In this document: piece after piece, positions 1 through 52,215 of the stretch | Position numbering within the stretch: position 1 is the stretch's first letter | How the letters are laid out: every line of letters begins with the position of its first letter | Source: Elusimicrobium minutum | GTDB taxonomy: Bacteria; Elusimicrobiota; Elusimicrobia; Elusimicrobiales; UBA9959 | DNA length: 52,215 nt | Direction: 5' to 3' | Assembly (NCBI GenBank): GCA_020723765.1 | Contig: DYIF01000008.1 | Location: 1-52,215, forward strand | Program-made: the position numbers and the translations under genes | Notes under the pieces: generated by a model | Databases searched by the model: none | What the model was told of the DNA's origin: nothing | The model's input: only the letters and a program-made list of their open reading frames with translations

Positions 1-68
1 TCCCTTATATCTTACTACTATCATATTTTTACACACTTTATTATACATAACCGATTTGATTCGCCATC

Positions 69-97
69 TTGACAAGTTTTGAAAATTATGCTATAAT
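69..97 (+). promoter_or_regulatory. Consensus sigma-70-type promoter for the leader RNA
   Basis: A perfect -35 TTGACA (69-74) and perfect -10 TATAAT (92-97) are separated by 17 nt. Transcription should begin near 104, immediately before the first hairpin of the structured RNA. This is the best promoter match I found in the window, which implies strong constitutive initiation with control exerted downstream. Confidence 0.9.
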
Positions 98-103
98 GAA
101 TAT

Positions 104-299
104 ATCCTACTTTTAAAGCAGGTTTGTTCTCTAAAGGCGATTTGCCGACTTGAAGAGCCTTAAATCTTCTAAGCGGGGTTCCCATAGTACCAAAACTATG
201 GAGGCGATTTGCTGTCTTGAAGGGCCTTAAACCTTCTAAGCGGGGTAGTCGGTACCATAACCGATGAAAAGATAACCCGCTTTGATGGCGGGTTTTTTT
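104..299 (+). ncRNA. Structured leader RNA with two copies of a pseudoknot-forming motif; candidate riboswitch
   Basis: Two 44-nt copies (135-178 and 202-245, period 67 nt) are nearly identical. In each, a 5-bp hairpin has loop GCCUUAAA. The stem is GAAGA/UCUUC in copy 1 and GAAGG/CCUUC in copy 2, a compensatory change. The loop GCCUU can pair with the upstream AAGGC (134-138), or GAGGC (201-205) in copy 2 with one wobble, giving a conserved pseudoknot. Each copy ends in AAGCGGGG and is followed by a small hairpin (182-201; 249-263). The AAGCGGG of copy 2 can pair with CCCGCTT (276-282), the 5' arm of the terminator, so mutually exclusive anti-terminator and terminator forms are possible. I do not recognise a known class. 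It does not match SAM-I, SAM-II, SAM-III or SAH consensus cores, although metK lies downstream. It could instead be a free-standing small RNA of about 195 nt. Confidence 0.7.
274..299 (+). terminator. Intrinsic terminator ending the leader RNA
   Basis: A 7-bp stem AACCCGC (274-280)/GCGGGTT (288-294) with a 7-nt loop runs directly into a T tract. Its 5' arm is also complementary to the AAGCGGG ends of the upstream motifs and to AAAGCGGGT at 321-329. This is what a conditional attenuator would look like. Confidence 0.85.
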
Positions 300-398
300 A
301 TTTTGTATTAAACTTGCCTCAAAGCGGGTATCGATTATTCAACTTTCCCTTCATAAATAGCACAGCAAATCTTAATTCAATCCGATAAAGGAGGTTGT

Positions 399-1016
399 AT
401 GACTAATTATGGCGGAAGTTATATTGTAGTATCTCCAATGGCTTGTGTTTATATAAGAGTATCGGCTTTGGGCGCAACTTTCGAAGACAAAATAAAATAT
501 GCGATCAAATTGAGAAAAGAAAAATATGATTATGAACGGGACTTGACCTTGGTATATAATGGTGAAAAAGAGCAATATCGAATTAGCAAGGATGGAAAAA
601 TTTCAATACAAGAGTTTAATGAATATTACTTTTGGCTATATAGAGACGATATTTCTGAGGATAAACTCAGAGTGTTTTTAACACCTGATGAACTTTTTAA
701 AATAAGGCAAAAATTAATTGAAATGGATAAAGAAGAACAGATAACCTTCTTGAATGAAATGGTTGAAAAAAACAGAATTATAAAAAATATAAAAATAAGC
801 GATAACTATTATATTTACGAATATCCGCCATTGGGTTATTTTAGAACTTATTTGGTGGATTATGATTTTAAAAAAGCAAAAAGATGTATTATGGATGTTT
901 TCGAAGTTATACTTATTAAAAAAGAATTATGGTTAGTTTTTGACGGAAAAAAATATTTTTTAGGAGAAGATAAAATTTTAAAAGAAGTAGATTCGGTACC
1001 GGAAACAAAAAATTAG
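399..1016 (+). CDS. Hypothetical protein, first gene of the MetK/AAA/VWA operon
   Basis: This 205-residue protein has a strong ribosome-binding site (AAAGGAGG, 388-395) and ends 8 nt before metK, so it opens the operon behind the leader RNA. I recognise no family. It has no signal peptide or membrane segment and is rich in Lys, Glu, Tyr and Ile, suggesting a soluble cytoplasmic protein. The N-terminus (MTNYGGSYIVVSPM) is Gly/Ser/hydrophobic; the middle looks helical and charged; the last 60 residues look like beta strands. About 98 nt separate the terminator from the start codon. They include a third AAAGCGGGT tract that could pair with the terminator arm. Function cannot be given. Confidence 0.75.
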   Translation: MTNYGGSYIVVSPMACVYIRVSALGATFEDKIKYAIKLRKEKYDYERDLTLVYNGEKEQYRISKDGKISIQEFNEYYFWLYRDDISEDKLRVFLTPDELFKIRQKLIEMDKEEQITFLNEMVEKNRIIKNIKISDNYYIYEYPPLGYFRTYLVDYDFKKAKRCIMDVFEVILIKKELWLVFDGKKYFLGEDKILKEVDSVPETKN

Positions 1017-1024
1017 GAGGGAAA

Positions 1025-2167
1025 ATGATAATAAAAAATAGTTTATTTACATCCGAATCCGTTTCCGAAGGCCATCCCGACAAGCTCTGCGATAGGATAT
1101 CGGATATTATTTTGGATATGTATCTTTTAAAAGACCCTTATGCGAGGGTAGCCTGCGAGACTATGGCTTCTCATAATAAAATAATGGTCAGCGCCGAAAT
1201 AAAATCGGATTTTAATTATAAAAAAGAAGAGATAATACAAGTAGTTAAAAAAACCATATCGGATACGGGTTATAACTCAAAATGGAATTACGACCCCGAA
1301 AAAATTGAATATGAAATAAACTTAAATATTCAATCTCCATGTATCTCAAAAGGCGTGGATAACGGAGGGGCCGGAGACCAAGGCATTATGTTCGGCTACG
1401 CCACGGACGAGACGAAGGAGCATATGCCGTTTCCAATAATTTATGCGCATAAGATTCTAATAAGATATGCCGAATTAATGAAAAACGGAGTTTTGAAAAA
1501 TGTAGGCCCGGACGCAAAGAGCCAGATAACCGTGTTTTACGACAAAAACGGTTTTCCCAAAAAAATAATTTCGGTAGTTTTGTCGGTTCAGCATAATAAA
1601 AAAGTGATGAAAGGGAAAAATATTTCGGATGAGTTTAAGCGAGAGTTGATAGAAAAAGCGATTAAACCGGTCTTAGGGGAATATATGAATAACTTAAAAT
1701 ATGAAAACATATTTATAAATCCCGCCGGTTCTTTTTTAATAGGAGGGCCGGCGGCGGATACCGGAGTTACCGGGAGAAAAATAATAGCGGATACTTACGG
1801 GGGGATGTCTCCGCATGGAGGCGGAGCTTTTTCCGGGAAGGACCCGACAAAGGTCGATCGTTCCGCCGCCTATATGGCGAGGTTTGTCGCTAAAAATCTG
1901 GTGAGGGAGGGGCTTTGCAAAAAATGTCTTATACAGGTTTCTTACGCCATAGGAGTGGAAAGGCCCGTATCTATCATGGTTAATTCTTTTGGAACTTCAA
2001 AGACGGGCGACGAGAAACTTCTAAAAATAATAAACGAAAAATTCGATTTTAGACCCAAAGCCATAATCGATTTTTTGGATCTTAGAAAACCGATATATTA
2101 TCAAACCGCCGCTTACGGTCATTTTGGAAGAAATGGTTTTAGTTGGGAGAAAGAATTTAATTTTTAA
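1025..2167 (+). CDS. metK: S-adenosylmethionine synthetase (methionine adenosyltransferase)
   Basis: MetK makes S-adenosylmethionine from methionine and ATP in the cytoplasm. The 380-residue length matches the family (about 384). Canonical motifs are present: SEGHPDK at about 14-20, the GAGDQGIMFGYA signature at 115-126, GPDAKSQ, TGRK at 249-252, the DTYGG segment, and GGGAFSGKDPTKVDRSAAY with both lysines intact. I expect an active enzyme. It starts at ATG 1025 behind TTAGGAGGG, 8 nt after the upstream gene and 10 nt before the AAA+ ATPase. It is the orthodox partner of the divergent MetK-like protein at 7008-8084. I cannot tell whether it is the only MetK of the cell or a second copy dedicated to this operon. 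Confidence 0.95.
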   Translation: MIIKNSLFTSESVSEGHPDKLCDRISDIILDMYLLKDPYARVACETMASHNKIMVSAEIKSDFNYKKEEIIQVVKKTISDTGYNSKWNYDPEKIEYEINLNIQSPCISKGVDNGGAGDQGIMFGYATDETKEHMPFPIIYAHKILIRYAELMKNGVLKNVGPDAKSQITVFYDKNGFPKKIISVVLSVQHNKKVMKGKNISDEFKRELIEKAIKPVLGEYMNNLKYENIFINPAGSFLIGGPAADTGVTGRKIIADTYGGMSPHGGGAFSGKDPTKVDRSAAYMARFVAKNLVREGLCKKCLIQVSYAIGVERPVSIMVNSFGTSKTGDEKLLKIINEKFDFRPKAIIDFLDLRKPIYYQTAAYGHFGRNGFSWEKEFNF

Positions 2168-2177
2168 TGGAGGGATT

Positions 2178-3491
2178 ATGAATAGGAATTTTATCAATAA
2201 ATATAGAAGAGCGAAAATGGAAGATTTTATAATACCTGCAAATGGACAAAACGACGACCGCGGCGTCTTTAAATACTCAATGCCGGTAAACGCCCATATT
2301 TTTGAGTTTTTAAAAACATATCTTTACGGGATACATAAAAAAGTTTTAAAAAACGAAGAACTGGAAGTTTTGTTTTTTCATGCTTTAAAAAACGATATTG
2401 CGCCAGTAATATCCCAATATACCATATCTTACGAGGACGAAAATGGGCTTGCTAAAATAGACGATTGGTTTATCCACTCCAAAATTAAATACAAAAACGA
2501 AAATTATTTTATAAGCCTGGTGATTGTCAAAGATATGGACCGGATAATTTACAATTTTAATGTTCTCGGAGAATCTTTATCCGACGTAAATCCCAAAAAA
2601 TTAGCCGAAGTTTTGATAGAAGAGTCAATAAAAAACTCTATTTATAACGGGAAAATATTAAAGTTGATATCTAAACCGAGAAGTTTTATGCCCGATTTGG
2701 ACGAAGAATCTCCGGACAGTCTTGAGTTTGAAATAATAAAAAGTTTAAACAATACCGCGATGGAGGATATAATTTTGCCTCAAGAGATAAAAGAAAAATT
2801 AAATATTTTCGTAAAAGCGGTATTGAGATATAACGAGATAAGAAAGCCTTTAAGATATATTCTTTCAGGGCTTCCCGGAAGCGGTAAAACTAAGATAGTG
2901 AAAGGCATAGCCAACGCCTGCGCGGGAAAGGCTACGATAATTCTTACTAACGCCGGGAACCTCCCTTTAAACATGCTTTTTTCGTTTGCAAATATGTTTG
3001 AACCTTGCATAATATGCATAGACGATTTGGACATAGCCATTAGAGAAAGACACGAAACTCATCCTCGCATGCTGTCCTCGTTTTTGGAACATTTGGACGG
3101 TTTTATAAAAAACAACGTTTTTTTGCTCGCCACCGTTAATAATAAAAGAATATTGGATTTTGCGGCAAGCAGGCCCGGAAGATTCGATTATATAATAGAC
3201 CTTGAAACTCTTACCAAAAAAGATTACTTTGAGATAGTAAAATTAAATACGAAAGACGAAAAGATTTTAGAGTTGTTTAAAAACGACGATGTGCTCGATG
3301 CCTTGGTCGCCAAAAAAGCCGTCGGGGCGTTTTTGGTTAATTTAATAAAACAAATAGAGCTTATAAAAAAACTTAACTCCGGTGCCGATTTTTCCGCCAA
3401 AGATCTTTTAAATCTAATCAAACAAAACTATGAAAGCTTTTATAAAGACAAAGGTAAATCGGATATCGGGTTTTATTCGGAGGATTTATGA
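2178..3491 (+). CDS. AAA+ family ATPase (classical AAA type)
   Basis: This protein of about 437 residues has an uncharacterised N-terminal half (about 1-200) followed by one AAA module. Visible motifs are Walker A GLPGSGKT (K237), Walker B CIICIDDLD (D282/D283), sensor-1-like LLATVNN, and an arginine-finger segment SRPGRFD near 330. The last is typical of the classical AAA clade (Cdc48/FtsH/proteasomal type), so it probably forms a hexameric remodelling ring. I chose ATG 2178 because GGAGGG (2169-2174) precedes it; a longer reading from 2124 overlaps metK and lacks a ribosome-binding site. It overlaps the MoxR-like gene by 4 nt (ATGA), so the two ATPases are translationally coupled. The substrate is unknown. 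Confidence 0.88.
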   Translation: MNRNFINKYRRAKMEDFIIPANGQNDDRGVFKYSMPVNAHIFEFLKTYLYGIHKKVLKNEELEVLFFHALKNDIAPVISQYTISYEDENGLAKIDDWFIHSKIKYKNENYFISLVIVKDMDRIIYNFNVLGESLSDVNPKKLAEVLIEESIKNSIYNGKILKLISKPRSFMPDLDEESPDSLEFEIIKSLNNTAMEDIILPQEIKEKLNIFVKAVLRYNEIRKPLRYILSGLPGSGKTKIVKGIANACAGKATIILTNAGNLPLNMLFSFANMFEPCIICIDDLDIAIRERHETHPRMLSSFLEHLDGFIKNNVFLLATVNNKRILDFAASRPGRFDYIIDLETLTKKDYFEIVKLNTKDEKILELFKNDDVLDALVAKKAVGAFLVNLIKQIELIKKLNSGADFSAKDLLNLIKQNYESFYKDKGKSDIGFYSEDL

Positions 3492-4921
3492 GCGGCCAAG
3501 ATTTAATCTTAGAAAACAAAAATCTAATCGAATCGGATAAACTTGACGGGACAAACTACGAATACAAAGGTTTTGCCCGATCGCTTGGAATTTTCGGCTA
3601 CGAAAATATAGAGACGCTTTTAATTATAGGCTTAATAACTCAAGACCCTTTGATTTTAATAGGGGATATGGGAAGCGGTAAAACCCATATTTTAAATAAC
3701 ATTTCAAAACTTTTGGGATTAAATCATAAACATTATAACGCTTCTATGATATCCTTTGACGACATAGTAGGTTTCCCATACCCTTTTAAAAATGGAGGCG
3801 AAAATAAAATGAAAATAGAATACATAATGACCCCGGCAACGGTATGGGACGCCGAGTCGGTTTTAATAGACGAGATAAACAGATGCAAGCCCGAAGTCCA
3901 AAACAAACTTTTTTCGTTGATATATGAAAAAAAACTTCAAGGAATAGAAATAAGGAAACTCGTATACAGATGGTCGGCTATGAACCCTTACAGAAAAGAC
4001 GAAGATGAAAATGTTTATTTGGGGGTCGAGCCGTTGGATAAAGCTCTTGCGGATAGATTTTCTCTTTTTATACAAGTTCCCAAGTGGAGCGGAATAAACG
4101 AAAACACTAAACGTGAGATATTAAAAAATATGATCGAACCGGATATAAAAGCTTCCAATAATTTTATAGATTTTATAAATAAAAAAAGAGAGGAATTTCA
4201 AAACATTCTCCAAAAACCGCCTTTGAGTTTAATTAATTATATAGCGGAATTTTCAAAATTGGCAAATGATGCTAAGATTATGGAGATATCTGTAAGACGA
4301 GCGAAGATAATAATGAAAAACATATCCGCATTATTGGCTTTAACTCCAAACCCATGGGATGAGGATGTGTATAATGTTTTCAAAAGTTCCATACCGGATA
4401 TCTGCTGGAACGACGACATAAAATGGGATAAGCTTAATTTGATTCATAAAAGCGTTTATCAATTCAATAGAATCGAGTTATTCAAGGATAACGATATGGA
4501 AAACTTTATGGAGGCAAAGGGTTATATAGAAAAGGCGAATATGCTTATAAATCTAAAATCTAAAGAGAAAAGGTCTTTAATAGTAAAATGGGCGGTTATA
4601 AAAGCTAAAGAAGGCGATTACGATTATTTCATATTTATTTATCTTATATTTTCGCTTGTTATGAAAGGAGTAATTTCTCTAAATGCCGATGCCTGCGAAG
4701 AGTTTTTCGGATATATGAAAAATATCTCTTCTTCGGTTAATATGCAAAAGAAGGTGGAGTTAAAATGCGATTCCGAGATAATAGAAATAATATCCGAAAA
4801 TAAGTTTTTAAAAGATTTCTTTATATCTTTTTTAAATTGCGATAAAAACCAAGACGAATCGATTGAAATACTTAAAAAAATGAAAGAGTTTATAGATTAT
4901 TTTAAAAAGGAGGGGTTATGA
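3488..4921 (+). CDS. MoxR-like AAA+ ATPase
   Basis: At 477 residues this is longer than a minimal MoxR (about 330). Walker A is GDMGSGKTH (K65) and Walker B is VLIDEINR (D128/E129), followed by a PEVQNKLFSL segment and a sensor/finger region WSAMNPYRKD...LDKALADRFSLFI. These are MoxR/dynein-related AAA_5 features. MoxR ATPases typically act with a VWA-domain partner to remodel or activate target proteins. Here the likely partner is the metallopeptidase-VWA protein two genes downstream. The C-terminal 200 residues are helical and not recognised. The gene overlaps both neighbours by 4 nt (ATGA at each end), indicating strict co-translation. Confidence 0.9.
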   Translation: MSGQDLILENKNLIESDKLDGTNYEYKGFARSLGIFGYENIETLLIIGLITQDPLILIGDMGSGKTHILNNISKLLGLNHKHYNASMISFDDIVGFPYPFKNGGENKMKIEYIMTPATVWDAESVLIDEINRCKPEVQNKLFSLIYEKKLQGIEIRKLVYRWSAMNPYRKDEDENVYLGVEPLDKALADRFSLFIQVPKWSGINENTKREILKNMIEPDIKASNNFIDFINKKREEFQNILQKPPLSLINYIAEFSKLANDAKIMEISVRRAKIIMKNISALLALTPNPWDEDVYNVFKSSIPDICWNDDIKWDKLNLIHKSVYQFNRIELFKDNDMENFMEAKGYIEKANMLINLKSKEKRSLIVKWAVIKAKEGDYDYFIFIYLIFSLVMKGVISLNADACEEFFGYMKNISSSVNMQKKVELKCDSEIIEIISENKFLKDFFISFLNCDKNQDESIEILKKMKEFIDYFKKEGL

Positions 4922-5493
4922 AAATGTATTATAACAATACCGGCGGACCGATGAGTAGAAATGTTACTATGAGAAACTATACTACAAAACCGAAAGAAGA
5001 GAAAGACACGGAAAATTTGAATAAGATAATAGAAAGGTATGAAGAACAACATAAATCTTTTATAAAACTAAACTCAAACGCTAACGAATCGGAACAACCC
5101 GCCGTTAATGAGGTCGATAAAAAAACCGTTAACATAAACTTTGAAAATTTTGGTTTCAAAGCGGTTTACGAAACTAACTTTTGTTTCGCAGATAATGAAA
5201 ATGTAGTGGATTATATTTATAATATTATGAAATCTTGCAAAGTAAACGATGAAGAAAAATTGAAAAAAAAATTTTTGGTATTTAAAAAAAAGTTGATATG
5301 CGTTACTATGCCTATAATCGAGAACAAAGATAAGGTTTTTATCGATAAAGATGAGATATTAAAAGACGCGGTTATTCTCGGTTTATGCGGGGAACATATT
5401 TACGACCCCGAAAGGCCTTTAATACTAACCGAAGCAAACCTAAAAAGAAAAGTCATATTATATGAACCGAGAGGTTTTTATGACTATATCTGA
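4918..5493 (+). CDS. Hypothetical protein between MoxR ATPase and VWA protein
   Basis: The 191-residue product has no recognised domain. The first 75 residues are polar and probably disordered. The remainder (about 77-191) looks folded, with alternating strands and helices and a tail EPRGFYDYI. No signal peptide or membrane segment is seen. Start 4918 lies behind AGGAGGGG and overlaps the MoxR stop by 4 nt; the 3' end overlaps the VWA gene by 14 nt. By position it may be an adaptor or substrate of the MoxR-VWA pair, but that is inference only. Confidence 0.75.
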   Translation: MKMYYNNTGGPMSRNVTMRNYTTKPKEEKDTENLNKIIERYEEQHKSFIKLNSNANESEQPAVNEVDKKTVNINFENFGFKAVYETNFCFADNENVVDYIYNIMKSCKVNDEEKLKKKFLVFKKKLICVTMPIIENKDKVFIDKDEILKDAVILGLCGEHIYDPERPLILTEANLKRKVILYEPRGFYDYI

Positions 5494-6997
5494 AAATCAG
5501 TTTAGAAACATATTTAAGAAAGTCGTATTTGAAAATAGGTTGAATTTTGAATCTTATCTAAAAATATACGATATAGTTTTCGACAAAAGCGTTGAAAATA
5601 TAGGTATAAGCATTGGAGACAAACCGATATTAAAAGTAAATTTGGATTATGTCAATGAGTTTTTTAAAACGGAAAAAGACGTTGAATGGCTTATATCTCA
5701 CGAGCTTCTTCATATTCTTTTTAGAGATTATCTTAAAAAACCTAAAGACGAAAACGAGAGGTTTATTAATAATATATCCATGGACGCCTTAATAAACTCA
5801 TATTTATATTGGTTATTAGGCAAAGATTATTGCAACGGCGTTAATAAATTATATGAAAACGAAGAGGAGATATTTCAAATTTTAAGGCCTTATGACAAAA
5901 AAAACAATAAAGTATCCAATAATGCTTTGAAAAAAATTTGGTCGAGTTTGTATAAAGGAAAAATCGGCTTTTCCGATATAAAAAGTTATTTATTATCGAT
6001 TTATAAAGAAAACCAAAATAATAGCAACGACAAATTTATAGGCACTCACTCTTCGGACAACGCCTCTTTAGAATCCAAGACCCAAGCGAACGAATCGTTA
6101 GCCAGCGATTTTTCAAATTCTCAAAGAAATTCCGATAATTGCGATAATCAAAATTCTCGGGATAAACAAAATCAAAACAAAGAATCAAAAGATTGCCAAA
6201 ATATAACCCGAAATAAAATATCCGATTTAAAAGATTATCGGAATATTATAAATGAATTAGAAAAAAAGATAAAAGAAACCATAAGCCAAAGTAAAAATTC
6301 CAAAATCTCAAATGCCAATTCAAAAAATAGCTTAAAATCGCAGGCGCTTAAAAGCGATAAAACAGAGGATGATGAGATGGATATTGTTTTTAAAGATATT
6401 GAGAAGGATTATATAAAGATATGGCGTAAAGCGATATATACCGTTCTTAAAATGTTCTCAAAATCCGAAAAATCAAAAAGAAAAAGCAACCCCGGCGAGT
6501 TTGAATTTTTTATGCCTATTCTTTCCAAAAGAGACGGAAGGTCTTTTGTTAAATATTTATGGTCCCCTTTTTTTCCGTTTTCAAAATGGATCGGGGAGAA
6601 AAACAATTTCGACATAAAAACCGCTTTATACTTTGACGTTTCCCCTTCAATGAGCGGAGAGTTGGATTTTTTGGCAAAGGCTTTACAAAGTTTTAAAGAT
6701 GTTTTTAAAACCGATTTGTGGGCTTTTAGCACTCAAGTCCATAAGGCGGAAATGAAAAAAGGAAAGTTTAAATTTAAAAAAACATACGGAACCCGCATAG
6801 AGGCGGTTTTTAAACATATAATCGATAAAAACTACCGCAAAGCGGTTGTTGTAACCGACGGATTTATAGAAGAGAATTTGCACGAACTCGTATTGAAATT
6901 AAAAAAGAAAGCATCGGTCGGTTTTATAATATCCAAAGATGGAGACGAACGTGCGGTAAAAGATTACGGCTTTTATTATAAAAAATTAAAATGGTAA
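5480..6997 (+). CDS. Putative metallopeptidase with C-terminal VWA-like domain (DUF2201 type)
   Basis: The protein is about 505 residues. The N-terminal domain has a zinc-protease motif HELLH (H74-H78), followed by a conserved-looking N/D segment (NISMDALINSYL). Residues about 180-300 form an Asn/Ser/Gln/Lys-rich, probably disordered linker. The C-terminal domain has a VWA MIDAS motif DVSPSMSG (D386) and a second VWA strand VVVTDGF (D460). This two-part layout matches the putative metallopeptidase plus VWA-like (DUF2201) family, which is commonly encoded beside MoxR ATPases, as here. ATG 5480 is preferred (GAGAGG just upstream) over an in-frame ATG at 5462. It likely serves as the metal-binding adaptor and possibly the protease of the module. 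Confidence 0.85.
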   Translation: MTISENQFRNIFKKVVFENRLNFESYLKIYDIVFDKSVENIGISIGDKPILKVNLDYVNEFFKTEKDVEWLISHELLHILFRDYLKKPKDENERFINNISMDALINSYLYWLLGKDYCNGVNKLYENEEEIFQILRPYDKKNNKVSNNALKKIWSSLYKGKIGFSDIKSYLLSIYKENQNNSNDKFIGTHSSDNASLESKTQANESLASDFSNSQRNSDNCDNQNSRDKQNQNKESKDCQNITRNKISDLKDYRNIINELEKKIKETISQSKNSKISNANSKNSLKSQALKSDKTEDDEMDIVFKDIEKDYIKIWRKAIYTVLKMFSKSEKSKRKSNPGEFEFFMPILSKRDGRSFVKYLWSPFFPFSKWIGEKNNFDIKTALYFDVSPSMSGELDFLAKALQSFKDVFKTDLWAFSTQVHKAEMKKGKFKFKKTYGTRIEAVFKHIIDKNYRKAVVVTDGFIEENLHELVLKLKKKASVGFIISKDGDERAVKDYGFYYKKLKW

Positions 6998-7007
6998 GGG
7001 AGGAGTT

Positions 7008-8084
7008 ATGATAAGAGTATCGGAGAGCGTTTTGCCCGGGCATCCCGACAAATTTTGCGACCAAATAGCGGATGAGATAGTAAATAGAGTTTGCGCTTTC
7101 GAAGAAGAAGCCTATGCTCAGATAGAAGTCGGCGTATGGTCCGATGAGATGTATATAAATGGGACGATTTTGACGTCTCAAAAAATAGAGATAGATTTTA
7201 AGGATGTGGTCCGATATGTGGGAGATAGAATAGGTTATGTAGAAAACAATCATATAGACGCCTCGAAATATAAAATAAGAGATTATGTTTGCAGGCTAAA
7301 TATGAAAGATCCGACATTTTGGAGCAGATATGTTAACGACCAAAGCGTAGTAATAGGCTGGGCCGGTTATGACGAAAAAACTTCTTATCTTCCGCCGGAG
7401 CATTTTTTATCGCTTTACTTAAAAGACGAGGTTTTTAAAAGCTGTCTTTTCGGATATATGAAAGGTTTGGGCCCGGACGGAAAAATAATTGTCATAGTGG
7501 AAGAAAAAGACAAAAAGTTTTTATTAAAAGAGGTTCTTTTGACGATAATGCATCCGTCCAAAGTAAATATATCAGAAGTGGTATCCGTTTCAATTAAAAC
7601 GCTTAATCAAGCTTATATTAAACTTAAGGAATACGACTCAAGATGGGCATCCGAAATAAATCAAATAACATTTAAAGTTAATCCGAACGGAGAATTTACA
7701 AACGGAGGAAGCAACGGAGATAACGGCCAGACCGGGAGAAAACTTGTAATGGATTATTACGGGCCGAGAATCCCGATAGGAGGAGGGGCGTTGTCCGGAA
7801 AAATAATCGGCCATATAGACAGAGTCGCGGCTTATGCCGCAAGGCATGCCGCGGTAAAAGCCGTTAAATCGGGGGCCGGGGAGTGCCTTGTAAGGTTGGC
7901 TTATGCCCCGAATGTTAATTTGCCTTTAAATGTTTTATATGAAATGAAAAACGAGGTTAAAACCGAGGGTATTGATTTTTTCGATTATAGAAATATGGTA
8001 AAAATATACTCGCCCAAACACATAACTTCCGAACGAGCTCAAGGGAAATATTTTTTCGACCTCTCTCTCCCCTGGAATGGATGA
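7008..8084 (+). CDS. Divergent S-adenosylmethionine synthetase paralogue
   Basis: The 358-residue protein is clearly MetK-like, with PGHPDK (11-15), TGRK (242-245), and GGGALSGK (K265) followed by HIDR (D271). It has diverged in the substrate region. The GAGDQG signature is replaced by VNDQSVVIGWA (D111/Q112 kept). GPDAKSQ is replaced by GPDGKII (D157, K159 kept). The position of the second conserved lysine (K269 in E. coli numbering) is His. Most ATP and phosphate contacts survive, so catalysis is possible, perhaps with a different methionine-like or nucleotide substrate, or as a partner subunit of the canonical MetK. It closes the operon 10 nt after the VWA gene, behind GGGAGGAG. A shorter length and altered flexible loop distinguish it from housekeeping MetK. 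Confidence 0.88.
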   Translation: MIRVSESVLPGHPDKFCDQIADEIVNRVCAFEEEAYAQIEVGVWSDEMYINGTILTSQKIEIDFKDVVRYVGDRIGYVENNHIDASKYKIRDYVCRLNMKDPTFWSRYVNDQSVVIGWAGYDEKTSYLPPEHFLSLYLKDEVFKSCLFGYMKGLGPDGKIIVIVEEKDKKFLLKEVLLTIMHPSKVNISEVVSVSIKTLNQAYIKLKEYDSRWASEINQITFKVNPNGEFTNGGSNGDNGQTGRKLVMDYYGPRIPIGGGALSGKIIGHIDRVAAYAARHAAVKAVKSGAGECLVRLAYAPNVNLPLNVLYEMKNEVKTEGIDFFDYRNMVKIYSPKHITSERAQGKYFFDLSLPWNG

Positions 8085-8110
8085 TAAAAGATTATAAATC
8101 TTAAGGGGGG

Positions 8111-8138
8111 TTGACAAATTGAAATAATCTGCTATAAA
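8111..8138 (+). promoter_or_regulatory. Promoter for the CsgG-like gene
   Basis: TTGACA (8111-8116), a 16-nt spacer, and TATAAA (8133-8138). Initiation is expected near 8144, so the mRNA would begin with the strong hairpin at 8143-8186. Confidence 0.8.
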
Positions 8139-8142
8139 TATA

Positions 8143-8186
8143 TTAAGGCCTCTCGCCCATATTGAAGGGTTTCGGAGAGGCCTTAA
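8143..8186 (+). promoter_or_regulatory. Stable hairpin at the 5' end of the mRNA
   Basis: A perfect 12-bp inverted repeat TTAAGGCCTCTC (8143-8154)/GAGAGGCCTTAA (8175-8186) encloses a 20-nt loop with an inner CCC/GGG. No T tract follows, so it is not a good intrinsic terminator. It sits right at the predicted transcript start, about 47 nt before the next ATG, which suggests a 5'-stabilising or regulatory element. Confidence 0.6.
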
Positions 8187-8233
8187 TTATTTCCAAAAAA
8201 ATTTTATAAAATTAAAAAATATACGGAGGTTTT

Positions 8234-9385
8234 ATGGTTTTTAAGTTTCTTATTTTTTTATTTGCTTTTAATTCTTTAATTTTCGCTTCCGTAGACGATA
8301 GCATGTACGAGCTTAAAAAAGATTTGAAATCTAAAATGTTTAATAAAACCGATAAGAAAATTTTAAAAATAGCCGTTCTTAATTTTAAAGATATAGGAGA
8401 AGATGCCGCAAAATCTAAAGCCGGCGAAATAGTATCTTCCGCTCTTTCAAAACATTTTATAAACGATAAAGATTTTGTTTTTGTCGAAAGAAACAGGCTT
8501 GATAAAATACTCGAAGAACTTAGATTAAATATGCTTGGAATAATAGACGAAAAAGATATAAAAAGAGTAGGCCTTATTTTGGGAGTCGATTGGCTTGTAA
8601 TAGGAGAGGTTTCTTCGGTAGGAAACGAGTTTTCGGTAAACGCGAGAGTCGCAAACTCGGAAACTGCGGAGGTTATAGCGGCTTCCAATATAAACATAGA
8701 CAAAGAGGTTCTTTTGAAAGAATCTTCGGAACTTTATAATCTTTCTAAAAATTATTTTAATATAACCGGCGGAGCGATAAATTTCTCAGATTTAAATTTG
8801 AAAGCTTCAAGTTTCGGTTTGGAGTGGAGGCATAATTATAGCAGAAAAAATTATATTAAGTTTTCATTTAAAAAATCTTCAAATAATTCTGATTTGTTGG
8901 ATAAAAAATTTATAAGCAAGTGGAATATATTCGATTCGGTCAACCCGGCGGACGATTTATATGTTGAAGAGACCATAAAATCGGCTTCTTCTTTTGAGTT
9001 TGTTTACGGATTTGTTAGAAAATTTATTTTTAATACGAGATTTAAAGGAGAAATAGGCGCTAATTTTAATATGTTATCGTCCAAACAAAATATTTACTAC
9101 GTAAGCGGCGGATCTTCAATGGGTACTTTTAATATACCGGTATCTAACGACGCCAATTATTATTTGCCCGGGTTAAATTTTGGAATAGGAATAGAAAAAA
9201 ATATATTTAAATCTCATCTATTGTCTTTTGATTTTAAATATTATAAATTGAAAAAACTTAAAAGGGATGTTAGCGCGGGTAATAACTCGTCGGTGTTACA
9301 AAATTATATAGATAAAAATATAAACTCAAAAGAGATATCTTCGGACTATTTATATTTGGGGCTTTCTTTGGGTTTCCCGTTTTAG
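8234..9385 (+). CDS. Exported CsgG-like domain protein
   Basis: The 383-residue product starts at ATG 8234 behind ACGGAGG and has an N-terminal signal segment (about 1-18). Residues about 45-165 match the CsgG/LpoB-like fold: KIAVLNFKDIGEDAAKSKAGEI at the start, then FVFVERNRLDKILEEL, then a LGVDWLVIGEVSSVG segment. Such domains occur in curli secretion pores, penicillin-binding-protein activators and flagellar assembly proteins. The C-terminal half has alternating aromatic/polar strands and ends LGLSLGFPF, which suggests an outer-membrane beta-barrel-like region. It follows its own promoter and is not part of the MetK operon. The specific role is unknown. Confidence 0.72.
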   Translation: MVFKFLIFLFAFNSLIFASVDDSMYELKKDLKSKMFNKTDKKILKIAVLNFKDIGEDAAKSKAGEIVSSALSKHFINDKDFVFVERNRLDKILEELRLNMLGIIDEKDIKRVGLILGVDWLVIGEVSSVGNEFSVNARVANSETAEVIAASNINIDKEVLLKESSELYNLSKNYFNITGGAINFSDLNLKASSFGLEWRHNYSRKNYIKFSFKKSSNNSDLLDKKFISKWNIFDSVNPADDLYVEETIKSASSFEFVYGFVRKFIFNTRFKGEIGANFNMLSSKQNIYYVSGGSSMGTFNIPVSNDANYYLPGLNFGIGIEKNIFKSHLLSFDFKYYKLKKLKRDVSAGNNSSVLQNYIDKNINSKEISSDYLYLGLSLGFPF

Positions 9386-9399
9386 TGTATAATTTAATT

Positions 9400-9600
9400 A
9401 TGGAATCTAAAAAATATTTCTATCTTTCGGATAACAAAAAAATCGCCGGAGTATGCGCCGGCATATCAGAATATTTCAATATTGACGTTACTTTAGTCAG
9501 AATTATATTTATAGCTTTTTTATTTTCCGGAGTTTTGAGCGGTTTTATTTTGATTGTGTATTTCGCTCTCTGGGTTTCGGCCCCGAAAAAGCCGGTTTAG
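9400..9600 (+). CDS. PspC domain protein
   Basis: This 66-residue protein consists of one PspC domain: an N-terminal KKIAGVCAGISEYFNIDVTL segment, a hydrophobic stretch of about 35 residues (VRIIFIAFLF...VYFALWV), and a short tail. PspC-type proteins are small inner-membrane proteins linked to envelope stress. I choose ATG 9400; an in-frame GTG at 9385 overlaps the preceding stop. TATAAT (9388-9393) lies 6 nt before the ATG and no Shine-Dalgarno sequence is present, so the mRNA may be leaderless. Confidence 0.85.
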   Translation: MESKKYFYLSDNKKIAGVCAGISEYFNIDVTLVRIIFIAFLFSGVLSGFILIVYFALWVSAPKKPV

Positions 9601-9609
9601 TTTTTTAGT

Positions 9610-9786
9610 TTCGTATGAGGGAAGTCGGGTTAAATTCCCGCGCTGCCCCGCAACGGTAAAGCCTTTTGTATAAAAGGACAAGCCCGGTCTATCATACGAA
9701 ATTTATCCTTCGAGGGAAGGTTTATAAAAGCATGTCCATTTTGCTGTCTTTCCTCGAAGCATTTATTAAAAAACCTCGAGGGAGGA
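9610..9786 (+). promoter_or_regulatory. Cobalamin riboswitch with translational expression platform
   Basis: The aptamer spans 9610-9700. P1 is TTCGTATGA/TCATACGAA. It contains the typical core GAAGTC, GCTGCCCCGCAACGGTAA and the B12 box around ACAAGCCCGG. The aptamer is short, with reduced peripheral stems. Downstream, CTTCGAGG (9708-9715) pairs perfectly with CCTCGAAG (9752-9759). The latter can alternatively pair with CGAGGGA overlapping the ribosome-binding site (9777-9786). This supports control of translation of the adjacent receptor: bound cobalamin should lower its expression. Confidence 0.9.
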
Positions 9787-9789
9787 CGG

Positions 9790-11619
9790 ATGAAAAAAAT
9801 CCTCATACTGGCCGCTTTTGTTTTTGCGGCAAATCAATTAAAATCCGAAGATAGAACATCCGAAATATTTCTATCTTTGACTAAAAAAATAAACTCAAGC
9901 GATTATTTTTACTCCAATAACGCTCAAACAGCAATCCTAACCGGAGACGAGTTAAAAATATCAAATTCGCTTAACGACTCGCCTTCTTTTGTTTTAAGGG
10001 AGAACACCTCTAATTTAGGGCTTTCTTTGGGTTCCGTTAGAGGGTTTGGTTCAAATCAAACCGTTGTGGTTTATGACGGAATAAAACTTCCAAAAGACAT
10101 TACCTCTACCTACGACCTTTCGATACTCCCAATAACGGGGATAGAAAAGGTTTATTTGTTAAACGGCGGTTGGTCCGGGGTTTTCGGTTCAAACGCCGAG
10201 GGCGGAGTTATAGGATTAAAAACCGAAAGCGTAAAAAAAGATTCTCAATTAGTAGAGCTAAAATCGGATTACGGTTCTTATAGCTCTAAAAGGCATATCT
10301 TAAAAACCGCAATATCCAAAGATAATATTTCGGTTTTGACCGCTCTTGAAAATTATAACTCCGAAGGGTTTCAAGAAAATTCAAAAGCGACAAGAAATTC
10401 TTTTGTTTCAAAAATGGAGTACGATTTTAGCAATTTTGGTAAAACTACTCTCAATATGTTTGCCGTTGATTTAAAAAGAGGGATTCCTTCGGGTACTCCT
10501 GTGGATATAAAAAGCTTTAACGGAGAGAGAGAAAGAAAAGCGAATAGCCTAACAGACTGGCAGAATGATAAAAATCTATTCTTAAGCTTAAACCATAAGT
10601 TTGACTTGGGAGAGTTTAGTAATCGAATTTCTTATTCGAGAAACAATCTTATCAGGGAGGCTTATCAGTGGGGAAGTTTGACCGAGATAAAAACATATTC
10701 AAATAATGCTTTATTAGAGTCAAGCTTTAAAAAATTGAATTTCGGGCTTGAGATGGAGGAAACCTATCTTAGGTCAAACGATTATGGAAATCATAACATA
10801 AAAAACTACGGTTATTTTGCAAACTACGATGCAAGGTTTAGCGAAAAATTTAGTTCTAAAATGTATCTGAGATACGACGATAATAAAAATTATAATAATA
10901 TGTTTAGTCCTAAACTTGTTACAAGCTATGCGATAACCGATAAATATTCTTTATCGTATTCTTTAGGCCGTTCCTGGAGAGCGCCCAATTTCGCCGATAT
11001 ATACGGCTCTTCGGCATACTGGTACGACCCAAACCCCGACATAAAACCGGAAAAAAGCGTTTCTAACGAGATAGGGTTAAGTTATTCGGGAGCCGTAAAT
11101 TATAATATAACCGCATATTATTACGATATAGACGATAAAATAAGCGTTTATTTCGATCCAAATACCTGGAGATCCAAATCGGTAAATATGGCGAAAGGAT
11201 ACAACAGAGGAGCCGAGTTTAATTTAGGCTATGGGTATGACTGGTTAAAATTAAACGTTGGAGCCAATTTGATAGATGTGAAAGGTAAAAACAAAGGGGA
11301 ATCAAGTTATAAAGTTCTGGCTTATAGCCCTAAATATAAACTTAATTTTTCATTAGGTTATGAGAAAAATAATTTTACTTCGGTTTTTAAAGCGATAAAA
11401 GTCGGAACTCAGTACAGCGGGGCGGATAAAACCGGCAAAAAAATACCGACTTACGAAGTATGTTCGCTGGATATATATAAAAAATTTGAAAACTTAGTTT
11501 TTAAGTTTTCAATAGATAACATATTCAACGAAAGATACGCAACGACGGCGGATGTTTTTAACGGTTATTACCCATCAAATCCGAGAAATTATACCGCTTC
11601 TTTGAGCCTTAAATTCTAA
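9790..11619 (+). CDS. btuB: TonB-dependent outer-membrane receptor, probably for cobalamin
   Basis: The 609-residue protein has a signal peptide (about 1-20), a plug domain (about 45-155, with VRGFGSNQTVVVYDGIKLP and an AEGGVIGLKT end) and a beta-barrel ending NYTASLSLKF, with the terminal Phe expected of outer-membrane proteins. BtuB transports corrinoids across the outer membrane using TonB energy. The cobalamin riboswitch immediately upstream makes a corrinoid substrate likely. No periplasmic binding protein or inner-membrane transporter (btuFCD) is next to it, so uptake must be completed by genes elsewhere. The length is typical of BtuB. Confidence 0.88.
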   Translation: MKKILILAAFVFAANQLKSEDRTSEIFLSLTKKINSSDYFYSNNAQTAILTGDELKISNSLNDSPSFVLRENTSNLGLSLGSVRGFGSNQTVVVYDGIKLPKDITSTYDLSILPITGIEKVYLLNGGWSGVFGSNAEGGVIGLKTESVKKDSQLVELKSDYGSYSSKRHILKTAISKDNISVLTALENYNSEGFQENSKATRNSFVSKMEYDFSNFGKTTLNMFAVDLKRGIPSGTPVDIKSFNGERERKANSLTDWQNDKNLFLSLNHKFDLGEFSNRISYSRNNLIREAYQWGSLTEIKTYSNNALLESSFKKLNFGLEMEETYLRSNDYGNHNIKNYGYFANYDARFSEKFSSKMYLRYDDNKNYNNMFSPKLVTSYAITDKYSLSYSLGRSWRAPNFADIYGSSAYWYDPNPDIKPEKSVSNEIGLSYSGAVNYNITAYYYDIDDKISVYFDPNTWRSKSVNMAKGYNRGAEFNLGYGYDWLKLNVGANLIDVKGKNKGESSYKVLAYSPKYKLNFSLGYEKNNFTSVFKAIKVGTQYSGADKTGKKIPTYEVCSLDIYKKFENLVFKFSIDNIFNERYATTADVFNGYYPSNPRNYTASLSLKF

Positions 11620-11630
11620 AATTGTATAAT
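11602..11630 (+). promoter_or_regulatory. Promoter of tRNA-Thr
   Basis: TTGAGC (11602-11607), 17-nt spacer, and TATAAT (11625-11630). The -35 lies within the 3' end of the receptor gene, and initiation would be 3-5 nt before the mature tRNA end. Confidence 0.7.
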
Positions 11631-11640
11631 ATATTTTTGC

Positions 11641-11712
<72 letters not shown>

Positions 11713-11736
11713 ATTTTTATTGAGAAATCAATAAGA

Positions 11737-11928
11737 TTAGCAGTCCTTAACGCCCAATTTCTTTAAAATCCAGATTGCCGGGCACCATTTTGTAAAAGCG
11801 GATTGGAGCTGATTTAAACCCACAAATATAGTGAAATATAAAAACTTCGGATTAACATATACGGCAAGAATTACGCTTATTATCGTGAAAAAACCCGCCA
11901 TTAACCTTAGATAATCGTTTAGTTTCAT
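11737..11928 (-). CDS. Small membrane protein of the DUF2892 (YgaP transmembrane-like) family
   Basis: This 63-residue protein has two hydrophobic helices. The ending FVGLNQLQSAFTKWCPAIWILKKLGV is characteristic of the DUF2892 inner-membrane family. ATG 11928 is chosen because GGGAGC lies just upstream on the minus strand; an in-frame start at 11976 lacks a ribosome-binding site. It is the last gene of the minus-strand efflux cluster (TolC, RND, Cys-rich peptide, this gene). The WCP motif may bind metal or thiols, but its role is not established. Confidence 0.85.
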   Translation of the reverse strand: MKLNDYLRLMAGFFTIISVILAVYVNPKFLYFTIFVGLNQLQSAFTKWCPAIWILKKLGVKDC

Positions 11929-11948
11929 AAAATGCTCCCAAATTCTTA

Positions 11949-12128
11949 TTAGTGCATTCCGCAACCCGGGCAGCATCCGCCTGAACCGCAGGAGGGGGTA
12001 GTATCCGAAGAGCCGCCGCTTTTGTTAAGACCTACTATTTCGTCCGAAACTTTTACGACTTTTTTTAGTTTTTTATCGTAAACATATTTTCCGCTTTTGT
12101 TTTCTTTTTTGTTTTCGTTTTTATCCAT
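11949..12128 (-). CDS. Small Cys-rich protein with C-terminal CCPGCG motif
   Basis: A 59-residue protein starts at ATG 12128 with GGAGGG just upstream and ends at TAA 11949. The first 35 residues are Lys/Asn-rich. The C-terminus is SCGSGGCCPGCGMH, four Cys and a terminal His within 14 residues, a likely metal- or thiol-binding tail. It lies between the RND transporter (33 nt away) and the DUF2892 gene on the same strand, so it is probably co-transcribed. A role in metal handling linked to the pump is a reasonable guess. I do not recognise a named family. Confidence 0.75.
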   Translation of the reverse strand: MDKNENKKENKSGKYVYDKKLKKVVKVSDEIVGLNKSGGSSDTTPSCGSGGCCPGCGMH

Positions 12129-12160
12129 AAACCCTCCGTATAATTTAATTTTATCAAAAA

Positions 12161-15100
12161 TTACTCTTCATAATAATCCTGTTTTTCGGTTTCTTTTACG
12201 TCTTTTCTTGCGTGTTTATCTTTCTGTTTAAACGAAAGATAATAAAGAACCGGCACCGCCACTCTTGAAAGCAATGTGGATGCCACCTGTCCCGATATCA
12301 AAGATATGGCAAGCCCCTGGAATATCGGATCTAAAAGTATTACTCCCGCTCCTATTATTACAGCCAATGCGGTTAATAACATAGGCCTGAATCTTATCAC
12401 TCCGGCGTCTATTACCGCTTTTTTAAACGGAACTCCTTCTTTTAGCTTTAACTCTATGAAGTCTACAAGTATTATCGAGTTTCTAACCACTATACCGCTT
12501 GAGGCTATAAAACCTATCATGGAAGTGGCGGTAAAAAAGGCTCCGCTTGCCCAGTGGGCGGGGATGATTCCGATAAGCGCCAAAGGAATTGCGCTCATTA
12601 TTATTAACGGGGTTATGTAGTTTTCAAACCAGGCTACTATCAGTATATATATAAGTATCAATACCACTCCAAACGCTATCCCAAGGTCTCTAAAGACCTC
12701 GTATGTTATCTGCCACTCGCCGTCCCATTTTATCGCGGTTTCGCTTGAGAGTTTGGGTTGTCGGGTGAAATACTGTTCTATTTTTAAACCCGATTTTTTC
12801 TCGTAATCCTTTATGTATTTTTGTAAATTTATTATCGCGTATATCGGGCTTTCCTCGCTTCCGCTTACATCTCCGGTTACATACAAAACTTTTTTAAGGT
12901 TTTTATGATGTATAGTCATGTCTTCTAAGGTTTGTTTTCTATCCACGAGTTTTTCCATAGAAACCGGCATTCCCGATGGGGAAAATAATTTCATATCGTT
13001 TAAGAACTGAAGATTTTTTCGTTTGGACTCTTCTATTCTTAATTTTATATCAACCGGCTCATAATCGAAATCCGTATGGACCGTATCCAACTCATAACCG
13101 TAGACCGCCATTGATATCGTTCTTGCTATTTCTTCAGACGATATTCCGTTTAAAGTGGCAATCTGCCTTTTAACCGGGAGAGAAAGTTTAGGCTGAGGTT
13201 CGGTTATGTAAGAATCCACATCAACTATGAAGTCCGCTTTTTTGAGTATATCTTTTATATCGTTTGCTATCTTAAGTTGATTTTCCGGGTTTGGATCGTA
13301 AACCTCTATTACCATAGTGGCAAGAACCGGAGGTCCCGGGGGGACTTCCGCTATCTGAACTCTGGCTCCGTATTTGTCCGCTATGGCCTTAACATCTTTT
13401 CTTATCGAAGAGGCTATCTCATGGCTTTGTCTTTTTCTTTCGTGCTTATTTACAAGATTTACCTGTATATCCGCCTGATAGGGCATAGACCTTAAATAAT
13501 AATGTCTTACAAGACCGTTAAAATTAAACGGTGCGCTTGTGCCGGCATATATCTGAATATCTCTTACTTCTTTCACTTTTGTCAAATAATCGCCTATCTC
13601 TTTTGCGGCGGTTATGGTTTTATTTATAGACGAGTTTTCAGGCATATTGATTACGACCTGAAACTCGCTTTTGTTGTCGAAAGGAAGAGTTTTAAATATT
13701 ACTCCTTTAAATAAAATTATGGATACGGCTCCTATTAAAAGCAGAGCGTTTAGGGTTAAAAAAACGTATGAGTTAATCTTATTTTTAAGCAAGAACTCCA
13801 TAAGTTTTCTAAACATTCTGTCGGTAAAAGATTCTCCTTTCATTTCGCAATGATGTATTGAAAATTTCTTTACTATTCTGGCAAAAAGCCATGGAGTTAC
13901 TATAAAAGCCACTCCCAACGAAAAAAGCATAGCGACCGATGCCCCTACGGGAATAGGTCTCATATAAGGGCCCATAAGCCCTCTTACGAATGCCATCGGA
14001 AGTATGGCGGCTATTACGGTGAATGTGGCGAGTATTGTCGGGTTTCCGACCTCATCGACCGCATTTACCACGTTTTCATCCAGATGTTTATCTTTTTTCA
14101 ACAAGCAATGCCTGTTTATGTTTTCTATTACCACTATCGCGTCGTCAACCAATATGCCTATGGAGAATATAAGAGCGAACAACGTTATTCTGTTAAGGGT
14201 GTATCCGTATAAATAATAAACCAAAAGCGTTAAAGCAAGCGTTACTGGAATTGCGACAAATACCACTATAGCCTCTCTCCAGCCCAATGTTATCCATATA
14301 AGAAAAGTAACGGATATAGTCGCAAGTATCAAATGGAATATAAGCTCGTCCGATTTTTCTTTCGCAGTTTCTCCGTAGTTTCTTGTTACGGTTATGTTTA
14401 CGCCGTCGGGTATTATATTGCCTTTAAGTTTGTTTATTTTTTCTATTATCTGGTTTGCTATGTAAGTGGCGTTTGCTCCTCTTTTTTTGGATATCGATAA
14501 TGTTACCGCCTGATTATAAGATTTTTGGTTCGGCTCTCTCGTAAGAACCAGCCTTTCATCGTCGTCCGGACCGTCTATAACTTTCGCTATATCGGAAAGT
14601 TTTACTATGTTTCCGTTCGAAACTCCGACTATTATGTTTTTAAGATCGTCGGCGGTTTTAATGAACGAATCGGTTTCCACTATCGTTTTGGAACCGTTAT
14701 TATTAAAATGTCCGGCGGGAAGCTTTGAGTTTGACATTTTTATTATTCCGGAAAGCATATAAGGCGTTATTCTTTTTTCAGCCATTTTTTGAGGGTCGAA
14801 ATAAACTATAAATTGCCTTTTATGCCCGCCGATGATTTGTGTTTCGGAAACATTGTCTATAGAGTTTATCTCGTTTTGCATTTTTGAAGCTATTCTTCTT
14901 AAATCGTAATCGTTAAATTTTTCTCCCCATAAAGTTAATGCCATTATCGGCACGTCGTCTATCGTTTTTAATTTTATCAAAGGCTCTCCCGCTCCTTTTG
15001 GAAACAAATCTTTATTGGAATAAATTTTTGAATAAGTTCTGGTTATGGCTATGTCCGGGTCGGTTCCGACTTTAAACCTTAGTATAAACATCCCCATATT

Positions 15101-15382
15101 CGGGTTTGCCATAGAATAAATATATTCCACTCCGTCTATCTCCCATAGTTTTCTCTCGCCCGGGTTTATTATCTTTTTCTCCACTTCCTCGGGGTTTCCT
15201 CCGTAATAAGGAACGAAAATATCTACCATAGGAACGTTTATCTGAGGCTCTTCTTCCCTCGGAAGATTTATGGTGGCTATCACTCCGGCTATCAAAAAAG
15301 AAATTATCATTATCGGAGTAAGCCTTGAATTTATAAAGGCTTTGGCTATTTTCCCCGCATAACCGTATTTATTTTCTTCCAT
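12161..15382 (-). CDS. RND-family efflux transporter permease (AcrB/MMPL type)
   Basis: The 1073-residue size is typical of trimeric inner-membrane RND pumps. The sequence shows the first helix (LTPIMIISFLIAGVIATINLPREEEPQI), two large periplasmic loops, and two blocks of helices. Helix 4 carries LIFSIGILVDDAIVVIENINRH, with the paired Asp of the proton relay. A second-half block has TSMIGFIASSGIVVRNSIILVDFIE, and the acidic DDERLV lies in the porter domain. It drives substrate export using proton flow together with an outer-membrane channel, here the TolC-like protein encoded 23 nt upstream. No periplasmic adaptor (HlyD/AcrA type) gene is in the cluster. The start is at 15382 behind AAAGGAG. 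Confidence 0.92.
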   Translation of the reverse strand: MEENKYGYAGKIAKAFINSRLTPIMIISFLIAGVIATINLPREEEPQINVPMVDIFVPYYGGNPEEVEKKIINPGERKLWEIDGVEYIYSMANPNMGMFILRFKVGTDPDIAITRTYSKIYSNKDLFPKGAGEPLIKLKTIDDVPIMALTLWGEKFNDYDLRRIASKMQNEINSIDNVSETQIIGGHKRQFIVYFDPQKMAEKRITPYMLSGIIKMSNSKLPAGHFNNNGSKTIVETDSFIKTADDLKNIIVGVSNGNIVKLSDIAKVIDGPDDDERLVLTREPNQKSYNQAVTLSISKKRGANATYIANQIIEKINKLKGNIIPDGVNITVTRNYGETAKEKSDELIFHLILATISVTFLIWITLGWREAIVVFVAIPVTLALTLLVYYLYGYTLNRITLFALIFSIGILVDDAIVVIENINRHCLLKKDKHLDENVVNAVDEVGNPTILATFTVIAAILPMAFVRGLMGPYMRPIPVGASVAMLFSLGVAFIVTPWLFARIVKKFSIHHCEMKGESFTDRMFRKLMEFLLKNKINSYVFLTLNALLLIGAVSIILFKGVIFKTLPFDNKSEFQVVINMPENSSINKTITAAKEIGDYLTKVKEVRDIQIYAGTSAPFNFNGLVRHYYLRSMPYQADIQVNLVNKHERKRQSHEIASSIRKDVKAIADKYGARVQIAEVPPGPPVLATMVIEVYDPNPENQLKIANDIKDILKKADFIVDVDSYITEPQPKLSLPVKRQIATLNGISSEEIARTISMAVYGYELDTVHTDFDYEPVDIKLRIEESKRKNLQFLNDMKLFSPSGMPVSMEKLVDRKQTLEDMTIHHKNLKKVLYVTGDVSGSEESPIYAIINLQKYIKDYEKKSGLKIEQYFTRQPKLSSETAIKWDGEWQITYEVFRDLGIAFGVVLILIYILIVAWFENYITPLIIMSAIPLALIGIIPAHWASGAFFTATSMIGFIASSGIVVRNSIILVDFIELKLKEGVPFKKAVIDAGVIRFRPMLLTALAVIIGAGVILLDPIFQGLAISLISGQVASTLLSRVAVPVLYYLSFKQKDKHARKDVKETEKQDYYEE

Positions 15383-15405
15383 ATCTTTCTCCTTTTAAAA
15401 TTATT

Positions 15406-16740
15406 TTATTCCGAAATCTTATCGGTAAGATCTTTTATAAACCGCTCGTCGAGTGTTTGGGTAAGATATCTCAACTTGGCATAAAAAAGATTGTATTTGA
15501 ATATCGCTTCGTAATAAGAGGCTTTAGCCTGAAGAAGGTTTGACTCCGCCCTTAATACTTCCATTATGCTTTGTTTTCCCTGCCTGTATAAAGGCTTGAA
15601 AAGTTCAAGAGAGTTTTCCGCGTTTAAAACCGCGTTCTTTGCTATTTTCATAGACTCGTAAGCGGATAACATATCTGAATATGTTTTTTCTATTTCGTCC
15701 GAAATTTTTCTAACCTCGTCGTTTTTTAATTCTTTTGTTTGGTTTAATATCGCTTCGGATTTGTCTATCTTTGCGAAATATGTCGGGTCTCCTATAGGCA
15801 TATTCATTTTTATGCCGTAAATGGACGAGGTTCTCATATCCGAAAGCGAGCCCGAGTTTCCCGATAAAGAAGCGAAAGCTACTACCTCGGGGAGAATAGA
15901 GTTTTTGTTTATCTCTTTTTGTATCTCTCTTATGTTTATGTAGTCGTCGTAAGCTTTTAACGAATTCCTATTTTTTAAAGCGTAGTTTATGTAGAAATCT
16001 TTTGATTCGGTTTTCCATTCGTATTCCTTTAAAATCGATTTAATATCGTTTTGAGAAATGTTTTTGCCGGTTAAAACCGATAAAGACCTTATCTCTCTTT
16101 CAAACGAGTTTTTCCATTCGGTATCGTATTTTTTAATAAACTCGTATATAGATAGAGCGGCGTAGTAATCCGAGCCGAAGATCATCCCTTTTTCGTTAAG
16201 CTTTTTTGCGGATGAAAGCTCTATTTCGGATGAAGATATCGTGGATGAGGATAGACTTAATAAGCTTTTGTACATAACCGCCGTTAAATATGAGTATATG
16301 GCTTGAAATTTTATTCCGTTTTTAACCTCTTCGGTTATTTTTTTATTGGCTTCAATGTTTATGCCGGACATTTTTTTGTAATTTTCCAATTTAAAACCCG
16401 TAAATAAAGGTACTCCGGCTTCTATTGCAAGTTCCAAATTATCTATCGAATCGGGGTTGTTTATCTTCATCATATCGGCCATCGAAAACTCACCCTGCCT
16501 CATTTTGGACGCAAAAGCGTATACCGGCTCATCTCCTTTGGTATATAAAGCCTTTAAATTTAAAATTCCGTATTTCGAATAATCCGCTTCTTTTAAGTTA
16601 TGTTCGGCTTCCTTAACCTTATAATCGTAGCTTTTGATAAGGTTGCTTGAATTAACCGCATCCGAGACGGCTTTTTCAACCGTGTATTGAGCGTTTAGCC
16701 GAGAGAACGAAAAAAATACTACAGCCATTATCAGTTTCAT
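15406..16740 (-). CDS. TolC-family outer-membrane efflux channel
   Basis: The 444-residue protein has a signal peptide (about 1-17, MKLIMAVVFFSFSRLNA) and two repeats of long amphipathic helices. An ALKNRNSLKAYDDYI stretch and a LFKPLYRQGKQSIMEVLRAESNLLQAKASYYEAIFKYNL tail are typical of TolC/outer-membrane factor proteins. It forms the trimeric exit duct for the RND pump encoded immediately downstream. AGGAGGATC precedes the ATG on the minus strand. It is the first gene of the cluster, so the promoter should be in 16741-16836. Confidence 0.9.
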   Translation of the reverse strand: MKLIMAVVFFSFSRLNAQYTVEKAVSDAVNSSNLIKSYDYKVKEAEHNLKEADYSKYGILNLKALYTKGDEPVYAFASKMRQGEFSMADMMKINNPDSIDNLELAIEAGVPLFTGFKLENYKKMSGINIEANKKITEEVKNGIKFQAIYSYLTAVMYKSLLSLSSSTISSSEIELSSAKKLNEKGMIFGSDYYAALSIYEFIKKYDTEWKNSFEREIRSLSVLTGKNISQNDIKSILKEYEWKTESKDFYINYALKNRNSLKAYDDYINIREIQKEINKNSILPEVVAFASLSGNSGSLSDMRTSSIYGIKMNMPIGDPTYFAKIDKSEAILNQTKELKNDEVRKISDEIEKTYSDMLSAYESMKIAKNAVLNAENSLELFKPLYRQGKQSIMEVLRAESNLLQAKASYYEAIFKYNLFYAKLRYLTQTLDERFIKDLTDKISE

Positions 16741-16836
16741 TTTTATGATCCTCCTTTGGTTTGTTTCATATTCCTTAATACCTTTAGATGCTTTAAAAGG
16801 TTTAAAAGTTTCATAAAATATAGATAGGATGGAGAT

Positions 16837-17232
16837 ATGAGCAATATAAAATTAAATAGGATTAGAATAGATTTAAGTTTGGGAATATTAATTTTTGTTC
16901 TGGCCAAGTATAGTTTTTTTAAGGATTATTCTTATCTTAAATCGGTCCTTTTGATTATTCCTCTTACTTTAATTATATATACGGTTGTGGCTATCCCTTT
17001 TTATCTTTTATCAAAACCGGATATTAATTTTTTTAGTTATGTTTTTAAATCTCATTCGAATTTAAAAAAAGAAAACAGATTTTCTTTGATATTGAAAGGC
17101 ATTTTGTGGGGAGCGTTAAGCGGTTTGTTTGCAAAATTGTTTTCAAATTTTATATTAGGGTTTTTATTTACGGCAATAATAATCGGTTTTTTGAGTTATT
17201 TATTAACTAAAGATTTAGTAGATGAAAAATAA
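16837..17232 (+). CDS. Hypothetical membrane protein
   Basis: The 131-residue protein has four predicted hydrophobic segments (about 12-25, 33-57, 87-101, 106-123) and a Lys-rich loop between helices 2 and 3. The start follows GGATGGAG. It overlaps the MFS transporter by 11 nt and is probably its operon partner. No family is recognised. Confidence 0.7.
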   Translation: MSNIKLNRIRIDLSLGILIFVLAKYSFFKDYSYLKSVLLIIPLTLIIYTVVAIPFYLLSKPDINFFSYVFKSHSNLKKENRFSLILKGILWGALSGLFAKLFSNFILGFLFTAIIIGFLSYLLTKDLVDEK

Positions 17233-18409
17233 TCCCGTTTTTTTATATCCCGATTTTAGAAATCTTTTTATAGCCAGAGTTATATCCGCCATAGGTGACA
17301 AGTTTTTCACTCTTTCTCTTGCCTGGTGGGTAATAGATAGCGGAAATAAATTCGGGCTTTCTCTCGTTATGGCGGCTACCTTTTTGCCGGTAGTTTTATT
17401 TTCTCCGTTTATGGGTGCTTTGTCCGATAGGCACAATAAAAAATATCTTATGCTGATAGCGGATTTTTTTAGGGCGCTCATACTTTTTATACTGGTTTTA
17501 TTGCTGATTAAAAACATGCTTTCTTTATGGTTTTTGCTTTTGCTTGTTTTTTTTATTTATTCCTTTGCGCCTTTGTTTGAAACGGCGACCGCTTCTTCCA
17601 TACTTCCATTAACCTCCGAAAAGCATCTGGCTCAGGCCACCGCGGTGGATTCTTCTTCGATAGGAATATCCAACGTCGTGGGGGCGATGCTTGGAAGCGT
17701 ATTTATAGCGTGGTTAGGTTTTAAGGGAAGCGTCATAATAAACATATTTACTTATTTAATTTCGTTTGTTTTTGTTTTTATGATAACTAAGAACCTTAAA
17801 ACCGTATCCGAAAATAATTCGGATTACTTAAAAGACTTAAAAACCGGTTTTTTATATATAAAAAACGATAAAAGAGAAATACTTCGCCTTCTTTTATTTT
17901 TTGCGGTTTTAAATTTTTTCGTCTCTCCAATACTTATTCTAATCCCGGTTATAATAAAATTTATACTTGTAAAAGACGTAAAATGGCTTGCCGTATCCGA
18001 GAGCTTTTTCGCTTTCGGAGTATTGTCGGCTTCTTTTTTGATGAGTTTTAAAAAGGATATCGAAGGAAATATAAGGCTTTTGATATATACCATATTTTCT
18101 TTTTCGTTGTTTTTCGCTTTTACCGCGTTATCTAAAAATCCTTATCTTACCTCTTTTTTTCTTTTATTATGCGGTTTTTCGATATCCGTGGGGAATGTCG
18201 CGATAGTCAGTTATTTTCAGTATAACATAGAAAACGAATACAAAGGCCGTTTTTTTTCGCTCGTTAATACGGTGGTTTACGCCATTATGCCCGTTTCTTT
18301 TGTCGCAAACGGTTTTATGATAGATAAAATAAACCCCTCATATGTAATAATTTTGAATTCCGCCGTTTCTTTCATAATAGGGATTTTCGGTTTGATAAAA
18401 TTTAAGTAA
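17222..18409 (+). CDS. Major facilitator superfamily exporter
   Basis: The 395-residue protein has about 12 hydrophobic helices. The N-terminal half carries the MFS motif-A-like loop GALSDRHNKKYLMLIADF between helices 2 and 3. The overall sequence (FRNLFIARVISAIGDKFFTLSLAWWVID) resembles the EntS/macrolide-efflux MFS group. It probably exports a small molecule; the substrate is not predictable. It overlaps the small membrane protein gene by 11 nt. Confidence 0.88.
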   Translation: MKNNPVFLYPDFRNLFIARVISAIGDKFFTLSLAWWVIDSGNKFGLSLVMAATFLPVVLFSPFMGALSDRHNKKYLMLIADFFRALILFILVLLLIKNMLSLWFLLLLVFFIYSFAPLFETATASSILPLTSEKHLAQATAVDSSSIGISNVVGAMLGSVFIAWLGFKGSVIINIFTYLISFVFVFMITKNLKTVSENNSDYLKDLKTGFLYIKNDKREILRLLLFFAVLNFFVSPILILIPVIIKFILVKDVKWLAVSESFFAFGVLSASFLMSFKKDIEGNIRLLIYTIFSFSLFFAFTALSKNPYLTSFFLLLCGFSISVGNVAIVSYFQYNIENEYKGRFFSLVNTVVYAIMPVSFVANGFMIDKINPSYVIILNSAVSFIIGIFGLIKFK

Positions 18410-18433
18410 CATTTTGTTTTATAATATATAATT

Positions 18434-19048
18434 ATGAGATTTAAAGAAGACATAAATAATGTTTTTAAAAAAGACCCGGCGGCTAAAAGCGTGGTAGAAG
18501 TTTTGTTTTGCTATCCGGGACTTCACGCCGTATGGCTGCACAGGATATCGCATTACTTGTGGTCCAAAAAATTTTATTTTATAGCGAGATTTTTGTCTCA
18601 TATATCGAGATTTTTAACCGGAATAGAGATACATCCCGGAGCTAAAATAGGAAGAAGATTTTTTATAGATCACGGTATGGGAGTGGTAATAGGGGAAACT
18701 TGCGAAATAGGAGACGACGTATTGATATATCAGGGAGTGGTTTTGGGAGGAGTTTCTTTAAATAAAGGCAAAAGACATCCCACAATAGGGAATAATGTGG
18801 TAATAGGAGCAGGAGCCATAATTTTAGGCAATATTAAAATAGGAGACAATGCGAGAATCGGAGCGGGATCGGTCGTCTTAAAAGACGTTCCTAACGACAC
18901 TACGGTTTTCGGAGTCGAGGCTAAACCGAAAGGAATGGGAGTTGAGAAAGAAAAAATATTAGAGCATAACAAAGTCGAAAGTTTCTACGAAGAAGAATTG
19001 GAAAAGATTATTAAAGAAATAGAAGAAATCAAAAGAAAAATAAAATGA
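18434..19048 (+). CDS. cysE: Serine O-acetyltransferase
   Basis: CysE acetylates serine to O-acetylserine, the first step of cysteine synthesis. The 204-residue protein is the short EpsC/NifP type. It shows the [25 protein letters not shown]-terminus, then left-handed hexapeptide repeats ([21 protein letters not shown], then [29 protein letters not shown]) with the catalytic-site DHGMG. No Shine-Dalgarno sequence is present; a TATAAT at 18420-18425 lies 8 nt before the ATG, so the message may be leaderless. It overlaps cysK by 4 nt. Confidence 0.95.
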
Positions 19049-19959
19049 AATATTTTTCGGACCTTACCGAGCTTATAGGAAGAACTCCGGTATTAAAAAT
19101 AAATCGTTTAAATCCCGAGAGAACAAACAATTTGTTTGCAAAACTTGAATTTTTCAATCCTCTTCATAGCGTTAAAGACAGAGCCGCTTTTGGAATGATA
19201 AAAAAAGCTTTAGAAGACGGCAAAATAAAAGAAGGCTCTACGGTGGTGGAACCGACGAGCGGAAACACCGGTATATCTCTGGCATGGCTATCTCGAATTT
19301 TCAAATTTAATCTGATAATAGTTATGCCGGAGAATATGAGTTTAGAGAGAAGAAAGATATTGGAGTTTTTTGAAGCGAAACTAATACTTACTCCCAAAGA
19401 GTTAGGTATGGCCGGAGCGGTGGAGAAAGCGAAAGAAATTTTAAAAGAGAATCCGGATTTTTTTATGCCTATGCAATTTGAAAATTTCGCAAATTCGGAT
19501 TATCATTATAAAACCACCGGTCCCGAAATATGGAACGATTTGGAAGGGAGAATAGACATCTTCATATCCGGAGTCGGAACGGGGGGAACGATTACCGGAG
19601 CGGGAAGATATTTAAAAGAAAAAAATAAAAACATAAAAATAATAGCCGTCGAGCCTTTGTCTTCTCCGTTTCTTTCCGAAGGTATTAAAGGAACTCATAA
19701 AATACAGGGAATAGGCGCCGGCTTTAAGCCGGGAATATTGGATATCTCTTTAATAGACGAGATAATAAAAGTTAGCGACGATGACGCCAAAGAATTTTCA
19801 AAAAAATTGGCGGTTTGCGAGGGGATATTTGCGGGATTAAGCTCGGGGGCGGCGGCTTATGCGGCATATAAGATATCCGAGAGAAACAAAAATAAAAACA
19901 TAGTTTTTGTTTTGCCTGATACCGCCGAAAGATATATGTCGACTTATTTGTTTGAGTAA
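19045..19959 (+). CDS. cysK: Cysteine synthase (O-acetylserine sulfhydrylase)
   Basis: This PLP enzyme converts O-acetylserine and sulfide to cysteine. The 304-residue protein has the PLP lysine in SVKDRAAFG (K44), the substrate loop [12 protein letters not shown], the phosphate-binding loop [12 protein letters not shown], and SSGAAAYAA near the end. ATGA overlap with cysE gives a two-gene cysteine operon, suggesting enzyme-complex formation. Nothing in the sequence separates CysK from CysM reliably. Confidence 0.95.
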
Positions 19960-20031
19960 ATAGGACTTTTTTCCCTTGAAAAATTGTTTTTTAAGGCTAA
20001 AATAAAGATATAATTTATTTTAGGAGGTATA

Positions 20032-20217
20032 ATGAAAAAGATAGTTTTATTTTTTTCAGGTTTGATTGCCATATTGAGCGTGTTTTTGTTAAACAAAAAA
20101 AACTCGGATTTTAGTTCGGTACTTTCTTCTTATTCGGATATAAATATAATCCCGTCTAAATTGGACGCGGTTTGCGAATGCCCTCCAGATTGTGTCCCTA
20201 AACGTTCTAAGGAATAA
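20032..20217 (+). CDS. Small exported peptide with C-terminal Cys motif; candidate signal peptide precursor
   Basis: A 61-residue protein with a clear start (TAGGAGGT, then ATG 20032). Residues 3-21 form a signal or anchor segment (KKIVLFFSGLIAILSVFLLN). The exported part ends in DAVCECPPDCVPKRSKE, with three Cys and three Pro in about 12 residues. A TATAAT at 20009-20014 suggests its own promoter. It lies 13 nt before a peptide-binding protein and then a histidine kinase. I infer that it could be the ligand for that pair, but there is no direct proof. Confidence 0.65.
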   Translation: MKKIVLFFSGLIAILSVFLLNKKNSDFSSVLSSYSDINIIPSKLDAVCECPPDCVPKRSKE

Positions 20218-20230
20218 TATTAAAATATAA

Positions 20231-21754
20231 ATGAGATTTTTGTCAATTTTTTTAATTATACTGTTCTTTTTTATAGTATTTAATCAAAGAGGATTTATGA
20301 AAAATAATGATTTAACTTTAAAAATAATGGCCTTTAAAAATATAAGAAAACCTTCCGATTTTGATCCCGCAAAGATTCATTTTGCTCCTGAATATTTATA
20401 TCTTGAAAATATATATAGTCCGCTTGTGGAGTATAATGTTAATGGCGAGCTGGTCTCTGGAGTTGCCAAGAATTTTAGATGGGAGGGAAACCAAGCCATA
20501 TTCGAAATAAGGGAGGATTTATATACCGCGGACGGTTATAAGATAACCGCATACGATGCAGAGAAAAGTTTTAAAAGGTTATTTATTCTAAACACAAATA
20601 CACACGGAAATTTAAAAGATATGTTATGTCCTAATACCGAATTAAAAAGTATAGGCGAGAGTTGTGCAAATATTGAGGTTAGAGATAACGGGAAAACACT
20701 TGTAATGAAGTTTAAAAAGAAACATCCTTTTCTTTTTCCAATGCTTACCGCGATAGATTTTGCCGTAATACCGTCTATATCAATAGATGAAAAAACATTA
20801 GCTATAAAAGACCATAGGAACACATCTGGCCCTTATTATGCGATAAGCGAGGAGAATCTTGACCTTGAAGCTAATAAGAAACATTATCATTATAATAAAA
20901 AAATGCCTCAAAAAGTTTTATATATATATGAAAATGATATTAATAACTTTGATCTGATAAAGGCTTTTTCCGAAAAAAAACATGATCACATAACTACAGT
21001 ATCAAGTACTCCCGATAAACTGATACCTTTTGCGCGAGCCAATAAAGAAGTTGTATTGCATAAAACCTATCCTTTTTGGTTAAGGCTGGTTTCTTTTACA
21101 GCCAAAGGAAGAAGAGAGATTAGTAAAAAAGAGCGATTTGAAATAGGAGAAACTTTAAGAAAGATATTATTGGATTGTTATCTTAAAAGTGAGGGTTATG
21201 AAATAGCTGAACAAATATTTCCTTCAATAGCAGAGGGGAATCTGTCTAGTGAACAGTTAAATGATATTAATAAATTAAGAAACTCTTTTAGTATTCCTAA
21301 AATAAATAAAAGAAAAATGATAGCATGGTACTTTCCTCAAGAGTTTTTATCAGAAATAAAAAAATATTTTCCAAATACACAGTTTATTTATGGCAAAGGA
21401 ATCCCTGGAATTATAGATTATAAAAAAGAAGGCTTTGAAGAACCTCATTTTTATTTTTCCGGTACCGATATGAGTTTTCAAGAAGATATAAGCCTAATAT
21501 CTTATCATTTATCTAAGGATATGTTTAAAACTAGTGGGAAAGAAGCCAAAGAATGGCTTAAAGATTATATGGAAACTGACGATAAAGTGGAAAGAATAAA
21601 AAAACTTAATAAGCTTCATTATGAAACCTTATCTGAAGGTTATGTTTTTCCAATAGTATTTGCGCCTTATGCCGCAATCTTAAGAAAGCCGTGGAAGTTC
21701 GGTTTGTCTAGATATTACGCAAATAATCCTATATGGCGAATTTATCGAGAATAA
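20231..21754 (+). CDS. Orphan extracellular solute-binding protein, family 5 (OppA-like)
   Basis: The 507-residue protein has an N-terminal hydrophobic segment (3-17) without a lipobox Cys, so it is periplasmic or anchored. The rest resembles peptide/nickel-binding proteins of family 5: LYLENIYSPLVEYNVNGELVSGVAKNFRWEG at the start, then YTADGYKITAYDAEKSFKRLF, and a C-terminal GLSRYYANNPIWRIYRE. These bind oligopeptides. No ABC permease or ATPase is nearby, so it may be a sensor component rather than a transporter part. The start at 20231 has no clear ribosome-binding site; an in-frame ATG 20297 has AGAGGA but would lose the export segment. Confidence 0.78.
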   Translation: MRFLSIFLIILFFFIVFNQRGFMKNNDLTLKIMAFKNIRKPSDFDPAKIHFAPEYLYLENIYSPLVEYNVNGELVSGVAKNFRWEGNQAIFEIREDLYTADGYKITAYDAEKSFKRLFILNTNTHGNLKDMLCPNTELKSIGESCANIEVRDNGKTLVMKFKKKHPFLFPMLTAIDFAVIPSISIDEKTLAIKDHRNTSGPYYAISEENLDLEANKKHYHYNKKMPQKVLYIYENDINNFDLIKAFSEKKHDHITTVSSTPDKLIPFARANKEVVLHKTYPFWLRLVSFTAKGRREISKKERFEIGETLRKILLDCYLKSEGYEIAEQIFPSIAEGNLSSEQLNDINKLRNSFSIPKINKRKMIAWYFPQEFLSEIKKYFPNTQFIYGKGIPGIIDYKKEGFEEPHFYFSGTDMSFQEDISLISYHLSKDMFKTSGKEAKEWLKDYMETDDKVERIKKLNKLHYETLSEGYVFPIVFAPYAAILRKPWKFGLSRYYANNPIWRIYRE

Positions 21755-21772
21755 ATGATTTAATAATTTCCT

Positions 21773-23242
21773 ATGGATAAAACTCAAAAAGAAATAGAAA
21801 AATCAATAAAAAAACTAACTTCTAAGATTATAATTTTTGATTTAATAATACTTATAATTTTATTGTTAATAGGCTTAATATTTAATTCATATTATAAGCA
21901 AAGAATAGCGGATCAATTCTCAAAAGCTCTTAGAAATCCTTTGATATCGGGAGATAATAGATATGTGGTAACCGAACTTTCCCATTCCGTTTTGCAAGAT
22001 TTTCAAGTTTTTTCGTGGGTTAAAAACGATACCGTCGTTTTCTCGGTCCCGGAAACAAGTTTCCCCAAAAATCCTTTTATTTATTCAAAAGCCGAGGTTC
22101 CCATTTATTTCGACGAAGATAAAAAAAACGAGGTCGGAAAGTTGGCTTTTTATTATCATAGATTAAGTTTTGTGCCTTATATTTTTACGATTTGGCTTTT
22201 TTTGTTTTTCGTATCCTTGTTTTTTTTAAACCGCGAGAAAAAAAGAATAATAAAAGACTACTCGGTTTTAATGGAGCTTGAATTAAATAAGTATAAATCC
22301 GAGCTGGCGGAAAAGTTAGCTCACGATATAAAAAGTCCGTTGTCTGTAATAGAAAGCGTTTGTAAAGATTTAAAAGAAGATAAAGATAAGGCGGAGTTGT
22401 TAAGAAAAGTATCTGAAAGAATAATTTCGATATCTCAAGACCTTCTTGAAAAATATAGGACCGAAGATAAAAAAGATGTGGTTAGGCAAGAATCCATAGA
22501 TTTTAACAAGCTTAACGAGGTGTTGTCCGAGGTCGTATCCGAAAAGAAGATTTTAAATCCCAGAATAAATATTCAGTTAGAAGTTTCAAAATTCGATTGC
22601 GAATTCATTTTTAATAAAGAAGAATTAAAAAGAATAATTTCAAACCTTTTAAATAATTCAATGGAAGCAAAGGCGGAGTCGATTAAAATAAAAGTTTTCG
22701 ACGATAAAGACAATATCGTAATATCGGTTGAAGATAACGGCAGAGGAATGGAGAGCGAAATAGTTAAAAAAGTTGGTGAAAAAGGCTTTACGTATGGAAA
22801 AACCGAAGGAAACGGGCTTGGAATTTGGAGCGCAAAAAAAACGATAGAAAAATATGGGGGTTTTTTGGAAATTAAATCGGAGTTGAGAAAAGGAAGTATA
22901 GTATCTATAAAAATACCTTTTAAAAAAAGTAAAGTTTATGTCCTTATAGACGACGACCCTTTGGTTAGAAAAAACTGGGGGATAACTGCAAAAAACAAGA
23001 AAATAAAACTGGACTCATACTCTTCTTTCGATGAATTTTTAAACAAAATCGATTTCTACGGTAAAGAAACCGAAATATACATAGATAGCGATCTGGCAGA
23101 CGGAGTAAAGGGGGAAGAGGTTTCGAAAAAAATATACTATTTAGGCTTTAAAAACATATATTTGGAAACTGGTTACGAAAAAAACAAATTTAAAAACTTA
23201 AACCACATAAAAGACATAGTTTCCAAAACCCCTCCGTTTTAA
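21773..23242 (+). CDS. Hybrid sensor histidine kinase with C-terminal receiver-like domain
   Basis: The 489-residue protein has two membrane segments (about 20-40 and 127-148) flanking a periplasmic loop of about 85 residues. It has a HisKA-type box LAHDIKSPLSVIES (H184) and an HATPase with N box NLLNNSMEAKA, G1 box DNGRGM and G2 box GNGLGIWSAKK. A compact receiver-like tail follows: VLIDDDP at its start, IDSDL (D438/D440) as phospho-acceptor candidate, and VSKTPPF at its end. It follows the peptide-binding protein by 18 nt. No response regulator with an output domain is adjacent. I infer that it reads the peptide-binding protein's state. Confidence 0.88.
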   Translation: MDKTQKEIEKSIKKLTSKIIIFDLIILIILLLIGLIFNSYYKQRIADQFSKALRNPLISGDNRYVVTELSHSVLQDFQVFSWVKNDTVVFSVPETSFPKNPFIYSKAEVPIYFDEDKKNEVGKLAFYYHRLSFVPYIFTIWLFLFFVSLFFLNREKKRIIKDYSVLMELELNKYKSELAEKLAHDIKSPLSVIESVCKDLKEDKDKAELLRKVSERIISISQDLLEKYRTEDKKDVVRQESIDFNKLNEVLSEVVSEKKILNPRINIQLEVSKFDCEFIFNKEELKRIISNLLNNSMEAKAESIKIKVFDDKDNIVISVEDNGRGMESEIVKKVGEKGFTYGKTEGNGLGIWSAKKTIEKYGGFLEIKSELRKGSIVSIKIPFKKSKVYVLIDDDPLVRKNWGITAKNKKIKLDSYSSFDEFLNKIDFYGKETEIYIDSDLADGVKGEEVSKKIYYLGFKNIYLETGYEKNKFKNLNHIKDIVSKTPPF

Positions 23243-23345
23243 TGTTTAATTATTTAACTAATTTTGTAAAATCTTATTAGCGGATTTTTTCGCTTATTTT
23301 AAAAAGGGGACTTGATATAAAAGGTTCCTTTCAAAAGGAGATGTT

Positions 23346-24158
23346 ATGAATAATAACGAATTTCTTAAACTTATGGGTAAGGTTAAGATGTACGATTTGA
23401 CACAGCCTTTAAGCGTTCACACTCCTCCTTGGCCGAGCTATATGCCTTTACAATTACAATATTTTAAAAGAATTGCGGGTGCTCATATGGGGCAGGGAGC
23501 AAACGGCCAGATTATGACGACTTCAAACCACGTGGGAACTCATATGGACGGAGAAATCCATTTCTACGGCGCGGGAAGAGCCATAGGCGAAGTTCCTATG
23601 AACGAATGGATAGGGGAAGCGGTTGTCGTGGATATTTCTAAAGACGTTGGAGATTACGATTTATACGACCCCGAACTTTTAATGAAAAGAGCCGAGATAA
23701 AAAAAGGAGATATTTTGATTATAAACACCGGTTATCATAAATACGCCTGGTATGAAAAAACCGCGGACGAAGTGCGATACTTTTGCAAACACCCAGGTCC
23801 CGGTCCCGAGTTTCATAAATGGGCTTTGGATATGAAATTTAAATGGATAGGGGTAGACTGCGGAAGCGCTGATCACCCGATGAATACCATCATAAGAAAC
23901 TGGCATCCTAAATTATTTGTAGAGGCAGAAAAAAAACTTATGGAAAAATACGGTAAGAAATGGGATGAGATGTTCCCGCAGGAAGAGTATTATCAAGTTA
24001 TGCATTTAAAACTTTTTCCAAAAAGACTGGTTCATGCTGAAAATATAGGCGGAGAAATAGATAAGCTTTCGAATAAAAGATGTTGGTTGGGTTTTTTCCC
24101 GCTTAAAGGAATGGAGATGGAATCATCTATGGGAAGAGTCGTTGCCTGGAGTATATAA
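23346..24158 (+). CDS. Cyclase-family metal-dependent hydrolase (kynurenine formamidase-like)
   Basis: The 270-residue protein belongs to the cyclase/Kfase family: YDLTQPLSVHTPPWP at 16-30 and the metal motif SNHVGTHMDGEIHF (HxGTHxDxxxH). Family members hydrolyse cyclic or N-formyl amides, for example kynurenine formamidase and isatin hydrolase. A strong AAAAGGAG precedes ATG 23346. It opens the catabolic region and is followed by a molybdenum hydroxylase, which suggests ring opening of a heterocycle after or before hydroxylation. The substrate is not determinable from the sequence. Confidence 0.88.
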   Translation: MNNNEFLKLMGKVKMYDLTQPLSVHTPPWPSYMPLQLQYFKRIAGAHMGQGANGQIMTTSNHVGTHMDGEIHFYGAGRAIGEVPMNEWIGEAVVVDISKDVGDYDLYDPELLMKRAEIKKGDILIINTGYHKYAWYEKTADEVRYFCKHPGPGPEFHKWALDMKFKWIGVDCGSADHPMNTIIRNWHPKLFVEAEKKLMEKYGKKWDEMFPQEEYYQVMHLKLFPKRLVHAENIGGEIDKLSNKRCWLGFFPLKGMEMESSMGRVVAWSI

Positions 24159-24193
24159 AGAGAATAGAGGATAGGGGGTAGAGAATAGGGAGG
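24159..24193 (+). repeat. Degenerate 7-bp tandem repeat block (left of the four-helix bundle gene)
   Basis: Five contiguous heptads read AGAGAAT, AGAGGAT, AGGGGGT, AGAGAAT, AGGGAGG. The block begins directly after the cyclase stop codon. Confidence 0.75.
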
Positions 24194-24215
24194 ATATTGT
24201 AAAAAAGAGGTTGTG

Positions 24216-24605
24216 ATGGTTATTTTTAGTGAAGAAGATAAAATTAAAAGTTATGAAAAACTAAAAATTTGGCAAGATTCGATAATATTCGTTAAAAATA
24301 TATATAAATTTACAGAAAAATTTCCCAAAGAAGAAATGTTTGGGATAGTATCTCAAATAAGAAGGGCTTCCATTTCGGTTCCTTCGAATATAGCCGAGGG
24401 TTGGGCAAGAAGGCATACAAAAGAATATATGAATCTTTTGAGTATTTCATTGGGTTCTTTGTCGGAAGTTCATACTCTTTTAGTTATTTCAAAAGAAATC
24501 GGTTATATATCGGATAAGGATATTTCTGAGATTTTCGATGAGATAAATAAATTAAAAAAAATGATATATGCTTCTATAAACTCTTTATCGAAAAAAATAA
24601 AATGA
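24216..24605 (+). CDS. Four-helix bundle protein (S23/intervening-sequence protein family)
   Basis: The 129-residue protein matches the 23S rRNA intervening-sequence/four-helix bundle family: YEKLKIWQDSIIFVKNIYKFTEKFPKEE, then IRRASISVPSNIAEGWARRHTKEYMNLLSI with the family motif SVPxNIAEG. These proteins are widespread, often near mobile or laterally moved DNA; their function is unclear. I choose ATG 24216 after AAGAGG rather than GTG 24213. It sits between the cyclase and the molybdenum hydroxylase genes, flanked by inverted blocks of 7-bp repeats, so it may be a late insertion into the cluster. Confidence 0.9.
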   Translation: MVIFSEEDKIKSYEKLKIWQDSIIFVKNIYKFTEKFPKEEMFGIVSQIRRASISVPSNIAEGWARRHTKEYMNLLSISLGSLSEVHTLLVISKEIGYISDKDISEIFDEINKLKKMIYASINSLSKKIK

Positions 24606-24621
24606 TTCTAAATTTGTTTTT

Positions 24622-24656
24622 ATTTCCCAATTTCTGTTCTCTATTCTCTAGTCTCT
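24622..24656 (-). repeat. Degenerate 7-bp tandem repeat block, inverted relative to 24159-24193
   Basis: Read on the minus strand, the heptads are AGAGACT, AGAGAAT, AGAGAAC, AGAAATT, GGGAAAT. They belong to the same sequence family as the left block but in opposite orientation. Confidence 0.7.
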
Positions 24657-24672
24657 TAAATCTGGAGGTGTT

Positions 24673-25563
24673 ATGCCTATAATAGCGGAATACGAGTATT
24701 TAAAAGTTAAAAGCATGGAAGAAGCGTTAAAAATAAAATCCGAATACGGTAATAAAGCCAAAGTAATCGCGGGAGGAACCGATTTGATACCTCTTCTAAA
24801 AGAAAATTATATAAGACCTGAGATTTTAATAGATTTAAAAGGATTGAAAGAAATATACGAAATAAAAATCAAAAATAATTTTATAAGAATTGGCGCGGGC
24901 GTAACTTTTGCCGATATCATAAAATCCAAAACGATAAAAAAATACTTTCCGATTTTATGGGAAGCTTCCATGACTGTCGCTTCAGTTGGTGTTAGAAACA
25001 GGGCAACGGTAGCTGGGAATATTTGCTCGGCAGTGCCCTGTGCTGATTCCGCAGGCCCTCTTCTGGTTTATAACGCCGATTTGATTGTGGTTAGCGAAAA
25101 AGGGGAAAGAAAAATAAAAATAGAGGATTGGTTTACCGGCCCAAAAAAGACCTCTTTAAACGAAGACGAGATACTTCTTTTCATAGATATCCCGATTTTA
25201 AAAAATAAGAATGCGGGTTGTTATTTAAAGCTTTCAAGATACGAAGGCGAGGACTTAGCTCAAGGCTCTTTGACTATATTAAAGACTGGGGAGGAATACA
25301 AAATAGCATTCGGTTCTTTGGGTCCCACTCCGAAAAGAGCTTATAAAACGGAAGAGTATCTTAAAGGAAAAAAAATAAACGACAACGTCGTTTCTCATGT
25401 TCAAAAAATAATAGTCGATGAAATTTCTCCGATAACCGATATAAGAGCCACAAAAGAATACAGAGAACATATGGCTAAGGTTATGATTAAAAGAGGAATA
25501 GAAAAAACAATAAGCAGATATTATAACGGAAAACCAAAATACGGCGAAGGGATGATAGAGTAG
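24673..25563 (+). CDS. Molybdenum hydroxylase, FAD-binding subunit (XdhB/CoxM type)
   Basis: The 296-residue subunit has the FAD motifs of this family: AKVIAGGTDLIPLLK at 33-47 and the TVAGNICSAVPCADSAGPLLVY segment at about 115-136. It transfers electrons from the iron-sulfur subunit to an acceptor. It is encoded with the 2Fe-2S subunit (10 nt downstream) and the molybdopterin subunit, giving the usual three-subunit enzyme. The start follows CTGGAGG. Order is FAD, FeS, Mo. Confidence 0.92.
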   Translation: MPIIAEYEYLKVKSMEEALKIKSEYGNKAKVIAGGTDLIPLLKENYIRPEILIDLKGLKEIYEIKIKNNFIRIGAGVTFADIIKSKTIKKYFPILWEASMTVASVGVRNRATVAGNICSAVPCADSAGPLLVYNADLIVVSEKGERKIKIEDWFTGPKKTSLNEDEILLFIDIPILKNKNAGCYLKLSRYEGEDLAQGSLTILKTGEEYKIAFGSLGPTPKRAYKTEEYLKGKKINDNVVSHVQKIIVDEISPITDIRATKEYREHMAKVMIKRGIEKTISRYYNGKPKYGEGMIE

Positions 25564-25572
25564 GAGGTTTTT

Positions 25573-26049
25573 ATGAAAACTCATAAAATAAAATTTAAAC
25601 TAAACGGCGAAACCGTTTTAGCTGAAGTAAAACCTAACGAGGTTTTAATAGATTTTTTAAGATACAAGTTGGGAGTTAAAAGCCCCAAAATCGGTTGCGA
25701 TAGAGGTGATTGTGGAACCTGTACGGTTATTATGAATGGCAAGACGGTTAGGTCTTGCCTCGTATTGGCGGTTGAAGCGGACGGGTCTGAGATTATTACC
25801 GTAGAAGGCGCAAATAAAAACAAGATAACTCAAAAACTTCAGAAAAAACTGCACGAGAAAAACGCCTTCCAATGCGGTTTTTGCGCTCCCGGGATGATAC
25901 TTTCCGCTACCGAGCTTTTAACCGAAAATCCAAAGCCCACGAAAGAAGAGATAAAAGAAGCGATAAGCGGAAATTTGTGCAGATGCACCGGTTATGAGCC
26001 GATAGTCCAAGCGATAGAAGAAACGGCGAAGAGAGAGAATGGAGAGTAG
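25573..26049 (+). CDS. Molybdenum hydroxylase, 2Fe-2S subunit (XdhC/CoxS type)
   Basis: The 158-residue subunit has a plant-type ferredoxin half (GCDRGDCGTCTV...RSC) and a C-terminal four-helix 2Fe-2S half (QCGFCAPGM, then NLCRCTGYEPI). It relays electrons from molybdopterin to FAD. TAGGAGG precedes the start. The 3' end of the gene runs into a tandem 7-bp repeat (26034-26082), so its last residues (RENGE) are encoded by repeat DNA. Confidence 0.93.
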   Translation: MKTHKIKFKLNGETVLAEVKPNEVLIDFLRYKLGVKSPKIGCDRGDCGTCTVIMNGKTVRSCLVLAVEADGSEIITVEGANKNKITQKLQKKLHEKNAFQCGFCAPGMILSATELLTENPKPTKEEIKEAISGNLCRCTGYEPIVQAIEETAKRENGE

Positions 26050-26082
26050 GGTTTAGAGAATAAAGGATGAAGAATAGAATTT
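26034..26082 (+). repeat. Degenerate 7-bp tandem repeat overlapping a gene end
   Basis: Seven heptads read AGAGAAT, GGAGAGT, AGGGTTT, AGAGAAT, AAAGGAT, GAAGAAT, AGAATTT. The first two lie in the coding end of the 2Fe-2S subunit and the rest in the spacer before the molybdopterin subunit. Confidence 0.7.
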
Positions 26083-26101
26083 AGTTTTAAAGGAGTTATT
26101 T

Positions 26102-28498
26102 ATGAAAACTAAAATAAAAGAGAAGAAACAAATAAAAGAAATAAAAAAAACTTACTCGGAACTGGATGCCGTAGGTAAAAATTTAAATAGAATAGACGGT
26201 TGGGAAAAGATAACCGCTGCGGCCAAATACACGGACGATTTGGAGTTTGGCCCCGCTCTTTTATACGCCGCCATAGTCGAAAGCCCATACGCTTTTGCCA
26301 AAATTAAAAAGATAGATACATCCGAAGCGGTTAAATTAGACGGAGTAGTTAGAGTTGTAACAGGGAAAGATTTTCCTTATAAATTTGGGCTTTATATGAA
26401 AGATAGATATGTTTTCGCCAGGGATGTGGTAAGATTTGTTGGAGAGCAGGTTGCGGCAGTGGTAGCTAAAACCCCGGAGATAGCGCTTAAAGCGGCTTCG
26501 CTTGTCAAAGTGGATTACGAGGAGATGACTCCCGTTTTAGACCCTGTTAAGGCGCTTGAAAAAAACTCCCCTCTTGTTCATAAAGACCTTAAAAATTATC
26601 CTCATGTCCCATGGTTTTTTCCAAAACCAGATACAAACATAGCTCATTGGAGGAAGACTAGAAAAGGGGATTGGGAAAAAGGATTTAAGGAAGCGGATGT
26701 GGTTTTTGAGGATACTTATTATGTGCCTCGTTACGCTCATTGTGCCATAGAGCCTCATTCGGTTATAGGTCTTTACGACGATTCCGGCAGGCTTACGATG
26801 TGGACAAGTTCTCAGTCGCCTTTTACTCAAAGAAATGTTTTTGTTGGGGCTTTAGAGCCTTTTGGAATTAAGCACAAAGACATAAGAGTAATAAGCACTT
26901 ATATTGGAGGCGGTTTTGGTGGTAAAGCTGGCGTAAGTATGGAAATAATCGGAGCGGCGCTTGCGGTTTCGTGCAAAGGAAGGCCGATAAAAGTTTTGTG
27001 GAACAGAGCCCAGGAGTTTTATAACACTTATCAAAGGCAGGGAGTAGTTACTAAAATAAAAATGGGAGTAAAAAAAGATGGAAAGATTACTGCTTTGGAA
27101 TATACACTTTATTGGGATGCAGGAGCTTATGTGGAGTATGGAGCAAATGTCGTAAATGCCGCCGGTCTTTCATCTTCCGGTCCTTACAGAATAGACAATC
27201 TTAAAATAGATTCTATGTGTATATATACCAATCTGCCCCCCGGAGGGCCTTATAGGGGTTTCGGATACTCCGAGTTTTTGTTTGGCCTTGAATCTCATAT
27301 TGATAGAATCGCCGAAAAGATAAATATGGACCCGGTTAAATTTAGAAAAATAAACGCTATAAAAGAAGGAGATACCCTTCCCTACGGCGCTCATATGAAC
27401 CCGACCGGTATACAGGAAGCGATAGACAAGGTTTCTAAGGAAATTAGATGGGGAGTTAAAGAAAAATCAAAAGATAAAAATAAAGAAATAGGCAAATCTG
27501 TCGTTTGTTTTTGGAAATCTCCAGCAATGCCTCCCAACGCTTCATCGAGCGCTTTTATAAAGTTTAATGAAGACGGAAGTTTGAATATATTGGTTTCCGG
27601 TATGGAAATAGGTCAGGGACTTTTGACTGTTATGGCGCAGATAGCCTCGGAGATTTTGAAAGTGCCTATTTCAAAAATAAGAGTTGAAACTCCAGATACC
27701 GATAGAAACCCGTACGAATGGCAGACGGTCGGCTCTCATGTCACATGGGGTTGCGGCAATGCCGTTAAAAGAGCCGCTATAGATGCAAGAGAAAAAATAT
27801 TCGATCTGGTCCAGAGAGTGTATTGCTTGGACCGTTCGGATTTATATCTGGAAGACGAGTCCGTAAGATGTAAGACAAACCCTAACTTTAAATTAAAATT
27901 TTCCGATTTTGTAATAAACGGAATACAGGCTGAGGACCATACTTTCAAAGGCGGACCGATAATGGGGGTCGGAATGTTTATGCCGGAGTTCGCTTCGGCG
28001 ATAGGAGACCCAGAAACCGGACAAGGGGGACATCCCAATGTTCATTATACTACAGGTGCGGCGGGTGTTATTTTAGAAATTGATAAAGAAACCGGTAAAA
28101 TGAAAATAAAAAAAGCGGTTTTAGCCGTCGATTGCGGTAAAGCCATAAATCCGGATTTGGTTAAAGGCCAGATTGTCGGAGGGATGCTTCAAGGTTTTGC
28201 CACGGTGCTTTATGAAGATATGAGATTTGACCAAAATGGAAGATTGTTAAATCCGAATTTTTCCGATTATAAAATCCCTACGGCAAAAGATATGCCCGAA
28301 GAGGTTGTTCCAATAATAGTAGAAACTCCTCAACCGGACGGGCCTTTTGGGGCAAGAGGTGTCGGCGAACATACTATGATACCATGCGCTCCGCTTATAG
28401 CAAACGCGGTTTATAACGCTTTGGGAGTTAGGATAAAATCTATGCCTGTGACCAAAGAAAAAGTCGCGCTTTCGTTACTAAAAGAAAAAAAATCCTGA
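26102..28498 (+). CDS. Molybdenum hydroxylase, molybdopterin-binding catalytic subunit (xanthine dehydrogenase family)
   Basis: The 798-residue protein has the family's N-terminal aldehyde-oxidase-like region (GKNLNRIDGWEKITAAAKYTDD), GGGFGGKAG, a PYRGFGYSE loop and the catalytic GARGVGEH with Glu at 756. It hydroxylates an N-heterocycle or aldehyde using water. The PYRGFG loop is unlike the selanyl-Cys loop of CO dehydrogenase, so CO oxidation is unlikely. Genes for a ring-opening cyclase and carbamoyl transfer nearby suggest a purine-, pyrimidine- or hydantoin-like substrate, but nothing fixes it. AAGGAG precedes the ATG. Confidence 0.92.
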   Translation: MKTKIKEKKQIKEIKKTYSELDAVGKNLNRIDGWEKITAAAKYTDDLEFGPALLYAAIVESPYAFAKIKKIDTSEAVKLDGVVRVVTGKDFPYKFGLYMKDRYVFARDVVRFVGEQVAAVVAKTPEIALKAASLVKVDYEEMTPVLDPVKALEKNSPLVHKDLKNYPHVPWFFPKPDTNIAHWRKTRKGDWEKGFKEADVVFEDTYYVPRYAHCAIEPHSVIGLYDDSGRLTMWTSSQSPFTQRNVFVGALEPFGIKHKDIRVISTYIGGGFGGKAGVSMEIIGAALAVSCKGRPIKVLWNRAQEFYNTYQRQGVVTKIKMGVKKDGKITALEYTLYWDAGAYVEYGANVVNAAGLSSSGPYRIDNLKIDSMCIYTNLPPGGPYRGFGYSEFLFGLESHIDRIAEKINMDPVKFRKINAIKEGDTLPYGAHMNPTGIQEAIDKVSKEIRWGVKEKSKDKNKEIGKSVVCFWKSPAMPPNASSSAFIKFNEDGSLNILVSGMEIGQGLLTVMAQIASEILKVPISKIRVETPDTDRNPYEWQTVGSHVTWGCGNAVKRAAIDAREKIFDLVQRVYCLDRSDLYLEDESVRCKTNPNFKLKFSDFVINGIQAEDHTFKGGPIMGVGMFMPEFASAIGDPETGQGGHPNVHYTTGAAGVILEIDKETGKMKIKKAVLAVDCGKAINPDLVKGQIVGGMLQGFATVLYEDMRFDQNGRLLNPNFSDYKIPTAKDMPEEVVPIIVETPQPDGPFGARGVGEHTMIPCAPLIANAVYNALGVRIKSMPVTKEKVALSLLKEKKS

Positions 28499-28505
28499 TT
28501 TATAA

Positions 28506-28535
28506 TTGAGATATTTTGCTGAAATTTTATATAAT
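28506..28535 (+). promoter_or_regulatory. Promoter of the Cys-rich exported protein
   Basis: TTGAGA (28506-28511), an 18-nt spacer, and TATAAT (28530-28535), with initiation expected near 28542, about 12 nt before the ATG. Confidence 0.65.
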
Positions 28536-28553
28536 TTTAATCGAGGAGGGGTT

Positions 28554-29435
28554 ATGTTTAGGAAAATTTTTTTTGGGTTAAATATTTTTTTGTTTTTTGG
28601 CTTAATTAATTTATTGTTTGCGTTTCAAAATAAATATCATTTATCCGAAATAATGTCAAATTGCGATAAGGATGTGAAAGTTAAATTTTATAAGAGTATG
28701 TTGTTTGTTAACGGTTATCTGGCGTCGGCTGATATGAAAGATGTAAATAATTGCATAGATTTAAATAAAAAATCATTTTTGAGTTTTAAAAAATCTGATA
28801 TCGGAGAATATGAGGGTTATGCTTGCGAGTGTGGCGAATCTAAGCAGCTGGGATGCCATAAAAAAGAAGATTGGATATGTAATACCGTTACATGCTGGGG
28901 CGGTTGCGAAAAAGATAAAAAATATTCTTACGAAGATAAATATATTTACGGAGAAGAAATATTTAAAAAAATTCCGGAAAGTTTATCTATAGAGTTTTTA
29001 GATAATATCGTTATAGATAACGGCAAGGTCTATTCGGTCGGATTAAATAAAGAGGTATTAAAATATTTAGATAGCATGGAATTAGACAAGATTATTTCTA
29101 CTTTAACTGGTTACGATATTTTATTGGCGGGGAAAATAAAAAATATTAAAAATTCCATTTCGGATTATTACGCTAATAAAGAAAATAACGATAAAAAAAA
29201 GATTATTTTAAAAGAATACGATATGCTTTTTGACGGCGGAAAGCCGGATTTTAAAAAATACGATACATATATTCTGGAAAATTTATGGGAGATATCCGAA
29301 ACGCTTTGCGATATAAAAGGCAAAGATAAATGTTTATCCGATATGGAATATCTTTATAAGGTTTTATCTATGAGAGAAGATACTTTAAAGACGAAGGATT
29401 ATTATAAGGATATTTTTTATAAAATTAAAAAGTAA
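28554..29435 (+). CDS. Hypothetical exported Cys-rich protein
   Basis: The 293-residue protein has a signal peptide (about 1-23, ending near LLFAFQ). A Cys cluster of seven Cys at about 90-120 (CECGESKQLGCHKKEDWIC, then TCWGGC) resembles a disulfide-rich or metal-binding knot. The remainder is Lys/Asp/Tyr-rich and helical, with two further Cys near 262-268. ATG 28554 follows GAGGAGGGG; an in-frame start at 28506 would lie over the promoter. No family is recognised. Its own promoter separates it from the hydroxylase genes. Confidence 0.7.
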   Translation: MFRKIFFGLNIFLFFGLINLLFAFQNKYHLSEIMSNCDKDVKVKFYKSMLFVNGYLASADMKDVNNCIDLNKKSFLSFKKSDIGEYEGYACECGESKQLGCHKKEDWICNTVTCWGGCEKDKKYSYEDKYIYGEEIFKKIPESLSIEFLDNIVIDNGKVYSVGLNKEVLKYLDSMELDKIISTLTGYDILLAGKIKNIKNSISDYYANKENNDKKKIILKEYDMLFDGGKPDFKKYDTYILENLWEISETLCDIKGKDKCLSDMEYLYKVLSMREDTLKTKDYYKDIFYKIKK

Positions 29436-29492
29436 TTATATACCGAAAGAAACCAATCCCAAATAAATTTTAAATAACTAATTTTCCTTATA

Positions 29493-29524
29493 CGACAAAA
29501 TGCGCCGATCGGCCGGAATCGTCG
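29493..29524. repeat. 32-nt palindromic repeat element, copy 1
   Basis: The element begins CGACAA, has the palindromic core CCGATCGG near its centre and ends GTCG. It is 32 nt long and is followed after 47 nt by copy 2. Its right flank GTCGCATTT is complementary to AAATGCGAC at the left edge of copy 2. Confidence 0.65.
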
Positions 29525-29571
29525 CATTTCTGTTTCCATTTTTAAGAATTTTCATTTAGAAACAATAAATG

Positions 29572-29603
29572 CGACAAAAAAAGCCGAACGGCTTAAAATG
29601 TCG
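29572..29603. repeat. 32-nt palindromic repeat element, copy 2
   Basis: CGACAA at one end, TGTCG at the other, and a central AAGCCG/CGGCTT hairpin. It is the same length and layout as copies at 29493, 46903 and 46983. The 496-nt stretch 29436-29931 otherwise holds only the tandem-repeat and promoter-like blocks listed below. Confidence 0.65.
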
Positions 29604-29652
29604 CCTCTTCTAATCTTCCACCCGCTATTTTTTCTTTTAAATATTTTCTTTA

Positions 29653-29708
29653 AACTTATAACTTTCAACATTAAACATTAAGCTTTGAACTTTGAACATT
29701 AAACTTAT
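29653..29708 (+). repeat. Degenerate 7-bp tandem repeat block (AACTTTG family)
   Basis: Eight contiguous heptads: AACTTAT, AACTTTC, AACATTA, AACATTA, AGCTTTG, AACTTTG, AACATTA, AACTTAT. They run in phase into the duplicated 59-bp block. Confidence 0.75.
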
Positions 29709-29767
29709 AACTTTTTGTGTGTCTATTTTAAATGTTTTAATAAATATCTATAATAGATTTAAGGCAA
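29709..29767 (+). repeat. 59-bp block with -10 box, duplicated at 32342-32400
   Basis: This block differs from 32342-32400 at one position only. It contains TATAAT at 29749-29754; the -35 region is weak (TTTTAA). In both places it is preceded by AACTTTG-family heptads and followed by 8-bp repeats and then a catabolic gene, so it looks like a copied promoter module. Confidence 0.75.
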
Positions 29768-29769
29768 GC

Positions 29770-29857
29770 GTAGATGTATAGATGTGTAGATGTATGGATG
29801 TTTAGAAGATTGGATGATTAGAAGAATAGAGGATTGGATGACTGGAAGATTGGGCGA
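29770..29857 (+). repeat. Degenerate 8-bp tandem repeat (11 units)
   Basis: Units follow the pattern NTRGATGN: GTAGATGT, ATAGATGT, GTAGATGT, ATGGATGT, TTAGAAGA, TTGGATGA, TTAGAAGA, ATAGAGGA, TTGGATGA, CTGGAAGA, TTGGGCGA. It lies in the probable leader of the nitrilase mRNA. Confidence 0.75.
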
Positions 29858-29931
29858 AATTAAATGTATAGAGGCGTAGATGTGTGGATGTATAGAGGAA
29901 ACTGTAGACATTAAACTTTACAGGAGGTTTT

Positions 29932-30699
29932 ATGAAAGTAGGTTTATTGCAATACGATATAAAATGGGAAGATAAAAATGCGAATAAAGAAAAGATTTTA
30001 AATATTATTGAAAGTTCTTCATATAAAAATAACATAGACTGGTTGATTTTTTCGGAAATGACTCTTTCTGGTTTTACTATGAATAAATCCGTTTCCGAAT
30101 TGGACGATTCGGATAGGGATTTTTTTAAAAATATCGCGGTTAAATATAATACCAATCTTTCTTACGGCGGAGTGGAAGTGGGGTATAACAAACTTATTAC
30201 TTTAAATAGGAAAGGAGAAAGAATAAACGAATATTCAAAAATACATCTTTACGCTTTTGGCGAAGAAGACAAATATTACAATGTAGGAAGCAAGCAGACT
30301 TTTTTTGAGATAGAAGGTTTGAAGATAATGCCGGCCGTATGTTTCGATTTAAGGTTTCCTTATCTTTTCTGGAATATGGCGGAAAAAGTGGACGCTTATG
30401 TGGTTATAGCGGCCTGGCCGATGAGAAGAGCCGAGCATTGGATGACGCTTCTAAGGGCAAGAGCTTTGGAAAATCAAGCGTATTGTTTCGGCGTAAATAG
30501 ATTGGGTTTTGAAGGAAAGATCGAGTACTCGGGCAACTCTATGGGGTTTGACCCTCTTGGAAAAGTAATTATCGATTGTAAAAGTAACGAGGGGATATCG
30601 GTAAACGAAGTAGACGTCGCGCCTTCGGAAGTAAAAAAAACCAGAGAAAGATTTCCTTTTATAAAAGAAAGAAAAGACTGGTTTGTAGGGATTAAATAG
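29932..30699 (+). CDS. Carbon-nitrogen hydrolase, omega-amidase (YafV/Nit2)-like
   Basis: The 255-residue protein carries the nitrilase-superfamily triad: E42 in FSEMTLSGF, K103 in YSKIHLY and C137 in VCFDLRFP. The segment IAAWPMRRAEHW followed by RARALENQAYCFGVNRLG matches the omega-amidase branch, which deaminates alpha-keto-acid amides such as 2-oxoglutaramate. In this neighbourhood it could also hydrolyse oxamate or another amide product of heterocycle breakdown; that is inference. ACAGGAGG precedes the ATG. The NERD gene starts 4 nt after its stop. Confidence 0.9.
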   Translation: MKVGLLQYDIKWEDKNANKEKILNIIESSSYKNNIDWLIFSEMTLSGFTMNKSVSELDDSDRDFFKNIAVKYNTNLSYGGVEVGYNKLITLNRKGERINEYSKIHLYAFGEEDKYYNVGSKQTFFEIEGLKIMPAVCFDLRFPYLFWNMAEKVDAYVVIAAWPMRRAEHWMTLLRARALENQAYCFGVNRLGFEGKIEYSGNSMGFDPLGKVIIDCKSNEGISVNEVDVAPSEVKKTRERFPFIKERKDWFVGIK

Positions 30700-30703
30700 G
30701 TTT

Positions 30704-31468
30704 ATGAAAAAATATTTTGCTCACTCTTTTTTTAGAGCCCCCGGCCAGGAAAATTATTTTAAAATTTCAAGATATTCAATATATGCTGGCATATGCTTTT
30801 CTGTTTTCATCATAGCCTTTGGATTATCAGTTTTGTTTTTTTGGGCTCGTGAATCATTGGGTTTGCGTTTATCTGTTTTTATTTTAATTTTAGATATTAT
30901 TCTTTTTATGGTGGTTGCCAAAAATCATGAAAAATTTATTCAAGGGCTTCAAGGCGAAAAAATGGTTTTTTATGAACTTATGGGGTTAATCAAGAAAGGC
31001 TATGATTTATACGCTTCTTTTCCTGGAGAAAAGTTTGACATAGATTTTATTTTAGTTTCTTCTAAAGGAGTTTTTGTTATAGAAGTAAAAAATCCGCTTA
31101 AAAGATTTCCTGAAGATAAAATAATTTATTCGGAAAATAAAATTAAAATTTTACATAAAGATGGAGAGATTTCAATATTTAATAGGAAAAATCCTGTTGA
31201 ACAAGCGATATCTAACTCCGCTTGGCTTGAGATATATTTGAAAAATTTAATTGGGAAAAAAATAAGTTTTATAAAGCCTGTTGTGCTTTTCCCTGGATTT
31301 TTAGTTGAAGAATATATGTCTGAAAAAATTGTAATTTTAAACCCTAAAAGATTTGAGTCATATATTGAAAGTCTTCCTGATATTTTATCAGAATCTGAGA
31401 TAAATCAAATAAACGTGGCTATTAAAGCAAAATTAAAACATATTCATGACGAAATCTGGAAAGAGTAA
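30704..31468 (+). CDS. Membrane-anchored NERD-domain protein (nuclease-related)
   Basis: The 254-residue protein has two membrane helices (about 24-47 and 55-71) and then a cytoplasmic NERD domain with PD-(D/E)xK-like residues: GE at 84-85, DID at 112-114, and VIEVKN with E127/K129. NERD domains are predicted nucleases or DNA-binding modules in diverse membrane proteins. It is out of place functionally between an amidase and a carbamoyltransferase subunit, and its 3' end overlaps AllH by 23 nt. The start at 30704 has only a weak ribosome-binding site, so it is probably coupled to the upstream gene. Confidence 0.82.
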   Translation: MKKYFAHSFFRAPGQENYFKISRYSIYAGICFSVFIIAFGLSVLFFWARESLGLRLSVFILILDIILFMVVAKNHEKFIQGLQGEKMVFYELMGLIKKGYDLYASFPGEKFDIDFILVSSKGVFVIEVKNPLKRFPEDKIIYSENKIKILHKDGEISIFNRKNPVEQAISNSAWLEIYLKNLIGKKISFIKPVVLFPGFLVEEYMSEKIVILNPKRFESYIESLPDILSESEINQINVAIKAKLKHIHDEIWKE

Positions 31469-32249
31469 TTTTCGCATAATTTCGTTCGGGGATAATATAA
31501 AGCCTGGCGTTTATAAATTGCACTCGGCTTTTCAAAAGGTTAGAAATTATAATAACGGAATAAGTTTGGTTTCGCTTGTTTTAGAAGATATGGGGGAAGG
31601 CCCAAATAATATAGTCTTCCCTTTTCTGCCGGATTTTGCAAAAATAGAAATAAAGAAAAATAAGTTTTATTCGGATAATATAACCGCCGAAATAAAGAGA
31701 AAATATTTTTCAAAAATAAGCGAAGAGTTTAAAATCGAAAAAAACATTTTGGACTTTTGCGTTTTCGCTTTATTGAAATATTCTCCGCCTCTTTCTATGG
31801 CTTTCGTGTTTGACGAAAAAAGAGGATTTAATTTTAAAACCGGATTTCAAAAACAAATGTATAAAAAAATGCAAAGCGGAGTAAAATTTTTAATTAAAAA
31901 TGATTATGTTAACGGAACCAGGGCTCTAAGAGGTTTAGGTTTCGGACTGACTCCTTCCGGCGACGATTTTTTAAGCGGGTTAGTGTTATCTATGAGATTA
32001 AAAAAAGATTATAAAGAAGCGAAATTGATTTTGGATAATTTTAAAACTAAAAACATATTGTCTTATAACGCTTTGAGAAATTGCTTTGAAAAAAAAGTCG
32101 ATGGAAAAATTAAAAATTTTATAAATTCCGTTAAGATGAAAAACAAAAGAAATATTTTAAAAGCGTTAAAAGATTCCGTAAATAAAGGCCATACTTCGGG
32201 CTCGGATTTTTTATCCGGTTTTTTGTTTTATTTTTACTTAAAACTTTAA
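31446..32249 (+). CDS. allH: DUF2877-family protein, AllH-type oxamate carbamoyltransferase subunit
   Basis: The 267-residue protein contains the family hallmark GLGFGLTPSGDDFLSGLVLS (about 161-180) and a second GHTSGSDFLSGFLF near the end, both typical of DUF2877 (E. coli YlbF). YlbF, FdrA and YlbE are reported to form oxamate carbamoyltransferase (AllH, AllF, AllG), which splits N-carbamoyl-oxamate (oxalurate) with phosphate to oxamate and carbamoyl phosphate. The other two subunits are encoded downstream. The gene symbol is by family and context. Confidence 0.82.
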   Translation: MTKSGKSNFRIISFGDNIKPGVYKLHSAFQKVRNYNNGISLVSLVLEDMGEGPNNIVFPFLPDFAKIEIKKNKFYSDNITAEIKRKYFSKISEEFKIEKNILDFCVFALLKYSPPLSMAFVFDEKRGFNFKTGFQKQMYKKMQSGVKFLIKNDYVNGTRALRGLGFGLTPSGDDFLSGLVLSMRLKKDYKEAKLILDNFKTKNILSYNALRNCFEKKVDGKIKNFINSVKMKNKRNILKALKDSVNKGHTSGSDFLSGFLFYFYLKL

Positions 32250-32299
32250 ACTTTCCACATTGAACTTGCCGTTTTCCCATTCGCCCAATTTTAACATCC

Positions 32300-32341
32300 A
32301 ACTTTGAACATTATACTTTGAACATTGAGCATTGAACTTGC
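32300..32341 (+). repeat. Degenerate 7-bp tandem repeat block before the second 59-bp copy
   Basis: Six heptads: AACTTTG, AACATTA, TACTTTG, AACATTG, AGCATTG, AACTTGC. Further units of the same family lie at 32242-32269 across the end of allH and at 32533-32560. The 327-nt gap 32250-32576 is made mainly of these repeats. Confidence 0.75.
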
Positions 32342-32400
32342 AACTTTTTATGTGTCTATTTTAAATGTTTTAATAAATATCTATAATAGATTTAAGGCAA
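32342..32400 (+). repeat. 59-bp block with -10 box, second copy
   Basis: Identical to 29709-29767 at 58 of 59 positions, with TATAAT at 32382-32387. It lies about 175 nt before the FdrA-type gene and is the likely promoter region for allF-allG. Confidence 0.75.
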
Positions 32401-32402
32401 AA

Positions 32403-32474
32403 CATAGATGCATAGATGTGTAGATGTATGGAAGATTGGAGAATTAGAAGAATAGATGATTGGATGATCGGAGA
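32403..32474 (+). repeat. Degenerate 8-bp tandem repeat (9 units)
   Basis: Units: CATAGATG (twice), TGTAGATG, TATGGAAG, ATTGGAGA, ATTAGAAG, AATAGATG, ATTGGATG, ATCGGAGA. They are of the same family as 29770-29857. Confidence 0.75.
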
Positions 32475-32576
32475 TTGGATGATTGGCAAACTTAATAAAT
32501 TTAAAACTTGCAACTTTTGGTTCCTGTCGTTCAACTTTGAACTTTAAACTTTAAACTTGTATAGGCGGGAGGTTTT

Positions 32577-34118
32577 ATGATAATTAAAACGGTAATAAAA
32601 AAAGGGGCTTATTTCGATTCGGTAAGTCTTATGCAAATTTCAAAAAAAATCAATTCTATCAAAGGAATAAAAGATAGCGCGGTGGTTATGGCTACAAAAG
32701 AAAACAAAAACATAATAAAATCCTCCGGGCTTTTGACTCAAGAGATAGAAAAAGCTTCGGATAACGATTTGGCCATAGCCGTAAAAGGGGAATCCGAGAA
32801 AATATTGGAAATAGCTTTGAAAGAGATAGATAAGATGCTTTCCGGAGAGAATAAAACCGGCGAGAATAAAAAAGACGAAACCGTATCGAGCATAGATTCG
32901 GCGGTTTCTTTGAATAAAGATATAAATATGGCTCTAATATCGGTAAACGGAAGATATGCGGGCGGTTTGGCCGATGAGGCTTTGGATAAAGGGCTTAATG
33001 TGATGATTTTTTCGGATAATGTCCCTTTAGAGACGGAAATAAAACTTAAAAAGAAGGGTTTGAAAAAAAATCTTTTGGTTATGGGGCCGGATTGCGGTAC
33101 CGCCATTATAAACGGCGCTCCTTTGGGTTTTGCAAATAAAGTGAATCGGGGAAATATCGGAGTCATTGGTCCTTCCGGAACCGGCATACAGGAAGTAACT
33201 TCTATTATATCTAATCTGGGCGGGGGAATATCTCAGGCGATAGGGACCGGAACCAGAGATGTGAAGGACGATGTTGGGGGAATTACCACGGTTTTCGGAC
33301 TTAATATGCTAAACGAGGATTCAAAGACCGGCTCTATAATAATAGTTTCAAAACCGCCTCAAAAGAAAGCGATGGCTAACATTTTAAATGCGGCTAAAAA
33401 AATAAAAAAACCCATAATATGCCTGTTTTTGGGAAGCGATTTCGAATCTAAAGAAAAAAATATTTTTGTCGCAAAAAATCTTTACGAAGCGGCTTTAAAG
33501 GCTTTATATATTTCAAGAGGCGAAAGCGAGCATAAAGCGAAGGAAGTTATTTTCGACGAAAAAAGAAAAGCGCAGTATTTGGCGGTAGAAGAGAAAAAGA
33601 AGAAAAATAAAAATCAAAAATATTTAAGAGGCCTTTTTTCCGGCGGGACATTCGCGTCGCAATCGCTTTTTGTTTTTAAAAATTACGGTATGGAAGTTTA
33701 TTCCAATATTCCCATTAAGTCCGAACTTAAGCTTAAAAATTCCATGAAATTGGAAAAAAACTCGATAATTGACTTAGGCGAGGACGAGTTTACTTTCGGA
33801 AGACCTCATCCGATGATAGATTACGGTTTAAGAAACAAGTTTATAGAAGAACAATCGAAAGATAAGGAAGTTTCGGTGTTGTTGCTCGATATCGTTTTGG
33901 GCTACGGCTCAAACTTGAACCCGTCGGCCGATATAATGCCGTACATAAAAAAAGCTTTTAAAAATAATCCGTATTTGACTATAGTCGCCGGCGTTACGGG
34001 TACCGATATGGATCCTCAAAACAAAAAAGAACTAATGTCCGATTTAAAAAAAGAAGGGGTTTTTGTTTTTGAAAATAATTATTTAGCCTCGGTTTTTGCT
34101 GCCGAGATAATAAAATAA
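32577..34118 (+). CDS. allF: FdrA-family acyl-CoA synthetase-like protein, AllF-type subunit
   Basis: The 513-residue protein belongs to the FdrA family, related to succinyl-CoA ligase. It has RGNIGVIGPSGTGIQEVTSI with a CoA-ligase-like glycine loop, then GTGTRDVKDDVGGIT, and the C-terminal DLGEDEFTFGRPHPMIDYGLRN segment. In E. coli FdrA is part of the allantoin operon and is reported as AllF of oxamate carbamoyltransferase. Carbamoyl phosphate made here would be used by a carbamate kinase to make ATP; no such kinase is in the window. GGGAGG precedes the ATG; allG follows after 10 nt. Confidence 0.88.
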   Translation: MIIKTVIKKGAYFDSVSLMQISKKINSIKGIKDSAVVMATKENKNIIKSSGLLTQEIEKASDNDLAIAVKGESEKILEIALKEIDKMLSGENKTGENKKDETVSSIDSAVSLNKDINMALISVNGRYAGGLADEALDKGLNVMIFSDNVPLETEIKLKKKGLKKNLLVMGPDCGTAIINGAPLGFANKVNRGNIGVIGPSGTGIQEVTSIISNLGGGISQAIGTGTRDVKDDVGGITTVFGLNMLNEDSKTGSIIIVSKPPQKKAMANILNAAKKIKKPIICLFLGSDFESKEKNIFVAKNLYEAALKALYISRGESEHKAKEVIFDEKRKAQYLAVEEKKKKNKNQKYLRGLFSGGTFASQSLFVFKNYGMEVYSNIPIKSELKLKNSMKLEKNSIIDLGEDEFTFGRPHPMIDYGLRNKFIEEQSKDKEVSVLLLDIVLGYGSNLNPSADIMPYIKKAFKNNPYLTIVAGVTGTDMDPQNKKELMSDLKKEGVFVFENNYLASVFAAEIIK

Positions 34119-34128
34119 CGGAGGTTTT

Positions 34129-35517
34129 ATGAAAAATAATCTTTTTAAATCGAATATAAAGGTTCTAAATATCGGAGTTAAATCTTTTGCCGATGGATTA
34201 AAGGAATCGGGAGTAGATGTAGTAAATATGGATTTTAAACCGCCTCTTTACGGAGATTTCACGGTCTGGGGAAAGGTTGAGAAAAAGATTAAGAACATAG
34301 AAAAGGCAAATCTTAAGGCGCTGGATATTATAAAATCCGCCGAACCTTTTTTGGTAGGTATGGATATAGCGATAAACGTAATACCTGGTATGAAAAAAGA
34401 TTTGATACTTCATGCCGGCCCTCCGATTAAATGGGAAAATATGTGCGGTCCTATGAAAGGAGGGATAATTGCGGCTTTAATTTACGAGGGAATGGCTAAA
34501 GACGCAAAAGATGCCGAAAGATTGGCGTCGTCGGGAAAGATTAAGTACGAGCCGTGTCACGACCACAATTGCGTGGGTCCTATGGCCGGAATAATATCTC
34601 CTTCAATGCCCGTTTTTATAGTAAAAAATAAAAAATACGGTAATTTTTCTTATGCCACAATGAACGAGGGGTTAGGCAAAGTTTTGAGATACGGTGCATA
34701 TTCTCAAGACGTTATAGATAGGCTTAAGTGGATGGAAAAAGTTTTATATCCCGCGATTAAAAGAGCGCTAAGCTCCGCAGTCGAAATAGATTTGAAATCT
34801 ATGGTGGCTCAGGCGCTTCATATGGGCGATGAGGTTCATAATAGGAACAGAGGAGGGACTTCTTTGTTTTATAGAGCCATAGCGCCTCATATCATAAAAA
34901 CATCAGATAAAGAAACCGCATACTCGGTTTTAGAGTTTATAAATAAAAACGATCATTTCTTTTTAAATCTTTCGATGGCTATGTCCAAAGCTTCTCTGGA
35001 TCCGGTTTGCGGAATTAAAAACTCGACGCTTGTTTATGTTATGGCGAGAAACGGAACGGAATTCGGGATAAAAGTCGCCGGCATGGGAAAAAAGTGGTTT
35101 ACCGGTCCGGCTCCCGTTCCGGACGCCTTATTTTTCCCGGGCTATACCAAAGAAGACGCCAACCCCGATATAGGCGATTCAGCCATTACGGAAACAAACG
35201 GACTCGGCGGTTTTGCCATAGCCGCGGCTCCGGCCATAGTTCAGTTTGTCGGAGGAAAGGCCGGAGAGAGCATAAATTATACTTTGAAAATGTATGAGAT
35301 AACGGTAGGCGAAAATAATATTTATAAAATACCTTCCCTGGATTTTAGAGGAACTCCCACCGGCATAGATCTGGTTAAAGTGGTAAAAAAAGGAATTATG
35401 CCTTTTATAGATACCGGGGTGGCTCATAAAAAACCGGGTGTCGGGCAGGTTGGAGCGGGAGTTGTAAAAGCTCCAAAAGAGCCTTTTATAAACGCTTTTA
35501 AAGAGTTTTTTAATTAA
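34129..35517 (+). CDS. allG: DUF1116-family protein, AllG-type subunit
   Basis: The 462-residue protein matches the YlbE/YahG family (DUF1116): MCGPMKGGIIAALIYEGMAKD, EPCHDHNCVGPMAGIISPSMP, MGDEVHNRNRGGTSLFYR and GPAPVPDALFFPGYTKEDANPDIGD. It is the usual partner of FdrA and completes the AllFGH set. ACGGAGG precedes the ATG. It ends 4 nt before the convergent histidine kinase gene. Confidence 0.88.
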   Translation: MKNNLFKSNIKVLNIGVKSFADGLKESGVDVVNMDFKPPLYGDFTVWGKVEKKIKNIEKANLKALDIIKSAEPFLVGMDIAINVIPGMKKDLILHAGPPIKWENMCGPMKGGIIAALIYEGMAKDAKDAERLASSGKIKYEPCHDHNCVGPMAGIISPSMPVFIVKNKKYGNFSYATMNEGLGKVLRYGAYSQDVIDRLKWMEKVLYPAIKRALSSAVEIDLKSMVAQALHMGDEVHNRNRGGTSLFYRAIAPHIIKTSDKETAYSVLEFINKNDHFFLNLSMAMSKASLDPVCGIKNSTLVYVMARNGTEFGIKVAGMGKKWFTGPAPVPDALFFPGYTKEDANPDIGDSAITETNGLGGFAIAAAPAIVQFVGGKAGESINYTLKMYEITVGENNIYKIPSLDFRGTPTGIDLVKVVKKGIMPFIDTGVAHKKPGVGQVGAGVVKAPKEPFINAFKEFFN

Positions 35518-35520
35518 GGT

Positions 35521-36555
35521 TTATTTTGAATTGTTTTCTTCGTCTTTATATATCGGAAGTTTAAAATAAAACTTGCTTCCTTTTCCTTCTTCAGATTCTA
35601 TGTTTAGGCTTGAACCGTGTAATTCAAGAAATTCTTTTACCATTCTAAGCCCTATACCGAACCCCTTGGCTTGTTTTTTCCCTTCTTCGGTCCTATAAAA
35701 TCCGCCTGTTATCTTTTCAATGTCTTCTTTTTTAATCCCTATGCCGTTATCTTCGACAGATATCTCCGCATCCCCGTTTTTTCTTTCTATTGAAATTCTT
35801 ATCGTTCCGCCGTTATTTGAGTATTTTATGGCGTTGCTTATGAGGTTTGATATTACTAGTTCTATGATGTCCGGGTCGCATTTTACCGGTATTATGTTTG
35901 ACGGGAAATCGGAAACTATTTTTAGATTTTTTTCAAGTATCAGCGGCTCCAGAGAAGATACCACTTCTTTTGCGAGCTTTCTTATTTCCACTCTTATCAG
36001 GTTTAGTTTGAGTTTTCCGGATTCCAATCTGGATTTGTTCAAAAGCATTTTTATGTATTCTCTCATCATAGTGTAATTTTGGTCTATTATCGAGTAGAAT
36101 TTGGTTCTCTCCGCGGTTTTGTCTTTTTCTCCTTCTTTTAAAAGAATATTGGATATGTGTATGGCGGTAAGCAGGTTATTAAACTCGTGGCTTATTACCG
36201 ATATAAGGTCTAAATTCAATTTGGTTATTTCTTTTTCCTTTTCCAAAAGCGTTTTTACTTTATTTAGAAGGTAAGTTATTAGAAGATAAAAAGACAGTTC
36301 CACCACTCCGCCCCAGTAATTTATAGACCAGTGAGAATACCTATGGCCGGTTAAATAATCTATAGAAAACCACATTACGGCCGATATAAAAGAAAATAAT
36401 ATTCCGGTTTTTATTCCTAAGTTCCATGTAATTATTATTATGGGAATGGTATAGAATATTGAAAAAGAAACCTCATATCCCGTTATAAAATCGAGGTATG
36501 ATATTATTAGAATAATAATCGAAGAAATCGCAATATATTTGTATTTCTTTCCCAT
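35521..36555 (-). CDS. Orphan membrane sensor histidine kinase
   Basis: The 344-residue protein has about four N-terminal membrane helices (8-100), a HisKA box VISHEFNNLLTA (H123), and an HATPase domain with N box NLISNAIKYSNNG, G1 box DNGIGIKKED and G2 box KGFGIGLRMVKEF. It lacks a receiver domain and no response regulator is adjacent. TATAAT ends 6 nt before the ATG with no Shine-Dalgarno sequence, so the message may be leaderless. It faces the carbamoyltransferase genes and could sense their state, but this is only positional. Confidence 0.88.
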   Translation of the reverse strand: MGKKYKYIAISSIIILIISYLDFITGYEVSFSIFYTIPIIIITWNLGIKTGILFSFISAVMWFSIDYLTGHRYSHWSINYWGGVVELSFYLLITYLLNKVKTLLEKEKEITKLNLDLISVISHEFNNLLTAIHISNILLKEGEKDKTAERTKFYSIIDQNYTMMREYIKMLLNKSRLESGKLKLNLIRVEIRKLAKEVVSSLEPLILEKNLKIVSDFPSNIIPVKCDPDIIELVISNLISNAIKYSNNGGTIRISIERKNGDAEISVEDNGIGIKKEDIEKITGGFYRTEEGKKQAKGFGIGLRMVKEFLELHGSSLNIESEEGKGSKFYFKLPIYKDEENNSK

Positions 36556-36643
36556 TCTAATATTATATTATTTTTATGATTGCGAAACTTCATTAATGAA
36601 TAATAAGGCAAAAGAATTTAAAAAGGTTTTTAGCTCGAATAAA

Positions 36644-37393
36644 TTATATCGGGTTTTGCGTATCTAAGAATTCGGTTTTTAGTTTAAATTTTTTTCTGAT
36701 TAGGTTTTGCAGATTTTTTATTCCGAAAACTTCGGTTCCGTAATGTCCGGCCGCTATAAAATTCGTTTCCGATTCTCTGGCCAGTTCAAATACGTGTTCG
36801 GCAGGCTCGCCGGTTATATAAAGGTCTATTTTCTCGCAAATCGCTTGTTCAAAAAAAGAAGAAGCGCCTCCGCTTACTACGGCGAGAGAATTAATCTTTT
36901 TCTTTCCAAAATTTAAAACCAGAGGGTTTTTTGAAATATTTTTTTTAACCGTTTCCATTATTTCGTTTAATTCTACGGGTTTTTTGAATACTGCTTTAAA
37001 ACCTATTTTCTTGCCTTTATAATCTCCGAAAGGAGTTATGTTTTTAGCCGTAAAAAGTTTTATTAGAGATATGTTGTTCCCGATTCTGGGATCGGCGTCG
37101 AGAGGTATGTGATAACCCAACAGGTTTATTTCGTTTTTTAAAAGAGGTTCTATTCTTTTTTTAAATATTCCGGTTATGGGTTGTTCTTTTCCCCACAATA
37201 TGCCGTGGTGGACTATTATCGTGTCGAAATCGTTTTTTGCCGCGTAATCGCCTATCGTTTTAGAATAGCTGACCGCAAATAATATTTTTTTAACTTCGCT
37301 TTTTCCTTCGACTTGAAGACCGTTAAACGAAGAATCGGCAAAATCGCGTATTTTAAGGTATTCGTTTATAAATCTTGTTATTTTATCTCTCAT
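36644..37393 (-). CDS. Nif3-like dinuclear metal centre protein
   Basis: The 249-residue protein shows the Nif3/YbgI/YqfO family metal-binding motifs VHHGILWG (about 60-67), LLGYHIPLDADPRIGNN and, near the end, HYGTEVFG. Family members bind two metal ions; the name GTP cyclohydrolase type 2-like is used, but the cellular role is not settled. It overlaps the upstream PAS gene by 4 nt in a run with cysS. Confidence 0.9.
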   Translation of the reverse strand: MRDKITRFINEYLKIRDFADSSFNGLQVEGKSEVKKILFAVSYSKTIGDYAAKNDFDTIIVHHGILWGKEQPITGIFKKRIEPLLKNEINLLGYHIPLDADPRIGNNISLIKLFTAKNITPFGDYKGKKIGFKAVFKKPVELNEIMETVKKNISKNPLVLNFGKKKINSLAVVSGGASSFFEQAICEKIDLYITGEPAEHVFELARESETNFIAAGHYGTEVFGIKNLQNLIRKKFKLKTEFLDTQNPI

Positions 37394-37719
37394 TGTTCCC
37401 TCACGAAATGAGGCATGTTTGGTGGAAGTTCAATGGATAATTCAACATAACCGGCGAATTCTTTTCCGTCGTACCATGGAAATTGATATATAAGTTTTTT
37501 TACTCCCTTTTTTTCTATTGTGTAAGCGTTTATGTATTTTTTTTCAAACATGTCTTTTATTTTTTCTTTCGATTTTTCGTTATGGCAATCTTTTAAGTTT
37601 TTGCCGATGAAATCCCCAAATCTCTTAAAAACTTCCGCGGCTTTGGAGTTCGCTTCGATTATTTTGCCTTCTTTATCCGTGACGGTTATGGCTATCGGAG
37701 CTTTTTTTGTCCAGTTCAT
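37390..37719 (-). CDS. Single PAS-domain protein
   Basis: The 109-residue protein is one PAS fold: PIAITVTDKEGKIIEANSKAAEVF, then FIGKNLKDCH, and the strand pair KKLIYQFPWYDGKEFAGYVEL. There is no output or kinase domain. Such lone PAS proteins probably bind a small ligand or heme. It overlaps cysS and the Nif3-like gene by 4 nt each, so it is translated with them. Why it is tied to cysteinyl-tRNA synthetase is not clear. Confidence 0.82.
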   Translation of the reverse strand: MNWTKKAPIAITVTDKEGKIIEANSKAAEVFKRFGDFIGKNLKDCHNEKSKEKIKDMFEKKYINAYTIEKKGVKKLIYQFPWYDGKEFAGYVELSIELPPNMPHFVREQ

Positions 37720-39104
37720 ATTTTTTTAACCTTGGGACCTTTGGGCGTGTCTTTTACTTCGTAGCCTTTTTGTTTTATAATTTCTCTTATCTCGTCCGCT
37801 TTTTGATAGTTTTTTTGTTTTTTATATTCGGTTCTTTGGTTTACCAAATCGATTATTTCCGAGGGTATTTCTTCTTCGGCATTTTCGGTCAGTTTAAACC
37901 CGAATACTTTGTCGAATTCGTTTATAAGCCATAGTTTTTCTTTTTCGGTTATGTTTTTGTCTCTTATCGTCTCCCATAAAACGCTAACCGCTTTCGGTAT
38001 GTTTAAATCTTCCGATACGGCTTTTACGAATTCCTGATAGTGTTTTAAATTTTTGTTCGGCTCCATTTCGTTAGTTTTGGATATTATTTCTTCCGCGGAA
38101 TTTTTAAGATGATTATATCCGTTTTTTGCGCTTTCCATGGCTTCAAACGAAAACTCCAACTGTTTTGAATAATGGGCCTGTGAGCAAAAATATCTGTAAT
38201 CCATGGGAGAAAAACCGCTATCTTTCAAAGAAGATAGCGTTAAAAAATTGCCGGAAGATTTTGACATTTTCTCGGACGATTTTAAAACCAAAAACTCTCC
38301 GTGAATCCAGTAATTTGCGAACGGTTTTTCGTTTGCCGCTTCCGCCTGAGCTATTTCGTTGGTATGATGTATCGGTATATGGTCAACTCCTCCCGCGTGT
38401 ATATCGAAAGGTTGTCCGAGGTATTTTATGCTCATAGCCGAGCATTCTATGTGCCATCCCGGAAATCCGACTCCCCAGGGCGAGTTCCATTCCATCTGTC
38501 TCTTTTTGTCTTTTGGCGAAAATTTCCATAACGAAAAATCCGTTATGTTTTTTTTCTCTTTGCTAAACTCCACTCTCGCTCCTTCTTTGAGTCCTTCGAT
38601 GTGAGATTTGCCCATAAGTTTGTAATAATCTTTAAACTTTGACGTATCGAAGTATATCCCGTCGGAAGTTTTATAAGTATACCCTTTTTGTTCAAGTTTT
38701 TTTATCATTTCTATCATCTCGGGTATATGTTCCGTGGCTTTTGGGGTAAACTGAGGCATTTGGCAGTTTAACTCTTTAAAATCTCTAAAAAAGGCTTCGG
38801 TATAAAATTTGGCTATATCCCAGGCTGTTTTGCCTTCTCTCTGGGCCCCAAGTTCCATTTTGTCGTCCCCCTCGTCGGAGTCGCTTGTTAGATGCCCAAC
38901 ATCGGTTATGTTCATGACTCTTTTTACTTCGTAGCCTAAAAACTCTAAAGTTCTTATTAAAAAATCCTCAAACACGTAAGTCCTTAAATTGCCTATATGA
39001 GCGTAGTTATAAACGGTAGGTCCGCAGGTGTAAATCGAAACTTTGTTTTTTTCTATGGGGATAAAATCTTCCGCTTTTTTGGATAGCGTATTGTATATTT
39101 TCAT
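37716..39104 (-). CDS. cysS: Cysteinyl-tRNA synthetase
   Basis: The 462-residue class I synthetase charges tRNA-Cys. It has the zinc/cysteine site TCGPTVYNYAHIGN with HIGN as the HIGH box, GWHIECSAMS, GVDHIPIHHTNEIAQ, and EKMSKSSGNF as the KMSKS loop. Its length is typical. It lies at the head of a translationally coupled set (lipoprotein upstream, PAS and Nif3-like downstream, each by 4 nt). Confidence 0.96.
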   Translation of the reverse strand: MKIYNTLSKKAEDFIPIEKNKVSIYTCGPTVYNYAHIGNLRTYVFEDFLIRTLEFLGYEVKRVMNITDVGHLTSDSDEGDDKMELGAQREGKTAWDIAKFYTEAFFRDFKELNCQMPQFTPKATEHIPEMIEMIKKLEQKGYTYKTSDGIYFDTSKFKDYYKLMGKSHIEGLKEGARVEFSKEKKNITDFSLWKFSPKDKKRQMEWNSPWGVGFPGWHIECSAMSIKYLGQPFDIHAGGVDHIPIHHTNEIAQAEAANEKPFANYWIHGEFLVLKSSEKMSKSSGNFLTLSSLKDSGFSPMDYRYFCSQAHYSKQLEFSFEAMESAKNGYNHLKNSAEEIISKTNEMEPNKNLKHYQEFVKAVSEDLNIPKAVSVLWETIRDKNITEKEKLWLINEFDKVFGFKLTENAEEEIPSEIIDLVNQRTEYKKQKNYQKADEIREIIKQKGYEVKDTPKGPKVKKI

Positions 39105-39541
39105 TTTAATTCTCCTTTCATTTTTTCATATTCTGAGTCTAAATTGGCGAAAAAATCTTCGCATATGTCTCTGGCTTTAGACAAAGAGATTTTGTTGTCG
39201 GTTATGCAAATGATATCTACCTCGGAAAAGGGATATACGGCTCCCTGAGTTTTTATTGAATATGTGAAGTTGGATTTGTGTTTATCCGCGGTTTTCGAGT
39301 ATGAATTTTCCACGGCGTTTTTAAACCTTTCTTCAAAATCGTAATCCTGATATTTTTTAAGTTTATAGCTTCTGTAGTTGGATGAAACGGTCGCGGTAAC
39401 GGTGTTTTGTTGAGTTTGTCCGATTACATAGGTCTGTCTTTCCGGCGCGGTTTTGCATGAAGAAAATAATGTAAACGCCGTAAAAAGAAACGCTAATTCT
39501 TTCTTTATTTTAATATCTTTACCGTGCTTATTGCGTAGCAT
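39101..39541 (-). CDS. Putative lipoprotein
   Basis: The 146-residue protein starts behind AGGAGAGGGG (minus strand). It has a hydrophobic stretch (about 16-27) ending in a probable lipobox LFSSC, so it is likely lipid-modified. The mature part has no recognised domain and includes a beta-alpha region (VDIICITDNKISLSKARDICEDFFANL). It overlaps ispF by 37 nt and cysS by 4 nt. Confidence 0.72.
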   Translation of the reverse strand: MLRNKHGKDIKIKKELAFLFTAFTLFSSCKTAPERQTYVIGQTQQNTVTATVSSNYRSYKLKKYQDYDFEERFKNAVENSYSKTADKHKSNFTYSIKTQGAVYPFSEVDIICITDNKISLSKARDICEDFFANLDSEYEKMKGELK

Positions 39542-40011
39542 ATTATCCCCTCTCCTTTCCCTATGTCTCCAAGCCCTTCCATAGTTTTGGCTTTTACGTT
39601 GACATTTTCTTTTTCTATTTTAAATATTTTAGATAACGAATTTTTCATCTGTTCGTAATAGGGTTTGAGTTTCGGCTCTTCTCCTACTATGGTTACGTCT
39701 ATGTTTACTATTAAAGCGTTTTTCTTTTTTATTATCTCCATAACCTTTTCGGCTATCGCTATGCTGGATATTCCCATTATCGTTAAGTCTGTGGGGGGAA
39801 AGTATATCCCTATTTCTCCTTCGCCTACGGCTCCGAGCAAACTGTCGCATATGGAGTGTATTACAACGTCCCCGTCGGAATGGCCTAACATTCCTTTTTT
39901 ATGTTTTATTTCAAGCCCGGCTATTATCAGCTTCCTTCCCTCGACCAATCTGTGAACGTCAAATCCGAAACCGAATCTCGTTTCGTAAGTCCTTTTAATT
40001 TTTTTCTTCAT
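39505..40011 (-). CDS. ispF: 2-C-methyl-D-erythritol 2,4-cyclodiphosphate synthase
   Basis: The 168-residue protein has FGFDVHRL with the metal-binding Asp/His, GHSDGDVVIHSICDSLLGA, and KAKTMEGLGDIGKGEGI near the end. It acts in the MEP isoprenoid pathway. It overlaps ispD by 17 nt, the frequent ispD-ispF arrangement. Confidence 0.95.
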   Translation of the reverse strand: MKKKIKRTYETRFGFGFDVHRLVEGRKLIIAGLEIKHKKGMLGHSDGDVVIHSICDSLLGAVGEGEIGIYFPPTDLTIMGISSIAIAEKVMEIIKKKNALIVNIDVTIVGEEPKLKPYYEQMKNSLSKIFKIEKENVNVKAKTMEGLGDIGKGEGIICYAISTVKILK

Positions 40012-40669
40012 ATAAAACCTCCGCTATTTTAAAGTCGATGGGGGTGGTTATTTTGAGATTGGTTTCCTCTCCTTCAACCACATAAACCGGCAAATTTAAT
40101 TTTTCGATTATTTGAGAGTCATCCGTTAAGTTAAAATCCGTAATATTACCGATAAGTTTTTCAAATAATTCCATAGAATAACATTGAGGCGTCTGGACGG
40201 AAACGAGATTTTCTCTGTTTAAAGTTTTAACCACGCTCAAGTTTGCATCTATTTCTTTTACGGTATCTTTTAATTTTATCCCCGGTATGGCGCAGCCTTT
40301 TTCGTAAGCGTAATAAATCAATTTTTTTATTAGATTTTCCGATACAAACGGCCTCGCTCCGTCGTGTACCATTACTACCTGGACGTCTTTGTCTATGAGT
40401 TTTGAGCCGTTTATTAAAGAAAGCATTCTGGTGTCTCCGCCTTCGGTTATTTTTATTTTGGGATTTTTAAAAAGATAAGAATATTTTTCTTTGTTTTCTT
40501 TGGATAGAACGAGAATTATTTTGTCTATTTCAGGGATATTAATAAACTTTGAAACCGTTATCTCCAATATGTGTTTGTCTTTAATCTTGAAAAAAAGCTT
40601 GTCGGTTTTAGCCCTTATAGATTTGCCGCCGGCTACTATTATAACCTGTGTTTTAGGTTTATCTGTCAT
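39995..40669 (-). CDS. ispD: 2-C-methyl-D-erythritol 4-phosphate cytidylyltransferase
   Basis: The 224-residue protein has a nucleotidyltransferase fold: VIIVAGGKSIRAKTDKLFF at 9-27, VMVHDGARPFVS, and TDDSQIIEKL. The N-terminal loop departs from the usual GxGxRM, with GGKSIRAK instead. It precedes ispF and overlaps the PIN/TRAM gene by 11 nt. Confidence 0.93.
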   Translation of the reverse strand: MTDKPKTQVIIVAGGKSIRAKTDKLFFKIKDKHILEITVSKFINIPEIDKIILVLSKENKEKYSYLFKNPKIKITEGGDTRMLSLINGSKLIDKDVQVVMVHDGARPFVSENLIKKLIYYAYEKGCAIPGIKLKDTVKEIDANLSVVKTLNRENLVSVQTPQCYSMELFEKLIGNITDFNLTDDSQIIEKLNLPVYVVEGEETNLKITTPIDFKIAEVLYEEKN

Positions 40670-41435
40670 TAAATTTGATTTTTGTGAAAATTATTCTGCC
40701 TGAAGAAGTTTGCAAGATGGATTGCACTATAACGTCCATCTTTCTGCCTATGTAGTTATGGCCTTCTTCTATAACTACCATAGTCCCGTCGTCCAAATAT
40801 CCCACGCCCTGATTTTTTTCTTTTCCTTCCTTCATTATAAATATCCCCATCTCTTCGCCGGGCAGTATGATGGGCTTTAAGGATAACGCCAGATCGTTTA
40901 CGTTTAAAACTGAAACGTTTTCTATCGCTCCGTTTTTGTTGACCATAAAATCGGTAGTTATTATGGAAGCTTTAAGCTCTTTCGCAAGCATAATGATTTT
41001 TTTCGATATTTCCTGGTTTTCATAGTCGATGGATGTTATTTTAAAAGGGAGTTTGTCGTTTTCTCCGAGTCTCGCTATAACGTCGAGTCCCCTTCTGCCC
41101 TTCGCTTTTTCTATTGGATCCGAGGAATTCGACATTTTCTGAAGTTTTTCCACTATGAACTTCGGAACCATTATCAGGCCGCTTAAAAATCTCGAGTTTA
41201 CTATGTCCAGTATCCTTCCGTCTATTATCGCCGTTTCGTCTATTATTTTTATGTCTTTTTTATTGGCTTTAAATATGTCTATGTCGTAACCCAATTTTTT
41301 AAGTATTTGAAGCGATAAAAATAATAATATTATCGCCGATGTCGAAATGATTCCGGCGATTGCGGTATAATGAACGTATATATAGACTTCGCAGATTATC
41401 AATAATGCGGATGTGAAAATAAAAAGTAAATTCAT
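40659..41435 (-). CDS. PIN/TRAM-domain protein (YacL family)
   Basis: The 258-residue protein has two N-terminal hydrophobic segments (about 1-45), a PIN domain with IIDETAIIDGRILDI, a RRGLDVI segment and IITTDFMVNKNG, and a TRAM-like C-terminus with GVGYLDDGTMVVIEEG. It matches the YacL family. PIN domains are RNases, though YacL's target is unknown. It lies upstream of ispD as in many bacteria. Confidence 0.9.
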   Translation of the reverse strand: MNLLFIFTSALLIICEVYIYVHYTAIAGIISTSAIILLFLSLQILKKLGYDIDIFKANKKDIKIIDETAIIDGRILDIVNSRFLSGLIMVPKFIVEKLQKMSNSSDPIEKAKGRRGLDVIARLGENDKLPFKITSIDYENQEISKKIIMLAKELKASIITTDFMVNKNGAIENVSVLNVNDLALSLKPIILPGEEMGIFIMKEGKEKNQGVGYLDDGTMVVIEEGHNYIGRKMDVIVQSILQTSSGRIIFTKIKFNDR

Positions 41436-41490
41436 AAAAACCTCTTATTAAATATTTTACAAAATAATGAGTTTTAAAAGGTATGAGAGT

Positions 41491-42852
41491 TTATTGGCGG
41501 TTTTTATTTAAAAGCGAATATAGTTCGGCTATTCTTTCTATTTTGACTATTTCGGTTTTCGTTTTCAATGATTCGGAGGTTTTTGAGGATATTACTATTT
41601 TTCTAAATCCTATTCTCTCAAGTTCGGCTATTCTTTTGGACATCGCTATCGCGGGATAAACATAACCAAGCATCCCGACTTCTCCTATGAAAGCGGTTTT
41701 TGTGTCTATGGGTATTTCTTTAATAGAGCTTACGGCCGAGGCGCATACCGCAAGGTCCAAGGCTCTGTCTTTCGTTTTGAAACCCGATTTTACGTTTATA
41801 TATACGTCGTAAGAATCGAATTTCACGGGAGTATTTTTTTCTATGGAAGCCAAAAGTATCTGAGCGTAGTTTGAGTCTATGGATGAGAAAACCCTTTTCG
41901 GATAAGGATAAAAGCTTCTGTTTACAAGCGCCTCTACCTTTATTATAACCGGCCTTGTGCCTTCGTATGTAGCGGAAAACGATGCCCCGGGGGAGGGTGT
42001 GTCGTTTAAAAACGAGGATTCGTAATCGCTTTTAGACACAAGCCCTTTTTCTGTCATTTCAAAAATTCCTATCTCGTCCACCGTCCCGAATCTGTTTTTA
42101 AAAGTTCTTAAAACCCTATATAATTCGTCTTTGTCGTTTTCAAAATAAAGAACCGTATCCACCATATGCTCTAAAAGTTTCGGCCCGGCGAAATCTCCTT
42201 CTTTGGTAACCTGTCCCAAAATAAAAACTATTATGTTTTTCGTTTTGGCGATTTTGACAAGTTCGTTTGCGCATTCTCTTATCTGAACCGGGCTTGCAGC
42301 GGATGAGGGGTATTCCGGATGATATAGAGTTTGTATAGAATCTACTATCAAAACGTTAGGATTTGTTTCGTTTATAGTTTTTATTATTTCGCTAATGTCG
42401 GTTATTGAAGCCACCGTTATTTTTTCGTTTGTTATATCGAGCCTTTTCGCTCTTTGAGCTAATTGCTGAGGGGATTCCTCTCCGCTTATGTATAAAACTT
42501 CCAGATTTTTTGAAGCCAACTTGTCGGCTATTTCCATTATTAAAGTGCTTTTTCCTATACCCGGCACCCCGCCTATTAAAACGGTTTGACCCAGGACCAC
42601 ACCGCCCGTTAAAACCCTGTCGAATTCTTTTATATCGGTTGAGATTTTATTCAAGTTTTGAGCGGATATTTCTTTTAACTTAAATCTGCTTGTAGATAGC
42701 TCCACTATCGCTCTTTTTTTGGATGTTTTTGTCGATTCTTCAACTACATCCTCGACCAGAGAGTTCCATGCTCCGCATTCCGAGCACTGCCCCTGCCATT
42801 TTAAATGTTTTGAACCGCATTTTGAACAGATATAAATTTTTTTTAACTTCAT
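41491..42852 (-). CDS. radA: DNA repair protein RadA/Sms
   Basis: The 453-residue protein has an N-terminal zinc finger (CSKCGSKHLKWQGQCSECG), a RecA-like ATPase with GGVPGIGKSTL, the RadA KNRFG motif (FKNRFGTVDEIG), and a C-terminal Lon-like domain. It helps branch migration in recombination. It starts 1 nt after the mlaD stop (TAAGATG), implying coupling. Confidence 0.95.
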   Translation of the reverse strand: MKLKKIYICSKCGSKHLKWQGQCSECGAWNSLVEDVVEESTKTSKKRAIVELSTSRFKLKEISAQNLNKISTDIKEFDRVLTGGVVLGQTVLIGGVPGIGKSTLIMEIADKLASKNLEVLYISGEESPQQLAQRAKRLDITNEKITVASITDISEIIKTINETNPNVLIVDSIQTLYHPEYPSSAASPVQIRECANELVKIAKTKNIIVFILGQVTKEGDFAGPKLLEHMVDTVLYFENDKDELYRVLRTFKNRFGTVDEIGIFEMTEKGLVSKSDYESSFLNDTPSPGASFSATYEGTRPVIIKVEALVNRSFYPYPKRVFSSIDSNYAQILLASIEKNTPVKFDSYDVYINVKSGFKTKDRALDLAVCASAVSSIKEIPIDTKTAFIGEVGMLGYVYPAIAMSKRIAELERIGFRKIVISSKTSESLKTKTEIVKIERIAELYSLLNKNRQ

Positions 42853-42853
42853 C

Positions 42854-44158
42854 TTACTTAATCATAGCCCCGGCGCCGGCTCCGCCGACAAGCCCTAAAA
42901 GATTTGCTATGTCTTTATCTTCAAATAATACTCTTGTGGATATGTTAAGCCTTTTCACTTCTAAAACGTCGGTTATTTTTATGGTGCCGCTTAAATTTTT
43001 ATTGGCTTGATATGTTAAGCCGAAATCGTATCTTGCGTCGTTAAATCTTCTCCCTTTAATTCTTCTGTTTCTTGAAAATTCGTTGGCTTCGGCGTTTAAC
43101 GAAAACTTACCTAAAAATTCGTCGTTATAAAAAGGCGTGTATCTTAGTCCGAATCCCCCGGAGCTTCTTATCGCTCCTATATAGAATTCCCATACCGGGT
43201 AAGTCCAGCCGATATACGCGTCTATTCTATTTGGAAGTTCGTAGGAAGTGCCTCTCGGTTTGTTTTTTATGTTCAAAACATTGGAGGCGCCGGCGTAATA
43301 GTATTTATTGTCGTTTACGTTTATTCTCAATCCAACATCGTTATACGACTCCTTGGCGTTGGGTTCATATTTGAAATCCCATTTCCAGTATGTTTTTATC
43401 TTTGAAGTTTTGCCTACGAAATCTTTCAAAGATTTTGTGGCGTCTTTTATGTTGGATATGGATTCTTTAACGTCGTCTTTAGTTTTATTGTCGGTCAAAA
43501 GCGTTCCTATGGTTCCTTCGCCTTTCTCGATTTTTGACACTATTGAATCCAATTTCGCGGTTAGTTCTTTTACGTTTGTCATCGTATCGTCCAATTTGGA
43601 AGATATGCTATCCACTTTGGGCGAGTTTGAAGATATTATCTCATTTAAATTCGCGGTTATCTCTCTTAAATTTCTTACGGTATCGTTTATGTTTCTGGCA
43701 AACTCTCCGTTTGAAGACAAATCTTTTAAAAGTTTATTTACGTTTTCCGCCACGTCCGTTATCATCTCTTCAAGCGGTTTTCTGGTTACGGCGTAAACCG
43801 ATTCCCCGGGTTTGATTACCCCGGAAGAAGGATTTCCCTGTTCTATCTGGATGAACTTGGAGCCTATTATGCTTGTGGAACCTATGTAGAATTTGGAGTT
43901 TTTATAAATCTTAACGCTTTCTTTTATCAATACCTCGGCTATTACCTTGGAATCCGTAATCCATATATCCTTTATTTTGCCGACCTCCACCCCGTTTAGC
44001 TTAACGTTCGATTTGTTGGCAAGTCCGCCGACATCGTCGAATACGACTCTTATGGGGTATCTTTTTTCAAACGAAAAATCTCCAAGCATAAAAAGCGAAA
44101 ACCCCAGTATTATAATCCCCGCAAGAACGAAGAATCCCACCTTTAACTCGTTTTTCAT
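42854..44158 (-). CDS. mlaD: MlaD-family (MCE domain) lipid transport protein
   Basis: The 434-residue protein has an N-terminal membrane helix (LKVGFFVLAGIIILGFSLFML) and an MCE domain (YPIRVVFDDVGGLANKSNVKLNGVEVGKI, then GSTSIIGSKFIQIEQG). A long coiled helical region (about 130-250) follows, then a C-terminal beta-rich region resembling an outer-membrane barrel. It is longer than proteobacterial MlaD (about 180 residues), like the extended types in other diderms. TAAAAT 7 nt before the ATG with no Shine-Dalgarno sequence suggests a leaderless start. Confidence 0.9.
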   Translation of the reverse strand: MKNELKVGFFVLAGIIILGFSLFMLGDFSFEKRYPIRVVFDDVGGLANKSNVKLNGVEVGKIKDIWITDSKVIAEVLIKESVKIYKNSKFYIGSTSIIGSKFIQIEQGNPSSGVIKPGESVYAVTRKPLEEMITDVAENVNKLLKDLSSNGEFARNINDTVRNLREITANLNEIISSNSPKVDSISSKLDDTMTNVKELTAKLDSIVSKIEKGEGTIGTLLTDNKTKDDVKESISNIKDATKSLKDFVGKTSKIKTYWKWDFKYEPNAKESYNDVGLRINVNDNKYYYAGASNVLNIKNKPRGTSYELPNRIDAYIGWTYPVWEFYIGAIRSSGGFGLRYTPFYNDEFLGKFSLNAEANEFSRNRRIKGRRFNDARYDFGLTYQANKNLSGTIKITDVLEVKRLNISTRVLFEDKDIANLLGLVGGAGAGAMIK

Positions 44159-44182
44159 AATAAATATTTTACCATTTAAAAA

Positions 44183-44923
44183 TCATTTTGATTCTATGAA
44201 AGACGTTTCTATAAAATCTTTTACTTCTTTAATCGAGCTTTCCTTTATCTTTTCCGGAGTATTTACTTCTATGAATTTCCCGTTAAAAAGCATTCCGATT
44301 CTTGTGGATATCGTTAAAGCCAATTTGACGTCGTGAGTTACGACTATAGAGGTTATTTTTAATTTTTCGGCCATTTCTTTTATGAGGTTTATTATTATGT
44401 CCGAGCTTATCGGATCAAGGCCGGTTGTGGGTTCGTCGTAAAGTATGTATTTCGGGTTATGAGCTATGGCTCTTGCAAGCGCTACTCTTTTTTTCATTCC
44501 GCCGGATAATTCGTTTATTTTTTTATATTCTATGTTTTCAAGGCCCACAAGTTTTAATTTGTCTTTGGCTATCCGGATATATTTTTCTTTAGGTATGTCC
44601 GTTAAATATTTCAATCCGAAGGTTACGTTTTCCCAGACGTTTAACGAATCGAATAACGCTCCTTCCTGGAAAAGATAACCGAAGTTTTTTCTTACGTTTT
44701 GTATCTCAAACTCCGATTTCGCTTTTAGTATGTCCTTTCCGTCTACTATTATGCTTCCGGACTCCGGCTCTATCAGCCTTATGACCGATTTTATAAAAGT
44801 GGATTTTCCCGTGCCCGAAGGCCCCATTATAGTAAATATTTCTCCGTTTTCAATATCGACCGATATGTCGTTTAGAACCTTTTTCGAGTCGTATATCTTT
44901 GTTAAGTTTTTAACTTCTATCAT
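44183..44923 (-). CDS. mlaF: ABC transporter ATPase of the Mla lipid system
   Basis: The 246-residue ATPase has MGPSGTGKSTFIKS (Walker A), a Q-loop FGYLFQEGALFD, the signature LSGGMKKRVALARAIAHNPKYILYDEPTTGLDP with Walker B, and a switch His in VVTHDVK. The start is ATG 44923, which shares one base with the mlaE stop (TAATG). A longer in-frame reading from 45064 would overlap mlaE and is rejected. Confidence 0.94.
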   Translation of the reverse strand: MIEVKNLTKIYDSKKVLNDISVDIENGEIFTIMGPSGTGKSTFIKSVIRLIEPESGSIIVDGKDILKAKSEFEIQNVRKNFGYLFQEGALFDSLNVWENVTFGLKYLTDIPKEKYIRIAKDKLKLVGLENIEYKKINELSGGMKKRVALARAIAHNPKYILYDEPTTGLDPISSDIIINLIKEMAEKLKITSIVVTHDVKLALTISTRIGMLFNGKFIEVNTPEKIKESSIKEVKDFIETSFIESK

Positions 44924-45708
44924 TATGTTATACCTATTAAGACCAAAAACGAACTTACAAAATAATCTATAGCGAGTATCAAAATCATCGATAAAACCAC
45001 CGAGTTTGTAGTCGCCCTTCCTACCCCTTCCGCCCCGCCCTCGGTATAAAGCCCTTTGTAGCATGAAACCGTAGCTATTGTAAAAGCGAAGAAAAATGTT
45101 TTAATAAAACCGTGCATAAAATTTTTAACTTCCATAAACTGAAGTATATCGTCGAAATAAACCGAGGAAGGAATTGAAAGCTTTATTGAGCTTACCAAAA
45201 AACCGCCGAATATTCCGACTATGTTAGCAAAAACCGTCAATATCGGCAGGGCTATTATAAAAGCGAAATACCTCGGTATTAAAAGGTATGTGGAAGGGTT
45301 TGTTCCCAAAGTATATAAAGCGTCTATCTGTTCGGTTACGGCCATTGTTCCTATCTCCGCGGTTACGCTGGACCCCGCCCTTCCCGAAACTACTATTGCG
45401 GTTAATACGGGAGCCAGCTCTTTAACCAGCGAAAATCCCACCACAGTCCCTACATAAAGCGGTTCGTTGAAAAGATTTTTGGAAGTATAACCGCTTTGAA
45501 GCGCAAGGACCATACCGGTAAATAAACTCGTAAGCGTGGTGACTCCCAACGAATCTACGCCTATCCTTACCGTTTGTTTAAATATCTCGTTTTTTTCAAG
45601 TTTGGAATGAAAAAGCCAGAATAAAACGTTTTTAACCATGAAAAAGGTTCGGCCTAAATGCAGGGCTATTTTAATGGATATTTCTCCCAATCTGGATATC
45701 GGATTCAT
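44923..45708 (-). CDS. mlaE: MlaE-family ABC permease
   Basis: The 261-residue permease has several membrane helices and the family motif REL(A/G)PVLTAIVVSGRAGSSVTAEIGTMAVTEQIDAL. It works with MlaF and MlaD in phospholipid movement between membranes. It overlaps alr by 4 nt and mlaF by 1 nt. mlaA, mlaB and mlaC are not in the window. Confidence 0.95.
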   Translation of the reverse strand: MNPISRLGEISIKIALHLGRTFFMVKNVLFWLFHSKLEKNEIFKQTVRIGVDSLGVTTLTSLFTGMVLALQSGYTSKNLFNEPLYVGTVVGFSLVKELAPVLTAIVVSGRAGSSVTAEIGTMAVTEQIDALYTLGTNPSTYLLIPRYFAFIIALPILTVFANIVGIFGGFLVSSIKLSIPSSVYFDDILQFMEVKNFMHGFIKTFFFAFTIATVSCYKGLYTEGGAEGVGRATTNSVVLSMILILAIDYFVSSFLVLIGIT

Positions 45709-46808
45709 TTGTTTTTACCTTTATATAAATAAACTCTCGGGACCCTTTGAGTTATCAAAGTGGTAATTTCATACGCAATGGTTTCTGCTTTATTCGCAAG
45801 GTCTAAAGCCGATATTCTTTCATTTTCGCTTTTACCCAACACGGTTACCTCGTCTCCGACTTTGGAGTTTATATCTGTGACATCTACCATACACATATCC
45901 ATGGTAACATTACCTATAATTTTAGCTTTTTTACCGTTTATTATAACATCGGCTTTATTCGACAAAGCCCTTAAATAACCGTCTCCATAGCCCAAAGGTA
46001 TCGTCGCAACCTTCGTTTTTCTGTTTGTTTTAAAAGTTTTGGAATAACTTATATAACTTCCCTTTTTCAAATATTTTATAAAAACTATTCTGGTTTTCCA
46101 GCTCAATACCTCCTCAAACCCCGGCATACCGCCGTAAGCGGATAGCCCGCATCTTACCATATCCATATGAGAGGAGGGGAAATTGACCGTCGCAAACGAG
46201 TTTGCTATATGTCTTATAAAATTTATCCCTTTTATTTTGGATACAGCTTCGTTGTAAAGCTTTATCTGATTTAAAGTGTAATCCTTATCCGTGTCTGCGG
46301 ATGAAAGATGAGAATAAATTCCTTCGAGTTTTACAAGCTTGTTATTTTGAATTCTATCTACCATTTTTAGCATTGAATTTTCCCCGGCGCCTATCCTGTT
46401 CATTCCGGTTTCCAGTTTCAAATGGACGTTTATAGGAAGATTTATTTTTTTCGAGTATTTTATAAGCTCGTCCATTGCGACAAGGCTTGATATCGTCGGA
46501 GTAAGATTGTAATGATAAAGATATTTAAAATTGGAAAAAGGATAAATCCCGCCTAAAACGAGTATCGGAATTTTTATTCCGTTTTCTCTTAAAATTATCC
46601 CTTCTTCTATTGAGGATACCCCGAGATAATCGCAAAGCTTTTTCTTTTGAGCGAATTTTGAAACTTCTATTATTCCGTGGCCGTAAGCGTTTGCTTTTAC
46701 GACGAATGTTATTTTTTTGTTTTTGATTATTTTTCTTATTTTTATCAGATTTTTTTCAAGCGAATTTAAATTTATCTCAACCCAGTTGGGCCTCAATATT
46801 TTATCCAT
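45705..46808 (-). CDS. alr: Alanine racemase
   Basis: The 367-residue PLP enzyme interconverts L- and D-alanine for peptidoglycan. The PLP lysine is K38 in VVKANAYGHG; HLKLETGMNRIG and MVRCGLSAYGG are present, and a Tyr in GSYISYSKTF is the probable second catalytic base. A TAAAAT 6 nt upstream of the ATG with no Shine-Dalgarno sequence suggests a leaderless message. Confidence 0.95.
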   Translation of the reverse strand: MDKILRPNWVEINLNSLEKNLIKIRKIIKNKKITFVVKANAYGHGIIEVSKFAQKKKLCDYLGVSSIEEGIILRENGIKIPILVLGGIYPFSNFKYLYHYNLTPTISSLVAMDELIKYSKKINLPINVHLKLETGMNRIGAGENSMLKMVDRIQNNKLVKLEGIYSHLSSADTDKDYTLNQIKLYNEAVSKIKGINFIRHIANSFATVNFPSSHMDMVRCGLSAYGGMPGFEEVLSWKTRIVFIKYLKKGSYISYSKTFKTNRKTKVATIPLGYGDGYLRALSNKADVIINGKKAKIIGNVTMDMCMVDVTDINSKVGDEVTVLGKSENERISALDLANKAETIAYEITTLITQRVPRVYLYKGKNK

Positions 46809-46902
46809 AAAATAATTTTACCAAATAAAGGTAAGAGTTATTAACCGAACGATTTTTTTGATTTGTCGTTTAATTTTAAAAAATATTTTAATCGTCTTTT
46901 TT

Positions 46903-46934
46903 CGACAATTTTAGCCGATCGTCGTTTTTTGTCG
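46903..46934. repeat. 32-nt palindromic repeat element, copy 3
   Basis: CGACAA at the left, TTGTCG at the right, with GCCGATCG near the centre. It pairs with copy 4 across a 48-nt spacer. The 279-nt gap 46809-47087 also holds a probable fragment (TTGTCG at 46863-46868). Confidence 0.7.
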
Positions 46935-46982
46935 CAATTTAATTTCGTAAATGAAAAACATTAAAAACCCTACTAGTTAATA

Positions 46983-47014
46983 CGACAATTTTGACCGATC
47001 GGCTCATTTTGTCG
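46983..47014. repeat. 32-nt palindromic repeat element, copy 4
   Basis: CGACAA and TTGTCG ends with the palindromic core CCGATCGG; ends 73 nt before the cas9 start codon. It has the same length and spacing as the pair at 29493-29603. Confidence 0.7.
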
Positions 47015-47087
47015 AATAGAAGGATGAAGGTGGGTTTGTTGGACAAATTATTTTATACAATATTATTTGAGATTTAAGGAGGAAGAT

Positions 47088-50000
47088 ATGGGGAGCGAAA
47101 CCGAGAAATTTTATAATAATATAAAGGAGAAAATAGGAAGTAAAGATTATAGATTGGGGCTTGATTTGGGAGTAGGTTCGATAGGTTTTTGTATCCTATC
47201 TTTAAAAAATGATGAAACTCCGGATGAAATCGTTTTGGCCGGTTCGAGGATTTTTAAACCTTCGGAAGGTGGAGAGGAAAGACGACTTAAGAGATTACAG
47301 AGAAATTCTCATAGACATAAAAGAGAGAGATTGTTTAAACTATGGAAGTTACTTTCCGAAAAGGGACTTTCTTTAAAAGCTCCGGATAAATTGGAAAAAG
47401 AAGACCCGCTTAACGGAGATACTTCGCAAAAAAGGTTCCCCAAAGAGGTTTTGTTTCAAAACGTTTATATTTTAAGGTATAAAGCGTTAAACGAGAAACT
47501 GAGTTTAATGGAGTTAGGTTATGTAATTTATCACCTGGCAAATCATAGGGGAACCGCTTCTCTCAGGACATTTGAGGATTTCGACGAAAACAAGAAAAAA
47601 GAAAATAAAGAGATGCAGGCTAAAGCGGATAATTCTTTTAAAATAATAAAAGATAAAAAATACAGAACTTACGGAGAGTTGATATACAAAGAAAAAATAG
47701 AAGGCAAAAAATTAGGCAATTTGGGGAAAATAAGAAACAGGTCTAACGCGGTAGAGTTTATACCGACAAGAGATTTGATTTTAACCGAGCTGGATGAAAT
47801 TTTAAAAAAACAAAAAAGTTTTTATCCTCAAATATTAACCGACGATTATATTGAAAAAATAAAAGAAATATTAAATTTTGAATACGACAAAATTATCCCT
47901 GAGCCTGGGCATTGCCCATATTTCCCTAACGAAAAAAAGCTTCCAAAAGCCCATCCTTTGTCCGAGGAAAGAAGATTATGGGAAGCCATAAATAACTCGA
48001 GAGTTTTCGAGCCGGTTATAGAAATAGACGAGATAAAAAGTTACAAAGAAAGAGAATTTAACAAAGAAGAAAAAGAAAAAATATTTAACGAACTTAAAAA
48101 AGAAAAAAGCATAACTCCCAATAAAATAATCAAATTGCTTAAACTTCCCCAAAAAACCGAGATTATATTGCAGGGAAGAGATAAAAAGAATCAAGAGATA
48201 AAAGGATATAAAAATATAACCTTGGAAAATACGGATTTCTGGAAGAGATTTAACGAGGAACAAAAAGATTCTTTTTTTTACGACTGGATATCCGCTCCGG
48301 ACGACCATTCTTTAAAAAAAATATTAAAAGAAAAGTATGAAATGAGCGAAGAAGAAATTTCAAAATCGGTGAGAGAAATAGAAATGCCTTCGGGCTATTC
48401 TCCTATAGGCAAAACGGCCACCAAAGTACTGACGGAATACATAAAACAGGGGTTGTCTTTTACCGAAGCGATAGATAAAGCCGTAGAGGACGGCAAAATT
48501 AAAATTAAAGATGCCAAAACATACGAAAAACTTCCTTATTACGGGGAAGTTTTGGACGATTTAACTCAGCCGGTAATATGTAAAGCTTTGCATGAAAAGT
48601 TTAAAGATAAAAATTATAAGAAACCGAATATAGCGAAAGACGAAGAAAAATTTGGAAGAATAGCAAATCCGGTCGTTCATCAAACCTTGAATGAATTGAG
48701 AAAGCTTGTTAACGAAATAATAGAGGCGACGGGGAAGAAACCTAAAGAAATAAGTTTGGAAGTGGCGAGGGAGCTTAAAAAAAGCGCGGAGGAGAGAGAT
48801 AAAATATCGAGAGAACAAAACAACAACGAGAAAACGAGAAAAGACATATATGAAAAGTATCTAAAGGGACACGAACAGATAAATAACGGTTTTTTAAAAT
48901 TTCAGTTATTTGAAGAACAAGAAAAAAAATGTCCTTACTGCGGACAAATTATTACCGCGGACGATATATATAATTCGAGAGTGGATATAGACCATATATT
49001 CCCCATATCCCAAAGTCTGGATAATTCCAGAAATAATCTGGTTCTTTCTCATAATGCCTGCAATGAGACAAAGGGTCAAAATCCGCCTTACAACATATTC
49101 TCAAAAGATAGCGAAAGGTGGAGCAATATACTGGGTTATCTGGATATCACAAAAGGAATGAAAGCCAAAAAATGGAGATTTATGGAAGGAACTTTTGAGG
49201 AGTTTATAAAAAACATACCAATTAAAAAAAGGTTTGAAACCGATACGAGTTACATATCCAAATCCGCTCAGAGATATCTATCCTGTCTTTTTGATAAAAA
49301 GACAAGCGTTATCCCGTACAAGGGCGGTTTAACGGCTCAGCTTCGTTTGGCGTGGGATTTGAATCGGGTTTTAATTCCCTACATAAAAGAAGGCCTTTAT
49401 GAAGAGGAAAAAGAAGAATTTGAAAAAATATCTTCTTTAAATATGAAATTTAGAATGGACCAAAGGCATCACGCGGTGGATGCCGTGGCTTTGGCTTACG
49501 CGACAAGAGGATACTCCAATCTTTTAAATAAATTATCGGCAAAGGGATACGATATAGATTTCAACGCGAAAAACTGGCTTTCAAAAATTTTAAAGCCGCC
49601 TCATAATATGACGGCCGAGGGTTTTTCTAAGATGGTTAAAGAAGAAGCGAGGAATTTTGTGGTTTCAATTAAACACGACCACGATAAAAATGGCCGGCTT
49701 ATAAAAGACACTTTTTACAAAATATATCTTGTAAACGACAAGTATTTTTTGGTTTCCAAGAAAAAAGTTTCAAGCATTAACGAAGATAGCATAGATAAAA
49801 TAGAAAAAAAGCTAATGAGGGGCAAAAAAGAAATAGAAAATTCCATAAATATTGAGTTAAAAAAGATGCTTGAAAGTAATGTTTCGGTATTTAAAAGAAT
49901 TAAATCTAATATCGATAAAGCCGAAAAAATATTAAAAGAAGAAGATGAAAAGGCAAAACAAGAAGGCAAGAAAACATATGATATTACAAATAAAAGAATA

Positions 50001-50597
50001 ATGATTAAAGCTCTTGAAATTACGGGCGGAATATATTACGATTTCTCGCCTAATAAAGAAAAAGACAAATTCTATATCATAAAAGAGCCGACAAAAGAAA
50101 AATCCGGATGCGGTTACGATACGGGAGATAATTTGTGTATAGATTTATACCACGACGAAAAAGGAAAACTATGCGGAGAGATAATAAGAAAAATAAACGC
50201 TATGAACCCGAATTATAAGCCGGAGTATGCGAGAAAAGGTTTTAAATTGTTTGAAAGAATATATAGAGGTGATGTGTTGGAATTGGATGTATCGGAGGAT
50301 AAAACCGCTTTAAAAAATAAAACCTCAAACGCCGTAGGTAACAGAGTTTTTGTAAAGATTACAACTTTCACGGAAACTTCAAATTATTATAAAGGGAAAT
50401 ATAATCAGATAAGAATATGGTTTATAAATATAAATAGGGGCGAAACACAACCAGATGATGATTTCTTTGTTTCTAATATGGAATATTATAAACCTAGAAA
50501 AATAATATTAACCTCGTTGGGAGCAATAAGATACAGGTCTAAAATATTGGGGGATATAAATGTGGAGAATAATAGATATATCGGGAGAGGATTATAA
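47088..50597 (+). CDS. cas9: CRISPR-associated endonuclease Cas9 (type II-C)
   Basis: Cas9 cuts DNA matched by the crRNA:tracrRNA guide. The protein is 1169 residues from ATG 47088, which follows AAGGAGG; an in-frame TTG at 47067 precedes that ribosome-binding site and is rejected. RuvC-I is YRLGLDLGVGSIGF (D26), the Arg-rich bridge helix is at about 63-85, RuvC-II is ISLEVARELKKS (E558), and the HNH domain has CPYC at 615-618 and DIDHIFP (H636). RuvC-III is QRHHAVDAVALAYA (H795, D798). All catalytic residues are present. The extra CPYC suggests a zinc-bound HNH. The size and gene order (cas9-cas1-cas2, no csn2 or cas4) give type II-C. The C-terminal YDTGDNLCIDLYHDEKGKL resembles, from memory, Elusimicrobium minutum Cas9. 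Confidence 0.97.
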   Translation: MGSETEKFYNNIKEKIGSKDYRLGLDLGVGSIGFCILSLKNDETPDEIVLAGSRIFKPSEGGEERRLKRLQRNSHRHKRERLFKLWKLLSEKGLSLKAPDKLEKEDPLNGDTSQKRFPKEVLFQNVYILRYKALNEKLSLMELGYVIYHLANHRGTASLRTFEDFDENKKKENKEMQAKADNSFKIIKDKKYRTYGELIYKEKIEGKKLGNLGKIRNRSNAVEFIPTRDLILTELDEILKKQKSFYPQILTDDYIEKIKEILNFEYDKIIPEPGHCPYFPNEKKLPKAHPLSEERRLWEAINNSRVFEPVIEIDEIKSYKEREFNKEEKEKIFNELKKEKSITPNKIIKLLKLPQKTEIILQGRDKKNQEIKGYKNITLENTDFWKRFNEEQKDSFFYDWISAPDDHSLKKILKEKYEMSEEEISKSVREIEMPSGYSPIGKTATKVLTEYIKQGLSFTEAIDKAVEDGKIKIKDAKTYEKLPYYGEVLDDLTQPVICKALHEKFKDKNYKKPNIAKDEEKFGRIANPVVHQTLNELRKLVNEIIEATGKKPKEISLEVARELKKSAEERDKISREQNNNEKTRKDIYEKYLKGHEQINNGFLKFQLFEEQEKKCPYCGQIITADDIYNSRVDIDHIFPISQSLDNSRNNLVLSHNACNETKGQNPPYNIFSKDSERWSNILGYLDITKGMKAKKWRFMEGTFEEFIKNIPIKKRFETDTSYISKSAQRYLSCLFDKKTSVIPYKGGLTAQLRLAWDLNRVLIPYIKEGLYEEEKEEFEKISSLNMKFRMDQRHHAVDAVALAYATRGYSNLLNKLSAKGYDIDFNAKNWLSKILKPPHNMTAEGFSKMVKEEARNFVVSIKHDHDKNGRLIKDTFYKIYLVNDKYFLVSKKKVSSINEDSIDKIEKKLMRGKKEIENSINIELKKMLESNVSVFKRIKSNIDKAEKILKEEDEKAKQEGKKTYDITNKRIMIKALEITGGIYYDFSPNKEKDKFYIIKEPTKEKSGCGYDTGDNLCIDLYHDEKGKLCGEIIRKINAMNPNYKPEYARKGFKLFERIYRGDVLELDVSEDKTALKNKTSNAVGNRVFVKITTFTETSNYYKGKYNQIRIWFININRGETQPDDDFFVSNMEYYKPRKIILTSLGAIRYRSKILGDINVENNRYIGRGL

Positions 50598-51450
50598 GAT
50601 AATATGTAGCCAGGAAAACTTCGTAGCTTTAAAAGATAGCGAAGAAAAACTGAGAGTTCATTTTTCGGACATAAACTCGATAATAATACACTCTTATTCT
50701 ATTAACATAAGCGGGGTTTTGGTCCAAAAGCTTATAGAATATAACATACCGCTTATAATATGCGATAGAGCCCATAACCCTTGCGGTATGTTAATTCAAT
50801 GTTTTAAACACACCGAATACGGCAACAGAATACAAATTCAAATAAACGTTTCAAAACCTATGTTGAAAAAAGCATGGAAACAGATAATAGAAGCCAAAAT
50901 AACAAACCAGTATAAGGTTCTTTTCAGTTTAAATAAAAAAAACGAGGCGGAGATATTAAAGAAATACTCTAACGAGGTCAAATCCGGGGATTCCACAAAC
51001 AGAGAGGCATCGGCATCGAGGGTTTATTTCCAAAGTTTATTCGATAATTTTAAAAGAGATAGCGAATCTAACGACATAATAAACTCTTCTCTTAACTACG
51101 CTTATGCGGTACTTAGAAGCAATGTGGCAAGAGCGGTAGTCGGCGCGGGGTTAAATCCCGCTTTGGGAATTTTTCATAGCCATAAACATAACTATTTTTG
51201 CCTTGTAGACGATTTAATGGAGCCGTTAAGGCCTTTTGTGGATTTTTATATAAAGGAAAACTACGATAAGATAAAAGAGCATAATAGTTTAAATTCCGAA
51301 ACGAAAAAAATACTGGTGGGCATAATAGATAAAGAATTCGATTATAACGGAGAGATGTTAAACATATTAAACATATCTCAAAGATATGTTATGAGTTATA
51401 TAAATTACTTAAATAAAAACATTAAAAAAATACTTATACCTTATTTATGA
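50560..51450 (+). CDS. cas1: CRISPR-associated integrase Cas1
   Basis: The 296-residue protein is the type II Cas1, which inserts new spacers with Cas2. Conserved parts are IDISGEDYKII, the NREASASRVYFQSLF segment with the catalytic Glu, and GIFHSHKHNYFCLVDDLMEPLRP with His and Asp metal ligands. It overlaps the end of cas9 by 38 nt and cas2 by 4 nt. Confidence 0.96.
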   Translation: MWRIIDISGEDYKIICSQENFVALKDSEEKLRVHFSDINSIIIHSYSINISGVLVQKLIEYNIPLIICDRAHNPCGMLIQCFKHTEYGNRIQIQINVSKPMLKKAWKQIIEAKITNQYKVLFSLNKKNEAEILKKYSNEVKSGDSTNREASASRVYFQSLFDNFKRDSESNDIINSSLNYAYAVLRSNVARAVVGAGLNPALGIFHSHKHNYFCLVDDLMEPLRPFVDFYIKENYDKIKEHNSLNSETKKILVGIIDKEFDYNGEMLNILNISQRYVMSYINYLNKNIKKILIPYL

Positions 51451-51773
51451 ATTCGCCTTATAAATCTATGTGGATAATGGTAGCTTTCGATCTTCCGACC
51501 CTAACAAAACAGCAGAGAAAAATAGCGAATAATTTTAGAAAAAATCTTATAAGTTCCGGTTTTACAAAACTACAGCTTTCAATTTACACATACTACTGCC
51601 AAAGCAAAGAAAAAGCGATATCGATATCCGAAAATTTAAAGTTTAAAGTCCCGGATAACGGACATATAACCATATTTTTTATAACCGACAAGCAGTTCGG
51701 TATGATAAAAAACTACTACGGCAAATCCAAAGTGGAGTTAGAACAACCGACTTTATTCGATTGCCTTGAATAA
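51447..51773 (+). CDS. cas2: CRISPR-associated protein Cas2
   Basis: The 108-residue protein has the ferredoxin-like fold start MWIMVAFDLPTLTKQQRK with the conserved Asp. It bridges two Cas1 dimers in spacer acquisition. A CCGG-AAAA-CCGG hairpin followed by CATTTT (51776-51794) is the probable terminator of the cas operon. Confidence 0.94.
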   Translation: MNSPYKSMWIMVAFDLPTLTKQQRKIANNFRKNLISSGFTKLQLSIYTYYCQSKEKAISISENLKFKVPDNGHITIFFITDKQFGMIKNYYGKSKVELEQPTLFDCLE

Positions 51774-51774
51774 G

Positions 51775-51919
51775 TACCGGAAAACCGGCATTTTGCGAAA
51801 TACTCTTATTAGAGTCGCCCTATAAATTTTTTTAAAAAATCACAATTTTAGATAGATTTTTTTGAAATCCGGCTTAATTTTTTTAAATTTTTTAATCCGA
51901 TTTCATAATGTATATTTTT
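51775..51919 (-). ncRNA. tracrRNA with split anti-repeat (minus strand)
   Basis: Read on the minus strand, 51826-51808 pairs without interruption with repeat bases 1-19 (crRNA sense), using four G-U wobbles. A second block, 51875-51863, pairs with repeat bases 16-28 with two wobbles. Differences from the repeat that still allow pairing are what a tracrRNA anti-repeat should show. The 3' tail continues AATAAGAGTATTTCGC, resembling the stem after the anti-repeat in Campylobacter tracrRNA, and ends near the CCGGTTTTCCGG hairpin. The 5' end is inferred from the promoter-like hexamers of the adjacent repeat (51926-51961). Ends are approximate. Confidence 0.72.
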
Positions 51920-51925
51920 TTATAT

Positions 51926-52215
51926 ATTAAATGAAACCAGATTTCATAGGGCAACCCTAACAGCGGGGAAAGTTTTCTCTCTGGCTTCGGCATTAAATGA
52001 AACCAGATTTCATAGGGCAACCCTAACGGGCTATACAAGCTAACGCTTTCGGTTGGTATTAAATGAAACCAGATTTCATAGGGCAACCCTAACCGGAGTG
52101 ACCTATATCTCCGCACAAAGCCTATTAAATGAAACCAGATTTCATAGGGCAACCCTAACTCCTGACTGACAGCCCATACATTTGGATTTATTAAATGAAA
52201 CCAGATTTCATAGGG
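51926..52215 (-). CRISPR. Type II-C CRISPR array, five repeats (last one cut by the window end)
   Basis: Repeats of 36 bp lie at 51926-51961, 51992-52027, 52058-52093, 52124-52159 and 52190-52215 (truncated). The four spacers are all 30 nt (51962-51991, 52028-52057, 52094-52123, 52160-52189). Repeats are identical. On the minus strand the repeat begins GTTAGGGTTGCC and ends TTCATTTAAT; I infer this as the crRNA sense because the tracrRNA anti-repeat fits only that strand and because type II repeats usually begin with GTT. A degenerate half repeat (CCGATTTCATA, 51897-51908) lies just outside the array. Confidence 0.97.

Follow-up and report, generated by a model that had tools for sequence, protein, structure and literature searches.

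Among described SAM riboswitches, SAM-V and SAM-II are the closest in build to the leader analysed here. SAM-V (RF01826; Rfam consensus GGCAuUUGAACuGUA) folds as an H-type pseudoknot in which the third-strand residues U8-U9-U10 meet the groove of P2, the U20:A48.U9 triple faces the sulfonium, the bulged U47 binds the adenine, and A50, which is paired to A18 and matters for recognition, binds the amino-acid end of SAM (PMC6061858). It binds SAM, rejects SAH and is hosted by SAR11 and marine bacteria. Despite a common core, SAM-V was set apart from SAM-II (RF00521, RF01726) since the two sort independently (PMC2704228), and many SAM-II aptamers precede terminators (PMC9373788). SAM-II is usually found in Proteobacteria upstream of metA, metX or metZ, whereas the leader described here precedes metK in Elusimicrobia. 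SAM-VI and SAM-III share with it the position in metK leaders and OFF control by SAM (here proposed), but are junction folds with translational control and have no sequence or Rfam match at this locus.

The window analysed comprises 52,215 nt of Elusimicrobium minutum and begins at an end of contig G000:C1 of the source genome (G000, 2.1 Mb). Judged from its sequence, the leader near this contig end probably represents a SAM-sensing OFF riboswitch upstream of an extra copy of metK, with tandem aptamers acting on one terminator, a reading to which we assign a probability of about two in three. A candidate riboswitch had been proposed in a preliminary description of this DNA, and the comparisons with Rfam, with homologues and by covariation reported below support that proposal. 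A sigma-70 promoter (TTGACA-17-TATAAT, 69-97, on the forward strand as are all leader features and the first two genes), which is absent from the preliminary description, agrees with the consensus at 12 of 12 positions, with a TG preceding the -10 element, and predicts a transcription start at approximately position 104. The predicted transcript begins with a 205 aa open reading frame (399-1016) lacking a match in the family search, followed as second gene by the metK (methionine adenosyltransferase, 1025-2167) that had been noted downstream. This putative regulated gene passes the NCBI equivalog cut-off (TIGR01034, 475 bits vs a cut-off of 309).

The leader contains two direct repeats of 45 nt (135-179 and 202-246) with 91% identity and a spacing of 67 nt, initially described as near-identical motifs of 44 nt. 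The 21-nt core pattern (up to three mismatches) occurs at only these two sites in the window, compared with 0.01 expected, and searches revealed no further occurrence of the repeat core elsewhere in the G000 genome. Repeat, fold and covariation evidence delimits one aptamer per repeat. In copy 1 (134-176), P1 is formed by AAGGC (134-138) and the hairpin loop GCCUU (157-161), and P2 by GAAGA (152-156) and UCUUC (165-169); L1 is GAUUUGCCGACUU (139-151), L3 is AAA (162-164), U170 is bulged, and in lower P2 CCG.CUU (145-151) is paired with AAGCGG (171-176). In copy 2 (201-243), GAGGC (201-205) pairs with GCCUU (224-228) in P1 and GAAGG (219-223) with CCUUC (232-236) in P2, with L1 GAUUUGCUGUCUU (206-218), L3 at 229-231, the bulged U237 and the tail AAGCGG (238-243). 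Both the compensatory change in the hairpin stem and the pairing of its loop with an upstream segment in each copy had been recognised in the preliminary description and were confirmed. Since the hairpin loop pairs with an upstream segment, each copy folds as an H-type pseudoknot, with additional pairing between A-A-G-C-G-G and the end of L1 (C-Y-G-N-C-U-U). Sequence and fold place a spacer hairpin (CCCATAGT...ACTATGG, 180-200) between the copies; it has no T run, so that copy 1 lacks a terminator of its own. The leader folds more stably than shuffled sequences (z -2.7).

An intrinsic terminator (AACCCGCT-TTGAT-GGCGGGTT and a T run, 274-300) with a hairpin at 274-294 is shared by the two copies. 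The complementarity of its 5' arm CCCGCUU (276-282) to the motif ends, pointed out earlier, was recovered among the inverted repeats detected and makes AAGCGGG of copy 1 (171-177) and of copy 2 (238-244) candidate antiterminator strands. By secondary-structure energies, which leave the pseudoknot out of treatment, both tails pair with the arm at -14.2 kcal/mol vs -12.8 kcal/mol for the terminator; the pairing of the copy 2 strand was equalled by 14 of 1000 shuffles. The predicted fold of 202-287, before the 3' arm of the terminator is made, is the antiterminator. In every leader identified (see below), the tail UAAGCGG finds its best partner further downstream on the terminator 5' arm, with pairing energies of -9.7 to -12.9 kcal/mol across leaders that 0.3 to 18% of shuffles attain. 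As aptamer and antiterminator compete for AAGCGG, ligand binding to the aptamer is expected to favour termination.

The variant is known so far from three or four genomes. Homologues upstream of related metK operons, on which the preliminary description had made its reading depend, are present in at least two relatives of the same Elusimicrobia family, with one copy in G006 and two in G005, and all leaders are located a short distance upstream of the extra metK, each with a following terminator. The G006 copy (Elusimicrobia bacterium, contig JAAYVI010000037.1, L108) was found by BLAST within the family (E 4e-5); it is a single copy ~80 nt before metK with P1 GGGGC/GCCCU, P2 GAUAG/CUAUC, the terminator AAACCCGCUUAUAAAAGCGGGUUU and a promoter matching the consensus at 11 of 12 positions. 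Inspection of the metK leaders of relatives revealed two diverged copies in G005, a member of the same genus as G000, which form two aptamer-terminator units in series (L061:1209-1403) with the same perfect promoter as in G000. Model R2 scores these copies at 38.8-40.8 bits with both in its training set, and thus the match of G005 copy B to model R1 (E 0.058, metK loci tested), built without G005, is the more independent evidence. A diverged version with P1 GGUG/CACC, P2 GUUC/GAAC, the tail UAAAGCGG and the terminator arm CCCGCUUU was found by hand in G058, where the covariance model gives no detection; we accept it as a probable homologue on the grounds that the metK behind it clusters with the others and that its tail complements its own terminator. 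The G058 leader (L062:1245-1320) also contains a possible further aptamer copy directly fused to a terminator (CUAAACGGG-T7).

A phylum-wide search of 341 genomes yielded no real copy beyond those of G000, G006 and G005 and the hand-found G058 leader. Matches to R2 of 20-28 bits, numerous in the sister family, sit in conserved coding DNA and were attributed to chance. A pattern scan of GTDB genome contigs returned 35 matches, with the G006 contig alone being real; L111 and L120 (24-31 bits), which fall within coding ORFs distant from metK, were rejected. No real homologue was identified in viral contigs, and blastn searches of plasmids and phages gave terminator-sized matches only.

Covariation was evaluated for the five clear copies from three genomes (G000, G005 and G006) in a hand-arranged alignment (A4) with the variable loop L3 masked, which was used instead of a MAFFT alignment that misplaced this loop. 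The preliminary description had also looked to covariation for support, and it is strong: 94.9% of cells are paired in the proposed pseudoknot, 7 pairs changed on both sides, and the covariation score of 0.55, compared with 0.17 when shuffled, was reached by 0 of 500 shuffles and fell to 0.16 or less when pairing partners were slid. Covariation extends to each of the five P2 pairs and to two pairs of P1; lower P2, which hardly varies, is supported by conservation only. Among 77 unrelated sites with the same anchor sequences, none had P1 and P2 of at least 4 in this geometry, a test passed by 4 of the 5 family copies, with G005 copy A containing one P2 mismatch. Chance repeats next to an ordinary terminator, devoid of any regulatory role, might have been considered while a single genome had been seen, as for the preliminary description, but this reading is contradicted by the covariation, by homologues at the corresponding position in other genera that carry compensatory changes, and by the absence of the geometry from the chance sites, and its probability is negligible. 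The leader is almost certainly a structured cis-regulatory RNA.

A conserved, structured aptamer 5' of linked genes combined with a competing expression platform is the general hallmark of a riboswitch, and the leader shows this combination; a metabolite riboswitch acting on transcription termination is highly probable. Protein-controlled leaders also show repeated hairpins beside a terminator. Such hairpins adjoin the terminator in this leader as well, and the pseudoknots could in principle be sites for a protein (or respond to a ribosomal or tRNA signal) without involvement of a metabolite. We consider such an attenuator very unlikely, given that the unpaired core (UUG, bulged U, AA) is compact and highly conserved, is enclosed in the pseudoknot and is strictly linked to metK, and that T-box and leader-peptide families in Rfam have no match in the leader of the window.

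The statement in the preliminary description that the sequence fits no known SAM riboswitch class holds with respect to Rfam, in which no riboswitch family matches the leader at gathering level or E<=10 and the only matches are chance, terminator-driven sRNA and leader families. The SAM-V and SAM-II models have no match at E<=10 in window positions 60-400, nor do RF01826 and RF00521 at the loci of the four genomes (G000, G005, G006, G058), and SAM-I (RF00162) has none in the window or in the G000, G005 and G006 genomes. The statement does not extend to the core, which resembles that of SAM-V and SAM-II with a changed methionine-end contact. Elsewhere in the G005 genome, a sequence resembling the 3' half of SAM-II (GCUAAAAAGGCC) was observed at L153:1501-1550 (G005:C25:92057-92106); it scores 20.4 bits against RF00521, a weak match that probably arose by chance.

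Features shared with SAM-V include the H-type pseudoknot with P1 and P2 (both covarying here), the third strand (A)UUUG, the UUG opposite a bulged U and AA, a C-Y-G linker that pairs with the regulatory tail (P2a), an A-rich L3, the association with methionine/SAM genes and a tail that is sequestered when the ligand is bound (here predicted). Between its P1 and P2, the second copy of G005 additionally has an A-run and a hairpin resembling P3, as in SAM-V. When the SAM-V residues U19 U20 G21, bulged U47, A48 and A49 (PMC6061858) are compared with GGCGAUUUGCYGACUUG...CUAAG, and SAM-V is overlaid on GGCGAUUUG--CYGACUUG ... CUAAG, the third strand, C-Y-G linker, UUG, bulged U and AA correspond; U12, U13, U20, U21, U40, A41 and A42 are invariant in 5 of 5 sequences. 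The match of copy 2 to the SAM-V core was beaten by just 2 of 20,000 shuffles, but copy 1 and G006 match less well and the G005 copies, taken alone, do not reach significance, and because of this unevenness we infer the residue mapping as supported, not proven. Scanning for genuine SAM-V examples yielded nothing but coding DNA, and the comparison thus draws on the Rfam consensus and PMC6061858.

In contrast to SAM-V, the A18:A50 contact is replaced by C19-G43, invariant in all five clear copies, the turn is two nt shorter and without A12 A13, and P2 consists of 5 (4) pairs adjoining P1. Furthermore, the short P2a of SAM-V sequesters the Shine-Dalgarno sequence, whereas its analogue here would sequester the predicted antiterminator AAGCGG. 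SAM-II has the topology and the ligand-site U's in common with the leader but differs in sequence outside the core, in the lengths of L3 and P2, and, by the inferred mapping, in its ligand-site A20 and A49 (PMC11508383), which are C and G here. A diverged true member of SAM-II or SAM-V, escaping Rfam models that are too narrow, could explain the common topology, the UUUG third strand, the UUG, bulged U and AA, and the SAM-V-like hairpin and A-run of the second G005 copy. This is doubtful given the missing A:A contact, the shorter L1, the longer P2, the different host phylum and the lack of matches to either model in four genomes. By the standard that separated SAM-V from SAM-II (PMC2704228), the leader would count as an additional class within the SAM-II family, or at the least as a distinct variant, and it is very likely an undescribed switch, related to but distinct from both. 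Only tentatively do we suggest a new class in which the sulfonium and adenine site of SAM-II/V is kept and the methionine-end A:A contact has become C-G, with SAM recognised in a new way or with another sulfonium or adenosyl metabolite as ligand.

The leader is proposed to act in cis as a transcription-terminating OFF riboswitch for the extra metK, in which two aptamers share a single terminator. In each aptamer, P1 would lead into the 13-nt L1, with its UUUG occupying the groove of P2 as third strand, followed by P2 with the bulged U and by the tail AAGCGG pairing with the end of L1. Binding of the ligand, most likely SAM, would close the pseudoknot and hold AAGCGG, allowing the terminator (274-300) to form and transcription to stop. 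When the ligand is scarce, free AAGCGGG would pair with CCCGCUU, blocking the terminator so that metK is transcribed. As either free tail could serve as antiterminator, complete termination may require ligand on both aptamers, and such dual occupancy would sharpen the response. Two like aptamers with one expression platform are also known from tandem glycine and guanidine-II riboswitches (PMC9481103, Table 1), whose aptamers and ligands are unrelated.

All four genomes (G000, G005, G006, G058) encode a second, housekeeping-type metK without the leader, so that part of SAM synthesis would escape feedback acting on the extra copy alone. In the metK tree, a branch with support 100/99 separates the four leader-bearing genes from the housekeeping-type genes, suggesting that leader and gene were inherited together. 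The operon in the window (1025-8084) encodes MetK, an AAA ATPase, a MoxR-type AAA ATPase, a small protein, a metallopeptidase/vWA-like (DUF2201-like) protein and a second, divergent MetK-like protein. The latter (358 aa) is 29% identical to MetK and lacks the GGAG of the VNxGGAGDQG loop; a relative with 51% identity is encoded at the same place in G058, and the G005 operon is conserved without it. None of the defence-system models compared with the operon clearly fits.

The position of the leader upstream of metK and the resemblance to SAM-V suggest that SAM is the likely ligand. As the A50:A18 contact of SAM-V is C19-G43 here, however, affinity or even the ligand could differ, and the same build could bind SAH, methionine, methylthioadenosine, decarboxylated SAM or a SAM-like product instead. 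In favour of this reading, recognition of the aminoacyl group by SAM-V depends on A50 (PMC6061858), spermidine-binding variants of SAM-I are on record that reject SAM (PMC10853860), and the G000 and G058 operons encode the divergent MetK-like protein. A ligand other than SAM is nevertheless unlikely, since every leader stands before metK, the gene for the SAM-producing enzyme, the U-A-U triple that contacts the sulfonium would be retained, and G005 and G006 carry the leader without a homologue of the divergent protein, which also disfavours this gene as ligand source. Returning to SAM, G058 contains a separate SAM-I-like element after metK and before the MoxR-type ATPase gene of the same operon (L219:4452-4557; G058:C73:14451-14556), scoring 31.4 bits (E 4e-5), below the cut-off of 44.4, and probably acting on translation of the ATPase. 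An independent SAM-I-like aptamer in the same operon suggests that SAM is plausibly sensed there and favours it as the signal.

If correct, this reading adds a SAM-sensing RNA from Elusimicrobiota, a phylum from which none was reported in the literature searched, and extends the SAM-II family beyond SAM-II and SAM-V. As a naturally occurring version of the best-studied SAM site of pseudoknot type in which a single key contact has been exchanged, the leader would offer a direct test of SAM vs SAH discrimination and of drift in ligand specificity. The same aptamer occurs in three layouts: G006 has a single copy, G005 has two aptamer-terminator units, and in G000 two aptamers share one terminator.

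Further downstream, the window contains an adenosylcobalamin riboswitch (9596-9723, 62.8 bits) upstream of a TonB-dependent receptor gene, which probably encodes a B12 transporter.
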